NCBI RefSeq assembly: GCF_018861905.1 | Contig: NZ_JAHLDU010000009.1 | Span: 124,001 to 188,000, forward strand | DNA: 64,000 nt | Direction of reading: 5' to 3' | Source: Clostridium sp. DSM 17811 | GTDB lineage: Bacteria > Bacillota > Clostridia > Clostridiales > Clostridiaceae | Shown here: one piece after another, positions 1-64,000 of the stretch | Numbering within the stretch: position 1 is the first letter of the stretch | Layout: every line of letters begins with the position of its first letter | Translations under genes and position numbers: made by a program | The notes under the pieces: generated by a model | Database searches by the model: none | Told to the model about the DNA's origin: nothing | The model's input: the letters and a program-made list of their open reading frames with translations, nothing else

Positions 1-900
1 CTTGATAATACAGGAACAGTAAATGTGCTTGATAATGATGTTGATGTTACACTAACAGCTCAAATATCTAAAGGAAAAGTCGTAACTACTAAAAAATTTA
101 AGGTGAAGGTAAAGGGGAGAATTAATAAACTTAATGTGACACCGACTTATAAATATGACTTTAATATATCAAGTGGAGGCACTGAAGTTTTAAATAGTGG
201 AAGTAAAACAGGAAATTCAACATTAGTTGGTTCTGCATCAATTTTCGAAGATAATCAGAGGGGTAAAGTACTTCAGATAAAAAATGTTGATAAAGCAGTA
301 AAAACTAATTATTTAGCTTTGCCAAGTGATACTTTTAAGGGAATAACAACGGACGGTTATACAGTAGGTATGTGGGTAAATGTAGATACTACGGACCCTA
401 ATTACTTAGAGCATAGTGCCTTGTTTGAAGGAAACGCAGGAGGTCAAAATAAATTTCCTATTACAAGAATAAGTGCAAACTTATTTGGCAGAATTAATTC
501 TAATGGAACATGGGCAGATGCCACAAATATTACAACAGGATTAACAGCAAATACATGGCAATATGTAACTTATACAGTTAACTCAGCAGGTATTCATGTA
601 TATTTAAATGGTAATGAAGTTGGCTCTTCATTAAAGGATTTAACAAAATGTTTTGAATCAGATTTCCTTTCAAATATTACAGATGTTAGAGTGGGTAGTG
701 GTAATATTTGGGGCGATAGAGATATATCTTCTGCTAAATTTGACGATGTATCTATATATAATACTGCATTAACTGCTGATAACGTAGAAGCACTTTACTC
801 TATGGAATCTGAAACAGCAACATCAGTAGCATCAGGAATAGTAAGTAGTCTGCTTTCACTATTAGGCATAGCCCTTAGCTGTCTTAGGCCTAGCTTGTAA
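1..900 (+). CDS. C-terminal part of a secreted LamG-domain protein, probably a glycoside hydrolase (5' truncated)
   Basis: The frame is open from base 1, so the gene enters from the left and no true start is present. The GTG at 25 is internal. The first ~40 residues look like the end of an atrophied bacterial Ig-like domain (TLTAQISKG, then KKFKVKVKG). Residues ~50-270 form a LamG/concanavalin-A-like jelly roll, with DGYTVGMWVNV, TWQYVTYTVNS, IHVYLNGNEVG and FDDVSIYNTAL. This Ig-plus-LamG arrangement is common at the C-terminus of secreted clostridial GH43 arabinanases. That the missing part is such an enzyme is an inference, helped by the arabinan locus 28 kb away. The last ~20 residues are a hydrophobic stretch ending in RPSL, odd for a secreted enzyme; it could be a membrane tail. 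No anchor motif is seen. Confidence 0.75.
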   Translation, partial: LDNTGTVNVLDNDVDVTLTAQISKGKVVTTKKFKVKVKGRINKLNVTPTYKYDFNISSGGTEVLNSGSKTGNSTLVGSASIFEDNQRGKVLQIKNVDKAVKTNYLALPSDTFKGITTDGYTVGMWVNVDTTDPNYLEHSALFEGNAGGQNKFPITRISANLFGRINSNGTWADATNITTGLTANTWQYVTYTVNSAGIHVYLNGNEVGSSLKDLTKCFESDFLSNITDVRVGSGNIWGDRDISSAKFDDVSIYNTALTADNVEALYSMESETATSVASGIVSSLLSLLGIALSCLRPSL

Positions 901-911
901 ATATAATTCAA

Positions 912-968
912 CATATCCAGGGGTTACTATTTGGGCCTCTGGATATGCTGTAACCTCCAAATTTTTTT
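912..968 (+). terminator. Rho-independent terminator with two alternative stems
   Basis: CATATCCAG (912-920) pairs with CTGGATATG (939-947). An overlapping alternative pairs GGTTAC (922-927) with GTAACC (950-955). A run of seven T follows at 962-968. It lies just after the LamG gene and before the convergent membrane-protein gene. Confidence 0.55.
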
Positions 969-969
969 A

Positions 970-1365
970 TTATCTTGTAAATGCAGCTCTGCACAAACAT
1001 AGTTGAATTATACTTAAAATCAAAAATTCAACCGTCGCCACATACCATTCCCCAAGAACTATCACTTGAGCAATAATGCTTATTAATAATAATCCACCCA
1101 TTATAGCTGAGACAACCCAAAACTTACTATTACCTTTTTTAAAACTTAAGATAGCGGCTATAATATTACCCAGTCCAAATAATACAATTGTTATAATACC
1201 CGGAGCAATCCAATTTTCAAAAGGAACTCTAGATAACCACTCTTTAGGATACTCAGTAAAAATTCCACTGCTTGAACTTATCATCATTCCTCCAATATAA
1301 ATAGCACCTAATGCTAAAACTAAGTCATAAAAACCCAGCAGATTTATTTTTATTTTTTCTTTCAT
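970..1365 (-). CDS. Small integral membrane protein, unknown function
   Basis: A 131-residue protein with about four predicted membrane helices: residues ~8-30, ~52-75, ~82-103 and ~108-127. The loops are short and the C-terminus is basic. I do not recognise the family. The start is well supported: AGGGGAGG lies a few bases upstream of the ATG. The gene lies 87 bp downstream of the DUF4173-like gene on the same strand, so they may be cotranscribed, but no shared motif links their roles. Confidence 0.7.
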   Translation of the reverse strand: MKEKIKINLLGFYDLVLALGAIYIGGMMISSSSGIFTEYPKEWLSRVPFENWIAPGIITIVLFGLGNIIAAILSFKKGNSKFWVVSAIMGGLLLISIIAQVIVLGEWYVATVEFLILSIIQLCLCRAAFTR

Positions 1366-1452
1366 TATACATTTCCTCCCCTAAAACAATCGCCTACATA
1401 ACATCGAAATAATATAATCCTACAATGAAATTTATTAATAAAACAAAATATA

Positions 1453-2961
1453 TTAATTTATACTCTTTCTAGCTTTAAATTTAGAATAATTAAATTCATA
1501 CCAAGAGCGCTTCTGTGATAAATCCTTCTTAACATTTTTTAAATAATTATTAACTTCACTTCCAACTTTAATATTAGGATCATTTTTAAGTCTTACTATT
1601 TCTGGAATAGCGTCATAGGATAAAGTTTCCAAATAAAGAACATCAATCCTCTGAGTTTTATAATATATATCTATATTCTTTCCAGCAATGATTTTATCCA
1701 CATTTACAAAGTTTAATAAGACATACATAATCAAAACAACTACTATTAAAACCTTATTTAGTTTCATTTTTCTATTCCAAATACCAATTAGCGCTACTAT
1801 AAATAACATAAACAGCATAAGCATAAATATATGCACAAAAATCCTTAAATATGTGAATCCATAAATTTGTTCATATAAAGACATCTTAAAATGAGCTGAA
1901 AATAACATATTAACTGTAAAGCCCACAAGTAAAGTTAATAATACATTAGATATTATATTTGTAACCTTGTTATAAATTTTGATATATTTCATACTACAGA
2001 GTAATATTGTAAAATTAATTATCGTAACAATAAAAAGCTCAAAGAATCCTTTTCTTGCATACTGTGAATATGTGAATTTAAGTGGAAGAAAGTTACTAGC
2101 CCCACCGTAAAGATATGTAAACTGGACTATTGAAAATAAAAGGTACACTATATTTATCATAAATATAATTGTTAATACAGTGACTGGTTCCCATAAAACA
2201 TTTTTTTTAATATCTGTATCCTCTTCGTCATTATATTTAAAACTCCATATATATGAAAATATAATAAAGAATACCATAATAATAACTAACAAATGACTTA
2301 TAATTTTCCATACTTTTATATTCTCAAATACACTTGAAATATTTATTATATAATTCTTGAATACCATATCTGCTGACGTTAATAACATTAAAATAACAAT
2401 TAATAATGGTATGGAAATAATCAGTCCTCTTAAAATATTTCTGTTCATAGATCTTTTTTCTGCATTTCTCATATTTATACTTCGTTTAACAAATATAAAA
2501 GGTTTTAAAGCATTTTCTGGAATAGCTTTAATTACTCTGCTTAGTGCTTTTAATATTATTATTTTAGAATTCCATTTTAAATTATCATATCTAATTAATA
2601 CAGTACTTAAAGTCGTAAGTACCAATATTATAATTGTATTAAAATAGTTTAAAATGATATTTGAATGAATAGAATAATTTAATGTAAGCAGTAATGTAGG
2701 AACAATTATATTTAAACCAATATTTTTTTTAAATAAAACCTTCTCCCTAATACTCCATAAGAAAAAACACATAAACATAATATAAAAAATAGGAATAGAA
2801 ATACCTTTTTGTTTACTAGTAAAAAAAACATCATAAATAATTGCTAAAATAATTGTTATACCTATAGTATTTTTTTTTTCATTTAAGCTAATTTTCGAAT
2901 CTATAATTCTAATTTCTTGCATTTGTTTTTCCTTTGATACTTTCACATATTTACTCTCCAT
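1453..2961 (-). CDS. DUF4173-like polytopic membrane protein
   Basis: About 502 residues with a dozen or so predicted membrane helices. After a short charged cytoplasmic N-terminus (starting MESKYVKVSK) come helices in the first half, a basic loop (residues ~155-180), then the stretch LLTSADMVFKNYI, which resembles the SAD-x-VF signature of DUF4153/DUF4173 proteins. A soluble C-terminal tail of ~70 residues follows the last helix. The start is the ATG at 2961, with GGAGGT ten bases upstream. A longer reading from 3003 has no ribosome site. The family has no settled function; members often sit near two-component systems, but none is present here. Confidence 0.7.
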   Translation of the reverse strand: MESKYVKVSKEKQMQEIRIIDSKISLNEKKNTIGITIILAIIYDVFFTSKQKGISIPIFYIMFMCFFLWSIREKVLFKKNIGLNIIVPTLLLTLNYSIHSNIILNYFNTIIILVLTTLSTVLIRYDNLKWNSKIIILKALSRVIKAIPENALKPFIFVKRSINMRNAEKRSMNRNILRGLIISIPLLIVILMLLTSADMVFKNYIINISSVFENIKVWKIISHLLVIIMVFFIIFSYIWSFKYNDEEDTDIKKNVLWEPVTVLTIIFMINIVYLLFSIVQFTYLYGGASNFLPLKFTYSQYARKGFFELFIVTIINFTILLCSMKYIKIYNKVTNIISNVLLTLLVGFTVNMLFSAHFKMSLYEQIYGFTYLRIFVHIFMLMLFMLFIVALIGIWNRKMKLNKVLIVVVLIMYVLLNFVNVDKIIAGKNIDIYYKTQRIDVLYLETLSYDAIPEIVRLKNDPNIKVGSEVNNYLKNVKKDLSQKRSWYEFNYSKFKARKSIN

Positions 2962-3332
2962 TTTCAATCTACCTCCATAATTTAGTACTATTGTTAATAA
3001 CACATTAATATAATATATCTTGCATATATAATCTTTTTTACAATTTCAATCATACTACTATATTAATTATTTTTCAATATATTTTTATTGTTATTCAATA
3101 AAATTATATTGAATAACATTTTTTATTAAATTCATAATTATGAAATACAAATAATGTTTTATAATTATATTAACAACCAATATAAGTGTATCTTTTAATT
3201 GTTGATTTTGATATAATGTTAATTGATACTTATGAATGTTGATAATTTTGTATATTTTATATAATATATATTAATTAAATACTTCTAATAAAATAAATTT
3301 TTAGTGTAACATAGAGAGGATGATTAAATTAA
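2962..3332. promoter_or_regulatory. AT-rich divergent intergenic region with a 10-bp inverted repeat
   Basis: This 371-bp stretch separates the DUF4173-like gene (minus) and the PAP2 gene (plus) and must hold both promoters. The only clear structure is GTTATTCAAT (3090-3099) mirrored by ATTGAATAAC (3108-3117), followed by a T-rich run. It could be an operator or a weak terminator. No small coding frame with a ribosome site was seen. Confidence 0.35.
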
Positions 3333-3917
3333 ATGCTTTATTATTTAGCGAATTCTATGAATTTGGGATTGAATCAATTTTTTATAATTATTTCAAAATC
3401 TTCAGACCCTACTTTCCAGGTTTTTATAAGCGCATTGGTTTTTATTGTATTATATCTTTACAATAATAAACTTGAAGCCATTTGTTGTGTATTTAATATT
3501 GGAGTTACTGGTTTTACCAACTTGGTGCTTAAAAATATAATAAAAAGGCCTAGACCCACTGGAATACAATTAATTGAAGCTCATGGATATAGTTTCCCTA
3601 GTGGCCATTCCTCTATTTCTACAGCTATAGGTATTGTTTTTATTTACTTTATAATTAAACGAATGAAAAATAAAAAAATTGCATATTTAATTAGTGGTTT
3701 TTTACTTATCTATTTAATTCTTGTTGGAATTAGCAGAGTTTATGTTGGTGATCATTACCCAACAGATGTTCTTGGCGGATGGGTTATTGCCATAATATGG
3801 TCATACATTTCTATTGCTGCTTATAATTTTTGTATAAAAAAAGGCGTAAATAAATATTTAGATAAACATTTTACTTTTAGACTTAAAATATTTAAAAATA
3901 AATCGAAGTTTATGTAA
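3333..3917 (+). CDS. PAP2-family membrane phosphatase
   Basis: A 194-residue membrane phosphatase of the type-2 phosphatidic acid phosphatase superfamily. These enzymes dephosphorylate lipid phosphates such as undecaprenyl pyrophosphate or phosphatidic acid at the outer membrane face. All three active-site motifs are visible: KNIIKRPRP (~67-75), PSGH (89-92) and SR-x5-H-x3-D (S134, R135, H141, D145). Five to six hydrophobic helices surround them. AGAGAGGA lies 12 bases before the ATG. The C-terminus is basic. It stands alone, with a strong terminator behind it. Length and motifs fit a BcrC-like or lipid phosphatase role, but the substrate cannot be read from sequence. Confidence 0.88.
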   Translation: MLYYLANSMNLGLNQFFIIISKSSDPTFQVFISALVFIVLYLYNNKLEAICCVFNIGVTGFTNLVLKNIIKRPRPTGIQLIEAHGYSFPSGHSSISTAIGIVFIYFIIKRMKNKKIAYLISGFLLIYLILVGISRVYVGDHYPTDVLGGWVIAIIWSYISIAAYNFCIKKGVNKYLDKHFTFRLKIFKNKSKFM

Positions 3918-3944
3918 ATATAATCAATATATAATATAAACTAA

Positions 3945-3988
3945 AATAAGCTAACAAAATGATAAATCATTTTGTTAGCTTATTTTTT
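3945..3988 (+). terminator. Strong rho-independent terminator after the PAP2 gene
   Basis: An 18-bp perfect stem (3945-3962 with 3967-3984) with a TAAA loop, followed by a T-rich tail. Confidence 0.9.
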
Positions 3989-4020
3989 GCAATCACATCT
4001 TTAATTTTTTATACCATTCG

Positions 4021-4113
4021 TCATTTAACTGTATTTCCCTTTTGATTCTTTTTCTGAGTTTTGTCTTTTGTATCTTTTGAACCTGATCTTTTTTCCGTAC
4101 CTTTTTTAGCCAT
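4021..4113 (-). CDS. Small basic protein of 30 residues
   Basis: The frame encodes MAKKGTEKRSGSK, then DTKDKTQKKNQKGNTVK and a stop. It has GAAAGGA eight bases before the ATG, a good ribosome site. The product is extremely lysine-rich and has no hydrophobic segment, so it is probably disordered and may bind nucleic acid. I do not recognise the family. It sits between a terminator for the PAP2 gene and the end of thiI. The ribosome site and the non-random low-complexity composition support it; comparison with relatives would decide. Confidence 0.5.
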   Translation of the reverse strand: MAKKGTEKRSGSKDTKDKTQKKNQKGNTVK

Positions 4114-4204
4114 GTTAATCATCCTTTCAAAATGTATTACTTCTATTATTATTTACATAATATTTGATTTAATACATATGATCTATTGATTAACATAAAT
4201 AAAT

Positions 4205-5347
4205 TTATTTGTAAATTTCCATGTCAGCTATAGCCTTTTCAACAAGTTTATCAATATCTAAAACTGATTCTGACTTAATTATCTCAACTAATCTTGGTTT
4301 TGTTTTGGGATGTTTTGGAACAAAAATTGTGCAACAATCCTCATAAGGTAGAATTGAGGTTTCATAAGTATCTATTTTTCTTGATACCTCTATAATATCA
4401 ATCTTGTCCATAGCTACTAGTGGTCTAAACACCGGTCTATCAGCCACATCATCACTTACTACAAGACCTTCCATAGTTTGACTAGCTACTTGCCCAATGC
4501 TTTCCCCTGTAGTTACTGAATTTATACCATATTTCTCAGCAAGTGCACATGCAAGCCTCATCATAAATCTTCTCATTATTATTGTTAATTCATCTTCTCT
4601 GCATTTATCTATAATTTCCATTTGAATTTCAGTAAATGGAACTACATACAATGTTAATTTTCCAGTATATCCTTTTAAAATATTAGTTAATTGCTTTACC
4701 TTATCCTTTGCTCTCTCACTAGTATACGGATGGCTATGATAATAAACTGCATGCACTTCTACTCCACGCCTTGCCATCATATAACCTGCTACAGGTGAAT
4801 CTATACCTCCTGATAACATAAGCATAGTGCTCCCATTCATTCCATAAGGTAATCCACACACGCCCTTTATACGTTTTGAATAGATATATGCCATTTTTCT
4901 TATTTCAATATTTATAACACATTCCGGATTATGCACATCTACACTTACGTTTTCATTATTTTTTAATATGCAGCCCCCTACTTTTCTACTTACATCCATA
5001 GACCCTGGACTAAAGCTTTTGTTTGCTCTATTAGTTTCTACTTTAAATGTTTTAGCTGGGCTACCTACCATTTCTAAAACTGCTTGCTTTTCTATTTCTT
5101 CTAAGTTAGCTTCAACTTGCGTAACCTCACATACTTCCATTACTCCAAAAACATTTTTAACCTTGTTTATAATAGTATCTAGTTGCTCTGAGTATATAAA
5201 CCATCTTCCTTGGTCCTCAACAAATTCGTATTCTAAGCCTTTAATTACATTTTTTATATTATCTTTAAGTTTTTTTTCAAATTTACCTCTATTGAGCCCC
5301 TTCAAAAATATCTCCGGCGCAAATTTTACAAGTATTAATTTTCTCAT
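4205..5347 (-). CDS. thiI: tRNA 4-thiouridine synthase / thiamine sulfur-transfer protein ThiI
   Basis: A 380-residue ThiI, the enzyme that adenylates tRNA U8 and transfers sulfur to make 4-thiouridine; in many bacteria it also feeds thiamine thiazole synthesis. The N-terminal ferredoxin-like and THUMP domains span ~1-165. The PP-loop ATP-pyrophosphatase motif LSGGIDSPVAGYMM lies at ~183-196. The protein stops after the PP-loop domain with no C-terminal rhodanese domain, as in Bacillus and most clostridia. Sulfur is therefore expected to come directly from the adjacent NifS-type desulfurase, 54 bp upstream in the same direction. An inferred nifS-thiI operon. Confidence 0.95.
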   Translation of the reverse strand: MRKLILVKFAPEIFLKGLNRGKFEKKLKDNIKNVIKGLEYEFVEDQGRWFIYSEQLDTIINKVKNVFGVMEVCEVTQVEANLEEIEKQAVLEMVGSPAKTFKVETNRANKSFSPGSMDVSRKVGGCILKNNENVSVDVHNPECVINIEIRKMAYIYSKRIKGVCGLPYGMNGSTMLMLSGGIDSPVAGYMMARRGVEVHAVYYHSHPYTSERAKDKVKQLTNILKGYTGKLTLYVVPFTEIQMEIIDKCREDELTIIMRRFMMRLACALAEKYGINSVTTGESIGQVASQTMEGLVVSDDVADRPVFRPLVAMDKIDIIEVSRKIDTYETSILPYEDCCTIFVPKHPKTKPRLVEIIKSESVLDIDKLVEKAIADMEIYK

Positions 5348-5401
5348 CTTTTGACACTCCTCGTTTCTTATAATTGTATTTTCATCTAATCCTTAGCTGG
5401 T

Positions 5402-6559
5402 TTATCTTTTATTCATTTTTCTTAAAAACTTTAGTGATTTATTTAATTCGATTATAACATAGTCTACTTCATCTTTATTATTGTATTCGGAAAAACTAAA
5501 TCTTATAGTTCCTACTTGCTCGTCGCCCGTCCTGCCAATAGCTTTTAATATTTCACTGCTTTTATGGCTTTTCGCTGAACATGCAGAGCCTGTAGACACA
5601 TATATGCCCTTTTGTTCTAATGCATGAAGAAGTACCTCTCCTTTTACACCTTTAAAGGTCACACTTAAAATATAAGGTGTAAAGTAAGGTTCTAGTGGAC
5701 TATTGATTATAACACCATCTACCTCTTTAAGTTTTTCTATAAAATATTTCTTTACCTCTAAAACTTTATTAAAATTTTCATGTCGATTTTTAAATACTAT
5801 CTTTGCAGCCTCATCAAAAGCCGCAATACCTGCAAGATTTTCTGTACCAGATCTTAAATTTTTTTCTTGACCCCCACCATTTATTAGGCTAGTAGGTATA
5901 AGTCCCTTTCTTATATATGCAAATCCAACCCCACGTGGTCCGTGTATTTTATGCGCACTAGTAGACAATAAATCAATATTAGACTTTTGTACATCAATAG
6001 GAATTTTCCCATAGCTTTGTACTGCATCTACATGAAATTTAGCCCTACTACTTTTCTCTTTAATTAGTTTTCCTATTAACTCAATATCCTGCACTACTCC
6101 TATTTCATTGTTAACATGCATTACACTAACAACTTGAGTATCCTTAGTTATATTTCCTATAAGAGCATCTATATCAAGCCTACCACTATCATCTACATCA
6201 ATATAAGCAACCTTTATTCCTGAATCTTCAAGAGCTTTAAAAGTGTTAATTATACTTGGATGTTCAATTTTAGTAGTTATTATATCAGCATTTAATTTAT
6301 TCGAAGATGGTTTAGCAAAGCCTTTTATAAGGAAGTTATTACTTTCGCTGCCTCCTGATGTGAATATTATCTCCTCACTACTAGCATTTATACTTTTAGA
6401 AATATCAGTCCTCATATCCCTAAGTTTTTGTTCTGCCTTAAACCCTAAACTATGTGCTGAAGATGGATTTCCATAATAATTTCTCATAGTACTCCCGAGT
6501 GTCTCAATAACCTCCTCATAAGGTTTAGTTGTTGCACTGTTATCTAAATATATTTCCAT
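5402..6559 (-). CDS. NifS/IscS-family cysteine desulfurase, partner of ThiI
   Basis: A 385-residue PLP-dependent class V aminotransferase-fold enzyme that removes sulfur from cysteine as a protein-bound persulfide. It has the family N-terminus IYLDNSATTKP, the PLP-lysine motif SAHKIHGPRG (~205) and the active-site cysteine in STGSACSAKSHKSS (~327). The short cysteine loop and neighbouring thiI match the NifZ-ThiI pairing described in Bacillus subtilis, where the desulfurase is dedicated to tRNA thiolation. AGGAGAG precedes the ATG. No IscU or IscR gene is adjacent, which favours the tRNA role over general Fe-S assembly. Confidence 0.93.
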   Translation of the reverse strand: MEIYLDNSATTKPYEEVIETLGSTMRNYYGNPSSAHSLGFKAEQKLRDMRTDISKSINASSEEIIFTSGGSESNNFLIKGFAKPSSNKLNADIITTKIEHPSIINTFKALEDSGIKVAYIDVDDSGRLDIDALIGNITKDTQVVSVMHVNNEIGVVQDIELIGKLIKEKSSRAKFHVDAVQSYGKIPIDVQKSNIDLLSTSAHKIHGPRGVGFAYIRKGLIPTSLINGGGQEKNLRSGTENLAGIAAFDEAAKIVFKNRHENFNKVLEVKKYFIEKLKEVDGVIINSPLEPYFTPYILSVTFKGVKGEVLLHALEQKGIYVSTGSACSAKSHKSSEILKAIGRTGDEQVGTIRFSFSEYNNKDEVDYVIIELNKSLKFLRKMNKR

Positions 6560-6871
6560 GTTTTTATCTCTCTCCTCTTAATATCTAGTGTATATCTTCA
6601 TTAACGCTTTAATTGTCTTCATTGGTGTTCCTATATTAATTCTTAGTATTTTACTCTACTTTATTTAATTATAAATATGTTAATTATTAATGTCAATAAC
6701 TAAAAAGGTAAGCATAAATTACTTTCATATGTAATATCTAAAGTATGTACATTAGTAAACGATAATATAAAATGTTTACTAATTACTAGTCTATGTTATA
6801 AAATAAGTTACTCTGTTGATATTTTACTAATTTTATACAACATATAAACTAACTAAAAAGGGGATAACTTT
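6560..6871. promoter_or_regulatory. Divergent intergenic region with a perfect 10-bp inverted repeat
   Basis: 312 bp between nifS (minus) and the HD-GYP gene (plus). ATTAGTAAAC (6751-6760) is exactly mirrored by GTTTACTAAT (6774-6783) across 13 bp, a geometry typical of a dimeric regulator's operator. The T-run expected of a terminator is absent. The cognate regulator is unknown. Confidence 0.45.
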
Positions 6872-7939
6872 ATGTCAGCAAATGTTAAAAGAATAAGTAT
6901 TTATGATCTAAAACCCAATATGATTTTAGCAGAAAATTTAATGTTAAATGGTCTAACTTTAGTTGCAAAAAACATTTCATTAAATATTATGATGATTAAG
7001 AAAATAATTAAATTTTACCCATCTAACACTATATATATTTATGTAAATGAAAAGGAGACTTTAACTCCAAGTTTTCAAGACTCAAAAGGACATAATTTTA
7101 CTGAAACTGAAAGTTTATTAAATGATTTTTCAAATAACATATACAAGTTTTTAAATAACATCGCTGGGAACTCCAAATTGGACTTAACAGAAATAAGAAC
7201 TATGTCTAAAGAAATTTTAGATAAGAATAATGATTACAGTTCTATTTTAAAAAGTATAACAAATTCTAGAAATATAGATGAGTACCTAACTCGGCACTCT
7301 GTAAATGTCGCCTTTTTAAGTTCTATGTTAGGTAAATGGCTTAACTTACCTCAAAAAGATTTGACCCTTTTGACTTTTGCAGCCTTTCTTCACGATATCG
7401 GGAAGGTAAAAGTTAACCAAAAAATATTAAATAAGCCCTCAAAACTTACAAAATTAGAATTTGAGGAAATTAAAAAACATTCAGTTTACTCCTATGAACT
7501 TGTACGCACTATTCCTTATTTAGACGAATCTGTAAGTCTCGCTGTACTTATGCATCACGAGCGTTTAGATGGTTCAGGTTATCCTCTCCATTTAAAAGAA
7601 GATAAAATTAATACTTTCGCAAAAATAATAGGAATTGCTGATACATTTGATGCTATGACCTCTGACAAAGTCTATAATAAAAAACAAAACCCCTTTAAAT
7701 CTCTAGAAATAATGCAATATGAATGCATGGCTACCTTAGATTATTATTATCTAACCACTTTTATAAAACAAATATTAAATTATTATACAGGCGAAATGGT
7801 TAAACTTAGCGACAACCGTATTGGTAAAATAGTGAAAACAGATATAAATAATATTTCTAATCCTCTTATATCAGTAGATTCTATTTTTATAGATTTAAAA
7901 AATGAAAAAGATTTATTTATCATAGATCTTGTATTTTAA
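6872..7939 (+). CDS. HD-GYP domain protein, probable cyclic-di-GMP phosphodiesterase
   Basis: A 355-residue soluble protein. The N-terminal ~110 residues (starting SANVKRISIYDLKPNMILAE) match the usual lead-in of stand-alone clostridial HD-GYP proteins. The HD core is at ~140-260: the metal-binding HD pair in FLHDIGKVKVN, then HHERLDGSGYP as the GYP signature, then IADTFDAMTSDKVY. These residues normally coordinate the metal centre that cleaves cyclic-di-GMP. No sensor or receiver domain and no signal peptide are present, so its input is unclear. AAGGGG precedes the ATG. It is monocistronic or cotranscribed with the downstream transporter (63 bp gap). Confidence 0.88.
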   Translation: MSANVKRISIYDLKPNMILAENLMLNGLTLVAKNISLNIMMIKKIIKFYPSNTIYIYVNEKETLTPSFQDSKGHNFTETESLLNDFSNNIYKFLNNIAGNSKLDLTEIRTMSKEILDKNNDYSSILKSITNSRNIDEYLTRHSVNVAFLSSMLGKWLNLPQKDLTLLTFAAFLHDIGKVKVNQKILNKPSKLTKLEFEEIKKHSVYSYELVRTIPYLDESVSLAVLMHHERLDGSGYPLHLKEDKINTFAKIIGIADTFDAMTSDKVYNKKQNPFKSLEIMQYECMATLDYYYLTTFIKQILNYYTGEMVKLSDNRIGKIVKTDINNISNPLISVDSIFIDLKNEKDLFIIDLVF

Positions 7940-8002
7940 TAAATAAAACATTGTAAAAATCTTTGAATTAATAATTAACTATCTTTTAAAGGAGTGGTAA
8001 CT

Positions 8003-8905
8003 ATGAATGATCTTGTTAAAAAAAAGAGTATCCTCGCCGATATGTCTTTACTAATAGTAGCACTTATTTGGGGAGGTGGATTTATTGCTGTAAAAAGTGC
8101 CTTAGATGCTATTTCCCCTTTTTATATAATGGCAATACGTTTTAGTATTTCAGTGCTAATCATGTTATTAGTTTTCAGAAAAAAAATTAAATATATTACT
8201 AAAAACTATCTATTCATTGGAACTATAGTTGGGCTTCTTCTATTTTTAGGCTTTGCTGCTCAAACCATTGGCATGAAATATACAACAGCTGGTAAAAATG
8301 CTTTTTTAACTGGAACCAATGTAGTTATTGTCCCCTTTCTTTATTGGATAATTAGTAAGAAAAGACCAGATGCTTTTTCACTAATATCTGCTTTTCTATG
8401 TTTTATTGGTATAGGGATGCTTACCCTAGATTCCGGTATACATATTGGTCTAGGAGATGGTTTAACCTTATTATGTGCAGTATTCTACGCGGCTCATATT
8501 GTTTCCGTTGGTTTTTTCGCAAAGAAGGTTGATGTTATTTTGCTTGTAATAATACAGTTAGGTGCTTGCGCCCTATTCTCAATTATAGCTGCTTTAATTT
8601 TTGAACCAATGCCCCAATCATTAAATTCAGATACAATATTCGCACTTATCTATTTGGGTGTTTTTAGTACTATGCTTGCATTTATTGTACAAAATGTAGC
8701 GCAAAAATATACAACCTCTACCCATGCTGCTATTATTTTATGTTTAGAATCAGTTTTTGGTTGTATTTTATCTGTTGTAATGCTTCATGAAATATTTACA
8801 TCAAAAATGATACTCGGATGTTTAACTATATTCCTTGCAATTATAACAACTGAGACTAAATGGAAGTTCTTAAAATTTAAAAAAATAAAAACAACTAATA
8901 TGTAA
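8003..8905 (+). CDS. EamA/DMT-family metabolite transporter
   Basis: A 300-residue protein with ten predicted membrane helices arranged as two EamA repeats (~1-140 and ~150-290). The first helix carries the family hallmark ALIWGGGFIAVKSAL; GTNVVIVPFLYW in repeat 1 and LCLESVFGCILSV in repeat 2 are also typical. These proteins export or exchange amino acids or other metabolites; the substrate cannot be told. The start is the ATG at 8003, because AAAGGAGTGG lies just upstream; a GTG at 7994 would fall inside that ribosome site. The gene converges on the phosphoesterase gene and shares a palindromic terminator with it. Confidence 0.88.
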   Translation: MNDLVKKKSILADMSLLIVALIWGGGFIAVKSALDAISPFYIMAIRFSISVLIMLLVFRKKIKYITKNYLFIGTIVGLLLFLGFAAQTIGMKYTTAGKNAFLTGTNVVIVPFLYWIISKKRPDAFSLISAFLCFIGIGMLTLDSGIHIGLGDGLTLLCAVFYAAHIVSVGFFAKKVDVILLVIIQLGACALFSIIAALIFEPMPQSLNSDTIFALIYLGVFSTMLAFIVQNVAQKYTTSTHAAIILCLESVFGCILSVVMLHEIFTSKMILGCLTIFLAIITTETKWKFLKFKKIKTTNM

Positions 8906-8907
8906 TA

Positions 8908-8951
8908 TAATTAATAGCCACCTGCTTGTACAAGCAGGTGGCTATTAATTA
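8908..8951. terminator. 44-bp perfect palindrome between convergent genes
   Basis: The sequence from 8908 to 8951 equals its own reverse complement; the core is CCACCTGCTTGTACAAGCAGG. The T-tails on either side are weak (TTAATTA), so it may act as a bidirectional terminator or a cruciform. Confidence 0.65.
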
Positions 8952-8968
8952 CAAACCCCTTAGACTTC

Positions 8969-9565
8969 TTATATTTCAATAATATGATATCTAAACGCAT
9001 TTATAACCGTAGTATTATTATATATCCTTACCCTGTCTTTTTTCCCATAGTCCAAATGTTGATGACCATAGAAAAAATATTTTGGAGAATATTTGTCTAT
9101 TATATTTATAAACGTTTCAAATCCTCTATGACAAGGATCTTCACCATCTCCCATGTCTTTCGCTGGTGAATGTGTTACTAATATATCAAATCCTTTTTTT
9201 CTCCATAAACACATTTTTAATTTTGAAATTCTTTTTTGCATTGCCCTTTCCGTATACTGAAAAGGACCTTTATTATAGGCAATTGATCCACCAAGTCCTA
9301 AAATTCTAATATTTTTATACACTATTACCTTATCATCAATAGGTATACATCCACCTGGTGGTTTTTCCAGGAAAGATCCATCATGATTACCATTAACATA
9401 AAATATAGGAGCTTTAATCATATCAGCTAAAAATTCTAAATAATCTGCTTTCAAATCTCCACAAGAAATTACAATTTCAATATCCTTAAATCTTTCATGA
9501 TCAAAATGTTCCCAAATATAATCATCTTCAACATCTGAAACTAATAAAACCTTAATTTTAAACAC
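8969..9565 (-). CDS. Calcineurin-like metallophosphoesterase with an atypical first motif
   Basis: A 198-residue cytoplasmic phosphoesterase. Four of five family motifs are clear: SCGDLKADY (GD), VNGNHDGSF (GNHD), LVTHSPAKD and FYGHQHLDYG (GHxH). Motif I, normally D-x-H-G, reads VSDVEDDYIW, so the usual metal-ligand histidine is replaced by glutamate. The variant seems familiar to me from clostridial homologues, which would make it a subfamily trait rather than a mutation, but I cannot check. The substrate is unknown. It starts 24 bp downstream of the BMP-domain gene stop and is probably cotranscribed with it. Confidence 0.85.
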   Translation of the reverse strand: MFKIKVLLVSDVEDDYIWEHFDHERFKDIEIVISCGDLKADYLEFLADMIKAPIFYVNGNHDGSFLEKPPGGCIPIDDKVIVYKNIRILGLGGSIAYNKGPFQYTERAMQKRISKLKMCLWRKKGFDILVTHSPAKDMGDGEDPCHRGFETFINIIDKYSPKYFFYGHQHLDYGKKDRVRIYNNTTVINAFRYHIIEI

Positions 9566-9589
9566 CTACTTATCTTTCTAATATTTTGT

Positions 9590-11506
9590 TCAATTCTTTG
9601 GAATTTCTCCAACAACATTATCTACAAACCATTCCATATATAACATATCCTCATAATTTCCTATATCACCATCATCTATTCTAATTTGACCTGACCTATC
9701 AAATATCGGCCCAGCAAAAGTATGAAATTTATTTTCAATAATCATCTCTCGCATTACATCTACTAATTTTTGAGTTTGAATTGGAACATTATGTTTAGAA
9801 TATATAATATCCACAAGTTCCGAGTCCATGCCCCACCAAAAGCTTACACGTTTAGACTCAGTACTAAAAATTCCCTTAAAACTACCATTTACAATATTTC
9901 TAAGTATTTTCTCATAAAACTGACCCCAATCCCATGTAATTAAAGCATAATTTACCTCTGGTATCCATTTTGTCTCATTCTCATTATATTTTAGTGAGTA
10001 TAGTCCAAAATCTCTTGAGCCTTTACCTAAAGCTATTAGATCATTTTGCATTATGAGGTCCGCTCCACGACTTTGAAGTTCTTGCATTAATTCTTTTGAA
10101 TGACTGATATCTCCAGTTTGATTAAGCCATGAAATTAAAACCTTTGCATTAGAATTTACAGTTTTAACACCAAGTGCAAAAGCATTGATTCCTGTTATAA
10201 TCTCTGTTTCATTATAAGTATCTATATATCCTATTATGTTTGATTTAGTAATAGCGCCTGCTATAAGCCCGAGTAAAAATCTTGGTTCATGAGACCTTCC
10301 AAAATAAGTACTTACATTTCTATATGCTTTTACTGGAGAACAGTTAAAGAACTTAACATTGTCGTACTTAAGGGCCGCTCTAAGAGTTATATTAAGATAA
10401 GATGGACATGTAGTAAATATAATATCATAATCCTCTTCACACAATTTACTTAACCTTTCATAGCCATCCTCATCATCATCAGCATTAAAATTATCTATAA
10501 CGAAAGTTTCTATTTCACTACCCAATTGTTGCAAAGCATATATTCTTCCTAAGTTATGGACATAACTCCAACCTGATGTATCAATAGTTTTTTCAAAAAC
10601 AAAAGCCACCTTTAATTTTTTAGAGGTCGTCACTAGATTTGTAATTGATGTTATAACATTTTTCTTATGGACATCAAATGGCTCAGTTTGAATATCAACA
10701 GCATTATTTTTTGTAAGTATCCTAAGCTCAGCTAAAAACTTTTCAACTCTTACTTTTCTTTTTGTTTCTATGAATTCATTTGAAATGCCATAAATTTTCA
10801 CATATTCTAGAAACGCGTCTCCAGTAGTAATGTCTAGTTTATCTCCCCCTAATTCATAAAATGTGTTCCTAAAAGGGAAATACACATTTTTTATAAAATG
10901 CTTATATTTATTTGAAAATAAATAAAGCTTTGGTTTATATTCATCTAAATACTTACCAAGTAGAGTAAAACTACCTTCCTTTGAAAACCAAATATCATTT
11001 ATGCCTGTCTTATTATTAAATTCTAAAAATTCGTAATATATTATATTATTTAAGTCATTCTCATCTCTTTTAGGAACTAGCCGAGTAACCTCTCCATCTA
11101 TTGAATAAGCATCTACATATTTAAGTATACTTACACGCTTATTTCCTTCCATGACATAAAATTCATTCATGTACTCATATATTTTTATAGGGTCATCTAT
11201 TCCATCCTTAATATGATAAGCATACACAGCCTCCCATTTCGAAGCAAACTCACTAGAAATACTAGCTAGAGGAAGAAAGTTATTTGCAAAATCTCTACTT
11301 CTTGTATAGAAATAAGTTCCTACTATCTTTTTTAGTGGAATATTTTTTAAGCCCAAGGGTATTTCTGCTACTATGTCTATTTTCTTTAAAATACTATCTA
11401 ATGATGATATATGTCCAGAGTTTCCTCTTAATATGTCTGCACTATATTTAGCTTTAGCTAATCTATTTGCTTTTTTATACTCATCAACAGATGAAAAATT
11501 CATCAT
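9590..11506 (-). CDS. Cytoplasmic BMP-family nucleoside-binding protein with an N-terminal ParB-like domain
   Basis: A 638-residue protein with no signal peptide or lipobox, unlike classical Bmp/PnrA substrate-binding lipoproteins. Residues ~40-145 contain a ParB/sulfiredoxin-like segment centred on EFYVMEGNKRVSILKY (116-131). A linker region covers ~150-290. From ~297 to 620 comes a BMP/PnrA fold, with KVAFVFEKTIDTSGWSY, EEDYDIIFTTCPSY, EPRFLLGLIAGAIT and WDWGQFYEKILRNIV. The BMP fold binds purine nucleosides in periplasmic receptors and in Bacillus Med. A cytoplasmic fusion therefore suggests an intracellular sensor rather than an importer part. AGGGGAGTGAG precedes ATGATG. It is expressed with the phosphoesterase gene downstream. 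Confidence 0.8.
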   Translation of the reverse strand: MMNFSSVDEYKKANRLAKAKYSADILRGNSGHISSLDSILKKIDIVAEIPLGLKNIPLKKIVGTYFYTRSRDFANNFLPLASISSEFASKWEAVYAYHIKDGIDDPIKIYEYMNEFYVMEGNKRVSILKYVDAYSIDGEVTRLVPKRDENDLNNIIYYEFLEFNNKTGINDIWFSKEGSFTLLGKYLDEYKPKLYLFSNKYKHFIKNVYFPFRNTFYELGGDKLDITTGDAFLEYVKIYGISNEFIETKRKVRVEKFLAELRILTKNNAVDIQTEPFDVHKKNVITSITNLVTTSKKLKVAFVFEKTIDTSGWSYVHNLGRIYALQQLGSEIETFVIDNFNADDDEDGYERLSKLCEEDYDIIFTTCPSYLNITLRAALKYDNVKFFNCSPVKAYRNVSTYFGRSHEPRFLLGLIAGAITKSNIIGYIDTYNETEIITGINAFALGVKTVNSNAKVLISWLNQTGDISHSKELMQELQSRGADLIMQNDLIALGKGSRDFGLYSLKYNENETKWIPEVNYALITWDWGQFYEKILRNIVNGSFKGIFSTESKRVSFWWGMDSELVDIIYSKHNVPIQTQKLVDVMREMIIENKFHTFAGPIFDRSGQIRIDDGDIGNYEDMLYMEWFVDNVVGEIPKN

Positions 11507-11797
11507 ACACTCACTCCCCTACTTTTTGACTCTTAATAACTATTACCACAATAATTCATTATTGTATCTATTATAGTATATTAAAAATTTTTTTACCATT
11601 AATAAAAATATAAAATAGCTATATATAAATATATTGGGTTATCTTAAGTTAACTATTTTATAAAAGTTCATTAATATATGAATTGAAAGAATTATAATGT
11701 TATAATATAGATGTACATATTTAATATAATTTGAAATACTGTGCTATAAAACATAGATTAAATTAACAAACTTAAAATTTGATAAGAAGGCGTTTAC

Positions 11798-13147
11798 GTG
11801 AAATGGATACGAAAAGATGTATTTAATTTAGCAATACCAATAATAACGGAACAATTATTTGTTATATCGCTTGGTATGATAAATACTATGATGGCAGGGC
11901 ACATAGGAGCAGAAGCAGTTTCTGCAATTGGAATGGTAGATTCAGTAAATAATATTTTTATAGCATTCTTTTCAGCTCTCGCAATTGGGGGCATGGTCGT
12001 TATAGCTCAATTTATTGGACAAGGAAATATAAAAAAGGCTAATGCTGCAATGCAGCAAGCTCTTTTTTCTGGACTTATAATTACTTTTGTTATAACTATT
12101 ATAATGTTTATATTCCAAGGTCCTTTAATTGGAATGTTATTTGGCTCAGCCGACCCTAAAGTAATAAGTAATGCCCATACATATTTAGGCATAACTTTAC
12201 TTACTTATCCACTAATAACAATTGATTTGATATCAAATGGACTTCTGCGTGGAGCCGGAGACACAAAAACTCCTATGAAGATCAGTATTTTTATGAATAT
12301 TATAAACGTAATTTTAACGTACACTTTTATAAATATACTACACATGGGAATAATGGGAGCTGCCCTTGGCATCGCCATTGCTAGGGTTAGTGGAGGCATT
12401 ATTATCTTATTTGTACTTTTACGTGGTTCAAAGATTTTAAAGCTTACAAATGTAAAAGGGTTCAAATTTGATAAATCATTATTAAAACTCATATTTGGCA
12501 TTGGAATACCTGCGAGTATAGAGTCGCTACTTTTTAATGGTGGAAAGTTAATCACTCAAATTTATATAGTAGATATGGGAACTGTAGCAGTTGCCGCAAA
12601 CGCTATTGCGGGATCAGTTGCAACGATGCTTAATGTTCCAGGAAATTCACTATGTATTGCAGCAACCGCTCTTGTTGGAAACCATATGGGAAGAGGCGAA
12701 AGTGAGGAGGCAGGAAGTGATCTCTCCTATATTACAAAACTATCGACTTTTGCTTTAATTGCTATAGCCTTAATATTCATACCATTTGCAGGAAAAGTAA
12801 CATCACTATTTATTACTGATAAGGCAATAATTCATCTAGCCTCAACCGTACTTATAGTAAACTCAGCCTGTATCCCCTTATGGTCTATATCCTTTGTGCT
12901 TCCTGCAGGGCTAAAAGGTGCAGGCGATGTAAAATATACACTGGTAACTTCAATTATAGGCATGTGGTTATTTAGAATTACTTTAGGTTATTTACTAGGA
13001 GTTGTATTAAAATTTGGACTTGTAGGTGTATGGGTAGGCATGATTGTCGATTGGTTAGTTCGTGGCACACTATACCTTATCAGGTTTAAAAAAGGAAAAT
13101 GGAAAAGTAAAACTGTAATAAAACTGCAGACAAACGCCTCACATTAA
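11798..13147 (+). CDS. MATE-family multidrug/metabolite efflux transporter
   Basis: A 449-residue protein with twelve predicted membrane helices and the two-fold MatE repeat (~10-170 and ~235-395). Family features include IPIITEQLFVISLGMINTMMAG in the first helix, GLLRGAGDTKTP (~150) and the matching PAGLKGAGDVKYT (~370). These antiporters expel organic cations, drugs or metabolites using Na+ or H+. The start is a GTG at 11798, with AGAAGG seven bases upstream and no better ATG in frame nearby. The gene stands alone, followed after 94 bp by the CBS gene. Substrate unknown. Confidence 0.92.
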   Translation: MKWIRKDVFNLAIPIITEQLFVISLGMINTMMAGHIGAEAVSAIGMVDSVNNIFIAFFSALAIGGMVVIAQFIGQGNIKKANAAMQQALFSGLIITFVITIIMFIFQGPLIGMLFGSADPKVISNAHTYLGITLLTYPLITIDLISNGLLRGAGDTKTPMKISIFMNIINVILTYTFINILHMGIMGAALGIAIARVSGGIIILFVLLRGSKILKLTNVKGFKFDKSLLKLIFGIGIPASIESLLFNGGKLITQIYIVDMGTVAVAANAIAGSVATMLNVPGNSLCIAATALVGNHMGRGESEEAGSDLSYITKLSTFALIAIALIFIPFAGKVTSLFITDKAIIHLASTVLIVNSACIPLWSISFVLPAGLKGAGDVKYTLVTSIIGMWLFRITLGYLLGVVLKFGLVGVWVGMIVDWLVRGTLYLIRFKKGKWKSKTVIKLQTNASH

Positions 13148-13241
13148 AGTTTAATGTTTTGTTAATATATAGGACTATAAAACATGTTATAATTAAATAA
13201 CTAATAAACCAAAATAAAGAACTTTAAAGGATGGTTGAACT

Positions 13242-13670
13242 ATGAACATAGCTTTTTTTCTTACACCTAAAAATGAAGTTATTTATGAAAAACCAAGTTC
13301 TACAATGAGACAAGCTTTAGAACGAATGGAGTACCATAGATATACTTCTGTGCCCTTAGTAAATGAATCCGGTCACTATGTAGGTACCTTAACTGAAGGT
13401 GACTTATTATGGAAATTAAAGAACACTCCAAATTTAAGTTTTAACGATACAAATAAAATTACAATTGGAGATATACCAAGACATGTTAAAAATAAATCAG
13501 TATTGATTAATGCAAATATAGAGAGTTTAATATCACTAGCAAAAGATCAAAACTTTGTCCCCGTTATAGATGATAATGGTGTTTTTATAGGAATAATTAA
13601 AAGAAGTGTTATAATAACTTATTGTTATGATTTATTATACGAAAACGATGAATTTAAAAATTTGATTTAA
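13242..13670 (+). CDS. Stand-alone tandem CBS-domain protein
   Basis: A 142-residue protein made almost entirely of two CBS motifs (~14-65 and ~80-135). It has the typical TSVPLVNESGHYVGTLTEGDL in motif 1 and FVPVIDDNGVFIGIIKRS in motif 2. Such paired CBS (Bateman) modules bind adenine nucleotides or S-adenosylmethionine and usually act as small regulatory subunits. AAAGGATGG precedes the ATG. No catalytic domain is attached and no obvious partner is adjacent, so the target is unknown. A shared terminator separates it from the convergent nagB. Confidence 0.9.
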   Translation: MNIAFFLTPKNEVIYEKPSSTMRQALERMEYHRYTSVPLVNESGHYVGTLTEGDLLWKLKNTPNLSFNDTNKITIGDIPRHVKNKSVLINANIESLISLAKDQNFVPVIDDNGVFIGIIKRSVIITYCYDLLYENDEFKNLI

Positions 13671-13684
13671 TCCATAATAGAAAA

Positions 13685-13728
13685 TAAAACACCTACTCTT
13701 GCACAAATGGCTAGAGTGGGTGTTTTAA
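13685..13728. terminator. Bidirectional terminator between the CBS gene and nagB
   Basis: AAAACACCTACTCT pairs with AGAGTGGGTGTTTTA around a ~15-nt loop. T-rich tails lie on both sides, so it can stop the CBS transcript (plus) and the nag operon (minus), whose last stop codon is 3 bp away. Confidence 0.85.
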
Positions 13729-13730
13729 TT

Positions 13731-14456
13731 TTATAATAAGCTTGCTGCTTCTTTGTCTATAATAATAGTTACATCATTGTGAAGTTGAAGAATTGAAGCA
13801 GGAATACTCGGATTAATTTTCCCATTAACTGCTTTTTCTATAACTTCAGCTTTATTTAATCCATTGGCAAGTAAAATTATTTTTTTAGAGTTCATTATTG
13901 TCTTTATACCCATGCTTATCGCTTTTACTGGAACTTCCTCTATTGACTTAAAAAACCTAGAATTAGCTTCTATTGTTTGTTCGTCAAGATTTACTAAATG
14001 AGTCTGTGCTTCAAAATTTACATTTGGTTCATTAAACCCGATATGTCCATTTCCACCTATACCAAGCACTTGCATATCTATGCCACCAAGTGTCTTTATT
14101 TTACTTTCATAAAGCACACAACTAGCATTTACATCCTTTGCCATGCCATCTGGCATATTAATATTATTTTTACTTATATCTACCTTATCAAATAGGTTCC
14201 TAGTCATATAACTATAATAACTTTGTGAATTTTCACGATCAAGTCCATGATATTCATCTAAGTTAAAAGTTCTGACCTCTTTAAAGTCCACTTCTTTTTT
14301 ATTATACAACTTAACTAATTCCTCATACATGCCTAAAGGAGTATCACCAGTCGCAAGACCTATTACACTATCCGGCTTTAACGTAACCTGACTTGCAACC
14401 ATTAAAGCAGCTCTTTTACTCATTTCCTCATAATTATCTACAACTATTATTCTCAT
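13731..14456 (-). CDS. nagB: Glucosamine-6-phosphate deaminase
   Basis: A 241-residue NagB, converting glucosamine-6-phosphate to fructose-6-phosphate and ammonia, the last step of amino-sugar catabolism. Visible family features are GLATGDTPLGMYEEL (~34-48), FNLDEYHGL (~64-72, with the catalytic aspartate) and the signature LGIGGNGHIGFNEP (~131-144). Length is that of the short Gram-positive type, without the C-terminal allosteric extension of the E. coli enzyme. AAGGTGGTG precedes the ATG. It is the third gene of the nagR-nagA-nagB operon, 38 bp after nagA. Confidence 0.97.
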   Translation of the reverse strand: MRIIVVDNYEEMSKRAALMVASQVTLKPDSVIGLATGDTPLGMYEELVKLYNKKEVDFKEVRTFNLDEYHGLDRENSQSYYSYMTRNLFDKVDISKNNINMPDGMAKDVNASCVLYESKIKTLGGIDMQVLGIGGNGHIGFNEPNVNFEAQTHLVNLDEQTIEANSRFFKSIEEVPVKAISMGIKTIMNSKKIILLANGLNKAEVIEKAVNGKINPSIPASILQLHNDVTIIIDKEAASLL

Positions 14457-14494
14457 ATTGGCACCACCTTATAATATTACTCAAAATATCACTT

Positions 14495-15661
14495 TTAAGC
14501 TTCGTACACTATTTTTCCATCGACTATTGTAAAATACACATCTATATCATCATTAAAAATAGCTATATTTGCATCATATCCTGGCTGTAAACTTCCAATT
14601 TTGTCATCCATATTAATTACCTTTGCTGGATTAATTGTTGCCATAGCCACAACATCATAAATTTCTAAATTACTGCTTCGCAGCATATTGAGTACTGCCT
14701 TGTTTATAGTCAAAACGCTGCCTGCTAGTGTTCCATCCTCAAGTCTTGCAGCTCCATTTTCAACTATTACCTTTTGTCCACCAAGCTCAGACACGCCACT
14801 CTTAATGCAACCAGCTCTCATAGAATCTGTTATAAGAACCATTCTTTCCTTATGCACAATATTTATTAGTATATTAAACATCGCAGGATGAACATGTATT
14901 AAATCTGCTATTAATTCGCAGGATATATCACTTGCAAAAATTGCACCTACAATGCCTGGCTTTCTGTGGTTAAGTGGAGTCATAGCATTAAAAATATGTG
15001 TCGCATGTGACATTCCATCATCAATTGCTTTCATAGTTTCCTCAAAACTTGCGTCAGAGTGACCTACTGATAATGTGATTTTAGAATTGTTTTTGACTTT
15101 TTTTATAAAACTATGATCTATATCCTTTTCAGGAGCAAGGGTTATAATTTTAATAATATCTAAATAATCCTTTATAATATCATAATCTGGCTTTATAATA
15201 TTATCTGCCTTTTGAGCACCTTTATACTTTTCATTTATAAAAGGTCCCTCCATATGTACTCCTAGAATTTTTGCTCCCATAGTCTCTATTCCCATTTCTT
15301 GTCGAACAAGATCTAACGCTTTATATATGCTATCAGTATCCATAGTCATTGTAGTAGGCAAATAGCCAGTCACACCATTTACAGCTATGGTAGAACTTAT
15401 AGTTTTCAAGGCTTTCTTTGTAGCATCCATAGTATCATATCCACCACTGCCATGAATATGAATATCAATAAAACCTGGTGATACGAATCTACCCTTAGCA
15501 TCAATAATTTTCATTTCTTCCATGCACTCTTCTTTATACTGATGGAAGTTATCATTATCTATAATGCCAATAATTTTCTTATCAAAAACTATTACGCTAT
15601 TATAAATAATTCTGTCTTTCATAATAAGTTTTCCATTAATTATAGCTTTAATATTAATCAC
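14495..15661 (-). CDS. nagA: N-acetylglucosamine-6-phosphate deacetylase
   Basis: A 388-residue amidohydrolase-fold enzyme that removes acetate from GlcNAc-6-phosphate. Metal-site and catalytic features are visible: FVSPGFIDIHIHGSGGYD (~56-73), GVHMEGPFINEKYKGAQ (~128-144), SVGHSDASFEET, THIFNAMTPLNHR and the catalytic aspartate in LITDSMRAG. The start is ambiguous. The in-frame GTG at 15661 lies inside GATGAGGTGATTA, itself the best Shine-Dalgarno match, so initiation may instead use an ATT a few codons later. Eighteen bases separate it from nagR. The substrate probably comes from cell-wall recycling or chitin, but no PTS gene is in the window. Confidence 0.95.
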   Translation of the reverse strand: MINIKAIINGKLIMKDRIIYNSVIVFDKKIIGIIDNDNFHQYKEECMEEMKIIDAKGRFVSPGFIDIHIHGSGGYDTMDATKKALKTISSTIAVNGVTGYLPTTMTMDTDSIYKALDLVRQEMGIETMGAKILGVHMEGPFINEKYKGAQKADNIIKPDYDIIKDYLDIIKIITLAPEKDIDHSFIKKVKNNSKITLSVGHSDASFEETMKAIDDGMSHATHIFNAMTPLNHRKPGIVGAIFASDISCELIADLIHVHPAMFNILINIVHKERMVLITDSMRAGCIKSGVSELGGQKVIVENGAARLEDGTLAGSVLTINKAVLNMLRSSNLEIYDVVAMATINPAKVINMDDKIGSLQPGYDANIAIFNDDIDVYFTIVDGKIVYEA

Positions 15662-15679
15662 CTCATCAAATATTTTACC

Positions 15680-16411
15680 TTATTTTAATGTTACTTGATA
15701 TTTATACTTATCACTTCTATATATTGCTTTAGTATATTCAATTGGGGTTCCATTTTCTAAATATGTGGTTCTCCTAAATGTTAACGCCAAAGCATATTTA
15801 TCTTGATTTAGAAGCTCGCTGTCATACTCGTTAAGCATTATAGGTTCAATTATTTGCTTAGCCTCATAAGGATAATATCCATATTTTTCACGAAATATAC
15901 TAAATAGTGATTTCCCCTCTACCATATCCCTTGTCATTCCATCAAATAAGCAATACGGAAGCCATGCTGTTTCAATTGCTACCGGTTGCTGATCACCAAA
16001 CCTCAATCTTTTAATTTCAATAATCTTATTTTCATCAATAGGCATTTTAAGTTCAAGCATGCATTGCTTTGTGGCATCTATTATCTCAAAAGATAATATT
16101 TTAGTTTTTGAGATCACCCCATTGTCCTGCATTTGCTCACTAAAACCTTTAAGAAGTGATATCTCACGATTGACCTTTGCAATAGACACAAACGTCCCTT
16201 TGCCCTGCTGTCTATATATAAGTCCCTCATTTACAAGTGACATAATAGCCTTATTAACTGTCATTCTACTAACACCTTGTACTTTGCATAATTCTCTTTC
16301 TGTTGGAATTGAATCTCCAGGCTTTAATACTTCATTTTCAATCATTTCTTGTAATATTTCTTTTATCTGGTAATGAAGTGGTATAGGATTATCCTTCGAA
16401 ACTTTTTTCAA
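15680..16411 (-). CDS. nagR: GntR/HutC-family regulator of the nag operon (NagR/YvoA type)
   Basis: A 243-residue repressor with an N-terminal winged helix (~8-72; PLHYQIKEILQEMI, PTERELCKVQGVSRMTVNKA) and a C-terminal UTRA effector domain (~95-240). In the NagR/YvoA subfamily the effector is glucosamine-6-P or GlcNAc-6-P. The most likely start is the TTG at 16411, because GAGGAG lies seven bases before it. A GTG at 16426 in the same frame would overlap that ribosome site. It is first gene of the nagR-nagA-nagB operon and probably represses itself through the site at 16472-16487. Confidence 0.92.
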   Translation of the reverse strand: MKKVSKDNPIPLHYQIKEILQEMIENEVLKPGDSIPTERELCKVQGVSRMTVNKAIMSLVNEGLIYRQQGKGTFVSIAKVNREISLLKGFSEQMQDNGVISKTKILSFEIIDATKQCMLELKMPIDENKIIEIKRLRFGDQQPVAIETAWLPYCLFDGMTRDMVEGKSLFSIFREKYGYYPYEAKQIIEPIMLNEYDSELLNQDKYALALTFRRTTYLENGTPIEYTKAIYRSDKYKYQVTLK

Positions 16412-16471
16412 AATTTTTCTCCTCACTTACAATTAAATTTATTTTCATAACGATAGTTGACATGTTGTTAT

Positions 16472-16487
16472 GTTGTATATACCAATT
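16472..16487 (-). promoter_or_regulatory. Candidate NagR (dre-like) operator upstream of nagR
   Basis: On the minus strand it reads ATTGGTATATACAAC, close to the NagR/YvoA dre pattern (ATTGGTATAGACAA-like, HutC-type GT..TATAC core). It lies about 60 bp upstream of the nagR start, within the presumed promoter. Confidence 0.55.
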
Positions 16488-16533
16488 ATATTTCAAATTC
16501 AACATTAATGCAAGCTATTTATATTAATAAACT

Positions 16534-16575
16534 AAAAAAAGATTAATATGAAAATGAAGTTTTTCATATTAATCC
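16534..16575 (-). terminator. Terminator of the Ig-repeat protein gene
   Basis: On the minus strand GGATTAATATGAAAA pairs with TTTTCATATTAATC and is followed by seven T. It isolates the Ig-repeat gene from the downstream nag operon. Confidence 0.85.
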
Positions 16576-16591
16576 AATATATGTCACCTAT

Positions 16592-19500
16592 CTAATTTAT
16601 AATAACCCCGGTTGCAGGTTGCAGAACAGTTACACTGCATGTAGCTTTTTTAGTTGTATCATCCACTGAAGTTGCAGTTATTGTCGTAGTTCCTCCAGAA
16701 GTTGGTGTTACCCTCCCGTTTGAATCAACATTAGCGACAATTGGATTACTACTAGTCCACGTAACACGCTTTACCTTTTGGTTTTCTGGCATAACGATAG
16801 CTGACAGATTTACAGAAGAATCCCCTAATTTAAATTTTAAACTATTCTGATTTAGGATAATGTTATCTACCTGCTCTGGTACGTAAACTATGCAATAAAC
16901 TAAATGATTTCCTTCCACTGATCTTCCGATAATCCCTGTTGTTCCGGCTGTTATTGCAGTTACTATTCCATCATCACTTACACTAGCTACATCTTCATTT
17001 CCACTACTCCAAATTATTGTCTTATTTGATGCATTTGTTGGAAGTATAACTGGCTTTAATGAAAGGGTGCTCTTAATCTTTAAAGTCGCACTATTTTTTA
17101 TTAATGTCATTTCTGTTATATCTTGCTTAGTTACATTTACAAAACAAGCATCCATAATCCCTCTATCAACTGTAGTCACAATAATTAATGTCATGCCTTC
17201 AGCTATTGGCGTTACTACGCCTGTAGCACTTACTACCGCTACATTCTCATTACTACTACTCCAGGTTACTGCCTTATTAACTGCATTACTTGGGTTTATA
17301 ACTGTAGTTAATGTAAATGGAGTTCCCACAATTGATGGATTTACAATTGGTTTTATAGAAATACTTGTTGCATGTACTTTAAGGTCACCCGATATAGGCC
17401 CGATTACATTTACACTACATGTGGCTTTTTTAGTCTTATCATAAACTGAAGTTGCAGTTATAACTGCACTACCTCCAGATATTGATACTACCCTACCATT
17501 TGAATCAACATTAGCTATGCCATAATTACTACTAGTCCACAAAATATCTTTTACTGAAAGATCATCTGGCATAATTTTAGCTGACAGTGTAACAGCGGCA
17601 TCACCTAATTTAAGTTTTAAACTATTTTGACTTAATGTAATACTATCTATTACTTCAGGTACGTACACTAAGCAATAAACTAAATAATTACCATCCACCG
17701 TTTTACCAATAATCCCAGCAGATCCGGATGATATTGCAGTTACTATCCCTGTATCACTTACCTTTGCTACATCTTCATTTCCACTACTCCAAATTACTGT
17801 TTGGTTTGAAGCATTAACTGGAAATATGTCTGGCTTTAATGTTAATGTACTCTTAATTTTTAAAGTCGCATAATTGTTAGTTAAAGTCATTCCTGTTACA
17901 TCTTGCTTGGTCACATTAACAACACAACTATCCATATTTCCTCTATCCACAGTTGTTACTACAATTAATGTAAACCCTTCAGCTATAGGAGTTACAACGC
18001 CTGTAGTACTCACTGTAGCAACATTTTCATTACTACTACTATAGGTTACTGCCTTATTCGCTGCATTACTTGGCGATATAACCTGAGTCAATGTAGATGG
18101 AGTTCCAGCTATTAAATTTAATTGCTTTGGTTTTAATGTTATTCCTGTTGCATGTATTTTAGTGTCTGTTATAGGTCCATTAACAGTTACACTACACGTA
18201 GCTTTTTTAGTTTTATCATAAACTGAAGTTGCAGTTATTACTGCCTTTCCACCAGCCTTTGGTGTTACCCTACCATTTGAATCTACATCAGCTATGTTGT
18301 AATTACTACTAGTCCACATAATATCCTTTAGCGAGAAATTATCTGGCATTATTTTAGCTGACAGAACTGTCGCAGCACCCCCTAAATCAAATTTCAAACT
18401 GTTTTGACTTAAGGTAATGTTGTCTATTACCTCTGGTACATAAACTAAGCAATAAACTGAATAGTCTCCATCCACAGTTCTACCTATTATTCCTGCAGAT
18501 CCGGATGTTATTGCAGTTACTATTCCAGTATCACTTACTTTGGCTACATCTTCATTTCCACTACTCCAAATTATTGTTTGGTTTGTTGCTTTACTTGGAA
18601 CTATCTCTGGCTTTAATGTCAATGTACTCTTTATTTTTAAAGTTGCATAATTGTTAGATAAAATCACTCCTGTTACATCCTTCTTAGTAACGTTAACGAC
18701 GCAGCCATCGACATTTCCTCTATCCACTGTTGTCACCATAATTAATGTGGTTCCCGTAGATATTGGAGTTACAATACCCTTATCACTAACCGTAGCCACG
18801 GACTCATTACTACTACTCCAGATCACGGCCTTATTCACTGCATTAGTTGGAGTTATAACCTGAGTTAATGTATACGGGGTTCCATCCTTTAAATCTAATT
18901 GTTTTGGTTTTAATGTAATTCCTGTTGCATGTATTTTAGTATCAGTTATGGGCCCAGTTACAGTTACATTGCACGTAGATTTTTTAGTTTTATCATAAGT
19001 TGATGTCGCAGTTATTACTGCAGATCCACCAGACATCGGAGTTACCCTACCATTTGAATCTACATTAACTATGCCATAATTACTACTAGTCCACGTTATA
19101 CTTTTAATTGAGAGATTATCCGGCATGATTTTTGCCGATATCGTAACAGGAGTATCACCTAAAGCAAATTTTACATTGTTTGGGCTTAAGGTAATACTGT
19201 TTACTTCTTCAGGCACGTATACCAAGCAATAAACTTGGTAATTGCCATCAACTGTTTTTCCAATAATACCTGCTGATCCTGGTGTTATTGCAGTTACTAC
19301 TCCTTTATCGCTCACTTTAGCTACATCTTCATTTCCGCTATACCAGATTACTGTTTTGTTTGAAGCATCTAGCGGAAGTATTTTAGGATTTAGTGTAGTT
19401 GTTCCCTTAATTTTCAAAGTTACCATGTTTGGAGTTAATGTCATTCCTGATACATCACTCTTAGTTACATTAACAATGCAGGTATCGATATGTCCCCCAT

Positions 19501-19780
19501 CCACTGTTCTAACTACAATCATCGCCGTACCTTCACCTATTGGGGTTACTATTCCAGCTGCACTTACAGTAGCCACATCCTCATTACTACTACTCCAAAT
19601 TACTGCTTTATTCGCAGCATTAGCTGGTAATACAGTAGCTTTCAGACTTAATGTTGGCCCACCTACAATTAGAGTTTGGTTTCCTTGAGAAGTAGTTACA
19701 GTAGTGGCACTAATTGCTGATAAATTCACTGCAGCGCGTGTATTATAAACAGATACTTGGATTTGATATAATAGAGCTAT
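16592..19780 (-). repeat. Four tandem 777-780 bp repeats within the Ig-repeat gene
   Basis: The anchor TTTGAATC recurs in equivalent context at 16719, 17499, 18276 and 19053, spacings of 780, 777 and 777 bp. Each unit encodes one A-B-C triplet of Ig-like domains. The units are diverged but clearly homologous at the DNA level, so unequal recombination could change copy number in steps of three domains. Confidence 0.85.
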
Positions 19781-19834
19781 TGTAAAAATTACTAATAAGT
19801 TCTTTACTGTAATTATTTTATGTTTTGTTATCAA
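16592..19834 (-). CDS. Secreted protein of twelve tandem BIG2-type Ig-like domains
   Basis: About 1080 residues. An N-terminal signal segment (NLLVIFTIALLYQIQV) ends near the first Ig-like domain. The rest is twelve BIG2 (intimin/invasin-like) domains of ~85 residues, in a fixed A-B-C order repeated four times. A domains carry WSSSNE..ATVS, B domains IWSSGNEDVAKVSD and LVYVP, C domains WTSSN..VDSNGRVTP and ITATS. The last residues, ATGVIIN, look like the first strand of a thirteenth domain cut by a stop. No LPXTG, SLH, dockerin or cell-wall-binding repeat is seen, so retention at the surface is unexplained. Likely an adhesin or surface scaffold. The start is the TTG at 19834 behind AAAGGGAGTGG; the ATG-like start at 19867 has no ribosome site. 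Confidence 0.85.
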   Translation of the reverse strand: MITKHKIITVKNLLVIFTIALLYQIQVSVYNTRAAVNLSAISATTVTTSQGNQTLIVGGPTLSLKATVLPANAANKAVIWSSSNEDVATVSAAGIVTPIGEGTAMIVVRTVDGGHIDTCIVNVTKSDVSGMTLTPNMVTLKIKGTTTLNPKILPLDASNKTVIWYSGNEDVAKVSDKGVVTAITPGSAGIIGKTVDGNYQVYCLVYVPEEVNSITLSPNNVKFALGDTPVTISAKIMPDNLSIKSITWTSSNYGIVNVDSNGRVTPMSGGSAVITATSTYDKTKKSTCNVTVTGPITDTKIHATGITLKPKQLDLKDGTPYTLTQVITPTNAVNKAVIWSSSNESVATVSDKGIVTPISTGTTLIMVTTVDRGNVDGCVVNVTKKDVTGVILSNNYATLKIKSTLTLKPEIVPSKATNQTIIWSSGNEDVAKVSDTGIVTAITSGSAGIIGRTVDGDYSVYCLVYVPEVIDNITLSQNSLKFDLGGAATVLSAKIMPDNFSLKDIMWTSSNYNIADVDSNGRVTPKAGGKAVITATSVYDKTKKATCSVTVNGPITDTKIHATGITLKPKQLNLIAGTPSTLTQVISPSNAANKAVTYSSSNENVATVSTTGVVTPIAEGFTLIVVTTVDRGNMDSCVVNVTKQDVTGMTLTNNYATLKIKSTLTLKPDIFPVNASNQTVIWSSGNEDVAKVSDTGIVTAISSGSAGIIGKTVDGNYLVYCLVYVPEVIDSITLSQNSLKLKLGDAAVTLSAKIMPDDLSVKDILWTSSNYGIANVDSNGRVVSISGGSAVITATSVYDKTKKATCSVNVIGPISGDLKVHATSISIKPIVNPSIVGTPFTLTTVINPSNAVNKAVTWSSSNENVAVVSATGVVTPIAEGMTLIIVTTVDRGIMDACFVNVTKQDITEMTLIKNSATLKIKSTLSLKPVILPTNASNKTIIWSSGNEDVASVSDDGIVTAITAGTTGIIGRSVEGNHLVYCIVYVPEQVDNIILNQNSLKFKLGDSSVNLSAIVMPENQKVKRVTWTSSNPIVANVDSNGRVTPTSGGTTTITATSVDDTTKKATCSVTVLQPATGVIIN

Positions 19835-19964
19835 TTTTCCACTCCCTTTATTAAGATGAACGATCAATTTTCAATAAAATATATGTCTACCTATTTTAAC
19901 ATTATCTTCTATATATCGGTAATTTGTCAATATACTTTAACTATAAGACAATTTTACATTTTTT

Positions 19965-20018
19965 AAAAACAAAAGTACTCTATATCGCAGACTTTTCTTT
20001 GTCTACTTTATAGAGTAC
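19965..20018 (-). terminator. Terminator of the cadC-cadA operon
   Basis: GTACTCTATA (19975-19984) pairs with TATAGAGTAC (20009-20018), with an inner AGTAGAC/GTCTGC stem. On the minus strand TTTTGTTTTT follows. Confidence 0.85.
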
Positions 20019-20059
20019 GTTTAACTTTTGTTCTTATTAATCTTTTTACTATTTTAAAT

Positions 20060-22204
20060 TTAAGACTTCATAGCTCTCATAGAATTTAAAACTGCAATCA
20101 AAGCAACTCCTACATCTCCAAAAACTGCTTCCCACATATTTGCCATTCCAAACACTGCAAAGATCAATATAGCTGCTTTTACACCTAGTGCAAATACAAT
20201 ATTTTGCATAACAATCTTCTTTGTTTTTTTAGCAATTTTGATAGCCTCGGCAATCTTTGATGGTTCATCTGTCATTATTACTATATCAGCAGCTTCTATT
20301 GCAGCATCTGAACCCACACCGCCCATAGCAATTCCAATATCTGCTCTTGCAAGCACTGGCGCATCATTGATGCCATCTCCTACAAATACTATTTTTCCTT
20401 TAGGTGACTTTTCATTTTGAAGTTTTTCAAGCTTTTCTACCTTATCCTGCGGAAGAAGTTCTGAGTAAACTTCATCAACGCCAAGAACTTTTCCAATATT
20501 ATTTGCTATATCTTTATTATCACCAGTAAGCATTACTATTTTTTTAACACCCATTGACTTTAATTTTTTTATAGCAGAAATAGAATCATCTTTTATCTCA
20601 TCGGATATTATAATGCTACCAACATATATATTGTCTATAGCTACATATATTATAGAACCAACATTTTCACCTTTAGCGTAAGAAATTTTCTCACTATCCA
20701 TGAGCTTTGAATTACCAGCTAGGACATATTTTCCTTTTACTTTAGCTCTAATACCCTTTCCAGCTATTTCTTCCACGTCTTCAATATCTTTTTTGTTTAC
20801 TTCTTTACCATAAGCTTTTAATATAGATGTTGCAATAGGATGATTAGAATAACTTTCAACAAATGCTGCATACTCTAATAATTCCTCTTCACTTATTTCT
20901 CCTTCTACATGCATTTTTGTAACCTTAAATACTCCTTTAGTTAGTGTCCCTGTTTTATCGAAAACTACCATTTCCACACTATTAAGTGCCTCTAAGTAGT
21001 TTCCACCTTTAACTAAAATTCCACTTTTTGATGCTCCACCTATTCCTCCAAAGAATCCGAGTGGAATAGATATCACTAAAGCGCAAGGACAAGATACTAC
21101 TAAGAATACAAGTGCTCTATATACCCACTGCGAGAAAGTAGCACCAGGTATTAAAATTGGCGGAATCACCGCAAGTACAACAGCACTTATAACTACAATA
21201 GGTGTGTAATATCTTGCAAATTTAGTTATAAAGTTTTCAGTTGGTGCTTTTTTACTACTAGCATTTTTAACTAAATCTAATATTTTTGCTAAAGCTGATT
21301 CGCCAAACTCTTTTTTCACCTCTATAGTTAATAACCCATTTTTATTTATGCAGCCTGCTAAAATTTCATCACCAGCACTTACTTCTCTTGGAACTGATTC
21401 ACCAGTTAAGGCAGATGAATCAACTAACGAACTTCCTTCTATAACACTACCATCTAAAGGTACTTTTTCACCAGGTTTTACTATTATAATATCTCCAATG
21501 TGTACCTCATCCGGATCAACTTTTACTATTTCATCATTAATTTTCTTATTTGCATAATCTGGTCTTATATCCATTAGTGCAGATATTGACTTTGTGGATT
21601 TGTTTACAGCTACATCCTGGAAAAATTCTCCTACTTGATAAAAAAGCATAACCCCAACACCTTCTGGGAATTGTCCTATAGAAAATGCTCCCACTGTTGC
21701 AATTACCATCAAGAAATTTTCATCAAAAATTTCTCCTCTCAATATATTTTTTATGGCAACCACTAATACGTCTCCACCAATTAATAAATAACTTATAAGA
21801 TATAATGAAAATTCAAACCAGTAATCTAATTTTAATATAACTGCTATAATGTAAATTACAAAACCTACCGAAAAACGTATAATTTTATTTTTATTATTTC
21901 CTTCTTCCCCATCATTATGTCCATGATCATGATTATGGGAATGTCCCTCATATTTAACTCCATGAATGTCACTTTGTATAAAATTAACGTCGGGTTCTAT
22001 CCTCTTAACTATTTTTTTTGCTTCATCTATGACTTTTAATATTTTATCCTCGCTTTGAAATTGTATCACCAAATTTTTACTAATAAAGTTTATATTCGCA
22101 TCGGATACTCCATCTAACTTTCTACATTGAGTTTCAATTTTATTGGCACAATTTACGCAACATAGACCCTCTAAAATGAATTCCCTTCTTATTATATCCT
22201 CCAT
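20060..22204 (-). CDS. cadA: Heavy-metal P1B-type ATPase (Cd2+/Zn2+/Pb2+ exporter)
   Basis: A 714-residue P1B ATPase. Residues ~7-70 form an HMA metal-binding domain whose motif reads LCCVNCANK (C15, C16, C19). A short histidine-rich stretch HSHNHDHGHN follows (88-97). Then come eight predicted membrane helices with the ion-site CPC motif (372-374), the TGES actuator (~268), phosphorylation loop DKTGT (416-420) and the GDGINDAP hinge. CPC with an HMA and His-rich linker and no copper-type MxCxxC suggests the divalent Zn/Cd/Pb group. It is the second gene of an operon with the ArsR-type repressor 69 bp upstream. Confidence 0.95.
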   Translation of the reverse strand: MEDIIRREFILEGLCCVNCANKIETQCRKLDGVSDANINFISKNLVIQFQSEDKILKVIDEAKKIVKRIEPDVNFIQSDIHGVKYEGHSHNHDHGHNDGEEGNNKNKIIRFSVGFVIYIIAVILKLDYWFEFSLYLISYLLIGGDVLVVAIKNILRGEIFDENFLMVIATVGAFSIGQFPEGVGVMLFYQVGEFFQDVAVNKSTKSISALMDIRPDYANKKINDEIVKVDPDEVHIGDIIIVKPGEKVPLDGSVIEGSSLVDSSALTGESVPREVSAGDEILAGCINKNGLLTIEVKKEFGESALAKILDLVKNASSKKAPTENFITKFARYYTPIVVISAVVLAVIPPILIPGATFSQWVYRALVFLVVSCPCALVISIPLGFFGGIGGASKSGILVKGGNYLEALNSVEMVVFDKTGTLTKGVFKVTKMHVEGEISEEELLEYAAFVESYSNHPIATSILKAYGKEVNKKDIEDVEEIAGKGIRAKVKGKYVLAGNSKLMDSEKISYAKGENVGSIIYVAIDNIYVGSIIISDEIKDDSISAIKKLKSMGVKKIVMLTGDNKDIANNIGKVLGVDEVYSELLPQDKVEKLEKLQNEKSPKGKIVFVGDGINDAPVLARADIGIAMGGVGSDAAIEAADIVIMTDEPSKIAEAIKIAKKTKKIVMQNIVFALGVKAAILIFAVFGMANMWEAVFGDVGVALIAVLNSMRAMKS

Positions 22205-22272
22205 TTTCTCGCCTCGCTTTCAAAGTTTTTACGTTCTTTTATATTATGAATTATTGTTTATGTAATAGAATA

Positions 22273-22635
22273 TTATCTAAGTTCTTTTATGTGTGTAAGT
22301 CCTTGATCAAATATTTGTTTAACATGCTGATCGTCCAATGAATAATAGACAACCTTACCCTCACGTCTATACTTAACAAGTCTAGCATTCTTAAGTACAC
22401 GCAATTGATGTGAAATAGCTGATTGAGTCATAATAAGAAGAGCTGCTATATCACAAACACACATTTCAGTTTCAAAAAGCACACAAAGGATTTTAATTCT
22501 TGTACTATCTCCAAAAACCTTAAAAAGTTCCGCTAGATCTGATAAAGTCTCTGCTGGTGGTATTAATCTTCTTACTTTTTCTATCTCATCTTCATGAACA
22601 GTTGCGCAATGACAAAACTCTATATCTTTCTCCAT
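22273..22635 (-). CDS. cadC: ArsR/SmtB-family metal-responsive repressor (CadC type)
   Basis: A 120-residue winged-helix repressor. It has an N-terminal cysteine pair (FCHCATVHE), the alpha-3 metalloregulatory motif ETEMCVCDIAALL, the recognition helix QSAISHQLRVLKNARLV, and a C-terminal helix DDQHVKQIFDQGLTHI with the D-x-H...H pattern of the alpha-5 zinc site. Having both cysteine (alpha-3N) and alpha-5 sites is the CadC arrangement for Cd/Pb/Zn sensing. It would release its operator on metal binding to derepress itself and cadA. A consensus promoter and an inverted-repeat operator lie directly upstream. Confidence 0.93.
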   Translation of the reverse strand: MEKDIEFCHCATVHEDEIEKVRRLIPPAETLSDLAELFKVFGDSTRIKILCVLFETEMCVCDIAALLIMTQSAISHQLRVLKNARLVKYRREGKVVYYSLDDQHVKQIFDQGLTHIKELR

Positions 22636-22650
22636 CTATATTCCCCTTTC

Positions 22651-22711
22651 ATATGAACATATGAATTGTTGTTCATACGTTCATTATATGATACCCAACA
22701 ATACTTGTCAA
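22651..22711 (-). promoter_or_regulatory. cadC promoter with overlapping CadC operator
   Basis: On the minus strand TTGACA (22706-22711), a 17-bp spacer and TATAAT (22683-22688) form a perfect vegetative promoter. Just downstream is the inverted repeat TATGAA-N6-TTCATA (22660-22677), with extra TATGAAC half-sites on its flank, typical of ArsR/CadC operators. Repressor bound here would block initiation. Confidence 0.85.
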
Positions 22712-22768
22712 CATTCCCTTAAAATATTTTTTCACTTGGTAATTCCATTGTTAATACATCATCCTACA

Positions 22769-22858
22769 TTAGGGGATAGTTAATAACTTTAGTATTATTA
22801 ATCCTTGATATAACTCGGGTTGACGTTAGGGGACACTTAATAACTATTGTATTATCAA
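22769..22858. repeat. Pair of 33-bp direct repeats, 57-bp period
   Basis: TTAGGGGATAGTTAATAAC (from 22769) and TTAGGGGACACTTAATAAC (from 22826) begin two 33-bp near-identical copies differing at about six positions. They lie between the cad promoter and the methyltransferase terminator. No known element is recognised. Confidence 0.6.
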
Positions 22859-22880
22859 CCTAGTAAATATCACAAAAAAT

Positions 22881-22918
22881 AAAAACTCGCATCATGCATT
22901 TGCATGATGCGAGTTTTT
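22881..22918 (-). terminator. Terminator of the methyltransferase/reductase gene
   Basis: AAAAACTCGCATCATGCA pairs with TGCATGATGCGAGTTTTT around a two-base loop. T-rich tails lie on both sides, 20 bp after the stop codon. Confidence 0.9.
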
Positions 22919-22938
22919 AATTCACTAAACAATTTAAT

Positions 22939-24705
22939 CTAATAACTATCTATAGTACCTATATTCTTAATGATTTCAGAAATTATATCGATTCTTTTAA
23001 ATGGTGTAATAAGATAATATCCATCTACATAATTATAAATTTCTCTTGCAATATCTGTAGATATCTTAATTGCAAGAATTGTAGCTTCCTCTTTTGAAAT
23101 ACCATTGTATAGCTCCGTGATTTCATCAGAAACAGTTATCCCTGAAATTTCATTATTCATAAAACAAGCGTTCCTATGACTTACAATTGGAATAATCCCA
23201 CCTAGGATTTTAGCAGGCAACTCCTTGCGTGCTTGTTTTAAGTTCTCTACAGCTTGCTTTGATAAAATTGGTTGTGTTAAAAACATAGTTACACCATTTT
23301 CTATTTTCTTTTTTGCGTGGTCAAGTTGACTACTAAAATTAACAGCATTTACATTTAAGGCACCACAAACATTAAAAGGTGATGAGAATGTTGTCTCATT
23401 TAAATTAGTAATGTAATTGGCAAGTATTGCAGAATTAAAGCTAAACATTGCCTTAACCTCATCCCGCTCAGCCGATGGTATAGGGTCACCAGTTACCACT
23501 AAAACATTATTTACTCCCTCAATGCTTAAGCCTAAAAGCAATGCTTTAGTCGCATTAATATTTCTATCTCGACAAGTCATATGAGGAATAGTTGTAACGT
23601 CAAGTTCTCTCTTTAACTTACAAGCAAGTAAGCTGCTATCTACTCTAACTCTTGCAACTGGACAATCTGCAATAGTTATTGCATCAACTCCTTGCTCCTT
23701 AAGACTTTTAGCACTATTCATAAAAAAATCTATCCCCGTATCCATCGGTGGATCAAGTTCCACCGCAATAATCTTTTTCCCAAGCTTGATTTTTTCAAGA
23801 AGAGAATTTTTAACTATAAGTTTTTCAAACTTAATTTTTTCTATATTTATGCTTGGTACAATTTCATGTGGAGATAATCCTTCTATATTCGCTACAGTTT
23901 CTCTTATAAATTCTGGAGTTGTACCACAGCATCCACCTATTATCGCTACACCTTGTTTTGCTATTTCTAACATTTGCCTTGCAAAATATTCTTTAGTATT
24001 ATTAAAAAACGTACGATTATTTATTACTGTTGGATACCCCGAATTTGGCATAACGGAGATTGTTTTATTTTCTATATTAAGAGTTTTAATATATTTTAAT
24101 AAATGATTTGGCCCCGAAAAACAGTTAAAGCCACAAGCATCTATACTTGATATATTAAAAACTTTCTCTATAAATTTTTCACCTGATATACCATTTCTTG
24201 TGAACCCTTCTGGTGAAACTGCAAGTTCCATCAAAATATATGCCTTTGGATTTTTTTCCTTAATATATTTAGAAATTTGGGCTAGATATTCATCGCTACT
24301 AAAAGTTTCGAATATAAAGTGCGTTGCACCGAGTTCTAAAAACAAATCTACTATTTCTTTATATGCCTCCCATAAATCCAGCGTCTCTAAAAATGGGATT
24401 GGTCCAATATCCGCAAAAACCAAAACATCAGTGCCCTTTGTTGCCTCACTTGCTATTTCATAACCTTTTACAATCACATCTTTTACTCCATTAAAATCAC
24501 TTTCAAGGCTAATTCTATTTGCAGCAAATGTATTTGTTTTAATAGCCTTGCAACCTGCATCTATATATTCCTTATGTATATTTAATATGGTATTTCTATC
24601 ATAAATATTTGCAAGCTCACATTTAGATAATGGGTTTTCTTTGATACTTGCATAATATGTCCCCATAGCACCATCAAAAATCAGTGGTAATTCCTTAACA
24701 TTCAT
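22939..24705 (-). CDS. Bifunctional homocysteine S-methyltransferase / methylenetetrahydrofolate reductase
   Basis: A 588-residue fusion like Bacillus YitJ. Residues ~1-290 are a Pfam S-methyltrans domain: FDGAMGTYYAS, KTNTFAANRISL, and zinc-binding cysteines in FNCFSGPN and GGCCGTTPEF. Residues ~300-585 are a MetF TIM barrel: AVELDPPMDTG, DCPVARVRVDS, MTCRDRNINATKA, VTGDPIPSAERD and FLTQPILSK. Together they reduce methylene-THF and methylate homocysteine, or scavenge methyl groups, in methionine synthesis. The start is the ATG at 24705, with AGAAAGGAG upstream; an ATG at 24729 lacks a site. No S-box (SAM) riboswitch is seen in the leader, unlike many Firmicute methionine genes. Confidence 0.92.
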   Translation of the reverse strand: MNVKELPLIFDGAMGTYYASIKENPLSKCELANIYDRNTILNIHKEYIDAGCKAIKTNTFAANRISLESDFNGVKDVIVKGYEIASEATKGTDVLVFADIGPIPFLETLDLWEAYKEIVDLFLELGATHFIFETFSSDEYLAQISKYIKEKNPKAYILMELAVSPEGFTRNGISGEKFIEKVFNISSIDACGFNCFSGPNHLLKYIKTLNIENKTISVMPNSGYPTVINNRTFFNNTKEYFARQMLEIAKQGVAIIGGCCGTTPEFIRETVANIEGLSPHEIVPSINIEKIKFEKLIVKNSLLEKIKLGKKIIAVELDPPMDTGIDFFMNSAKSLKEQGVDAITIADCPVARVRVDSSLLACKLKRELDVTTIPHMTCRDRNINATKALLLGLSIEGVNNVLVVTGDPIPSAERDEVKAMFSFNSAILANYITNLNETTFSSPFNVCGALNVNAVNFSSQLDHAKKKIENGVTMFLTQPILSKQAVENLKQARKELPAKILGGIIPIVSHRNACFMNNEISGITVSDEITELYNGISKEEATILAIKISTDIAREIYNYVDGYYLITPFKRIDIISEIIKNIGTIDSY

Positions 24706-25010
24706 ATATTTCTCCTTTCTCTCAAACATACAATCTTATATTTAATAATCATCAAAAATTTCTTTAGGCTAATTATATCAAAAAATTCTGATTATAGTAT
24801 ACTTTAGAAAAAGTAATACTTAAAGCTTTAAAAATACATTTGATATAATTACTCTACATATCTAAATTATTTTCTTGCATATTACCATAAATGAAGCGTA
24901 AGATAACATTAGGATATTAAAGCAATAAGAATGTCTCATAATCAAGAAAAATATTTTCCTCGCATTGTACATAAGTAAAAAATAAATCTTAAATGAAATG
25001 GGTGATATCG
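24706..25010. other. Divergent AT-rich intergenic region, promoters only
   Basis: 305 bp between the methyltransferase fusion (minus) and the rubredoxin reductase-like gene (plus). TATAAT matches occur on the minus strand at 24772-24777 and 24791-24796 and on the plus strand at 24844-24849. No riboswitch, terminator or small gene was recognised. Confidence 0.4.
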
Positions 25011-26225
25011 ATGGCTAAAAAAATTATAATAGTAGGTAGTGGCATTACAGCAATAACAGCTATTAAAGCAATTAGAGAAATAGATTTAGATTCAGATATA
25101 TGTTTAATTGGAGAAGAAAAATTTTATCCATATACCAGAATAAAATTATCCAAAAGTTTATTCGATAACCTTGAAGAAAATAATATACTTATTCAAAAAA
25201 AAGAGTGGTATGAACAAAATAACGTGAAAATATTAATTAATACTAAAGTGGTAAGTATAGATTCAAATTCACATGAAGTATCCTTATCTAATGAAAGTAA
25301 ACTTAGTTATGATAAATTGTTAATTGCAAACGGTGCAAGTAATAACGTACCTCCAGTTGATGGTATAGGTATGAACGGAGTATACACACTTCGGGGTCTT
25401 AATGACGCTTTAAATATTAAAGAGAAGCTTAATGAGAACACGAATGTAATAGTTCTTGGTGGAGGAATACTTGGCCTTGAAATGGCCTTCATATTACATC
25501 AGCATAACATCAAAGTTACAATTGTTGAATTATGTCCAAGGCTTATGCCTCGCCAATTAGACGATAAAGCATCAGAGATATTAAAAAGCAAAATACAAGC
25601 TTGTGGAATACAAATATTAACTAACACTTGTGTAAATAAAATAATAGGCACTGATAATAAAGTAGAAGGAATTCTTATAAACGAAAATGTAGAATTAAAG
25701 TGTGACATAGTTATTCACTCAATAGGTATTAAACCTAATATGGACCTAATTTTAAAGACTGATATTAAAAGAGAAAGAGGAATACTCGTAAACAATAAAA
25801 TGGAAACTAATATAAAAGACATTTATGCAGCAGGTGATATTGCAGAATTTGATAATCAAGTTATTGGATTATGGAATATTGCTATATCACAAGGAAAAGT
25901 TGCAGGGTACAATATTTCAGGGCGTGATGCTGTATATGAAAAGATTACTCCAGTAACAATGCTAAATGCTTTTGGTATTTCTTTGTTTTCTATGGGATGT
26001 ATAGAAGAATCCAGTTCTACGAAAGTATTATCATATGAAGATATTAATGGAACCGGCTATAAAAAGATATTTATAAAAAATAATAAGATTATTGGTGCAA
26101 TTGTAATAGGTGATGCTAGAAGATCACCACTTCTTAAATCTGCCATTGAAAAAGAATTACCCTTAGATGGAATAAACTTATCTGATATATCCGTAGACGA
26201 GTTATTAGACAAATTAAAAAAGTAG
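25011..26225 (+). CDS. FAD/NAD(P)-dependent oxidoreductase, NADH:rubredoxin reductase type
   Basis: A 404-residue two-dinucleotide-fold flavoprotein. The N-terminal FAD motif is KIIIVGSGITAITA; the NAD(P) motif is VIVLGGGILGLEMA (~145-158); the second FAD motif is DIYAAGDIAEF (~270-280). No redox CxxC and no cysteine-sulfenic motif is present, which excludes thioredoxin-reductase and NADH-oxidase types. It matches the clostridial NADH:rubredoxin oxidoreductase layout, used in oxygen and peroxide detoxification with rubredoxin and flavodiiron proteins. No rubredoxin gene is adjacent, so the acceptor is inferred. GGGTGAT precedes the ATG at 25011; the ATG at 24993 has no ribosome site. Probably monocistronic, with a terminator behind it. 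Confidence 0.82.
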   Translation: MAKKIIIVGSGITAITAIKAIREIDLDSDICLIGEEKFYPYTRIKLSKSLFDNLEENNILIQKKEWYEQNNVKILINTKVVSIDSNSHEVSLSNESKLSYDKLLIANGASNNVPPVDGIGMNGVYTLRGLNDALNIKEKLNENTNVIVLGGGILGLEMAFILHQHNIKVTIVELCPRLMPRQLDDKASEILKSKIQACGIQILTNTCVNKIIGTDNKVEGILINENVELKCDIVIHSIGIKPNMDLILKTDIKRERGILVNNKMETNIKDIYAAGDIAEFDNQVIGLWNIAISQGKVAGYNISGRDAVYEKITPVTMLNAFGISLFSMGCIEESSSTKVLSYEDINGTGYKKIFIKNNKIIGAIVIGDARRSPLLKSAIEKELPLDGINLSDISVDELLDKLKK

Positions 26226-26261
26226 ATCAAAAATACAATACTTAATTTACACAAAATAAAT

Positions 26262-26304
26262 GCCAGGATTTTTAATCATATAATGATAAAAACCTGGCTT
26301 TTTC
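26262..26304. terminator. Terminator between the oxidoreductase gene and surE
   Basis: GCCAGG...CCTGGC outer stem with an AT-rich inner stem (TTTTTAATCAT/ATGATAAAAA) and a six-T tail in the plus direction. surE converges on it and stops 5 bp later. Confidence 0.85.
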
Positions 26305-26308
26305 TTAA

Positions 26309-27061
26309 TTAGAACCATTTACCTACATCATTTAATATTTCAAAATTAGTTAGATCATAATGAAGTGGAGTTACAGTAACGTACCCATCTTTAAAATATA
26401 TTGTATCGGAATCTTCCTCATGAATATCTTTTGCCGTGCCCTTAATCTGATACTGAGTTTCATTATTTTCTCCAATAGATTCTACATATTTATTATTATA
26501 CAATCTGCTTCCAATTTTACACACTTTAATTCCTTTTATTTTATTCTCTGCAAGCATTGGAACATTTACATTTAATACAATGTCATTATTAATTTTATTT
26601 TGGATAGCCTTAAGAAGTATCACCCCAGCATATTTAGCCGCTATGTCATAATTTTCAGTATTGTCATCAAACTCTACTGAAACCGCCATTGCTGGTATTT
26701 TATATATAGTAGCTTCTATTGCTGCAGAAACAGTTCCGGAATATAAAACATCTGTACCTAAGTTAAAACCTCTATTAATTCCTGATACTACCATATCTAT
26801 TTTAGCATCAGTAAGTTTATTTATTGCAATTTTTACACAATCCGCTGGCGTTCCATCTACACTATAAGCTTTTGCTTTTAATCCTTTGAGCTTAGTTTCT
26901 TTAACAATAAGTGGTCTTGTAAGAGTTATTGAATGCCCACATGCACTACGCTCTTTATCTGGTGCTACGATAATTACTTCATGATTTTTTTCAAGTTCTT
27001 TAGCTAAGGCATATATTCCTTTTGCGTTTATACCATCGTCGTTTGTCAGTAACAATCTCAT
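26309..27061 (-). CDS. surE: 5'-nucleotidase SurE
   Basis: A 250-residue SurE, a metal-dependent phosphatase acting on nucleoside 5'- and 3'-monophosphates and short polyphosphate. The family N-terminus RLLLTNDDGINAKGI gives the metal-ligand Asp-Asp pair. SACGHSITLTRPL (~39-52), DGTPADCVKIAI and VVSGINRGFNLGTDVLYSGT (~82-101) are the other conserved blocks. The start is the second ATG at 27061, seven bases after GGAGG; the upstream ATG at 27067 touches the ribosome site. It is monocistronic, facing the oxidoreductase gene and divergent from the permease gene. Confidence 0.95.
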   Translation of the reverse strand: MRLLLTNDDGINAKGIYALAKELEKNHEVIIVAPDKERSACGHSITLTRPLIVKETKLKGLKAKAYSVDGTPADCVKIAINKLTDAKIDMVVSGINRGFNLGTDVLYSGTVSAAIEATIYKIPAMAVSVEFDDNTENYDIAAKYAGVILLKAIQNKINNDIVLNVNVPMLAENKIKGIKVCKIGSRLYNNKYVESIGENNETQYQIKGTAKDIHEEDSDTIYFKDGYVTVTPLHYDLTNFEILNDVGKWF

Positions 27062-27350
27062 TTTCATTCCTCCAATTATTTACTACAATACATATAATTT
27101 TATAACATATATATTTATATATTATAACAATAGATACATATGGGCAAATATAAATTTATATTCTAATATCCTTCAACTCATTAAATCATCTCTTAGGCCT
27201 CTGAAGTCTTAAAAGTAATCTCTTTCAAACTTTTGTTGACTATACCTAAGTTTGATATTAAAATTATATAGAAATAATATAATTTTAATTTTAGGATGTA
27301 ATTATTCGCTAACTGTATACAAAATACTAAAGAAGAAAGGATGATTTATT

Positions 27351-28658
27351 TTGAAGGCATCAAATAATTTAAAAAGGGAAATCGGCTCGCTAGAAGCCAT
27401 TACCATAGTTATAGGCATGGTTATAGGTTCAGGTATTTTCTTTAAACCTTCAATCGTATTTAAAAATGCGGGTTCTCCACTTATAGGGATACTTGCTTGG
27501 GTAGCAGGAGGTATTATAACTATAGCGTCGGGCCTTACTATCGCTGAAATAGCAGCTGCTATTCCAAAAACCGGAGGTATCTTTATATATCTTAAAGAAC
27601 TTTACGGAGAGAAATGGGCATTCTTATTTGGTTGGGTGCAAACAGTTATTTACGTACCTGGCTCCATCGCAGCCCTCGCAATAGTTTTATCAACTCAAGC
27701 CACTAATTTTGTACCTATGAATGGCCTTCAGCAAAAACTATTTGCAATACTAATGCTTCTAATTATTACTACTGCAAATGTATTATCAACTAAACTTGCG
27801 AGCAAAATTCAGTTCATCGCAACTATTGCAAAACTTATTCCACTCATTATTATCATTGCTTTAGGAATTATAAAAGGAACAGCTCATAGTTTTTCCATGC
27901 CAGTAGGGACAACAGCCGCCGGTGCTGGATTTGGAGCTGCTGTGCTTGGAACACTTTGGGCATATGATGGATGGGTAAGTGTAAGTAATATGGCAGGGGA
28001 ACTTAAAAACCCTAAAAAAGATATACCAAAATCCATAATTATAGGATTAAGCATTACTCTAATAGTCTATGTTTTATTTAATTTAGCAATTATAAATGTA
28101 ATTCCTATAACCACTGTTATAAGTTCTAAGACAGTAGCATCAGATGTTGCATCCGTTTTACTTGGAAAATCTGGCTCATTATTTATTTCTGCCGGTATAT
28201 TAATATCAATCTTCGGAGCATTAAACGGTTATCTAATGACCGGCGTTAGAATCCCTTTTGCTATGGCAGAGAGTAAACTTTTACCTTGTAGTAACTTTTT
28301 AGGAAAGGTTAACAAAAAATATCAAACTCCATTAAATTCTTATATTTTTGTGGCTGCACTTGCTTGTCTTTATATATTTAGTGGTTCTTTTAATGCCTTA
28401 ACTGATCTTGTTGTTTTTGTTTTATGGATTTTCTTCACAATGGCAGTAGCAGGTATCTTCATATTAAGAACAAAACATAAAGATTTAGTGAGACCTTATA
28501 AAGTACCATTTTACCCAATAGTTCCATTAATCGGAATTATTGGAGGCCTATATATACTTATAAGTACTCTTTTAACCGATACTAGAAAAGCACTTATAGG
28601 AATTATTATCACTTTAATTGGATTGCCTGTATATTGGTATATTAAGAAACAAAAATAA
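27351..28658 (+). CDS. APC-superfamily amino-acid permease (LAT/SteT-like)
   Basis: A 435-residue permease with twelve predicted helices. The first helix has the APC unwound-helix motif GMVIGSGIFFKPS. AKTGG-like PKTGGIFIYLKELYGEKWAFL (~70-90) and WAYDGWVSVSNMAGELKNPKKDIPKS (~203-228) are hallmarks of the L-type amino-acid transporter/SteT group, usually exchangers of neutral amino acids. The start is a TTG at 27351, with AAGAAAGGA upstream. No T-box or other leader is seen in the 290 bp before it. It is monocistronic. The substrate is an inference from the family. Confidence 0.9.
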   Translation: MKASNNLKREIGSLEAITIVIGMVIGSGIFFKPSIVFKNAGSPLIGILAWVAGGIITIASGLTIAEIAAAIPKTGGIFIYLKELYGEKWAFLFGWVQTVIYVPGSIAALAIVLSTQATNFVPMNGLQQKLFAILMLLIITTANVLSTKLASKIQFIATIAKLIPLIIIIALGIIKGTAHSFSMPVGTTAAGAGFGAAVLGTLWAYDGWVSVSNMAGELKNPKKDIPKSIIIGLSITLIVYVLFNLAIINVIPITTVISSKTVASDVASVLLGKSGSLFISAGILISIFGALNGYLMTGVRIPFAMAESKLLPCSNFLGKVNKKYQTPLNSYIFVAALACLYIFSGSFNALTDLVVFVLWIFFTMAVAGIFILRTKHKDLVRPYKVPFYPIVPLIGIIGGLYILISTLLTDTRKALIGIIITLIGLPVYWYIKKQK

Positions 28659-28667
28659 AGTAAACGA

Positions 28668-28732
28668 GCATATGTTACTACAAATTCATCTCACTTGTTC
28701 AAATGTATTTTACGTAATATATGCTTTTTTTC
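28668..28732 (+). terminator. Long-loop terminator after the permease gene
   Basis: GCATATGTTAC (28668-28678) pairs with GTAATATATGC (28714-28724) with one G-T pair, followed by eight T. The loop is ~35 nt. Confidence 0.6.
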
Positions 28733-28733
28733 C

Positions 28734-29048
28734 TTATTTTGTAGGCTCAAAAGTAATTACTGTCTCTGCACTAAAATTAATATCACTCTGACGTATTGCA
28801 ATGATATGTTGATCAAAAGTACTCTGAGGTGATTCAGCACCAGCTATACGTATTATGGATTTATCTGGAATTATATTAAGCCAGCTACTGTTTGGAAATA
28901 TTCTCAGGGTACTCCATTCACTATTTAAATCTTTTTTGTCAAAATCATCAAAGAATTTATTATCCTTTATTTTAATAACTCCCTTTACTTTTAATATACA
29001 AGGATCTGGATTAAATCCCTCAAGAATTGGATTATGAATAGATTTCAT
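28734..29048 (-). pseudogene. GH43 glycosidase remnant with internal deletion
   Basis: About 104 residues. The first 20 (MKSIHNPILEGFNPDPCILK) are the N-terminus of a GH43 beta-xylosidase/arabinofuranosidase, including the catalytic-base aspartate of NPDP. The next residues jump to KFFDDFDKKDLNSEWSTLRI, the start of the C-terminal beta-sandwich of the same enzymes. The roughly 290-residue propeller between, with the other catalytic acids, is missing. The reading then ends at VITFEPTK, early in the beta-sandwich domain. So both an internal deletion and a 3' truncation are inferred. AAAGGGAC lies before the ATG at 29048. It cannot be an active enzyme; whether it is still translated is unknown. 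Confidence 0.75.
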
Positions 29049-29232
29049 AACTATTAGTCCCTTTATTAAATATTTTTTTCTTTCAAATTCTAAATTATTT
29101 ATAAGTATTATACCATTAGATACCATTTATTCCATCCTATAATTCGAATATAGTTTTAAATAGTTACTAAATAAATAACTCATTGTTTAAACGGTTCCTT
29201 TATTTTAAAAAAACCTAAAATAGTTATATAAT

Positions 29233-29268
29233 ATTCAATACATATATTATATAATATATGTATTGAAT
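29233..29268. promoter_or_regulatory. 36-bp perfect palindrome upstream of the first ArsR-type regulator
   Basis: ATTCAATACATATATTAT is followed immediately by its exact reverse complement. It ends 25 bp before the regulator's ATG and lies between it and the divergent GH43 remnant. Without a G/C-rich stem it is a poor terminator, so an autoregulatory operator is the better reading. Confidence 0.6.
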
Positions 29269-29292
29269 GAATTTATAAAGGAGACCTAAATA

Positions 29293-30228
29293 ATGATACA
29301 TATTAAAAACCTTGAAGATAGTTTGCCAATATTTAAAGCACTTAGTTCAGATGTAAGAATTCAGATTCTTAATCTTTTATCAGAATATAAGCAACTTAAC
29401 ATGAATGATATCGCAAAAAAATTAAAGCTTTCTAATGGAGCAATCACTATGCATATTAGAAAATTAGAAGAATGTGGAATCATTAAAATTAATATTTTAA
29501 CCGCTAAACATGGGATTCAAAAAATATGTTATTTACATGAAGATAAATTTATTATAGATATTGGTAAACAAGATATGGATAACTCATATGAATTAGAAAT
29601 TGGAATTGGACAATATTCTTTTTACGAAATACAACCAACTTGTGGAATAGCTACAAAAGATAAGTTGATTGGAGAAGTGGATAATCCAAGTTATTTTGCT
29701 GACCCTGATAGAATCAATGCTGATATTTTATGGTTTTCAAAAGGTGCAATAGAATATAGAATACCTAATTATCTAAAACCTTCACAAGTATTTTCGGAAA
29801 TTCAAATCTCTATGGAAATAAGTTCCGAAGCACCGGGCAATTGTAGTTTATGGCCTTCTGATATTTACTTTAGCCTAAATGATATTTACCTCGGCAGTTG
29901 GACAAGTCCTGGCGACTATGCTGATACAAAAGGAATTTTAACACCTAACTGGTGGTTCTCAAATTGGAATCAATATGGTTTATTAAAGTTATTGTCCATT
30001 AATAAATTTGGAACTTTTATTGATGGGCTTAAAATCTCAGATACCGATTTAAATGATATTAATTTAAATTACAAAAGCGATTTATCATTTAAATTATCTA
30101 TTCCAGAAGATGCTAAGCACAAGGGTGGTTTAACTTTATTTGGTAAGAACTTTGGCAATTATAATCAAGGAATAAATATAAGAGTCTTGTATGAACAAAA
30201 CCTAATAGATGAAACCCTAACAAAATAA
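29293..30228 (+). CDS. ArsR-type winged-helix regulator with a large unassigned C-terminal domain (paralogue 1)
   Basis: A 311-residue protein. Residues ~8-85 are an ArsR-like winged helix: PIFKALSSDVRIQILNLLSE, NMNDIAKKLKLSNGAITMHIRKLEE. No metal-binding cysteines are present. Residues ~95-300 form a beta-rich domain with PTCGIATKDKLIGE, DILWFSKGAIEYRIPNYL, ISMEISSEAPG, WPSDIYFSLND and WTSPGDYADTKG. This domain is not one I can name; strand-rich character and aromatic patches suggest a jelly-roll ligand-binding module, perhaps for arabino-oligosaccharides given the flanking GH43 remnant and abfA. A close paralogue follows 93 bp downstream. AAGGAGA precedes the ATG. Confidence 0.75.
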   Translation: MIHIKNLEDSLPIFKALSSDVRIQILNLLSEYKQLNMNDIAKKLKLSNGAITMHIRKLEECGIIKINILTAKHGIQKICYLHEDKFIIDIGKQDMDNSYELEIGIGQYSFYEIQPTCGIATKDKLIGEVDNPSYFADPDRINADILWFSKGAIEYRIPNYLKPSQVFSEIQISMEISSEAPGNCSLWPSDIYFSLNDIYLGSWTSPGDYADTKGILTPNWWFSNWNQYGLLKLLSINKFGTFIDGLKISDTDLNDINLNYKSDLSFKLSIPEDAKHKGGLTLFGKNFGNYNQGINIRVLYEQNLIDETLTK

Positions 30229-30271
30229 TCATAAAATGAATGTTTAAATATTTAATTACTTTACAATTCTA

Positions 30272-30297
30272 ATTAACAAGTTCATAATTATGTTAAT
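30272..30297. promoter_or_regulatory. Inverted repeat between the two ArsR-type paralogues
   Basis: ATTAACA-N12-TGTTAAT lies 25 bp before the start of the second regulator. It has no T-run after it, so it may be an operator for one of the two regulators. Confidence 0.4.
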
Positions 30298-30321
30298 CAT
30301 TAAATAGTGAAAGGAATAATT

Positions 30322-31224
30322 ATGAAAATAGATATAAACGAAAAATGGCTTCCTGTCTACGAAGCATTAGATAGTTCTGTACGAATTAAGATTATTAATC
30401 TTCTTTCCGAACTACCCTTAAATATAAAAGAAATTGCTAGTAAACTAGAACTTAGTAGTGCAATTATTACTATGCACATTAATAAATTAGAAAAAGCTGG
30501 AATCGTTAAAGGTGAACGTACCAAAAGTAAGGGTGGCGTCCAGAAAATATGCTCTTTAATTTTAGATGGTATAATAATAGATTTTCCGAGGAAAACCCAG
30601 GAACGAATAAACCATCATGAATATATCGTTCCGGTAGGTCAATATACTGATTTTGAGATCACACCAACATGTGGTCTTGCAACTACTGAAAAAATTATAG
30701 GTTATTTTGATGATACAAGATCTTTTTTAGATTCACAAAGAGTAGCTGCAAAGATTTTATGGTTTACTCAGGGTTTTGTTGAATATAAATTGCCTAATTA
30801 TCTCTTAACAACGCAAAATCCTAGTGAACTTGAAATATCTATGGAAATTGGCTCAGAAGCACCCGGTGCAAACAAAAATTGGCCATCTGATATCTCTTTT
30901 ATAATGAACGGAATTAAAATTGGAGAGTGGACTAGTCCTGGCGACTTCGCTGATGTAAAAGGAAAATATACTCCAAACTGGTGGATCAGTGATATAAATC
31001 AATACGGGATGCTAAAAATCATTAAAATAAATGAAAAAGGTTCTTTTATTGATGGAGAAAAAATTTCAGATGTTAAATTATCTGATATAAATATTAGGAG
31101 CAAACAATGGAAATTAAGATTAGAAGTGGCAGCAGATGCTAAGCATATAGGCGGTCTAACGGTTTTTGGAAGTGGTTTTGGAAACTACGATCAAGATTTA
31201 ATCTTTAGACTATATTATACATAA
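30322..31224 (+). CDS. ArsR-type winged-helix regulator with a large unassigned C-terminal domain (paralogue 2)
   Basis: A 300-residue paralogue of the preceding gene product, aligning along its whole length. The winged helix has LPVYEALDSSVRIKIINLLSE and ELSSAIITMHINKLEKAGIV. The C-terminal domain repeats PTCGLATTEKIIGY, DSQRVAAKILWFTQGFVEYKLPNYL, ISMEIGSEAPGA, WTSPGDFADVKGKYTPNWW and GSFIDGEKISD. Divergence is spread evenly, so the duplication looks old and both copies appear intact. Different ligands or operators are likely. The start is the ATG at 30322 behind GAAAGGA; a GTG at 30307 overlaps that site. Its terminator is shared with the convergent abfA operon. Confidence 0.75.
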   Translation: MKIDINEKWLPVYEALDSSVRIKIINLLSELPLNIKEIASKLELSSAIITMHINKLEKAGIVKGERTKSKGGVQKICSLILDGIIIDFPRKTQERINHHEYIVPVGQYTDFEITPTCGLATTEKIIGYFDDTRSFLDSQRVAAKILWFTQGFVEYKLPNYLLTTQNPSELEISMEIGSEAPGANKNWPSDISFIMNGIKIGEWTSPGDFADVKGKYTPNWWISDINQYGMLKIIKINEKGSFIDGEKISDVKLSDINIRSKQWKLRLEVAADAKHIGGLTVFGSGFGNYDQDLIFRLYYT

Positions 31225-31225
31225 T

Positions 31226-31260
31226 AAAATGGGAATGAAGTGAAACTTCATTCCCATTTT
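31226..31260. terminator. Bidirectional terminator overlapping the end of the zinc-ribbon gene
   Basis: AAAATGGGAATGAAGT pairs perfectly with ACTTCATTCCCATTTT around GAA. T-rich tails lie on both sides. The minus-strand zinc-ribbon gene's last codons (K-W-E-stop) are inside the stem. Confidence 0.88.
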
Positions 31261-31505
31261 GATTTTTGAGGATAAGGGCAACTAGATTCCATTAATTTCG
31301 CCTTTATTTGTACAATACAACCACACTGCAAGCAGGTTGTACCATATTCTAGATAATTGCAATTAAAGCAAATATGCAAACGTTTTTTATAAGTTTCCTG
31401 ATCAATAAGCTTAAATTGATTGCCACTTACAATTATATTTAACATATCATCAATATCATTTTCAGAAACCATCACACTCGCAGAGCAAGCCTTACATTTT
31501 ATCAT
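31248..31505 (-). CDS. Small double zinc-ribbon protein (DUF6171-like)
   Basis: An 85-residue protein with an N-terminal CKAC pair and a C-terminal cluster: ICFNCNYLEYGTTCLQCGCIV, then SSCPYPQKSKW. The spacing implies at least one structural zinc site. The end resembles what I recall of DUF6171, small proteins of unknown function in clostridia; this identification is tentative. It starts 4 bp after the abfA stop, so it is the second gene of that transcript. Its stop codon lies inside the terminator stem. No role in arabinose use is evident beyond the shared operon. Confidence 0.7.
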   Translation of the reverse strand: MIKCKACSASVMVSENDIDDMLNIIVSGNQFKLIDQETYKKRLHICFNCNYLEYGTTCLQCGCIVQIKAKLMESSCPYPQKSKWE

Positions 31506-31509
31506 CTTA

Positions 31510-33000
31510 TTACTCTACATTAAGTACAATAACTGACATTTTAGGCATAACTATTGAAAGTTTATTATTTTGAATTGTAACCGCTTTAAATTCTTTTGGA
31601 ACAACTTTATTTGGATCTGTAAAACTGTTGTATGCATTCATTTCATCAGATGCAAGTATGGTTCCCGATACTTTTGAGTAGACGGATCCTCTTAATTCAC
31701 TAGTCACTTCAATTTCATCATTAGGGCTTAAATTGCATAAAGATATATGAGTGATTCCCTTGTCGTCAATTGAAGCTGACACATTTAGCTCAGGCAAAGA
31801 TTTATTCCCATTAACATAATCTTCGCATTCAAATGATGTAGACAAAAGCTCAGCATCTTGATGTACCTTGTACATTTTAAATATATGGTATGTTGGTGTT
31901 AATACTATTTTATCTCCCTGCGTTAATATCATAGCTTGTAGAACATTTACCATTTGAGCAATATTTGCCATCTGCACTCTATCGCAATGGTTATTAAATA
32001 TATTAAGACCAACCCCTGCAACTAGTGCATCTCTTAAGGTGTTTTGTTGATAAAGGAAGCCAGGATTTGTACCAGGTTCAACATTAAACCAAGTTCCCCA
32101 TTCATCGACTATTAATCCTACACGCTTGTCTGGATCGTATTTATCCATAATAGTACTGTGTTTAATTATAAGTTCTTCCATATATAATATTTTTTCCATA
32201 GTTTTAAACCATAATGTCTCATCAAATACCGTTGCGAAACCTTTATCATCGAAACCAAAAGGCATTGTATAATAATGGAGACTTAATCCATCCATAAGAC
32301 TAGAAGATTCTCTCATCAATACCTCTGTCCAATTATAATCACTAGCATTGGGACCCCCAGCTATTTTAAAAAGCTTATTTCCCTGATAATTTCTTGCGTA
32401 GGTGGAATATCTTCTGTATAGATCTGAATAATGTTCTGGTCTCATATTTCCACCGCAGCCCCAATTTTCATTACCAACACCGAAGTATTTTAGTTTCCAA
32501 GGTTTTTCGTGTCCATTAGCCGCTCTAAGTTCTGCCATTGGTGACACACCATCAAATGTCATATATTCCACCCATTCACTCATTTCTTGAACAGTGCCAC
32601 TTCCAACATTTCCACAAACATAAGGCTCTGTTTCAAGTTGCTCACATAGCTCAAAAAATTCATGTGTTCCAAAATTGTTATTCTCAACTAGACCTCCCCA
32701 ATGAGTATTAATCATTTTAGGACGACTCTCAGGATTACCTATGCCATTCTTCCAGTGATACTCATCAGCAAAACATCCACCTGGCCATCTTAATACTGGA
32801 ATTTTAAGTTCTTTTAAAGCCTGGACTACATCATTACGAATCCCATTTGTATTTTGAATAGGCGAGTCTTTTCCAACCCAAAGGCCCTCATATATGCATC
32901 TGCCTAAGTGCTCGGAAAACTGACCATAAATGTTCTTGTTAATTTTACCCTTCTTAACATCAGCATTAATAATGATTTTAGCCTTTTTTAAATTAGCCAT
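31510..33000 (-). CDS. abfA: GH51 alpha-L-arabinofuranosidase, intracellular
   Basis: A 496-residue GH51 enzyme that releases L-arabinose from alpha-1,5/1,3/1,2-linked arabino-oligosaccharides. Conserved blocks are [20 protein letters not shown] (~24-43), [13 protein letters not shown] (71-83), the acid/base glutamate in GNENWG (E178) and the nucleophile in VDEWGTW (E300). No signal peptide is present, so it acts on imported oligomers. A C-terminal beta-sandwich follows the (beta/alpha)8 barrel. GGAGGG precedes the ATG. It is divergent from the CUT1 importer and shares a 456-bp control region with it. Confidence 0.96.
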
Positions 33001-33140
33001 TATTACACCCTCCTTCAGTAATTAATAATATGATTAATATATTAACATTAGTATTAATTGTATTATAAGTTTTTTTCTATAGAAGGTCAATAATAAAATA
33101 CATATAAGTAAAATTATATTTCTATGTACAAGTAATGAGG

Positions 33141-33232
33141 ATTGGTTTATAGAAACATGAAACAATTAACTAAAGTTAAAAAAATTATTGACTTTTAAAG
33201 TAAATAATACCATACTGTAGTTATAAACCAAT
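33141..33232 (+). promoter_or_regulatory. CUT1 importer promoter flanked by 11-bp inverted sites
   Basis: TTGACT (33188-33193), a 17-bp spacer and CATACT (33211-33216) form a plausible promoter for the importer operon. ATTGGTTTATA (33141-33151) and its exact reverse complement TATAAACCAAT (33222-33232) bracket it, 81 bp apart centre to centre. This suggests a regulator that loops DNA or binds twice. The rest of the 456-bp abfA-importer gap is AT-rich and must also hold the abfA promoter. Confidence 0.5.
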
Positions 33233-33244
33233 TAACACAAACAT

Positions 33245-33294
33245 AAAACTATTAATATATAATATTCTTGATTTTAAAATGTATTAATAGTTTT
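33245..33294 (+). promoter_or_regulatory. Leader hairpin upstream of the CUT1 importer
   Basis: AAAACTATTAAT and ATTAATAGTTTT form a perfect 12-bp stem around a 26-nt AT-rich loop, downstream of the predicted promoter. It could be a weak attenuator or an operator. Confidence 0.4.
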
Positions 33295-33304
33295 ACTCGC
33301 TTCG

Positions 33305-33318
33305 TGATAACGTTTCCT
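33305..33318 (+). promoter_or_regulatory. Candidate CcpA cre site, CUT1 importer leader
   Basis: TGATAACGTTTCCT matches the cre consensus TGWAARCGYTWNCA at 12 of 14 positions. It lies ~85 bp downstream of the predicted start point, a position where CcpA would act as a roadblock. Confidence 0.55.
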
Positions 33319-33422
33319 AATTACTTTTAATGAAATTGAAATGTTATGAAAATTTCTATTTCCATTACATTGCAATACAAAATTATTCTTTATTAAAGGA
33401 GGAAATAGAAGGATCAATTTAA

Positions 33423-33473
33423 ATGCTCTATTTAATACATTTAGGAGGGGGATTTTATGAAAAAAAGAATTAG
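33423..33473 (+). CDS. Possible 16-codon leader mini-ORF overlapping the importer start
   Basis: An ATG at 33423 opens MLYLIHLGGGFYEKKN and stops 17 bp inside the binding-protein gene in another frame. AAAGGAGG (33395-33402) and GAAGGA (33408-33413) lie upstream. Its codons read straight through the ribosome site of the importer gene, so translation could couple to or compete with it. It may also be a chance frame. Confidence 0.3.
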   Translation: MLYLIHLGGGFYEKKN

Positions 33474-34785
33474 TCTTATGCTTATTTCACTGATGACAGC
33501 TACAATGGTTTTAGGTGGTTGTGGTAGTAACTCTTCAACTGGTACAAATGGTCAAAGTACTAAATCCGGAAAAGTAACAAAATTAAATTTATGGACATTT
33601 ATTGGGTTACATTCTAATTTATACAATGATGCTGCTAAGAATTGGAATAAAGCCCATCCAGATCAACCTATTGAGTTAAAAGTAACTACTTACCCTTATA
33701 CCGATATGCATAACAAATTATTGGTCGCAGTTAAAACAGGAGTTGGAGCTCCAGATATTGCTGATATTGAGGTTGGTCAGTTTCCAAATTTTACAAAAGG
33801 AACCCCACAATTAGCAGATTTGAGTGATATTGTAGCCCCTGAGAAGGCTAATTTTATACAATCACGTTTAGATTTATATAGCAAGGACGGAAAAGTGTAC
33901 GGTTTACCTACACATGTAGGAACTACTGTTGCTTTCTACAATAAGGAGCTTTTTAAAAAAGCAGGTGTTGATTATACAAAAATCAAAACCTGGGATGACT
34001 ATATAGCCGCTGGTAAAATTGTAAAAACAAAAACAGGAAAATATATGGGATATCTTTCTCAGACTGCAAATTGGGAATTTAGCTTAATGGTAGGACAACA
34101 AGGTTCAGATATCTTTGATAAAACCGGGAATGTGACTTTAGATAATCCGGTAGCAGTAAAGTCACTACAACTACTTCATGATATGGTATTTACAGATAAA
34201 ATTGCTGCGATATCTCCTGGTGGACAACCTGATACAGAAGAAGGTTATGGAGCTTTTAACAAAGGTGGCGCTGCTTCAGTTATAATGCCATTCTGGTATA
34301 CAAGTAGATTACTTGCTAATATGCCTGATTTAAAAGGCAAAATAGCAATACAAGCACCCCCAGTATTTGCGACCGGAAATAAAAACCTATCTGTTGGATT
34401 AGGTGGAACAGGAACAGCAGTACCAATTCAAGGTAAAAATGTTGAACTTGCAAAGAAGTTTTTGTTCTTTGCAAAAGGAACTGAAAAAGCTAGTGAGAAC
34501 ATTTGGAATCTAGAAGGTTTTGACCCACCTAGATGGGATTCATGGAAGAAAATAAGTGCAAATATTGGTGACACCAAGTTTACACAGTATTTCTCAAATG
34601 GTAAAGATGCCTTTAATGTTCTTATACCATTAAAAGATTCAATAGCTACTCCAGTAAGTATTGAAAAAAGCCCCAATGCTGGAACCCTATTAGATACTCA
34701 AGTTTTATTTAAAGTATTAAAAGAAAATTCAGCTACGCCTCAGGCCGCTTTAAAAGCAGCAGCAGATGAGCTACGTAAAAAATAA
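33457..34785 (+). CDS. CUT1 sugar-binding lipoprotein, arabino-oligosaccharide importer (AraN-like)
   Basis: A 442-residue family-1 extracellular solute-binding protein. The lipoprotein signal ends at TMVLGGC (C22). The mature protein begins with a serine/threonine-rich linker and then the SBP fold, with KLNLWTFIGLHSNLYND, IKTWDDYIAAG and GVDYTKIK typical of CUT1 receptors. Neighbouring GH51, GH43 and GH127 genes point to arabino-oligosaccharides as cargo, as for Bacillus AraN. GGAGGGGG precedes the ATG. It is followed by two permease genes but no ATPase gene. A stem-loop after the stop may raise its level over the permeases. Confidence 0.88.
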   Translation: MKKRISLMLISLMTATMVLGGCGSNSSTGTNGQSTKSGKVTKLNLWTFIGLHSNLYNDAAKNWNKAHPDQPIELKVTTYPYTDMHNKLLVAVKTGVGAPDIADIEVGQFPNFTKGTPQLADLSDIVAPEKANFIQSRLDLYSKDGKVYGLPTHVGTTVAFYNKELFKKAGVDYTKIKTWDDYIAAGKIVKTKTGKYMGYLSQTANWEFSLMVGQQGSDIFDKTGNVTLDNPVAVKSLQLLHDMVFTDKIAAISPGGQPDTEEGYGAFNKGGAASVIMPFWYTSRLLANMPDLKGKIAIQAPPVFATGNKNLSVGLGGTGTAVPIQGKNVELAKKFLFFAKGTEKASENIWNLEGFDPPRWDSWKKISANIGDTKFTQYFSNGKDAFNVLIPLKDSIATPVSIEKSPNAGTLLDTQVLFKVLKENSATPQAALKAAADELRKK

Positions 34786-34821
34786 AAAAACAGCAGGCAA
34801 ATAAAATTAGTCACCTATAAA

Positions 34822-34865
34822 TTATTAGGGATGCAATTATTTATGTGATTTGCATCTCCTAATAT
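34822..34865 (+). promoter_or_regulatory. Intercistronic stem-loop between binding-protein and permease genes
   Basis: TATTAGGGATGCAA pairs with TTGCATCTCCTAATA, one bulge, without a T-run. Such hairpins protect upstream mRNA ends and give more binding protein than permease. Confidence 0.6.
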
Positions 34866-34886
34866 TTAAATTGGAGGGGAATCTTC

Positions 34887-35798
34887 TTGGAAAAAAAGCA
34901 AAACATGATTGTTAATAAGTTTTTATATTCTTCAAAGTATGCTCCATATGTTTTTGTATTACCTTTCATTCTTTCATTTTTCATATTCTTTTTTTATCCA
35001 ATAATAAGCACATGCATTATGAGTTTTCAAGATGTTGTTGGTGTTGGTCAAAATAAGTTTATTGGTTTAAAAAACTATAAAGATTTACTTAATGTTCATT
35101 TTTATACCGCTGTTTGGAATAGTGTACGATATTGTTTTTGGACTTTGTTACTTTTGATACCCATACCTATAGTTTTAGCCGTGTTTTTGAATTCAAAAGC
35201 ATTAGTAGCTAAAAAATTTTTTAGAGCTACCATTTTCATGCCCGCTATCACCTCAGTTGTTGTTGCAGGTATTGTTTTTAGATTGATTTTTGGAGAAACT
35301 CCAGGTGCGCCACTAAATACAATTTTAGGTGTTTTTGGTATAAATCCAATAGAATGGCTACGTAATGAAAATACTGCAATGCCTTTATTAGTATTACTCG
35401 CAATGTGGCGTTGGACCGGGATAAATATTATATATTTCTTATCTGGTTTACAAAATATACCTACAGAACTATATGAATCAGCCGAAATTGATGGTGCAAG
35501 TGTTTTTAATAAATTTAGATATGTAACAGTACCTCTTTTAAAACCAATAATTATTTATGTTTTAACAATAAGTATCTATGGCGGATTATCAATGTTTACT
35601 GAAAGTTTTGTTTTTTGGCAGAATCATTCACAAAATGATTCTGGATTAACAATTGTCGGTTACTTGTATCAGCAAGGTTTTGAAAATGGCAATTTAGGCT
35701 TTGCTTCTGCTACTGGATTAGTATTACTTCTTATTGTAATAACTTTAAATTTATTCCAACTAAAATTTTTTGGAATATTTAAAAAGGAGGATGCATAA
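34887..35798 (+). CDS. CUT1 ABC importer permease (AraP/MalF type)
   Basis: A 303-residue permease with six predicted membrane helices. The EAA loop that contacts the ATPase reads ELYESAEIDGASVFNKFRYVTVPLLKP (~195-220). The N-terminus is short with no MalF-type insert, as in Gram-positive CUT1 systems. The start is a TTG at 34887 with GGAGGGG seven bases upstream; no ATG is well placed. It forms a heterodimer with the next gene product. A shared MsmX-type ATPase encoded elsewhere must energise it. Confidence 0.92.
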   Translation: MEKKQNMIVNKFLYSSKYAPYVFVLPFILSFFIFFFYPIISTCIMSFQDVVGVGQNKFIGLKNYKDLLNVHFYTAVWNSVRYCFWTLLLLIPIPIVLAVFLNSKALVAKKFFRATIFMPAITSVVVAGIVFRLIFGETPGAPLNTILGVFGINPIEWLRNENTAMPLLVLLAMWRWTGINIIYFLSGLQNIPTELYESAEIDGASVFNKFRYVTVPLLKPIIIYVLTISIYGGLSMFTESFVFWQNHSQNDSGLTIVGYLYQQGFENGNLGFASATGLVLLLIVITLNLFQLKFFGIFKKEDA

Positions 35799-35800
35799 TC

Positions 35801-36694
35801 ATGTTAAAAACTGAAAATGTAATTATAACAAAACCTAAAAATGTAAAAGTAAAATCTAAAGTAAAATATTCTCATAAAGGATTGTTAATGGTTATTCTTT
35901 TTATTATCATAACCATTTTTGCATTACTTCCTTTCTATGCAATGTTGCTGGCTTCACTTAAACCTGCTACAGAGTTATTTCGTTATGGCTTAAATTTGAA
36001 ATTAGACTTTAGTATTATGAGTATACAAAATTATATTCCTTTATTTACCGACAGCAGTATTTTATTTCTAACATGGTTTAAAAATAGTGTGCTAATTACT
36101 CTAATAAGTACAGTGTTTTCACTATTATTCTCTTCTATGGTAGGTTATGCAATAGCAGTATATGATTTTAAATTTAAGAATACAATATTTGTATTAATAT
36201 TGTTTATGATGATGATCCCTGTTGAGATTTTAATACTTCCATTATATAAATTAACGGTTACACTTCATATTATAAATACATATAGTGGAATAATACTACC
36301 TTTCCTTGTCTCAGCTTCTTCGATATTCTTTTTCAGGCAGTTTGCTTCAGGAATACCAAAGGACTTTATGGATGCTGCTAGAATCGATGGGTGTACCGAA
36401 TATGGGATATTTTTCAAAATTATGATACCTTTAATGAAACCAGCTTTTGGTGCCATGACAATCTTATCAGCCTTGTCAAGTTGGAATGGTTTTATATGGC
36501 CTTTAATTCAAATGAGAACAGATGAAATGTTTACACTCCCTGTAGGCTTAATGTCATTAATGACACCTTATGGAAATAATTACAGTGCTGTATTATCCGG
36601 ATCTGTGTTATCGGTATTACCAATTATAATTATATTTTTACTCTTTCAGGATTCTTTCATTGAAGGATTAACTGCTGGTGGAGTAAAAGGTTAA
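35801..36694 (+). CDS. CUT1 ABC importer permease (AraQ/MalG type)
   Basis: A 297-residue permease. After a basic cytoplasmic N-terminus (KPKNVKVKSKVKYSHKG) come six predicted helices. The EAA loop reads DFMDAARIDGCTEYGIFFKIMIPLMKPAF (~188-212), and the C-terminus FIEGLTAGGVKG is the MalG/AraQ-type tail. It begins 2 bp after the previous stop, with AAAAGGAGG inside that gene's end, so the two are translationally coupled. It completes the membrane pore of the arabino-oligosaccharide importer. Confidence 0.93.
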   Translation: MLKTENVIITKPKNVKVKSKVKYSHKGLLMVILFIIITIFALLPFYAMLLASLKPATELFRYGLNLKLDFSIMSIQNYIPLFTDSSILFLTWFKNSVLITLISTVFSLLFSSMVGYAIAVYDFKFKNTIFVLILFMMMIPVEILILPLYKLTVTLHIINTYSGIILPFLVSASSIFFFRQFASGIPKDFMDAARIDGCTEYGIFFKIMIPLMKPAFGAMTILSALSSWNGFIWPLIQMRTDEMFTLPVGLMSLMTPYGNNYSAVLSGSVLSVLPIIIIFLLFQDSFIEGLTAGGVKG

Positions 36695-36756
36695 TTAGTT
36701 ATCTATACATTTTATAATATAGCAAAATAAATATAGTTTAAATCGAGGAGAATATT

Positions 36757-37719
36757 ATGTCAATAAGTCAAGAATATAAAAATCCAATAGTACGACAAGC
36801 AGCTGATCCATTTGTATATAAACACTCTGATGGATATTACTATTTCACTGCATCCGTTCCTGAATATGACAGAATCGAAATAAGAAGAGCTAAGACCATT
36901 GAGGAATTAGGCTCAATATTACCTACTGTAGTTTGGCGCAAACATATGGATGGGGAAATGAGCGCATATATATGGGCACCAGAAATACACTTTATAGATG
37001 ATAAATGGTATATATACTTTGCAGCAGCAAAAGCTAATGACCCTAAAGGGAACATGTTTGATCATAGAATATATGTGCTTGAAAACTTGTCACCTAACCC
37101 ACTAGAAGGACATTGGTTAGAAAAAGGGCAACTTAAGACTAATTATGAATCATTTGCTTTAGATGCTACAACCTTTCAACATAAGGGAGTAAGATATCTG
37201 GTTTGGCCTCAAAATGATCCTAATATAAAGGGAAACTCTAATTTATATATTGCAAAGTTAAGCAATCCATGGACTATTAGTGGTAAACAGGTAATGATTT
37301 CAAAACCTGAATATCCATGGGAGTGCATAGGTTTTTCTGTAAACGAAGGACCAGCAGTAATTAAGAAAAATGGGAAGATATTTATTAGCTATTCAGCAAG
37401 TGCTACAGACTATAATTATTGTATTGGCCTTTTAACTGCAGACGATACAAATGACTTGTTAAATCCATTATCTTGGAGCAAATCATCAGTTCCAGTATTT
37501 GCCACAAATTATGAAAATAATCAGTATGGACCAGGTCATAATAGTTTCACTGTTTCGGAGGATAATCAAACAGATATTATGATCTATCATGCTAGAAATT
37601 ATAAGGAAATAAACGGGAATTCTCTTGATGATCCTAACCGACATGCTAGGGCGCAGAAACTAAACTGGAATGATGATGGAACTCCTGATTTTGGTAGACC
37701 AGTAGCTGATTTAAACTGA
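36757..37719 (+). CDS. GH43 arabinofuranosidase, intracellular
   Basis: A 320-residue five-bladed propeller enzyme. The three GH43 carboxylates are visible: catalytic base in QAADPFVY (D17), pKa-modulating aspartate in ALDATTF (D136) and the acid in NEGPAV (E197). WAPEIHFIDDKWYIYFAAA (73-91) is a family core strand. No signal peptide or accessory domain is present, so it works on imported arabino-oligosaccharides, probably exo-acting on alpha-1,5 linkages, complementing GH51. GAGGAG precedes the ATG. It lies 62 bp after araQ as the last gene of the importer operon. Confidence 0.92.
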   Translation: MSISQEYKNPIVRQAADPFVYKHSDGYYYFTASVPEYDRIEIRRAKTIEELGSILPTVVWRKHMDGEMSAYIWAPEIHFIDDKWYIYFAAAKANDPKGNMFDHRIYVLENLSPNPLEGHWLEKGQLKTNYESFALDATTFQHKGVRYLVWPQNDPNIKGNSNLYIAKLSNPWTISGKQVMISKPEYPWECIGFSVNEGPAVIKKNGKIFISYSASATDYNYCIGLLTADDTNDLLNPLSWSKSSVPVFATNYENNQYGPGHNSFTVSEDNQTDIMIYHARNYKEINGNSLDDPNRHARAQKLNWNDDGTPDFGRPVADLN

Positions 37720-37782
37720 TCCAATTAAGTTTATATTTATTTAAACGCAAGTAGTCTCTATGAACTATCTTATTTTCTAAAT

Positions 37783-37813
37783 ACAAAAGTGGATTCGCGA
37801 AATCCACTTTTGT
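37783..37813. terminator. Terminator between the importer operon and the GH127 gene
   Basis: ACAAAAGTGGATT pairs with AATCCACTTTTGT around CGCGA. The tails are moderately T-rich both ways, so it can serve the convergent GH127 gene also. Confidence 0.8.
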
Positions 37814-37892
37814 TGTATAATTTATATTTACATAATAAACAAATAATACAAATCTATTACATTTTACAACATTTATATAATTGTTAAAATAT

Positions 37893-39887
37893 CTATAAAT
37901 CCTTATTTATAAATACTCTCATTTCACCTACAGATCGGTTAGCCCAACTGTAATATGGTACAAAAGTAATTTCACACTCTTCATATATAGGACTTTTTTT
38001 ATCACTTCTATATAGTTGTCCCTCCCAACTATTATCTATAATTAGTTTTTTAGCCTTAGTTTTAATTTTACCAACACCTCCAAGGAGTTTAGAATCAAAT
38101 TCATATTCATAACTAGCATATTTATCTAATCTAATTAAATGTAGATTTTTACCGTTGTCTACTTCTTCTAAGCAGTAGATAAAAGGTCCCTTTTGAATTG
38201 CAACTTTCCCCAAATCATCTTTAATATTTGGATTTGCAACTATTTCTTGAATTTCCATTTCAAAATTTATTTCTATTGTATCAGATGTATTCCAATCTCT
38301 TAGAATAGAAATATAGCCATTTATAATTTTATATTCCGCTTTTTCATCGTTAACTTTAACAAAATATGAATAACACCAATCAGGTATTCTAAATGCCATG
38401 ATAAAATTACTTGATTTTTCAACTTTTAAGAACAACTTAATATCGCCAGACCAGGGGTAATTTGTTTCTTGTCTAATAGAAACTTTATTATTGTTTATTA
38501 AAATATCAACTTCATTAGACATATATAAATGCGTATATATTGTGCTATTAAAAATAGTATAAATATACTTACCTAAGGAGGTTAGTGTTCTTGCAAGGTT
38601 AGGAGGGCAACATGCACATCCAAACCACTCTGATCTAGTTACCTTTACATGACTTTTACCTGGATCATTTTTGCTAGCTACTGGATCAACTTCTAAGGGA
38701 TTTACATAAAAGAAGTGTTTTCCATCGAGTGCCATTCCACTAATAGTAGAATTATATAAGCTTCTTTCCATAACATTTCCGTATAAACTTAGAGGTTCAT
38801 TTTTAAGCATATTAAAAGCAAAGAATATTAATCCAACCGATGCACAAGTTTCACAATACATTGTGTCATTGGGTAGATCATAATCATAAGTAAAAGCTTC
38901 TCCTATTACAGTTGAACCAATGCCTCCAGTTATATACATTCTTTTACTAGTAATGTTCCCCCATAATTTTCTACATGCTTCTAGCATTTCTTTATCATTT
39001 GTTAGATAAGCTATATCTGCCATAGCTGTGCACATGTACATAAGTCTAACTGAATGTCCCTGCGCAGTTTCTTGCTTAAGAATTGGTTTATGAACTTGGA
39101 AATATTTCCGAGGGAATTTTTCCATTCCGGGAAGTATAAAAGTTTTATTATCATCATCTTTTAATTGATCTTTAAGAAAATTACTATCTTTACCCCTTTC
39201 ATATAAAAAGTATTTGCTTAATTTTAAGTATTTTTTATTTTGGGTTACTGAATATAGTTTTGCTAAACCAATTTCTACTTCTTCATGACCGTCATATCCA
39301 TGAATCTTACCTTCTTCTGGGCCAAAATATCTATTAATACAATCTGCTAAATTACAAGCGATATCTATTATCTTTCTTTTTCCTGTAACACTATAATAAG
39401 CAGCTGCTGCTTCCATAAAATGACCTGCGCAATATAATTCATGACTTTCTAGTAGACGCTTAAACTTTCTTTCCTTAGCATCAATAGTAAAGTAAGTATC
39501 CAAATATCCATCCTTTTGTTGAGCTAGTCCTATCAAATCTATAACACTATCAGCTATGTTTTCAAGTTCAACGTTACTATCATTAATCAAAGAATATGAA
39601 ACAGCCTCTAGCCATTTATAAACATCACTATCTTGAAAAACATAACCATAATGATGACCACTTTTTAATCCCGCTGCAATTTTAAAATTTTCAATTGCAT
39701 GACTTTTTTCAATTGGAATATTCTTATCATCCCGCTCAGCGTCAATTTTTATATTAGCTTCATCATTCAAAACATTCCATTGATATGGAATCATTTCATT
39801 TTTAACCAATTTTATATACTTAGACCAAAAATCATCTGTAATTGTAATATCCTTTATATTTATTTCGCTTTTCTTTTCATTTTTCAT
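37893..39887 (-). CDS. GH127 (DUF1680) beta-L-arabinofuranosidase
   Basis: A 664-residue GH127-like enzyme, a family that removes beta-L-arabinofuranose from hydroxyproline-rich glycoproteins and related glycans. The domain is an (alpha/alpha)6 barrel followed by beta-sandwich domains. The zinc-cysteine active site is intact: YCETCASVGL gives the Glu and Cys ligands and WFGCACCPPNLAR the Cys-Cys pair, one being the nucleophile in characterised enzymes. ESHELYCAGHFMEAAAAYY (~170-188) and GIGSTVIGEAFTYDYDLPND are also conserved. No signal peptide. The start is the ATG at 39887 behind GGAGGAATTACG; an upstream start at 39959 has no site. It is divergent from the AraC-type regulator. Confidence 0.9.
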   Translation of the reverse strand: MKNEKKSEINIKDITITDDFWSKYIKLVKNEMIPYQWNVLNDEANIKIDAERDDKNIPIEKSHAIENFKIAAGLKSGHHYGYVFQDSDVYKWLEAVSYSLINDSNVELENIADSVIDLIGLAQQKDGYLDTYFTIDAKERKFKRLLESHELYCAGHFMEAAAAYYSVTGKRKIIDIACNLADCINRYFGPEEGKIHGYDGHEEVEIGLAKLYSVTQNKKYLKLSKYFLYERGKDSNFLKDQLKDDDNKTFILPGMEKFPRKYFQVHKPILKQETAQGHSVRLMYMCTAMADIAYLTNDKEMLEACRKLWGNITSKRMYITGGIGSTVIGEAFTYDYDLPNDTMYCETCASVGLIFFAFNMLKNEPLSLYGNVMERSLYNSTISGMALDGKHFFYVNPLEVDPVASKNDPGKSHVKVTRSEWFGCACCPPNLARTLTSLGKYIYTIFNSTIYTHLYMSNEVDILINNNKVSIRQETNYPWSGDIKLFLKVEKSSNFIMAFRIPDWCYSYFVKVNDEKAEYKIINGYISILRDWNTSDTIEINFEMEIQEIVANPNIKDDLGKVAIQKGPFIYCLEEVDNGKNLHLIRLDKYASYEYEFDSKLLGGVGKIKTKAKKLIIDNSWEGQLYRSDKKSPIYEECEITFVPYYSWANRSVGEMRVFINKDL

Positions 39888-40004
39888 TTTCGTAATTCCT
39901 CCTATAGTAATATTTAAGGTATGGTAAATACGACAATTAGTGTTCTTTCTTAACACCAATTGACATAAGCTTTTTATGGAAGTATAATGTTGATTGTTCT
40001 TATA

Positions 40005-40037
40005 TAATTGATTTATATGCTAATTATAAATCGATTA
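40005..40037. promoter_or_regulatory. 13-bp inverted repeat between the GH127 and AraC-regulator genes
   Basis: TAATTGATTTATA and TATAAATCGATTA mirror each other at 12 of 13 positions across 7 bp, centred in the 199-bp divergent gap. A candidate operator for the AraC-type or another local regulator. Confidence 0.5.
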
Positions 40038-40086
40038 CACTTATCTAACAACTAATAAAATCGTACTTTTGGTGGTGAAATCAGAT

Positions 40087-41025
40087 ATGCTCTATTTTAA
40101 GACAAATATAAGTGTACCTCTCTCTTATTGTAAATCTGGTCAATTTATATGTGAAAAAAATTGGCAGCATAAATCTTTTATTCTAGAAAATGACTATGAA
40201 ATTATCATTGGAATTAAAGGAACCATTTATATTAAGCAAAATGAAGATAAGTATGAAATAAATCCAGGTGATGTTTTATTTTTACTCCCAGGTATGTTAC
40301 ATTCCGGATATGCACCCTCAGATGAGGGTAGTAGTTTTTACTGGCTACATTTTTTATGTACTGCAGAGGAGATAATATTAACTAAATCTGAGATCTATCA
40401 AGAAATCATTTCAATATTAAATACGGAAAGTTTACACGAAGATATTTTATTACCAACTTTTTTATCATTAATTGACACTGGAAAAGTATTCATTTACATA
40501 AAACAAATTTTACATATAGCTAATTCACTGTATTATACACATTTATCAACTGATTATTTAGTATCTGAACTTGCCATAGAGTTAACTCAACAATTTATAA
40601 ACTCATTTAGTTTGTCAGTAACAAAAGAAAATTCAGTAAATAAAAGATTTTTTCAAATATTAGAATGGATAAGAGTAAATGTTACTAAAGACATATCTGT
40701 ACAAATGGTAGCTAAGAAGTCTAATTTTAGTGCCGATCACCTAACGAGATTATTCAAAAAACATATTGGAATGAGTACTCTTCAATATATAAATAGTATT
40801 AAGATAAATAAAGCAAAAGAACTATTATTGAATTCTGAAAAAAGCATTAAAGAAATCTCTTATACTTTATGTTTTAAAGATGATAAATATTTCATGAAAT
40901 TATTTAAGAAATATGAAGGAATAACTCCGACTCAATATAGAGATGCGTACCCTAGAACTTATATTAATACAGATTCATCTGACCCACTCATCCCCTTACC
41001 TAATTATTTATCACATAAGAAGTAA
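40087..41025 (+). CDS. AraC-family transcriptional regulator with cupin sensor domain
   Basis: A 312-residue regulator. Residues ~1-150 are an AraC-type cupin with IKGTIYIKQNEDKYEINPGDVLFLLPGMLHSG. The C-terminal ~100 residues hold two helix-turn-helix units: ISVQMVAKKSNFSADHLTRLFKKHIGMSTLQYI and SIKEISYTLCFKDDKYFMKLFKKYEGITPTQYR. This architecture is common for activators of plant-polysaccharide genes in Firmicutes. Divergence from the GH127 gene suggests that gene as a target. The ATG at 40087 is behind GGTGGTGA; a TTG at 40069 has no site. The effector is presumably an arabinose-containing sugar, inferred from context. Confidence 0.9.
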   Translation: MLYFKTNISVPLSYCKSGQFICEKNWQHKSFILENDYEIIIGIKGTIYIKQNEDKYEINPGDVLFLLPGMLHSGYAPSDEGSSFYWLHFLCTAEEIILTKSEIYQEIISILNTESLHEDILLPTFLSLIDTGKVFIYIKQILHIANSLYYTHLSTDYLVSELAIELTQQFINSFSLSVTKENSVNKRFFQILEWIRVNVTKDISVQMVAKKSNFSADHLTRLFKKHIGMSTLQYINSIKINKAKELLLNSEKSIKEISYTLCFKDDKYFMKLFKKYEGITPTQYRDAYPRTYINTDSSDPLIPLPNYLSHKK

Positions 41026-41100
41026 AACAAATGACTTAGGACACTACTATCAATCAAGTAACCGTCTATACTCAATCCTCTTCGCAAGTGCTTATAAATT

Positions 41101-41150
41101 AAAATAGCCTATAGAATAGACAATGTAAAGTCTACCTATAGGCTATTTTA
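41101..41150. terminator. 50-bp repeated hairpin, copy 1
   Basis: AAAATAGCCTATAG pairs with CTATAGGCTATTTT, with an inner TAGAC/GTCTA stem. It separates the AraC-type gene from the convergent STAS-like gene. A second copy with four mismatches in 50 bp lies at 46976-47025. Confidence 0.85.
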
Positions 41151-41164
41151 TGTTAAGTTGAATG

Positions 41165-41524
41165 CTAAACTTTGAATTTAAGTAGTTCCCCATAAGATTC
41201 TGCGAAAATAGTATTATTAAATTCATTATTTACAATACCTGCTCGCACTCCCTGCATAGTAGCAATAATATCTTTGGGTATAATATTATATCGTTTTTTA
41301 AATGGAGTACTAGCAATTAATGAGATGGCTTCTTCCCTACTCTCCCTTAATTCTTTTGAAATTTTTTCTAATTTTCTTGAATCAACAACTATATTATAGT
41401 CAATAGGACTTATATCTTTTATATTCTTTTTCAATTCCTCTATATAAGATATACCTTCTTCTTTTGTCATAACTCCACTCATAGTTATTATCAGTAAATT
41501 TGTTTTAAGTTCCATTGTATACAT
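41165..41524 (-). CDS. Small STAS-like protein of unknown function
   Basis: A 119-residue soluble protein. The pattern of alternating strands and helices (LLIITMSGVMTKEEGISYIEELKK, YNIVVDSRKL, RAGIVNNEF) resembles SpoIIAA/STAS-like small proteins, but no phosphorylatable serine motif can be assigned. Identification is tentative. The start is the ATG at 41524 behind GGGAGGG; an ATG at 41539 overlaps it. It is divergent from araR and has no evident link to arabinose metabolism. Confidence 0.6.
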   Translation of the reverse strand: MYTMELKTNLLIITMSGVMTKEEGISYIEELKKNIKDISPIDYNIVVDSRKLEKISKELRESREEAISLIASTPFKKRYNIIPKDIIATMQGVRAGIVNNEFNNTIFAESYGELLKFKV

Positions 41525-41701
41525 ATTAAACCCTCCCATATCTTTGCTTATTTATTGAGTTCCTATGTTTTAAATTATAATCAATAACTGTATTACAAAT
41601 ATCTTATATTTATATAAAGTTTATGTTATTTATATCATAATTAAAACAAAAACATTTAAAATAAATAGTAAAATAGATTAACCTCTATCTTTATTCTCAA
41701 C

Positions 41702-41815
41702 CTAACCAACTATAGCGTCCCTAAATCTATAATTCATTACAGAGTCATACATATCACCAAGTAAATATTCATACGCACAAGCGTCGATATAATTTTCTAT
41801 AAATTTAGTATTCAT
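41702..41815 (-). CDS. Possible 37-residue small protein or gene remnant
   Basis: An ATG at 41815 opens MNTKFIENYIDACAYEYLLG, then DMYDSVMNYRFRDAIVG and a stop. The composition is protein-like and the frame stays open a further ~11 codons upstream, but no ribosome site precedes the ATG. It may be the decayed end of a longer gene. Family not recognised. Confidence 0.3.
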   Translation of the reverse strand: MNTKFIENYIDACAYEYLLGDMYDSVMNYRFRDAIVG

Positions 41816-41839
41816 ACGTAACAATATTAAACATTGTTG

Positions 41840-41853
41840 TGAAAACGTTTAAT
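41840..41853 (+). promoter_or_regulatory. Candidate cre site upstream of araR
   Basis: TGAAAACGTTTAAT matches the cre consensus at 12 of 14 positions. It is 51 bp before the araR ATG, so it could also be bound by AraR's LacI-like relatives. Confidence 0.5.
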
Positions 41854-41904
41854 ATCTGCTATAATATTCTATAAAACAAGTCTGTTATATTTTAGGAGAA
41901 GAAT

Positions 41905-42987
41905 ATGAAATATAAATATGAAGAAGTAATAGAACAAATTATTAATTGGGCAATTACTGGAAAATATAAGCCCAATGAAAAAATTCCAACTGAATATGAA
42001 CTAATGTCCCTATTTAAGGTCAGTAGACACACAGTAAGAAAGGCAATAAGTGATTTGGAATCTCAGCAATATATATATACAATACAAGGCAGTGGCACGT
42101 ATCTATCTGATTGGAAACAAAATAATTTATATTTAAAGAAGACCAAAAATGTTGGTGTACTTACAACTCATATATCAAATTATATATTTCCAGATATAAT
42201 CAAAGGCATTGAAAGTACCCTATATGATGAATCCTTTTCTCTTTTGTTGTCGTCTACTAACAATAACTTAATGCTTGAAAATAGCAATTTAAGAAATTTG
42301 TTAGCTCACAAAATAGATGGTCTTATTCTAGAACCAACTAAAAGTGCGTATCAAATTCACAACCTAGAATATTTGAATAGTATGATTTCTCAAAACGTTC
42401 CCATTATTATGATAAATGCTACTTATTCTGCAATTAAAACTCCAAGCCTATGTATTGATGATTTTACTGGTGGTAAAATAGCCACTGAATACTTACTATC
42501 TTTAGGACATAAAAATATAATGGGCATTTTTAAAGTTGATGACTCTCAAGGTATCCATAGAATGAATGGATTTATTACAAAATGTTTGGAAAAAGAAATT
42601 CCACCTTCCTCTGAAATTTTAACTTACCTTTCAGAAGAAGTGGAAACAATACTTCCCCAAAGAATAAAGTATGCGCTAAAATCAAAAAAACGTCCTACAG
42701 GTATCTTTTGTTACAATGATGAAATTGCATACATGGTGTTAAATATAGCACATGACTTAAAGTTAAAAATCCCTGAAGATCTTTCTATCATTGGCTTTGA
42801 CGACTCTCCTATCTCAAAAATCATGGAACCAAAATTAACTTCTATGACACATCCAAAAGAAAAGATGGGTAGAGATGCTGCTAAACTAATTATTAAACTA
42901 ATTAATAATGGTAATCATTTTGAAGAGAGTGATTCTATATTGTATGAGCCTGAACTTATTATTCGTAATTCTACAAAACCACATTAG
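41905..42987 (+). CDS. araR: Arabinose repressor AraR (GntR DNA-binding, LacI/GalR effector domain)
   Basis: A 360-residue chimera with a GntR-type winged helix at ~1-68 (KIPTEYELMSLFKVSRHTVRKAISDLE) and a LacI/GalR periplasmic-binding-like sensor at ~72-355 (NVGVLTTHISNYIFPDIIKGIE, CIDDFTGGKIATEYLLSLGHKNI, PTGIFCYNDEIAYMVLNIAHDL, IGFDDSPISKIMEPKLTSM). This GntR-LacI hybrid is the hallmark of AraR, whose effector is L-arabinose. An AraR-box-like operator sits in the promoter of the CUT2 importer just downstream. AGGAGAAG precedes the ATG. Codon use and length match Bacillus AraR closely. Confidence 0.92.
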   Translation: MKYKYEEVIEQIINWAITGKYKPNEKIPTEYELMSLFKVSRHTVRKAISDLESQQYIYTIQGSGTYLSDWKQNNLYLKKTKNVGVLTTHISNYIFPDIIKGIESTLYDESFSLLLSSTNNNLMLENSNLRNLLAHKIDGLILEPTKSAYQIHNLEYLNSMISQNVPIIMINATYSAIKTPSLCIDDFTGGKIATEYLLSLGHKNIMGIFKVDDSQGIHRMNGFITKCLEKEIPPSSEILTYLSEEVETILPQRIKYALKSKKRPTGIFCYNDEIAYMVLNIAHDLKLKIPEDLSIIGFDDSPISKIMEPKLTSMTHPKEKMGRDAAKLIIKLINNGNHFEESDSILYEPELIIRNSTKPH

Positions 42988-43223
42988 AAGCATGTACAAA
43001 TTTTTTATTTGTTATTTATATAATTTAAAAATCTTTTGCAGATTATTTGTTTTCTGATTTATTCACTCTATTAATAAATTTCATTACCACTAATATTGCC
43101 AAACATCTAGAAATCAAGAACTCTACCATCTTTTTTTAAAAATATAAATAAGTACCTATGTTATATTTAAATTACTTATTTGGATTATATATTTAAATTG
43201 TACTAATAAAATGCATTTAAGTG

Positions 43224-43252
43224 TTGACTTTTGTACGTATAAATACTACTAT
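43224..43252 (+). promoter_or_regulatory. CUT2 importer promoter with an AraR box between -35 and -10
   Basis: TTGACT (43224-43229), 17-bp spacer, TACTAT (43247-43252). The spacer region carries TTTTGTACGTATAAAT (43229-43244), close to the Bacillus AraR box ATTTGTACGTACAAAT. AraR bound here would cover the promoter. Confidence 0.8.
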
Positions 43253-43257
43253 ATTAT

Positions 43258-43271
43258 TGTAATCGCTTTCA
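43258..43271 (+). promoter_or_regulatory. CcpA cre site at the CUT2 importer start point
   Basis: TGTAATCGCTTTCA matches the cre consensus at 13 of 14 positions and begins six bases after the -10, so CcpA would block initiation or early elongation under glucose. Confidence 0.75.
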
Positions 43272-43307
43272 AAATTGTTATTTAAATTTTATAGGAGGTA
43301 ATCTCAA

Positions 43308-43322
43308 ATGTTAGTAACATAA
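43308..43322 (+). CDS. Four-codon leader mini-ORF upstream of the CUT2 binding protein
   Basis: AGGAGGT (43293-43299), eight bases, then ATG TTA GTA ACA TAA, encoding MLVT. It has a better ribosome site than most genes here and sits 94 bp before the real start. It may be a regulatory leader, a ribosome-loading site that stabilises the mRNA, or a decayed gene start. Confidence 0.4.
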   Translation: MLVT

Positions 43323-43416
43323 GCGAATTTATTCTTAGTTGTTTATTATTCTAATATTATGTATTAGCAAAATTTTAATAAAGTGCTTGTCACGAAAATA
43401 GGGGGAGGAATTTAAT

Positions 43417-44394
43417 ATGTTAGAAATTAAAAGAAAATCATTAAGGAAATTATTTAAAAGATCACTAGCGGTTGTTACTGTATTAACAATGAGCTTAGGT
43501 GTAGTTGCCTGTGGTAATACAGATTCCGGCGCTAGTAAACAGAAAACAATAGCATTTATTCCACCATCTTTAGTAAGTCCATTCTATGCTTCATCAGTTG
43601 AAGGAGCAAAAGCTGAAGCTACTAAAGAAGGTTATACACTTAAAGTATTAGCACCACAAACAGAAGACGATTTCAATGGACTGTTAAAAATAGTTGAAGA
43701 TGTTGTAACACAGAAGGTAGATGGTATTTCAATATGTACAACAGATAATAAAACTATGGCCGCTGTTGTAAAAACAGCAAATGCTGCGAAGATACCCGTA
43801 GTTGTTTTCAATTCTCTAAGTCCAATAGAAGGTGCAGATGTTTATTCCTATGTTGGATATGATCAAAAAAATGCAGGTGCTCAAGCAGCTGAGTATTTAG
43901 GTACCAAGTTAAAAGGAAAACAAGTTAATGTGGGAATACTAGAAGGTCTACCAGGAGTATTTACAGACAACAGAAAAGGTGGCTTTGTAGATGAAGCTAA
44001 GAAATATAGTAATATAAAAATTGTGGCTACACAACCTGCAAACTGGGAAAGAGAAAAGGGAATGAACGTTGCAACTAATATGTATCAAGCAAATAAAACT
44101 ATAAACGTATTTTATGGTTTAAGTGATGAAATGGCTATAGGAGCGACTCAAGCTTTTAAATCCGTAGGTATTAAGGATGGAATTACTATTGGTATAGATG
44201 GTAATCCTGCTACAATGGATTCGATTTCTAAAGGAGAGACAACCGCTACTGTTTACACAAGTCCAAAGGAAATTGGAACACAAAGTATAGTTGACTGTGG
44301 TAAAGCAATTAAAGGATTAAAAGTTCAAAATAAAATGCATCAAATTAAAACTTTAGTTGTTGACAAAAGTCTTGTAAGTAAATATATAAAGTAA
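43417..44394 (+). CDS. CUT2 sugar-binding lipoprotein (RbsB/AraF type)
   Basis: A 325-residue periplasmic-binding-protein-type receptor of the ribose/arabinose class. A lipoprotein signal ends at MSLGVVAC (C32). The mature fold starts KTIAFIPPSLVSPFYASSVEGAKAEA and includes VDGISICTTDNKTMAAVVKTAN and GIDGNPATMDSISKGE. Control by the adjacent AraR operator points to L-arabinose as the ligand, though other pentoses are possible. GGGGGAGG precedes the ATG. It is first gene of a three-gene importer operon, followed by a stable intercistronic hairpin. Confidence 0.9.
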   Translation: MLEIKRKSLRKLFKRSLAVVTVLTMSLGVVACGNTDSGASKQKTIAFIPPSLVSPFYASSVEGAKAEATKEGYTLKVLAPQTEDDFNGLLKIVEDVVTQKVDGISICTTDNKTMAAVVKTANAAKIPVVVFNSLSPIEGADVYSYVGYDQKNAGAQAAEYLGTKLKGKQVNVGILEGLPGVFTDNRKGGFVDEAKKYSNIKIVATQPANWEREKGMNVATNMYQANKTINVFYGLSDEMAIGATQAFKSVGIKDGITIGIDGNPATMDSISKGETTATVYTSPKEIGTQSIVDCGKAIKGLKVQNKMHQIKTLVVDKSLVSKYIK

Positions 44395-44421
44395 TATGAA
44401 GTTTATAATAAACAAGTATAT

Positions 44422-44456
44422 GATACTAAATATAACGTTAAGTTATATTTAGTATC
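44422..44456 (+). promoter_or_regulatory. Intercistronic hairpin between CUT2 binding protein and ATPase genes
   Basis: GATACTAAATATAAC pairs perfectly with GTTATATTTAGTATC around GTTAA. No T-run follows, and the ATPase ribosome site starts 6 bp later. Likely protects the upstream mRNA 3' end, as with the stem-loop at 34822. Confidence 0.65.
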
Positions 44457-44476
44457 TATAAAAAGGAGGAATAGTC

Positions 44477-45976
44477 TTGTCAGAGCAAGTTTTGAAAATG
44501 GAAAGAATTTCAAAGAGCTTTTCTGGAGTAAAAGTATTAAAAAATGCTGGAGTTGAAGTAAACAAGGGTGAAGTGCAAATTCTACTCGGTGAGAATGGAG
44601 CAGGCAAGTCTACATTAATGAAAATTCTTTCTGGAGCATACACAAAAGATGGCGGAGATATTATTATCAAGGGTAAAAAGGTTGAAATCAACTCACCAAA
44701 AGATGCAGAGAAATTGGGGATTAGTATAATATATCAAGAATTCAACCTAGTGCCATTTATGACAGTAGCCGAAAACATATATTTAGGACGAGAACCTATG
44801 TCAAATATTCCTGGTAAAATAGATTTTGAAAAAATGTATAGCGATGCACAAAATGCCCTCGACTATCTTAATGTGGATATAGATACAAGAAAATTGGTTA
44901 AAGATTTAGGAATTGCGAAGCAGCAAATGGTTGAAATAGCAAAGGCTTTATCCTTAAAATCAGAAATTATCATAATGGATGAACCAACTGCAGCACTTAC
45001 AGATAAAGAAATTGATTATTTGTTCAAGATAATTAGAAAAATAAAATCTGAAGGGGTTTCTATTATATATATTTCCCATAGACTAGAAGAGTTTGTACAA
45101 ATTGGTGATAGAGTCACTATTATGAGGGATGGAGCAACTATAACAACAGTTGCTATTAAGGATACATCAATAGATGAATTAATAAAATTAATGGTTGGTA
45201 GAGAAATTAAAAATAAATATCCTAAGGTAGACGTGAAACCAGGCAAGGAATTATTAAATGTTAAAAGTCTATCAAAAGAAGGCGTATTTAAAAACATTAG
45301 CTTTAATTTAAGAGAAGGTGAAATACTTGGTTTCTCCGGACTCATGGGCGCCGGAAGAACAGAAGTAATGAGAGCTCTGTTTGGAGTGGATGAATTTGAT
45401 TCAGGAGAAATATATATAGCTGGCAAGAAAGTAACTATTAAATCACCAATACAAGCAATAAAAAATGGACTAGGTTTTGTAACTGAAAATCGTAGGGATG
45501 AAGGCTTAGTCTTACCAATGGACGTTGGCAACAATATCACATTAGCAACACTTAATAATTATTGTAAAAATCCAATAATGATTAATCATGAGAAAGAGGT
45601 TAAAGACATAAAAGAATATATGTCTTTATTAGATATTAGAGCATCAGGGCCGTTTCAAAAGGCTGGTACATTAAGTGGTGGAAATCAACAAAAGATCGTT
45701 ATTGCAAAGTGGCTTTCATCTAATTCTAAAATTTTGATTGTAGATGAGCCTACTCGTGGAATTGATGTTGGTGCTAAAGTTGATATTTACAACATCATGA
45801 ATGATTTAGTTAAAAAAGGAGTTGGAATCATAATGATTTCTTCAGAACTTCCAGAAATTCTGGGTATGAGTGATAGAGTATTAGTAATGTGCAGAGGTAG
45901 TATAACTGGTGAATTAAATATGGAAGAAGCATCTCAAGAAAATATAATGCATTATGCAACGATGGAGGTAAAATAA
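44477..45976 (+). CDS. CUT2 sugar ABC importer ATPase (RbsA/AraG type, tandem ABC)
   Basis: A 499-residue protein with two fused ABC domains. Domain 1 has Walker A GENGAGKST (38-46) and IIIMDEPTAAL. Domain 2 has a degenerate Walker A (GLMGAGRTE), signature LSGGNQQKIVIAKWL and ILIVDEPTRGIDVGAK. An imperfect second P-loop is normal for this family. It powers uptake of the pentose delivered by the preceding receptor. The start is a TTG at 44477 with AAAGGAGGA six bases upstream. Confidence 0.95.
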   Translation: MSEQVLKMERISKSFSGVKVLKNAGVEVNKGEVQILLGENGAGKSTLMKILSGAYTKDGGDIIIKGKKVEINSPKDAEKLGISIIYQEFNLVPFMTVAENIYLGREPMSNIPGKIDFEKMYSDAQNALDYLNVDIDTRKLVKDLGIAKQQMVEIAKALSLKSEIIIMDEPTAALTDKEIDYLFKIIRKIKSEGVSIIYISHRLEEFVQIGDRVTIMRDGATITTVAIKDTSIDELIKLMVGREIKNKYPKVDVKPGKELLNVKSLSKEGVFKNISFNLREGEILGFSGLMGAGRTEVMRALFGVDEFDSGEIYIAGKKVTIKSPIQAIKNGLGFVTENRRDEGLVLPMDVGNNITLATLNNYCKNPIMINHEKEVKDIKEYMSLLDIRASGPFQKAGTLSGGNQQKIVIAKWLSSNSKILIVDEPTRGIDVGAKVDIYNIMNDLVKKGVGIIMISSELPEILGMSDRVLVMCRGSITGELNMEEASQENIMHYATMEVK

Positions 45977-45977
45977 A

Positions 45978-46964
45978 ATGATGAACACAAAAATTAATGG
46001 TAAAAAACAAAACAAAGGTATAATGAGCATTATTGAAAATAGTCTTTTTGGAGTATTTCTTGCATTTGTTTTTTTAGTTGTGATAATGTCAGTACTTTCT
46101 CCAAGTTTTTTATCTTCACAAAATATATTTAATATATTACAGCAAATTGCAGGAATAGGTATTATATCTGTAGGAATGACATTTGTCATCCTTTTAGGTG
46201 GTATTGATTTATCTGTAGGATCTATAGTTGCATTTACTGGTCTTGTAATGGCACTTGCCATGAAGGCAAATGTACCAGTTGGGTTAGCTATACTAATAGG
46301 ACTAGTACTCGGTGGTCTAATTGGTTGTTTAAATGGAGTATTAATTGCTAAATTAAAAATACAACCATTTATTGCCACCCTTGGAACAATGACAATTGCA
46401 AGAGGTCTTGCTTATACCATTACGAATGGACAACCTGTTTACTCATTCTCGAAGAGTTTTAAAGGAATATCAGGTTTTATTGGTTTTGTACCAAAACCAG
46501 CAATTGTAATGTTGATAATATTTGCTTTAGGATATTATGTACTTACTTATACTAAGTTTGGAAGATATGTATATGCTACTGGTGGAAACAAAGTAGCTAG
46601 TAAACTTTCCGGTATAAATGTATTTAAATTAGAAATACTAGTTTACACAATATCAGGAATATGTTGCTCTATTGCTGCAATTTTGCTAACATCAAGACTT
46701 GATTCAGCAGTCCCTGTCGCAGGTAATGGGAATGAACTTGATGCAATAGCAGCTGTTGCTATTGGTGGAACCAGCATGACCGGTGGAGAAGGTCGTATTC
46801 AAGGTACGCTAATTGGAGCTTTGATTATGGGAGTTATAGCCAATGGAATGAACTTGCTAAATATACAACAAGGTCCTCAGTTATTTACTAAAGGTGCAAT
46901 AATTATATTAGCTGTTACCATTGATTTAATTAGAAAAAACGGTAAAAAAAAGCTAACAGCATAA
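45978..46964 (+). CDS. CUT2 sugar ABC importer permease (RbsC/AraH type)
   Basis: A 328-residue permease with eight to ten predicted membrane helices and the family blocks GMTFVILLGGIDLSVGSIVAFTG (~63-85), PFIATLGTMTIARGLAYTITNGQP and AIGGTSMTGGEGRIQGTLIGAL. It starts 1 bp after the ATPase stop, with GGAGGT in the ATPase end, so translation is coupled. One gene suffices for a homodimeric pore. The operon ends in the second copy of the 50-bp repeated hairpin. Confidence 0.95.
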   Translation: MMNTKINGKKQNKGIMSIIENSLFGVFLAFVFLVVIMSVLSPSFLSSQNIFNILQQIAGIGIISVGMTFVILLGGIDLSVGSIVAFTGLVMALAMKANVPVGLAILIGLVLGGLIGCLNGVLIAKLKIQPFIATLGTMTIARGLAYTITNGQPVYSFSKSFKGISGFIGFVPKPAIVMLIIFALGYYVLTYTKFGRYVYATGGNKVASKLSGINVFKLEILVYTISGICCSIAAILLTSRLDSAVPVAGNGNELDAIAAVAIGGTSMTGGEGRIQGTLIGALIMGVIANGMNLLNIQQGPQLFTKGAIIILAVTIDLIRKNGKKKLTA

Positions 46965-46975
46965 AAAATAATGTA

Positions 46976-47025
46976 AAATAACCTATAGAATAGACATTAT
47001 AAACTCTACCTATAGGCTATTTTAT
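46976..47025. terminator. 50-bp repeated hairpin, copy 2
   Basis: AAAATAACCTATAG pairs with CTATAGGCTATTTT with one mismatch. It is 46/50 identical to the hairpin at 41101-41150, in the same orientation, and ends the CUT2 operon. Confidence 0.85.
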
Positions 47026-47053
47026 ATTATTGGATTTATATTCATATTTAATT

Positions 47054-47152
47054 AAAGGGGAACTCCAAATAAGAAACGTAGAAACTATTTAAATTTGTTT
47101 GGAATTACTTAGCGAAGTGAAACGCAATTGTAATAATATATACTGCCCCTTT
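47054..47152. repeat. Truncated member of the fold-back repeat family
   Basis: Bounded by AAAGGGG and CCCCTTT. The right arm GAATTACTTAGCGAAGTGAA followed by AATATATACT matches the right arms of the elements at 49090-49321 and 50509-50739; most of the left arm is missing. It abuts the pepF stop codon. Confidence 0.6.
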
Positions 47153-47153
47153 G

Positions 47154-48953
47154 CTACAGTTCTTTCTCGAGCATCACTAATAATTCATCAAATCTTTTTA
47201 TAGTATCTTCTAAAGGTTTTGGTGATGACATATCTACACCTGCTTTTTTAAGTATATTTATTGGATAATCACTTCCACCACTCTTTAAGAATCCTATATA
47301 TCTTTCTACAGCACTTGCTCCCTCGTTAGTTATCATTTTACTGAAAGAATTAGCAGCTGCAAAACCTGTAGTATATTGGTATACATAAAAATCATTATAA
47401 AAATGAGGAATTCTTGACCATTCCATATCTATTCCTGCATCTACTACCATATCAGGTCCAAAATATTTCACATTTAAATCATGATAAATTTTACATAAGT
47501 CCTCTGGTGATAACGGATTACCCTGTTCAATTTTTTCATGCGTTACCTTTTCGAATTCTGCAAACATGCACTGTCTAAATACTGTAGTTCTTATTCCCTC
47601 TAATTGTTGATTTATTAGGAATAATTTCTTTTTCTTATCATTCTCATTTTTAATTTGATAATCTATTAATAAACATTCATTAGTTATAGATGCAACTTCT
47701 GCGCAAAATAACTCATACCCTGAATATATGTATGGTTGAGTTTTTCTTGAATAATATGAATGAATAGAGTGTCCCATTTCGTGAACAAGCGTAGATACAT
47801 CATTTAATTGATAATTATAATTCAAAAGCACATATGGCATACTATCAAAACAGCCCCAAGAATATGCTCCAGATCGTTTACCTTTATTTTGGAATACATC
47901 TACCCATCCCTCATTAATACCTTCTTTGAAGATGCCTAAATACTCTTGTCCTAGTGGCTTAATACCCTCGAGTGCTATTTTAACTGCATCTTCATATTCA
48001 ATATGATTTTCCTCTGCATCAATTATAGGCACATATAAATCGTACATATGCATTTCATCAAGCCCCAGAAGCTTCTTCTTAATGCTTACATACCTATGAA
48101 GTGATGATAAGTTTTTATTTATAGTATCAACTACATTATCATAAACCTTTACTGGAATATTATTAGGTTTTAAAGAACTTTCAAGTGCACAGGAATAATT
48201 TCTTGTTTTTGCATTAAATATAAAGTTCTTTATCGAAGATGTTAAAGATGCTGTTAAAGTATTACTAAATCCTTTATATGTTGAAAATAACGTTTCAAAA
48301 GCATCTTTTCTTACTCTTCTATCCTTTGATTTTATAAAATTGCTATAGTTTCCTTCAGTTAATTCGACCTCATTACCCTTTTCATCCTTTATACACGGAA
48401 ATGTCATGTCTGCATTTGTAAGCATTCCAAATATGTTTCCTGGTGCACTTAAACAATCACTAACAGACGCCAAAAGTTTTTCTGCCTCTGCACTTAGTGT
48501 ATGATCCTTTTGATTTATAATATCCGCTAAATAAAATTCATATAGTTTAAGCTTTGGAAACTTAACTATTGCCTCATCAACTGCTCTCTCAGGTAATGAT
48601 AATAATTCAGGAATAAAAAATGCAGTTGCACTAGAAACTTCTGCGCCATAAGTATCGATCTTATTTTTTAGAACTTGAAATTCAGCCTTGCCTGTATCCT
48701 CATCTCCTCTTAAATGTGCATACACAAGCAATTTATCTAAGAGTCTTTCAATTTCTACGTTGCTTTCTAAAAATGATAGCAACTCCTCAGGGGTACCTAA
48801 TTTACCTGAGAATTTTTTCATACTTGGCACTTTAGCCCTTAGTATTTCAAAATCTTTTTCCCACTCCGCTGAATTCTCATATATCTTTTCAACATTCCAC
48901 TTATACTTGCTATCGACTTGATCTCTCGTTTTAAGTTTTTGTACTTCACTCAC
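47154..48953 (-). CDS. pepF: Oligoendopeptidase F (M3B metallopeptidase)
   Basis: A 599-residue cytoplasmic zinc peptidase that cleaves short oligopeptides, used in peptide nutrition or signal-peptide turnover. The zinc motif HEMGH is at 391-395, with the distal glutamate in ELFCAEVASITNE about 25 residues on. The N-terminal PepF lid (DQVDSKYKWNVEKIYENSAEW, KLGTPEELLSFL) and the C-terminal YQYTTGFAAANSFSK and FLKSGGSDYPINILKKAGVD blocks are diagnostic. The start is a GTG at 48953 behind AGAGGGA. Fold-back repeats flank it on both sides. Confidence 0.96.
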   Translation of the reverse strand: MSEVQKLKTRDQVDSKYKWNVEKIYENSAEWEKDFEILRAKVPSMKKFSGKLGTPEELLSFLESNVEIERLLDKLLVYAHLRGDEDTGKAEFQVLKNKIDTYGAEVSSATAFFIPELLSLPERAVDEAIVKFPKLKLYEFYLADIINQKDHTLSAEAEKLLASVSDCLSAPGNIFGMLTNADMTFPCIKDEKGNEVELTEGNYSNFIKSKDRRVRKDAFETLFSTYKGFSNTLTASLTSSIKNFIFNAKTRNYSCALESSLKPNNIPVKVYDNVVDTINKNLSSLHRYVSIKKKLLGLDEMHMYDLYVPIIDAEENHIEYEDAVKIALEGIKPLGQEYLGIFKEGINEGWVDVFQNKGKRSGAYSWGCFDSMPYVLLNYNYQLNDVSTLVHEMGHSIHSYYSRKTQPYIYSGYELFCAEVASITNECLLIDYQIKNENDKKKKLFLINQQLEGIRTTVFRQCMFAEFEKVTHEKIEQGNPLSPEDLCKIYHDLNVKYFGPDMVVDAGIDMEWSRIPHFYNDFYVYQYTTGFAAANSFSKMITNEGASAVERYIGFLKSGGSDYPINILKKAGVDMSSPKPLEDTIKRFDELLVMLEKEL

Positions 48954-49089
48954 TAAAATTTCCCTCTTTCATTTTTTGAATTTAAAATCAACTTTGCTAG
49001 ATTAATCTACATAGAATAGAAAACAACATAATATATTTATATTATCCTATATTTGAAAAAATAACCATACACTAATAAACTATACTCCC

Positions 49090-49321
49090 TTTTTTATAGA
49101 TTATGCTAACAAAAGTATATATTGCGTAGAATGCATTTGAACTAGCTTTAGTAATTCCTAATTTATTTTATTTATAGGTGCGTTAATAAAAGTACATGTT
49201 TGAGCGCATGCGAGTTTGTACTTTTTAGCAACTGTACATAAAATAAATTATAGAATTACTTAGCGAAGTGAAAGCATTCCTAGTAATATATACTTTAGCT
49301 TATGGCATAATCTATGAAAAG
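49090..49321. mobile_element. Fold-back (MITE-like) element A, ~230 bp
   Basis: The whole segment is an imperfect hairpin. Outer ends are ATAGATTATGCTAACAAAAG (left) and, as reverse complement of the right, ATAGATTATGCCATAAGC. Inner arms AATTTATTTTATTTATAGGT and AATTTATTTTATGTACAGTT pair around a GCGCATGCG centre. It contains no coding frame. It is ~90% identical to the copy at 50509-50739 and occupies most of the lipase-pepF gap. Confidence 0.75.
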
Positions 49322-49348
49322 GTACTTATATTATGGGATTGATATACA

Positions 49349-50275
49349 TTAAACATGTGCATTAATCCATTTTATTATATCAGTAGTTACTTCATCTTTA
49401 TTGATTTCATGAAGCATTTCATGGCGTCCATCTTTATAAAGTTTATAAGTCAGATCCTTAACTCCATGTTTCTCATAAGTCTTAACAAGTTTTAAATTAC
49501 CTTTCCCATTTTTTCCTACAGGATCCTTATCTCCTCCAAAAATATAGATAGGTAAATTATTAGGAATGTTTTTTATTTCCTCTGCATCTTCTACACTCTT
49601 AAGTCCACTTAAAAAATCATAGAAAAAGCCCGCCGTAAAAACCGCCCCACAATATGGATTTTCTATATATTTATCCACTTCTTTATTATCTCGACTTAGC
49701 CAATCAAAGAGTGTTCTATTTGGTTTAAAAAAATTATTATTACTTCCAAAAATCAATTTATTTAAATTAATACTTTTAGCATTTCTTCCCTTTCTTATAA
49801 TCTCTACTTTTGATGCTATTCTTCCTATATCAACAATAATTCCCCGCTTGCCGCAAGTCCCTGTAAGAATAACACCTTTTAATTCACTTCCATATAAACA
49901 AATATATCTTTGTGTTAAGAAGGATCCCATACTATGCCCAAATAAAAATATAGGTAACGTCATATTTTCTTCTTTAATAATATTATTTAGTCTATGCATG
50001 TCCTCAACCATTGAATTAAAGCCATCCTCACCTAATTCTCCTAAAGTCTCTATTTTCCCTGCAGTTTCCCCATGACCCCTATGATCATTAGCATAAACAA
50101 CAAATCCATTTTTTGTTAGATTGTTTGCAAAATCTTCATACCTAGATGCTGTCTCCGCCATTCCATGTGCTAATTGAACCACACCCTTAACCTGCATATC
50201 CACATTCGGCATCCATTTGTATACAAATATTTCTAAACCATCCTTACCCTTAAACGTAAAACTTTCTGCTATCAT
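49349..50275 (-). CDS. Alpha/beta hydrolase, monoacylglycerol-lipase/lysophospholipase-like
   Basis: A 308-residue serine hydrolase of the Hydrolase_4/serine aminopeptidase S33 group. The nucleophile elbow is GHSMGS (S115), the acid is in IYIFGGDKDPVG (~D256) and the histidine in KDGRHEMLHEI (~287). VQLAHGMAETASRYEDFA (~33-50) with the HG oxyanion motif and YANDHRGHGETAG (~61-73) are typical of lysophospholipase L2/monoglyceride lipases. GGGGGAGA precedes the ATG. It has no signal peptide, so it acts in the cytoplasm. The gene is bracketed by two same-orientation fold-back elements. Confidence 0.9.
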   Translation of the reverse strand: MIAESFTFKGKDGLEIFVYKWMPNVDMQVKGVVQLAHGMAETASRYEDFANNLTKNGFVVYANDHRGHGETAGKIETLGELGEDGFNSMVEDMHRLNNIIKEENMTLPIFLFGHSMGSFLTQRYICLYGSELKGVILTGTCGKRGIIVDIGRIASKVEIIRKGRNAKSINLNKLIFGSNNNFFKPNRTLFDWLSRDNKEVDKYIENPYCGAVFTAGFFYDFLSGLKSVEDAEEIKNIPNNLPIYIFGGDKDPVGKNGKGNLKLVKTYEKHGVKDLTYKLYKDGRHEMLHEINKDEVTTDIIKWINAHV

Positions 50276-50326
50276 ACTCTCCCCCCTGTTATTTTATTCT
50301 TACATTTAATAATATTTTTATGTTGA

Positions 50327-50506
50327 GAAATAACTCAGCGAAGTTAAAGTTACTTTTTCTTAGATTATGCTAACAAAAGTATATATAACATAGAATGAAT
50401 TTGAACTAAACTTAGTAATTCTTAATTTATTTTATTTACGGATACACGAAAGAAAATACATATTTAAGCAAGCTCAAGTTTGTATTTTTAATAGTTATAC
50501 ATAATG
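50327..50506. repeat. Degraded fold-back element (left half plus stray right-arm piece)
   Basis: CTTAGATTATGCTAACAAAA (from 50359) begins a copy matching the first ~150 bp of element A, up to ATAGTTATACATAATG, where it is interrupted by the intact copy B. A stray right-arm fragment AACTCAGCGAAGTTAAAG lies just before it (50332-50349). Confidence 0.6.
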
Positions 50507-50508
50507 TC

Positions 50509-50739
50509 CTTTTTCTTAGATTATGCTAACAAAAGTATATGTTGTGTAGAATGCATTTGAACTAGCCTAGTAATTCTTAATTTATTTTATTTACAGATGC
50601 GTTAATAAAAGTACATGTTTGAGCGCATGCGAGTTTGTACTTTTTAGCAACTGTAAATAAAATAAATTTTAGAATTACTTAGCGAAGTGAAAGCATTGGA
50701 GCAATATATGCTTTTAGTTATAGCATAATCTATGAAAAA
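50509..50739. mobile_element. Fold-back (MITE-like) element B, ~230 bp
   Basis: A full-length copy of element A (about 90% identical by eye), same orientation, with terminal TTAGATTATGCTAACAAAAG and GCATAATCTATGAAAA. It directly follows the truncated copy, suggesting one element inserted next to or into another. No coding capacity. Confidence 0.75.
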
Positions 50740-50772
50740 CTACTTATCTCGTATTATACTTTTAAATACAAA

Positions 50773-50833
50773 AAAGCCACACTAATTAAATCTACTGCTT
50801 AATAGACTTGATAGTGTGGCTCTCATTTTTTTT
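50773..50833. terminator. Terminator downstream of the small hypothetical gene
   Basis: AGCCACACTA pairs with TAGTGTGGCT around a ~27-nt loop containing CTACT..AATAG inner pairing. T-rich runs are on both sides. Confidence 0.8.
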
Positions 50834-50961
50834 AGCCATATTTCATGTTTCATATTTACTCTCAATAAAATTATATCACTAAAATACACATTTGAAAAGT
50901 AATATTACACAATTCTGAAAATTAATATTACATTAAACTATCTTTTTAAACATATTCATCC

Positions 50962-51324
50962 TTATTTCTCTAATACCTTATATTCAACCTCTATATATTT
51001 ATCCTCATCATAAAATTCATCAGATTGTCCATAAATCTTAACGTTTGTATTTGTCGCATTTTCAGCAATATATTTTGCAGTATGCACCGTAACATCAATG
51101 GTCTTATCTATTAGAACAGCTGTTACTGCTCCTGCTATTTTTGAAGTTTTTGAAGCTACCCTACCAAGTATAACACTATACTTCTTCGTATTTTTAGCCA
51201 ATTTATCCTTACCTGAAATTCCTGCAATAGACGATATGACATTCCCTGTTAGTTCAATACCCAATTCTGCAGTATTACCAACTAATTTTGAAGCATCATA
51301 TACCGCTTTCCCAATAATTGTCAT
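50962..51324 (-). CDS. Small hypothetical protein
   Basis: A 120-residue protein I do not recognise. Residues ~1-85 are alanine/isoleucine/glycine-rich with amphipathic helix character (AVYDASKLVGNTAELGIELTG, ASKTSKIAGAVTAVLIDKTID), with no clear membrane segment of full length. The tail is acidic and tyrosine-rich (DEFYDEDKYIEVEYKVLEK). The start is the ATG at 51324, behind GGTGTGGTG; a GTG at 51336 overlaps that site. It is divergent from the flavin reductase-like gene and monocistronic. Confidence 0.65.
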   Translation of the reverse strand: MTIIGKAVYDASKLVGNTAELGIELTGNVISSIAGISGKDKLAKNTKKYSVILGRVASKTSKIAGAVTAVLIDKTIDVTVHTAKYIAENATNTNVKIYGQSDEFYDEDKYIEVEYKVLEK

Positions 51325-51535
51325 AATAATCACCACACCTATATTAATACTCTTATAATCATTATACCATATTATTATAAAATTATTACTAATGAATTTG
51401 GTAAAAATTATAAAGTCTTTTTAGCAAACATTCAAGACTGTATAAATCTTTTAAGATATTGTATAATATATAATGTTATATAAAAACAAGAGACATACCT
51501 TATAATGTATGTTAAAAATATAGAGGTGAAAATAC

Positions 51536-52138
51536 ATGATAAAAACCATATTTAAAGGTAGCGCAATGTTAAATCCCGTTCCTGTAGTATTAATTACATC
51601 AAAAAATAAAGAAGGTAAAATAAATGTTTTTACAGTAGCATGGATAGGAATGGCTTGTACAAAACCGCCAATGATAACTGTAGCTATAAGACCTGAGAGA
51701 CTTTCCTATGATTACATAAAAGAAAGTGGTGACTTTGTAGTAAATCTACCTACATCAAAAATGACTCGTGAAGTTGATTATTGCGGAGTGCGTTCTGGTA
51801 AACAAGTAGATAAGATTCATGAGATGAACTTTAAAATGGACAACGCAAAAGATGTCATAGCACCAATAATATCTGACTGCCCTATATCTTTAGAGTGCAA
51901 AGTTAAAAGCATTACCCCTTTAGGTACACATGATTTGTTTTTAGCTGAAATAGTAAATACTCATGTTGATAATACTTTAATAGATGATCTTGGAAAAATA
52001 CACTTTGAAATGGCAGATCTCATTACTTATTCTCATGGGGAATATTTTAGTGTTAATTCTAAACCTTTAGGTAAATTCGGTTACTCAGTTCAGAAAAAAA
52101 CAAAACCAAAGAAAAGTAAACATAAAAATAAAGCCTGA
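51536..52138 (+). CDS. Flavin reductase-like FMN-binding protein
   Basis: A 200-residue split-barrel FMN-binding protein of the flavin reductase/DIM6-NTAB family. Characteristic blocks are NPVPVVLITSKNKEGKINVFTVAW (~13-36), KPPMITVAIRPERLSYDYIKESGDFVVNLP (~44-73) and PISLECKVKSI. The C-terminal tail is very lysine-rich (KKTKPKKSKHKNKA). Members reduce flavins or serve as electron carriers such as clostridial flavoredoxins; the partner cannot be told. GAGGTG precedes the ATG. The stop codon lies within the terminator stem. Confidence 0.88.
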   Translation: MIKTIFKGSAMLNPVPVVLITSKNKEGKINVFTVAWIGMACTKPPMITVAIRPERLSYDYIKESGDFVVNLPTSKMTREVDYCGVRSGKQVDKIHEMNFKMDNAKDVIAPIISDCPISLECKVKSITPLGTHDLFLAEIVNTHVDNTLIDDLGKIHFEMADLITYSHGEYFSVNSKPLGKFGYSVQKKTKPKKSKHKNKA

Positions 52139-52157
52139 TTTCTCAGACTTTATTTTT
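52124..52157. terminator. Terminator overlapping the end of the flavin reductase-like gene
   Basis: AAAAATAAAGCCTGA pairs with TCAGACTTTATTTTT around TTTC. T-rich on the plus side, and it also faces the end of the convergent SPFH gene. Confidence 0.75.
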
Positions 52158-52174
52158 ATATCTATTTTTATTCA

Positions 52175-53182
52175 TTATTTATTTGGTATTGATTTGTTTG
52201 GTATCGCTTTGTTTTGTATTTCTTTAGTAGGTATTGCTTTATTTTCAGATTTCTTATCCATTCTTAACATTTCGCCTATTGCTGATATACTACCAAAACT
52301 TGATAATATTTCATTTGGAAGTATAAGCTTATTAGCTGGATTTTTAGACATTTCTGTAAGAGCTTCTATCTGTTTTAATGCTATTACAGTTTCATTTGTA
52401 CCTGACTCAATTATTGCTGTATTTACTTTTCTTATAGCACCTGCTTCTGCAATTGCAATGGTCTCTATAGCCCTTGCTTTACCTTCTGCTTCTAAAAGTT
52501 GTGATTCTTTAAGTCCTTCCGCACGTCTAATATTTGCTTGCTTTTCAGCTTCAGCATTTAATATTTGAGCTTGCTTATGTCCCTCTGCCCTTTCAATTTG
52601 GCTTTGTTTTTCGCCTTCTGCTGTAAGAATAAACGCTCTCTTATCTCTCTCTGCTCTCATTTGTTTTTCCATAGCTTGTTGAATCTCACTTGGTGGAACA
52701 ATGTTTTTAATTTCTACAGATAAAATCTTTATTCCATAAGCATCTGTAATTTCATCAATTATTTCAAGAAGCTTAGAATTTATTCTATCTCTTCCTGATA
52801 ATACATCATCTAATGTCATGTCTCCAACGATATTTCTCATATTAGTAATAGTTGAATACACAATACCTGATTTATAATCCTCAATATTATACACTGCATC
52901 TCTTGAATTAATAACTTTATAAAATATAACATTATCAATTGATATATTTACATTATCTTTAGTTATAACATTCTGTGGTTGTATGTCGAGTATTTGTTGC
53001 TTAGTAGAAATTTTTCTTCTAACGAAATCTGCAAATACAATTGTAAAATGCCAACCTGGCTCTAATATCCTATGAAACTGACCAAATCTTTCTATTAGAA
53101 CTACATACCCAGTATTAACAATCTTAATAGATGTTAAAATCATAACGACAATTAGTAACAATAAAATCAAACCTATAATCAT
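52175..53182 (-). CDS. SPFH/band-7 membrane protein (stomatin/QmcA-like)
   Basis: A 335-residue protein with one N-terminal membrane helix (IIGLILLLLIVVMILTSIKIV), an SPFH domain (~25-190: GYVVLIERFGQFHRILEPGWHF, TKDNVNISIDNVIFYKV) and a long charged coiled coil (~190-265; repeated AEGEKQ/AEAEKQ heptad-like units). The tail has a short tandem repeat of NKAIP-type units (KAIPTKE, KAIPNKS, IPNK). SPFH proteins oligomerise and organise membrane microdomains. It is encoded 30 bp after an NfeD gene, the classic stomatin-NfeD pairing. AGGAGG precedes the ATG. Confidence 0.93.
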   Translation of the reverse strand: MIIGLILLLLIVVMILTSIKIVNTGYVVLIERFGQFHRILEPGWHFTIVFADFVRRKISTKQQILDIQPQNVITKDNVNISIDNVIFYKVINSRDAVYNIEDYKSGIVYSTITNMRNIVGDMTLDDVLSGRDRINSKLLEIIDEITDAYGIKILSVEIKNIVPPSEIQQAMEKQMRAERDKRAFILTAEGEKQSQIERAEGHKQAQILNAEAEKQANIRRAEGLKESQLLEAEGKARAIETIAIAEAGAIRKVNTAIIESGTNETVIALKQIEALTEMSKNPANKLILPNEILSSFGSISAIGEMLRMDKKSENKAIPTKEIQNKAIPNKSIPNK

Positions 53183-53212
53183 AATAAATTCCTCCTCAAA
53201 TTTTAATATAAC

Positions 53213-53641
53213 TTATACTTTAGATATTAATAATTTATTTCCTTCAATACCAGTAACTTGAACTAAGTCACCTTTTTTCAAAGGTTCTCCAACATTTTTA
53301 ACGGTCCAATAAATTCCTTGAAACTTAACATTTCCTTTTTCATCAATATCTTTTGTTAGTGTAAATTCTTGTCCCACATACCCTTCTTCCATAGTCAAAG
53401 TTTTTTTCACAGTTTTTTTTATGGTTTTCTTAACTATAGGATAACCTATAGACATAACCACTCCACTAACTGCTACAAAAACAATTATTTGCACAATTAT
53501 TGGTGCATCGAGTCCAATAGAAAGAATTGCTCCGAGTGCTCCTACAGCAAACCATACAAACATAAAACTACTAGTTGTAATATCAATGGCTAATGCCACC
53601 ACTGCCACAACTATCCAAAATATCATCGGCGTCCAGCTCAT
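53213..53641 (-). CDS. Short NfeD-family membrane protein
   Basis: A 142-residue NfeD (truncated, NfeD1b type). There are two to three membrane helices in residues ~5-75 (IFWIVVAVVALAIDITT, VQIIVFVAVSGVVMSIGYPIV), a basic linker (KKTIKKTVKKT) and a C-terminal OB-fold (YVGQEFTLTKDIDEKGNVKFQGIYWTVKN, KGDLVQVTGIEGNKLLI). The long form's ClpP-like protease domain is absent. It is first in a two-gene operon with the SPFH protein and likely binds it at the membrane. Confidence 0.93.
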   Translation of the reverse strand: MSWTPMIFWIVVAVVALAIDITTSSFMFVWFAVGALGAILSIGLDAPIIVQIIVFVAVSGVVMSIGYPIVKKTIKKTVKKTLTMEEGYVGQEFTLTKDIDEKGNVKFQGIYWTVKNVGEPLKKGDLVQVTGIEGNKLLISKV

Positions 53642-54147
53642 ATTGTACCCCCTTAAAATCTAAAATATTATTAACTTTAACAGCTTATGTCATTATTAAT
53701 CTATATCACAATTATATAACTTTTATGAATTTTATAATACAACCTTATTATGTTTTTAAAGCAATATTATTACTATAGATTATTTATGAATAATATTCAT
53801 CTTTTATAAACTAAATAAATGAATTTTTTATAATGCTATAATTACATTATATTGTATATACTAAACTTTATAAAGTTTTATTTTAATACATTGTACATTT
53901 CCATGTCCATTTCTGGTCTTTTATTGCCATCTACCCTATATTTACTCTTATTTGCTCGATAATACGTTTCATGGTAATTTTTATTATAATTGTAAATAGT
54001 TACTAACAATTTAATCATTGGTAAAATAATCATTGACCTTCCTACTAATGTATTCAAAATAATGATATAATTCTACTAAATATTTGTTATATAAAGCAAT
54101 ATTTGCATATACTATATTTGAAAACCAAAGAAAGGTCGTGAATTAGT
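53642..54147. other. 506-bp AT-rich gap between nfeD and nadE
   Basis: Besides a probable small gene on the minus strand (53878-54033) I see only AT-rich DNA and presumed promoters. ACTTTATAAAGTTTTA near 53864-53880 is a small palindrome. Confidence 0.4.
53878..54033 (-). CDS. Probable 51-residue small membrane protein
   Basis: An ATG at 54033 opens MIILPMIKLLVTIYNYNKNY, then HETYYRANKSKYRVDGNKRP and EMDMEMYNVLK before TAA. The N-terminus is hydrophobic, enough for one membrane helix if a few upstream codons (ILNTLVGRS, from a TTG at 54057) are included; the rest is polar and tyrosine-rich. AGGAAGG lies just before the ATG, a slightly close ribosome site. Protein-like composition in an otherwise AT-only gap supports coding. 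Family unknown; homology would settle both reality and start. Confidence 0.5.
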   Translation of the reverse strand: MIILPMIKLLVTIYNYNKNYHETYYRANKSKYRVDGNKRPEMDMEMYNVLK

Positions 54148-56058
54148 TTGAAAACTTCTTTTATAAAGGTTTCTGCTGCTTGTCCAATAGTAAATGTGGC
54201 AGATATAGAATTCAACTTAACTAACATACAAAAATGCATTACACAGGCTTACGCAGAAGGATCAAAATTTATAGTTTTTCCAGAACTTTGCATAACAGCT
54301 TATACCTGTGCAGACTTATTTATGCAACATCAATTAATTAAAAAATCCGAAGATGCCATTAAATCTCTATGTGAGTTTTCTGAAAACAAAGATATATTAA
54401 TTGCTGTGGGATCTCCTCTCTACTTTAATGATTGTCTATATAATTGCGCTTATATAATATTTAATGGAAAACTGTTGGGAATAGTACCAAAAAGCTATAT
54501 TCCTAATTACTCTGAGTTTTACGAGAAAAGATGGTTTGCAGAGGGCCTTGGCATAATAAACAAAACCGTAAATCTTTCTTTTGCAAGTGATATTCCTTTT
54601 GGGACGAACTTATTATTTACTTGCGACAATATTAAATTTGGTTTTGAAATTTGTGAAGATCTTTGGGTAACCATTCCTCCAAGCAGCTACTTGTCTCTTC
54701 AGGGTGCAAATATAATTGCTAACCTATCTGCATCTAATGAATTAGTTAGTAAAGCTGATTATAGAAAATCCTTAGTAACATCTCAAAGTGCAAGATGTAT
54801 GTGCTCTTATTTGTATGCATCATCTGGTGTTTTTGAATCTTCTACCGATTTAGTTTTCAGTGGTCATCTTTTAATTAGTGAAAATGGTTTATTATTAAAG
54901 GAAAATAATAGATTTCAAAGAGAAAACGAAGTTATCTCATCTATTATTGATATAAATAAGTTGAATAGTGAAAGAATGAAAAATACAAGTTTTAGAAATA
55001 CTAATTCCATATGTTCTTTTGAAGTAAAAGAAATATCTTTTCAATTTAAGGATATGGATTTTGGCATATTTGATAGGAACATTGATAAATATCCTTTTGT
55101 ACCTTCTAACCAATTTAAGCGTGAAGTACGCTGCGCAGAAATATTTAATATTCAATCTTCGGCTCTTGCTAAAAGATTTTCATACACTGGACTTAATAAA
55201 GCAATAGTTGGGATTTCTGGAGGACTTGATTCAACACTAGCACTACTTGTTATAGTTAAGACCTTTGATAAACTAAAAATACCATTAAAGAACATTATAA
55301 CTATAACTATGCCTGGTTTTGGGACTACAGATAGGACTTATTTGAATGCAATAAATCTATGCAAAAACTTAGGTACTGACCTTAGAGAAATTAATATAGT
55401 TGACGCATGTCTTTTGCATTTTAAAGATATAGGTCATCCAGTAGAGAAACATGATGTAACGTATGAGAATGTTCAAGCAAGAGAAAGAACTCAAATCCTT
55501 ATGGATCTTGCAAATAAGGAAGGTGGACTGCTAATAGGTACAGGCGATTTATCAGAACTTGCTTTAGGTTGGTGCACATATAATGGAGACCATATGTCTA
55601 TGTACTCTGTAAATTGTTCAATCCCTAAGACATTGGTGAGATATTTAGTCAAATATGTAGCAGATAAAGAATCCTCAAAACAAGTTACAGACATTCTTTT
55701 AGATATTCTTGACACCCCAGTAAGTCCTGAACTTATGCCTAAAGATAAAAGCGGGAAAATAACGCAAAAGACTGAAGACATAGTAGGACCATATGTACTT
55801 CATGACTTCTTTCTTTATTATTTTATGAAGCAAGGAGCAACCCCTGAAAAAATATTATTTTTAGCAAAGCAAGCATTTATTGGTGACTTTGAAGAAGTCG
55901 TAATAATTAAATGGTTCGATAAATTTATAAAGAGATTTTTCACTCAACAATTTAAACGTTCCGCACTGCCTGATGGTCCAAAAGTAGGAACAATAAGTGT
56001 TTCTCCAAGAGGTGATCTTAGAATGCCATCAGATGCTAGTTATAATTCTTTCCTTTAA
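54148..56058 (+). CDS. nadE: Glutamine-dependent NAD+ synthetase
   Basis: A 636-residue two-domain enzyme converting nicotinate adenine dinucleotide to NAD+ with ATP and glutamine. The N-terminal nitrilase-type glutaminase has the Glu-Lys-Cys triad in VFPELCITAY (E46), VPKSYIPNY (K115) and FGFEICEDLW (C169). The C-terminal synthetase has the PP-loop SGGLDS (357-362) and GTGDLSELALGWCTYNGDHMSMY. Length matches the long clostridial NadE. The start is a TTG at 54148 behind AAAGAAAGGTCG; an upstream GTG runs into a stop. A large fold-back element follows the gene. Confidence 0.96.
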   Translation: MKTSFIKVSAACPIVNVADIEFNLTNIQKCITQAYAEGSKFIVFPELCITAYTCADLFMQHQLIKKSEDAIKSLCEFSENKDILIAVGSPLYFNDCLYNCAYIIFNGKLLGIVPKSYIPNYSEFYEKRWFAEGLGIINKTVNLSFASDIPFGTNLLFTCDNIKFGFEICEDLWVTIPPSSYLSLQGANIIANLSASNELVSKADYRKSLVTSQSARCMCSYLYASSGVFESSTDLVFSGHLLISENGLLLKENNRFQRENEVISSIIDINKLNSERMKNTSFRNTNSICSFEVKEISFQFKDMDFGIFDRNIDKYPFVPSNQFKREVRCAEIFNIQSSALAKRFSYTGLNKAIVGISGGLDSTLALLVIVKTFDKLKIPLKNIITITMPGFGTTDRTYLNAINLCKNLGTDLREINIVDACLLHFKDIGHPVEKHDVTYENVQARERTQILMDLANKEGGLLIGTGDLSELALGWCTYNGDHMSMYSVNCSIPKTLVRYLVKYVADKESSKQVTDILLDILDTPVSPELMPKDKSGKITQKTEDIVGPYVLHDFFLYYFMKQGATPEKILFLAKQAFIGDFEEVVIIKWFDKFIKRFFTQQFKRSALPDGPKVGTISVSPRGDLRMPSDASYNSFL

Positions 56059-56073
56059 TATCTATTCACACAC

Positions 56074-56491
56074 AGAAAAAAATATATATTACGTGTATTG
56101 AATCAAGCTTTAGAACTCCAAATTTACTTTTAATTGATTTTTGTTTTTTATCAAATTAATTAAAAATAAAGTTACTACTCAGGCATCATAAATTATGTGA
56201 AGGTATAAGAAAGCTGAAAGAATACGGGTATGAATTCCTCCGGAAGTAGCACCAAATAAGAAGAGCAGAAACAATTGAAATCCCATTTAAAGTTCTTCTT
56301 TTGCAAGTAAAAATTCTCGTAAGACTGCCACAGGCAGTCTAGCGAACCGGCGCACGCCGAATGTGAGAGTTAGAGAATTTTTATTTACAAAAGATTAGAA
56401 CTTCTTAATGGGATTTCACGTTTCAAACTCTTATTTGGTGCCACGCCGGAGAAATTCATGGATTGCAATACGCGTAATATATACTTTTTCA
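56074..56491. mobile_element. Fold-back (MITE-like) element E, ~418 bp
   Basis: Ends AAATATATATTACGTGTATTG and CAATACGCGTAATATATAC are inverted repeats. Further in, CTCCGG-x-AGTAGCACCAAATAAGA and TCTTATTTGGTGCCACGCCGGAG pair, then AAATCCCATTTAA with TTAATGGGATTT, and GTAAAAATTCTC with GAGAATTTTTAT. The centre is GC-rich, with AGACTGCC-ACA-GGCAGTCT and GGCGCACGCC hairpins. The terminal motif AAAGTATATATT is shared with elements A and B. It supplies the stop codon of the yaaR-like gene. Confidence 0.7.
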
Positions 56492-56911
56492 CTTATATAT
56501 ATCAACGATTAACCCTGAAATTTCATCAATAGTATTTGCTACCTTAAGATTATCTTTTTCCTGACTAAGTAACATTTGAGTAAGTTCTTCAAGTTTAGCA
56601 TCTACAGTATCTACTGTTATAAAATATTGTGTTTGCCAAAAACTAATATCTTTTTTAACCTCGTACATATGTTTCAAAACAGACTCCAAGTATTCTTTAA
56701 TTAAATTTTTATATGCTTTAACATCAGCATAACATTTTGTAGTGCTTAACCTATTTCCTTTCTTTTTTATATCATCCATCATCTCCTTTAGTTGCTCTTC
56801 TGATTTATTATGCCTAGCAGAACTAAAGTTTTGAGAAAAATCCATTTTATTCTGAATAGGTTTTTTATCTGTTGAAATAGTCGAATTTCTTCTAGTTCTT
56901 GATATTTCCAT
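56489..56911 (-). CDS. YaaR-family (DUF327) protein
   Basis: A 140-residue, mostly helical cytoplasmic protein. After a disordered basic N-terminus (~1-35) the YaaR core follows: EEQLKEMMDDIKKKGNRLSTTKCYADVKAYKNLIKEYLESVL in successive pieces (~38-80), then TVDAKLEELTQMLLSQEKDNLKV and the family-typical ending EISGLIVDIYK. YaaR proteins are widespread in Firmicutes; function unsettled. GGAGGTG precedes the ATG. The TGA stop is contributed by the terminal repeat of fold-back element E, so the insertion lies exactly at the gene's end, possibly trimming it slightly. Confidence 0.85.
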   Translation of the reverse strand: MEISRTRRNSTISTDKKPIQNKMDFSQNFSSARHNKSEEQLKEMMDDIKKKGNRLSTTKCYADVKAYKNLIKEYLESVLKHMYEVKKDISFWQTQYFITVDTVDAKLEELTQMLLSQEKDNLKVANTIDEISGLIVDIYK

Positions 56912-57137
56912 GATTATTTCACCTCCTATTTATCTATATTTCTGTAATTAAACTTTTTATATCTTTTACATTCTTATGTATATTATAACGAACTTTCACA
57001 AAAAAAATAGCTACAATAAAAAATAAATTCTTGCCCTAAAAAAATATCTGAATTTGCTATTTATGTTTATATTAGTATAATTATATATAAATATTATGAT
57101 TTTTACTATAACAAATTAAATTATAAGAGGTGTCGTA

Positions 57138-57674
57138 GTGCAAAGATTACTGATTATGTTTTGGACTTTCTTTAAAATAGGCTCTTTTACCTTTGGTGGA
57201 GGTTATGCCATGATCCCACTTATTGAAACCGAAGTTGTAAGTAAAAAAAAGTGGCTTTCAAAAGAAGACTTTTTAGATATAGTTGTTATTTCCCAGACTT
57301 TTCCTGGAGCATTAGCTGTCAATTGTAGCATATTTATTGGTTATAGAATTGGCGGTCTAATTGGAGCTATCATTGGACTTCTAGGTGTTGTTTTACCTTC
57401 ATTTTTTATAATTCTATGCATATCTATCTTTTTTATGAGATTTCGTGAGTATTACTATGTGAATTTAATTTTCAAAGGTATTTCTGCTGCAGTGCCAGTG
57501 CTTGTGCTTATAGCTGTAGTAAGTTTATCAAAATCTCTAAAGAAAAGCTATGCAAATCTTATTGTGATTTTAGTGTCAATTGCAAGCATATTATTTTTCA
57601 AAGTAAGTCCTGTTATAGTTATACTTTTATCTGCTTTATATGGAGTTATATTTCTTGGAAAGAAGGTGAAGTAA
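57138..57674 (+). CDS. Short-chain CHR (chromate-type) transporter, subunit 1
   Basis: A 178-residue, five- to six-helix membrane protein of the chromate ion transporter family. The signature FFKIGSFTFGGGYAMIPLIETEVV (~10-33) and ISQTFPGALAVNCSIFIGYRIGG (~51-73) are both present. Half-length CHR proteins work as hetero-pairs of inverted topology, and the second half is the next gene. Physiological substrate in most Firmicutes is unproven; chromate or sulfate is the family guess. The start is a GTG at 57138 behind AGAGGTG. Confidence 0.92.
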   Translation: MQRLLIMFWTFFKIGSFTFGGGYAMIPLIETEVVSKKKWLSKEDFLDIVVISQTFPGALAVNCSIFIGYRIGGLIGAIIGLLGVVLPSFFIILCISIFFMRFREYYYVNLIFKGISAAVPVLVLIAVVSLSKSLKKSYANLIVILVSIASILFFKVSPVIVILLSALYGVIFLGKKVK

Positions 57675-58211
57675 ATGGGTACTCTAATTAAAATTTTTCT
57701 AACCTTCTTAAAAATAGGTGCCTTTAGCTTTGGCGGAGGTTATGCTATGCTTCCACTTATCGAAAAAGAAATTGTAAAAATCAATAATTGGATTAGCTAT
57801 AAAGATTTTGTTGATATTATTGGAATATCACAGATGACCCCAGGACCAATATCCATAAATTCAGCTACTTTTGTAGGGTTTAAAGTGGCTGGTATATCAG
57901 GTAGTATCGCCGCAACCTTAGGTGTAATTTCATTTTCTTTTGTTCTAGTTTCCATTGCTAACCATTATATTGTAAAATTTAAAAATTCATATATAATGAA
58001 AGCCGCCCTTGCTGGTATGCGTCCCGCTATGATTGGTCTTATAATTTCTGTATTCTTATCACTCGGACGGGAATCTTATAAAGACATTAAAAGCGTAATA
58101 ATTGGATTTATAATACTCGGACTACTACTAACTGATAAATTTAATCCAATTATAACAATAATGATTTCTGGAGTACTTGGCATTATATTTTATGGCCTAT
58201 TACCCATGTGA
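57675..58211 (+). CDS. Short-chain CHR (chromate-type) transporter, subunit 2
   Basis: A 178-residue partner of the preceding protein, same length and fold. It carries FLKIGAFSFGGGYAMLPLIEKEIV (~10-33) and ISQMTPGPISINSATFVGFKVAG (~51-73). The conserved proline-glycine difference (MTPGP versus TFPGA) distinguishes the two halves. The ATG immediately follows the previous TAA, with GAAGGTGAAG as ribosome site, so they are translated as a pair. No metal regulator is adjacent; the Mn2+ riboswitch downstream has its own promoter. Confidence 0.92.
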   Translation: MGTLIKIFLTFLKIGAFSFGGGYAMLPLIEKEIVKINNWISYKDFVDIIGISQMTPGPISINSATFVGFKVAGISGSIAATLGVISFSFVLVSIANHYIVKFKNSYIMKAALAGMRPAMIGLIISVFLSLGRESYKDIKSVIIGFIILGLLLTDKFNPIITIMISGVLGIIFYGLLPM

Positions 58212-58250
58212 TTTTTTAGAATATCCGCCTTTGTTTACCTAATATACTTA

Positions 58251-58279
58251 TTGTTTCATTTCTATTAATATGATATGAT
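58251..58279 (+). promoter_or_regulatory. Promoter of the Mn2+ riboswitch transcript
   Basis: TTGTTT (58251-58256), 17-bp spacer, TATGAT (58274-58279), just upstream of the aptamer. Confidence 0.6.
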
Positions 58280-58291
58280 GTATTTATTGTA

Positions 58292-58398
58292 CCAAAGGGG
58301 AGTAGCGAGGGCAGTTTTTCTGCTTTTAATTATTCGTCATCACGGTGTACAAAAATTACACCCGGATAATTAACTCATTAGATGTTGCCAGACCTTTG
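58292..58398 (+). ncRNA. yybP-ykoY manganese riboswitch aptamer
   Basis: Conserved blocks are in order: AAAGGGGAGTAGC (58294-58306), TCATCACGGTGTAC (58337-58350), ACACCCGG (58358-58365) and TGTTGCCAGACCTTTG (58383-58398). GGTGTA and TACACC form the inner helix; CAAAGG (58293-58298) and CCTTTG (58393-58398) form the closing P1 helix. This is the yybP-ykoY class, known to bind Mn2+. P1 uses the same bases as the terminator's left arm, so metal binding should prevent termination and turn the pump gene on. Confidence 0.93.
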
Positions 58399-58429
58399 TT
58401 CTATTCTTTAATAGAGCAAAGGTTTTTTT
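58391..58429 (+). terminator. Riboswitch expression-platform terminator
   Basis: CCTTTGTTCTATT pairs with AATAGAGCAAAGG around CTTT, followed by seven T. Its left arm competes with aptamer helix P1. Confidence 0.93.
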
Positions 58430-58482
58430 GTCTATAATAATTTACACTGTAATTGCAAATACTATAAAAAGAGGTGGTATTC

Positions 58483-61155
58483 ATGTTCGCACGCAAAACT
58501 ATAAAAGAAGTTCTAAAAGAATTTAACTCCAATTTAGAAACAGGGCTTTCTCAAAAAGAATCAGAAATTCAAAGAGAAAAATTTGGATTTAATCAGTTAG
58601 AGACTAAAAAGCCTAAAACATTACTTTCTATGTTTTTCGCCCAATTAAATGATATTCTAATTTACATTTTAATTGCAGCTGCTGTAATTTCTGCTCTCCT
58701 TGGTGAAACAAGCGATGCAGTTATAATTGCTATCGTAATTGTTATCAATGCTACAGTCGGAATTATTCAAGAATCAAAAGCTGAAAAAGCTCTTGATGCA
58801 TTGAAAAAATTATCCACTCCAAAGGCCATAATTAGACGTGATGGAGCGGTAAAAGAAATTCCATCTAGAGAGGTTGTGCCTGGAGATATTATTATTATTG
58901 ATGCTGGTCGATATGTACCTTGCGATATAAGGCTACTTGAAACTGCAAATTTAAAAATCGAGGAATCTACACTTACAGGCGAATCTGTACCAGTGGATAA
59001 AGATGCATCACTTGTATTAAATGGTGATGATATCCCACTAGGTGATCAAAAAAATATGCTCTTTATGTCAACCCTCGCAACCTATGGTAGAGGTGTTGGA
59101 ATAGCCGTATCTACTGGAATGAACACTGAGATTGGTAAAATAGCTAAAATGTTAGACGAAAAAATAGATACTGAAACGCCGCTACAAAAAAAACTAGCCC
59201 AGCTTGGAAAGTTTCTTGGAATAGGTGCATTATTTATATGTGCTCTTATGTTTATTGTAGGTATTCTTCAAGGGAGAGATATTTTTGAAATGCTACTTAC
59301 ATCAATTAGTTTAGCTGTTGCCGCTATCCCTGAAGGTCTCCCTGCAATAGTCACTATAGTACTTGCTATGGGTGTTCAAAAAATGATTAAGGAACATGCA
59401 ATTGTACGTAAACTACCTGCTGTTGAAACTTTAGGTTCAGTAAATATTATATGTTCAGACAAAACAGGAACCTTAACTCAAAATAAAATGACTGTAATGA
59501 AATTTTATGCAGGTGATTCTCTAAAAAATATTGACACTCTAAATCTTAATGATAATAATCAAAAGTTGCTACTTGAAAATCTCATTTTATGTAATGATGC
59601 TACATATTCGCAGAGTTCAAAAACAGGTGATCCAACTGAAATTGCACTACTCATTCCTGGTGCAGACAACAACATATTCAAAGATGAATTAGAGAAAAAA
59701 CATCAGAGGATTGATGAGATTCCTTTTGAATCAGATAGAAAATTAATGACTACTGTAAATAAATATGATGATGAATATTATGTAATGACAAAAGGAGCAA
59801 TTGATAATCTGTTAAATATATGTACTAAAGCCTATATCAAAGGTAGCATAGTAAACATTACTCCTGAAATAAAAAAAGACATAATAACAATATCTAATAA
59901 CATGTCTGATGATGCATTAAGAGTTTTAGGTGCAGCTTATAAAGTTCTTAAAACAAATCATGTAGATATTGATTCTTTAGAAAGTGATTTAATACTTATT
60001 GGACTCGTTGGCATGATTGATCCACCAAGACTTGAAGTTAAAGATTCTATCGCATTATGTCACGAGTCAGGCATTAATACTGTAATGATAACTGGCGACC
60101 ACCAAAATACAGCTTTTGCTATAGCAAAAGAACTTAATATTACAAATGATTCTAAAGCCGTTATGTCTGGTAGCGAACTTGATAAAATTTCAGACAAAGA
60201 ATTAAATAATAGGATTGATAATATTAGGGTATTCGCAAGAGTATCTCCAGAGCATAAAGTGAAGATTATAAAAGCTTTTAAATCCAAAGGAAACATCGTA
60301 TCAATGACTGGAGACGGAGTAAATGATGCACCATCCCTTAAAATGGCAAACATTGGTGTTGCAATGGGTATAACAGGTACTGATGTAGCTAAAGGTGCCG
60401 CTGATATGATATTAGTAGATGATAATTTTTCAACCATTGTTGCTGCTATAAAAGAAGGAAGAAACATCTTTCGCAATATCAAAAAGACTGTAATATTCCT
60501 TATCTCCTGTAATGTTGGAGAAATTATAGCATTGTTTTTTGCAATACTTTTAGGTTGGGCATCTCCTCTTCGCCCCATCCATATATTATGGGTTAACTTA
60601 ATTACAGATACACTTCCAGCTCTAGCTCTAGGAGTCGATCCTGGTGACCCTGATGTAATGAAATATAAACCACGTAACCCAAAGGATAGTTTATTTAAGG
60701 GCACTACATTAAGTTTAGCTCTTAACGGATTATTAATTGGAATACTAACCCTAGCAGCATTTATAATAGGTGCAAAATACTATAGTGGCGATCTAAATCT
60801 ATTTCCACTATTCCCAAGTGGTCTTAAACCAGACGCTTTAGAACATGCACAAACTATGGCTTTTGTAGTACTTAGTTGCTCTCAACTTGTTCATTCATTA
60901 AATATGAGGAATGAAAAGAAGTCCATATTCCAAATAGGTTTATTTTCAAACAAATATTTAATTGGATCTATTATCTTAGGCCTAATGCTACAAATCTTTA
61001 TAATAACTATACCACCACTCGCAAGTGCATTTAGTGTTCACGCTTTGAGTATGCAAGATTGGGGTTTCGTTACTATATTATCCCTTATGCCCTTAATCTT
61101 AAATGAGATTATAAAAATATTTAAACGTATGTCATCTAAAACTTTAGAAAATTAA
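58483..61155 (+). CDS. P2-type cation-transporting ATPase, likely Mn2+/Ca2+ exporter
   Basis: An 890-residue P-type ATPase of the Ca2+/PacL-like group. Visible are the actuator motif [10 protein letters not shown] (~164), [15 protein letters not shown] in helix M4 (283-297), [11 protein letters not shown] (326-336), [12 protein letters not shown] and [11 protein letters not shown] in helix M6. The PEGLP ion motif is that of calcium-type pumps, but control by a yybP-ykoY riboswitch argues that manganese efflux is a main task, as reported for related pumps under this switch. The start is the ATG at 58483, behind AGAGGTGG; a GTG at 58474 overlaps that site. Monocistronic. Confidence 0.94.
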
Positions 61156-61199
61156 ATAAATAGAGGTTGATGAATTAATTCATCAACCTCTATTTATTT
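61154..61199. terminator. 46-bp perfect palindrome terminator
   Basis: AAATAGAGGTTGATGAATT and its exact complement, with T-rich ends both ways. Serves the P-type ATPase gene (plus) and the lipoprotein gene (minus). Confidence 0.88.
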
Positions 61200-61252
61200 G
61201 AATCATATATATGTGTTTTCTTACTTTACTAATACGATCTCTGTGCATAATA

Positions 61253-62188
61253 TTATTTTCTTAATTCTTGTCTTCCAGTAACTTTGCTTTTAGCATCCAT
61301 TTTACATGTGTTTTTAGCTTCAGGTGTAGTAAAATATATATTCCCGTCAACCTTAGTATCTATTAACTGAAAGTTATTTGCCGAAATATAAAGGTCACCT
61401 TTGAAAGTTCCATGTTCCATACTTGTTTGAGTACTTTTAACAGTTAATTTTGGTACAGTTAAAGTGAATCTATCTCCTATATTCTTAGCTTTATCTTGAC
61501 TGTATAGATTTATCTTGCGTTCCAAAAGAGCTTTATCATTTCTAAACTCACCATCAACCACAAGGTCTTTATTTATAGTTAAACTTTTTTTCATATCAAT
61601 AGTTTGTATACCATTTTTACTTATAGCCTTTTCAAAAGAAGCTGAAGTGTCTACTCCATTTGAAATTCTTACTAATTCCTTCTTTCCAGTAACTTTACTT
61701 TTAGTATCCATTTTACATGTTTTTTTAGCTTCAGTTGTAGTAAAATATAAATTCCCCTCAACTGTAGTATCTATTAATTGAAAGTTATTTGCTGAGACAT
61801 AGAGGTCACCTTTGAAAGTTCCATGTTCTATACTTGTTTTAGGACTATTTACAGTTAATTTTGGCGCAGTTAAAATGAATTTATCAGTTATGTTCTTATT
61901 TTTGTCTTGACTATATAGGTCTATATTACGTCCTACAAAATTTTTATCCTTTTTGAACTCACCATTAACTACAAGATCTTCATTTATAGTTATATTCTTT
62001 TTCAAGGTAATAATCCATGTACCATTACTACTTATGGCCTTTTCAAATTCTTTTGGAGTACTTACCATTGAAGTTGCGGTTATTACCTTTGGAGTTGTTT
62101 TAGGCGTTTGAGTTGGAGCTTTCATGTTACATCCTACGAGTGATACGGCTAGTATAGCCGATGTTAATAATATGCTTTTTGATTTCAT
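61253..62188 (-). CDS. Lipoprotein with two ~130-residue repeats, unknown function
   Basis: A 311-residue lipoprotein: signal peptide with lipobox LAVSLVGC (C20), a threonine/proline-rich linker (~22-45), then two homologous units (~46-172 and ~182-309). Each unit reads EFEKAIS-type start, LTINKDLVVDGEF, INLYSQDK, GTFKGDLY-(V/I)-SANNFQLIDT, then YFTT and TCKMD-(T/A)-KSKVTG. The strand periodicity (GTFKGDLYVSANNFQLIDTT) suggests a short right-handed beta-helix or bactofilin-like stack. I do not recognise the family. AAGGAGG precedes the ATG. The repeats are also visible in DNA, ~390 bp apart. Confidence 0.75.
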   Translation of the reverse strand: MKSKSILLTSAILAVSLVGCNMKAPTQTPKTTPKVITATSMVSTPKEFEKAISSNGTWIITLKKNITINEDLVVNGEFKKDKNFVGRNIDLYSQDKNKNITDKFILTAPKLTVNSPKTSIEHGTFKGDLYVSANNFQLIDTTVEGNLYFTTTEAKKTCKMDTKSKVTGKKELVRISNGVDTSASFEKAISKNGIQTIDMKKSLTINKDLVVDGEFRNDKALLERKINLYSQDKAKNIGDRFTLTVPKLTVKSTQTSMEHGTFKGDLYISANNFQLIDTKVDGNIYFTTPEAKNTCKMDAKSKVTGRQELRK

Positions 62189-62275
62189 TAGAAATCCTCC
62201 TTATTAATAAAATGATTTTTTCTTCGAATATAGTATAACCAAAATAATAATAATTCATGTTTTATAAATTTTTAT

Positions 62276-63499
62276 CTATCTTACATGTATTAAATAAAAT
62301 TTAATATTTTTATCTCCCCAGCCTAAATCCCAAGGCACACGATATCTATCAATAGTATGAGTATTAACAAGAGGATAACCATGAGAATCAAAACCAGTAA
62401 CTATAGCAAAATGATCTATATCGCTACCTTTTGCATAACAGATAAGATCACCTAAATCTAATTTTTGTATAACCCCACATGGATAATCAGGCATAGGAGA
62501 GATTAATTCCTTAAATGTCCCTTTTCCTATTATTTTTCCCCTACCACTATAAGTCAAATATTGTTTAAAAGCGTCAGCATTAACCCATGCAGATGTTCCG
62601 TCAGCTCCACCATATTTTTTGTAAGTACAATGCCAAACACCATCAAATTCTAGGCCACCACCTTCTTTATCTCCCATTGATTGAGATACATAATTGGTAC
62701 AATTTCCACCAATGCCAGTATAATTTGTGTATTTTTTATTATATTTTTTTAAATTTCCACTTGCCCATGGTATTCCACAGTATTTATCCGCATATTTAAC
62801 AGCATTTATTTTATCATATTTACCTTTGGTAACAGCTTTTGGTTCAGGTAGTATTTTAGGACAATTTTGAAGATTATATTTTTCTTTGGTATACTCATTA
62901 AGCTTAGGATCTTTTATTTCTCCTGAATAAGATTTTAAAGCATCTTCAAAGCAATCTAAATACCAATCAGAGTAAATTACCCATTTCCCATCTTTTTTTA
63001 TTAAATCCATAGAATGTGTTAATCCCACTCCAAAAATATTTGTAGTCGGATTTGCATCATTTTTGTAAGTATATTGGAATTTGTAATATTCATCTACTAA
63101 TAAGCGAAGACCTCTTTGCGTACTAGTTATTTTTCTAACTTTTGGAGTAGATTCAACTTTTACATAATTCATATCTCTTTGACATGACCACTCATTAAAA
63201 TAACTAAGTCTTTTCACTTCATGCTCCAAGCTCCATTTTCCAAGCTTTTGAGAAATATCATAATGATTAGGTAGATTAGTAATATCTTTAGTAATAAACA
63301 TTGAATTACGCTCTTTATAAATGTCTTCAATTACTTTTGTCATCTCAGCTGTATCAGAATTTACAGGATCTATTGTAGAAATTGCCATAGCTTTACTTGT
63401 AAAAAAATCATTTGATTTATAGCAAAATAAACCTACTAATAAAAGAAAAGAGGACAGAATAATAATAGAAGTATTAATTTTGCAAATATGTTCTTTCAT
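62276..63499 (-). CDS. Secreted Amidase_6-domain protein
   Basis: A ~407-residue protein with one N-terminal membrane/signal segment (SIIILSSFLLLVGLFCY). The middle region (~60-215) is of unknown type. The C-terminal ~170 residues are an Amidase_6 (NlpC/P60-like papain-fold) domain: AVKYADKYCGIPWASGN, catalytic cysteine in GIGGNCTNYVSQSM (C267), histidine in DIDHFAIVTGFDSHGYPLV, and NTHTIDRYRVPWDLGW. Such domains occur in clostridial cell-wall or envelope amidases; the substrate is not established. The start is the ATG at 63499, with GGAGG upstream. A reading from 63517 would run through the ribosome site. Confidence 0.85.
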   Translation of the reverse strand: MKEHICKINTSIIILSSFLLLVGLFCYKSNDFFTSKAMAISTIDPVNSDTAEMTKVIEDIYKERNSMFITKDITNLPNHYDISQKLGKWSLEHEVKRLSYFNEWSCQRDMNYVKVESTPKVRKITSTQRGLRLLVDEYYKFQYTYKNDANPTTNIFGVGLTHSMDLIKKDGKWVIYSDWYLDCFEDALKSYSGEIKDPKLNEYTKEKYNLQNCPKILPEPKAVTKGKYDKINAVKYADKYCGIPWASGNLKKYNKKYTNYTGIGGNCTNYVSQSMGDKEGGGLEFDGVWHCTYKKYGGADGTSAWVNADAFKQYLTYSGRGKIIGKGTFKELISPMPDYPCGVIQKLDLGDLICYAKGSDIDHFAIVTGFDSHGYPLVNTHTIDRYRVPWDLGWGDKNIKFYLIHVR

Positions 63500-63568
63500 T
63501 AATTTATACACCTCCAAGTTGCGTTAATTTAGTATTCCACAACTTAAAGATTTCTTGCAAAAAATCAC

Positions 63569-63619
63569 AAAAAATATTAAACGGCTAAAGCCTTTTAATA
63601 TTTAAGGCTTTAGCCGTTT
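63569..63619 (-). terminator. Terminator of the CvfB-like gene
   Basis: AAACGGCTAAAGCCTT pairs with AAGGCTTTAGCCGTTT, followed on the minus strand by a six-T run. Confidence 0.9.
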
Positions 63620-63634
63620 AGTAATTTCTCTTAT

Positions 63635-64000
63635 TTATTCTTTTTCTATTTCTTCAAATTTAGTCTCTTGTTCTTCTAATTTAATCTCTTGTTCTATTAA
63701 TCTAGTACCATCCGTGTCTTGAACAATCCAGCCACTTTTCATAAGTCCACCCAATGCTCTTTTAAATGCATTTTTACTGGTTTTAAATGTTTTCTTTATA
63801 TCATCTGGAGAACTTTTATCATTGTATACCATAGAACCACCAGATTTATCTAAGAATTCTATTATTTGACGTTCAACTAAATCTCTTTCTTCTAGTCTTG
63901 GTTTTCTTGCTGTTACATCCATTTTACCGTCTTCGTAATATTTCTGCACTCTCACTGTTAGTCTATCTCCAGGTATAACACTAGCATAATTCTCATTTTT
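63635..64000 (-). CDS. C-terminal part of a CvfB-like S1 RNA-binding protein (5' end outside window)
   Basis: The frame is open to the right edge, so the gene's start lies outside. About 121 residues are visible. The first ~35 (ASVIPGDRLTVRVQKYYEDGK in part, then MDVTARKPRLE) are the end of an S1-type domain. Then comes a CvfB-type winged helix: IIEFLDKSGGSMVYNDKSSPDDI, TSKNAFKRALGGLMKSGWI. A glutamate-rich tail (IEQEIKLEEQETKFEEIEKE) ends the protein. CvfB/YitL proteins bind RNA and affect virulence or metabolism in other Firmicutes. The GTG at 63955 is internal, not a start. Confidence 0.88.
   Translation of the reverse strand, partial: KNENYASVIPGDRLTVRVQKYYEDGKMDVTARKPRLEERDLVERQIIEFLDKSGGSMVYNDKSSPDDIKKTFKTSKNAFKRALGGLMKSGWIVQDTDGTRLIEQEIKLEEQETKFEEIEKE

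Follow-up and report, generated by a model that had tools for sequence, protein, structure and literature searches.

The window analysed here is a 64,000-nucleotide stretch on one contig (C9) of the genome of a psychrophilic Clostridium (5.19 Mb, 98 contigs), and its intergenic spaces hold several long palindromes, named A, B and E, which an earlier note took for a MITE-like family or for structured RNAs spread by another route. The question raised by the locus is whether such sequences are mobile DNA, functional RNA or hairpins that diversified in place at the ends of genes.

Two families of hairpin repeats

Element A (49090..49321, minus strand), a full-length A-type fold-back repeat, is predicted to form a single hairpin over its whole length at -83.4 kcal/mol (shuffle mean -42.3, z -9.7, equalled by 0/200 shuffles). 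The composite element E (56074..56491, minus strand; 56070-56500 folded) reached -149.7 against a shuffle mean of -77.3 (z -14.5, 0/100 shuffles equal), and these near full-length folds bear out the description of A and E as fold-backs. For B (50509..50739, minus strand), the second full-length A-type copy, the same description is supported by a long inverted repeat in self-comparison of the sequence and by a long hairpin within its own site, the shuffle comparisons being those of A and E. A and B are 91% identical and lie in the same orientation, in agreement with the earlier estimate of ~90%.

Between A and B lies an alpha/beta hydrolase gene (49349..50275, minus strand; Pfam Hydrolase_4, 2.4e-50), the four best named matches of which come from the cold-loving C. 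frigoris, Clostridium sp. CS001, C. lacusfryxellense and C. algoriphilum. Published abstracts likewise call this Clostridium group cold-loving. The 3' end of the gene abuts A, which is located 28 nt 3' of the hydrolase stop and whose minus strand is in sense with the gene. A 124-aa open frame (50962..51336, minus strand), to which Pfam assigns no family at E 1e-4, was taken as the sense-upstream gene of B, at a distance of ~220 nt.

Two further A-type pieces match A over less than the spans first given. The half copy placed at 50327-50506 matches A positions 1-152 at 78% over 50354..50504 (minus strand), and the preceding bases are unmatched; this half copy and B are probably units of a tandem duplication, and the same tandem pair is present in the near relative G001. 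The right-end fragment at 47054..47152 (minus strand) lies directly behind the stop codon (47154) of an oligopeptidase F gene (47154..48953, minus strand; Pfam Peptidase_M3, 6e-82), the 3' end of which abuts it, and matches A 164-205 at 88% over 47102-47144 (C9:171102-171144), while the remainder looks, by eye, like an arm of the E type.

Element E is located between convergent genes for NAD synthetase (54148..56058, plus strand; Pfam NAD_synthase and CN_hydrolase) and a DUF327 protein (56489..56911, minus strand; Pfam DUF327, 4.6e-41), the latter being its sense-upstream neighbour. Its description as a larger relative of A holds for the outer stem, of type AAAGTATATATTAC/GTAATATATACTTT, and for part of the arm (outer part read by eye), but these surround E-inner (56220..56466, minus strand), a ~240-bp hairpin that belongs to a separate dispersed family and carries two small GC hairpins at its tip.

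Neither family is single-copy or confined to the window. At least 150 bases of A are matched at 19 distinct places in its own genome, a manual count that includes A, B and the half copy and excludes reverse-strand echoes of the palindrome, and the E query gave 68 own-genome matches, echoes and pieces included. All 17/17 genus genomes, the own one among them, have A-type repeats, against 0/23 others of the family and order. E-inner was likewise found in 17/17 genus genomes, and three of the 23 others had one marginal match each (E 3e-4 to 6e-4), which we take as chance. A, B and E thus belong to two families, A-type and E-type, that are dispersed in the cold-loving Clostridium group, and with these copy counts the earlier view of a dispersed, non-coding fold-back family accumulating between genes, probably non-autonomous, is upheld. 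A and E had no match among plasmids or phages, nor two exact tip patterns among viral contigs, in searches from which records of the own or a very near genome were possibly excluded. Rfam gave no family at gathering score over the whole window, the two hits in 46900-56600 being both well below it, and the papers listed in literature searches gave no name for such repeats in this Clostridium group.

Position behind genes and changes in the arms

For a survey of genomic context, 52 distinct A-type copies were taken from fetched loci and reduced by their flanking sequence to 34 independent loci; matches shorter than ~170 bases, matches too near a locus end and duplicates were left out. E-type matches below 120 bases were left out of the orientation count, and those not spanning the module out of the wobble count described below. 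Orientation was called from open frames produced by a simple script, not from annotation, and frames overlapping an element were ignored. In all 50 callable copies of the 52, the gene next to the element on one fixed side points toward it; counted by independent loci, 32 of the 34 were callable and 32/32 are in sense behind a gene. The distance from the stop codon to the element at these 32 loci has a median of 18 nt (10th-90th percentile 6-50). Their gaps are codirectional in 15 cases, convergent in 17 and divergent in none, compared with 65 codirectional, 24 divergent and 21 convergent among gaps >60 bp in 188 kb of the genome's own sequence. Of the two genes at a convergent gap, the sense gene was also the closer in 15/17 cases. 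E-inner follows the same rule: 30/32 distinct copies are in sense, one is against (L023) and one was not callable (L014), in a manual count with orthologues kept in. Since this one-sense rule holds at A- and E-type copies, the minus strand of the window is the sense strand for its elements. A mere effect of the replication strand was rejected as the cause, since both A-type orientations occur on contig C9 and still follow the gene (informal check). The sense bias may reflect an asymmetric target at gene ends, for example a T-tract or terminator, or else a requirement for the tip sequence in the transcript.

A canonical terminator was detected between stop codon and A-type element in 2/50 copies, within 142 nt behind the element in 18/50 and on either side in 20/50, compared with 51/84 at control gene ends; taken by itself, the downstream side (18/50 vs 51/84) differs at p 0.007 with our home-made detector. 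An earlier detector, superseded because it overlooked a plain terminator by B, had given 5/50 vs 29/106 in controls. B itself lies behind what looks by eye like a separate terminator of its own. This indirect test weakly supports the idea that an A-type element often stands in for the terminator of its gene, and some copies perhaps serve as terminators.

The arms of A-type copies have changed in concert. In an alignment of 33 near full-length copies, in which 96.5% of cells pair and the tip sequences are conserved, 25/64 pairs change on both sides, whereas shuffles gave 10.4 +/- 1.9 (0/500 reach the observed value) and a control in which partners were slid gave 5 to 9. Compensatory changes, whose absence would have spoken against the earlier note, are thus plentiful, and they are what a structured RNA would be expected to show together with an excess of G.U pairs on the transcribed strand. 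A transcript tolerates G.U but not A.C, while DNA can pair in either strand without such a preference. We therefore counted both kinds of mismatch after dropping pairs without a Watson-Crick majority or with <75% Watson-Crick cells; the copies are related, so that cells are not independent. On these pairs, A-type copies have 48 G.U and 63 A.C cells (p 0.18, 52 rows), the 33-row A-type alignment has 32 and 36, and E-type copies have 22 and 20 (21 rows). Without the pair filter the A-type counts are 126 G.U and 117 A.C. An apparent excess in unfiltered E-type copies (94 vs 40) was discarded as an artefact, since pairs taken from the RNA fold of a single sequence can include G.U but not A.C, and it disappears on Watson-Crick-majority pairs. 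The covariation was thus found and the G.U excess was not, and strong covariation without an excess of G.U over A.C is no argument for a functional RNA. The pattern of the A- and E-type arms fits hairpin DNA, or homogenisation of the arms by template switching, which has been described for imperfect palindromes.

Hairpins at orthologous sites

The site of E, between the NAD synthetase and DUF327 genes, has a hairpin in 15/15 genomes in which both flanks were found (of 17). Its size ranges from 44 bp in G004, where the flanks are about 96% identical to those of the window, to ~420 bp in the window, which G003 resembles; four of the 15 sites (G007, G014, G015 and G016) have, by eye, a hairpin with a different outer stem. 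Short forms are widespread: exact 13-base inverted ends AAAGTATATATTA/TAATATATACTTT, 2-32 bases apart, occur in 17/17 genus genomes, and the reversed-pattern control gave 0. These forms span 30-58 bp and mostly consist, by eye, of an A-tract, a hairpin and a T-tract; the bases outside them vary from place to place, except in four of the 18 shown, which are one orthologous site.

Seven further sites were compared with G001, G004 and G003, with no counterpart extracted at one of them (L005). In this comparison, which was made without an outgroup, the same stem with its centre missing was found at L007 in G001, and at L008 and L010 in both G004 and G003. At the site of B, G004 has a version with the centre deleted. 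The gap at C9:103694 holds a 44-bp hairpin in the genome of the window and, in two near relatives, an A-type hairpin of ~186 bp (G001) and an unrelated hairpin (G004). At the site of A, an A-type copy is also present in L071 and L072 and a remnant (by eye) in L069. C. frigoris, considered as a carrier of the empty site for A, was rejected because an apparent remnant of the centre of A is kept there. Empty sites in relatives, to which the earlier note had tied the question of mobility, are thus a point half answered, because the compared sites mostly show shortened hairpins.

Hairpins also stand within hairpins. At L015, the tip of the E-type hairpin in G004 carries a further hairpin of ~46 bp that has a CCCAGAGARCKACCCAGAGG-type tail; this module is absent in G000 (the genome of the window) and G003. 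Tails of this type occur in 15/17 genomes at <=2 mismatches (control 0). Of 21 distinct occurrences in the fetched loci, 20 are placed, by eye, within E-type tips, where two spots recur. Many of the loci concerned had been fetched for their E match; in loci fetched by the tail pattern alone the proportion is 8/9 (by eye). The A- and E-type hairpins are thus nested and labile, and neither property, nor the fixed sense orientation, appears in the earlier note. A doubtful proposal is a transposition system that favours the tips of other hairpins as targets: one protein would read tip motifs common to A- and E-type hairpins (TGAGC and TAGCGA, by eye) and insert further DNA hairpins there, which would produce stacks of hairpins in hairpins at gene 3' ends, in sense with transcription.

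Several sites show further arrangements. At the E site of L162 (G005), another ~50-bp hairpin stands in an A-type tip after TTTGAGC, a spot like that of the E tip module. At the site shared by L197 (G004) and L020 (own genome), an E-type remnant in G004 separates two terminator-like hairpins that resemble each other; the second of these alone is present in the own sequence, and the first alone in G001 and G003. The site of A in G001 (L141) holds 757 bp, with no A-type match among the matches listed.

Mobility and related repeat systems

The A-type elements are much alike over their length and their flanks are not (34 flank-distinct loci among 52 copies), and copies alike at many unrelated loci mean that the sequence has been copied. 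We regard it as reasonably probable that A, B and E are copies of palindromic repeats that move or once moved, and that reached gene 3' ends in the form of hairpins. The basis of this reading is their dispersal in the 17 searched genus genomes, their sense orientation, the strand-symmetric covariation of their arms, the missing centres and the presence or absence of the tip hairpin. The moving form would be a single-stranded DNA hairpin handled by a host or transposon enzyme, as has been proposed for REPINs. After insertion, replication slippage might whittle away the centre and leave a short A-tract, hairpin and T-tract that could act as a bidirectional terminator. For a whole A-type element, the compared sites showed no clean virgin empty site and no intermediate of excision, and transposition of A is accordingly deduced from dispersal.

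Three other explanations have to be weighed against this one. In the first, the repeats function as structured RNAs or as 3'-UTR elements such as transcript stabilisers, which selection on the RNA fold maintains and which spread passively. This would account for the strict sense orientation close behind stops, where transcription is expected, and for the strong covariation and conserved tips; we consider it unlikely in view of the wobble test, the Rfam result over the window and the absence, in some species, of the hairpin centre including the tip at orthologous sites. The compensatory changes are strong, but the wobble test argues against selection on RNA as their cause. In the second, the repeats do not move: hairpins at gene ends change where they stand, through template switching and slippage, and local copies arise from duplication and gene conversion. 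This would fit the tandem copies in the window and in G001, the strand-symmetric arm changes and the one orthologous site at which all extractable genomes have a hairpin of very different size. This non-mobile explanation is quite unlikely given the flank-distinct loci with like elements, and it is also opposed by the tip module in G004 but not in two others at L015, although gene conversion from another E copy could have placed it there. It draws further support from the crowding of copies in four near-complete genomes, where, among the matches listed, 80% of near full-length A copies lie within 13-35% of the chromosome. With copies of ~150 bases or more and tandem neighbours counted singly, 0/5,000 random draws were as tight in G001 (n=21), G006 (n=21) and G015 (n=15), and P was 0.02 in G004 (n=9). 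The crowding suggests local spread, and it could reflect local duplication instead.

Improbable, in our judgement, is the remaining explanation, that a DDE transposase moves the repeats as plain MITEs through terminal inverted repeats such as AAAGTATATATTAC. It is suggested by the short forms, which have defined, exact inverted ends and differing sequence outside, but in the A-type elements the inverted repeat spans the whole element, and a fixed orientation to genes is unexpected for MITEs of such a transposase. No consistent target-site duplication was found by eye in the flanks of the 52 A-type copies, where old copies may have lost them. Nor was a longer element bounded by an inverted pair of these terminal repeats noticed by eye among 63 own-genome end sites at <=1 mismatch, part of which are chance, since the reversed control gave 22. 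Of the label MITE-like, the dispersed fold-backs stand; target-site duplications, a clean empty site for A and a transposase with these ends were not found.

Among known systems, REPs/REPINs and long stem-loop families come closest to the palindromic repeats proposed here; one such stem-loop family, ERIC, inserts at TA. The Bacillus cereus family bcr1 is, like the A/E family, a set of repeats in a Firmicute, and the two were set side by side by description only. REPINs are inverted REP doublets with compensatory changes in their arms (PMC3116915), and the likeness to REPINs, REPs and BIMEs extends to dispersed intergenic palindromes and single-strand hairpins. Like REPs, which favour positions downstream of coding regions, between codirectional or convergent genes (PMC3733652), the A-type loci lie in 15 codirectional, 17 convergent and 0 divergent gaps. 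In REPs the flanking gene often takes its stop codon from a GTAG end (PMC3733652), and a position close to stops in one direction is therefore not peculiar to the A/E family; G.T pairs in REP stems were taken by the authors of that study as a sign of transcription (PMC3733652). REPs are 20-40 bp long, single or in inverted doublets, and have a GTAG or CGTC tag at one end, whereas A-type copies are continuous imperfect hairpins of ~190-240 bp, and E is a composite of ~420, with A-type consensus ends TTTTCTTAG... / ...CTAAGAAAAA in which neither tag was recognised by eye. One orientation at all callable loci and nested hairpins further set the A-type apart. ERIC of E. coli is a 127-bp, repeated, intergenic element with one long stem-loop (PMC2267715), and it resembles A and E, as do YPAL and other long stem-loop families, by description rather than by sequence comparison; nesting, missing centres and strict sense orientation distinguish A and E. 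The insertion sequences IS1397, IS621 and ISKpn1 enter REP palindromes (PMC1525189), which parallels the entry of a mobile element into a repeated palindrome, except that here a ~46-bp hairpin without coding capacity enters, at two spots of the E tip. Given the differences in length, ends, strictness of direction and nesting, we place A and E among the palindromic repeats as a variant, and not with REPs or MITEs.

If this is correct, the A/E family represents a class of palindromic repeats with two marked traits, a single direction behind genes at callable loci and nesting at the tip. Nesting is absent from the descriptions of REPs and stem-loop families, as far as these were available to us, and the supply of stop codons by GTAG ends is a milder form of the directionality. 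The family also constitutes a caution for RNA discovery, as covariation alone would have classed it as a new structured RNA. Lastly, growth and decay in long palindromes become open to measurement where orthologous sites have hairpins of different size.

REPs and REPINs are associated with RAYT (TnpAREP) proteins, whereas no linked RAYT was found here, in the flanks of two RAYT-like genes and among the listed matches of eight PF01797 loci to A, B and E. The own genome has eight PF01797 matches, including Y1 proteins of 185 and 303 aa, and 0/8 lie on contig C9. Relatives of the 185-aa RAYT-like protein occur in 17/17 genus genomes and in 17/23 outside; they thus do not track the elements, and its distribution does not single the protein out as a partner. 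No element could be recognised next to either of the two RAYT-like genes, and among the matches listed one E-inner copy has an IS200-type gene (L132) close by. The gene for the 185-aa protein (L136:1471-2028) is flanked, by eye, by a direct repeat, CTGTCACTTGTCGAAA, and gene and repeat are possibly a mobile unit of their own.
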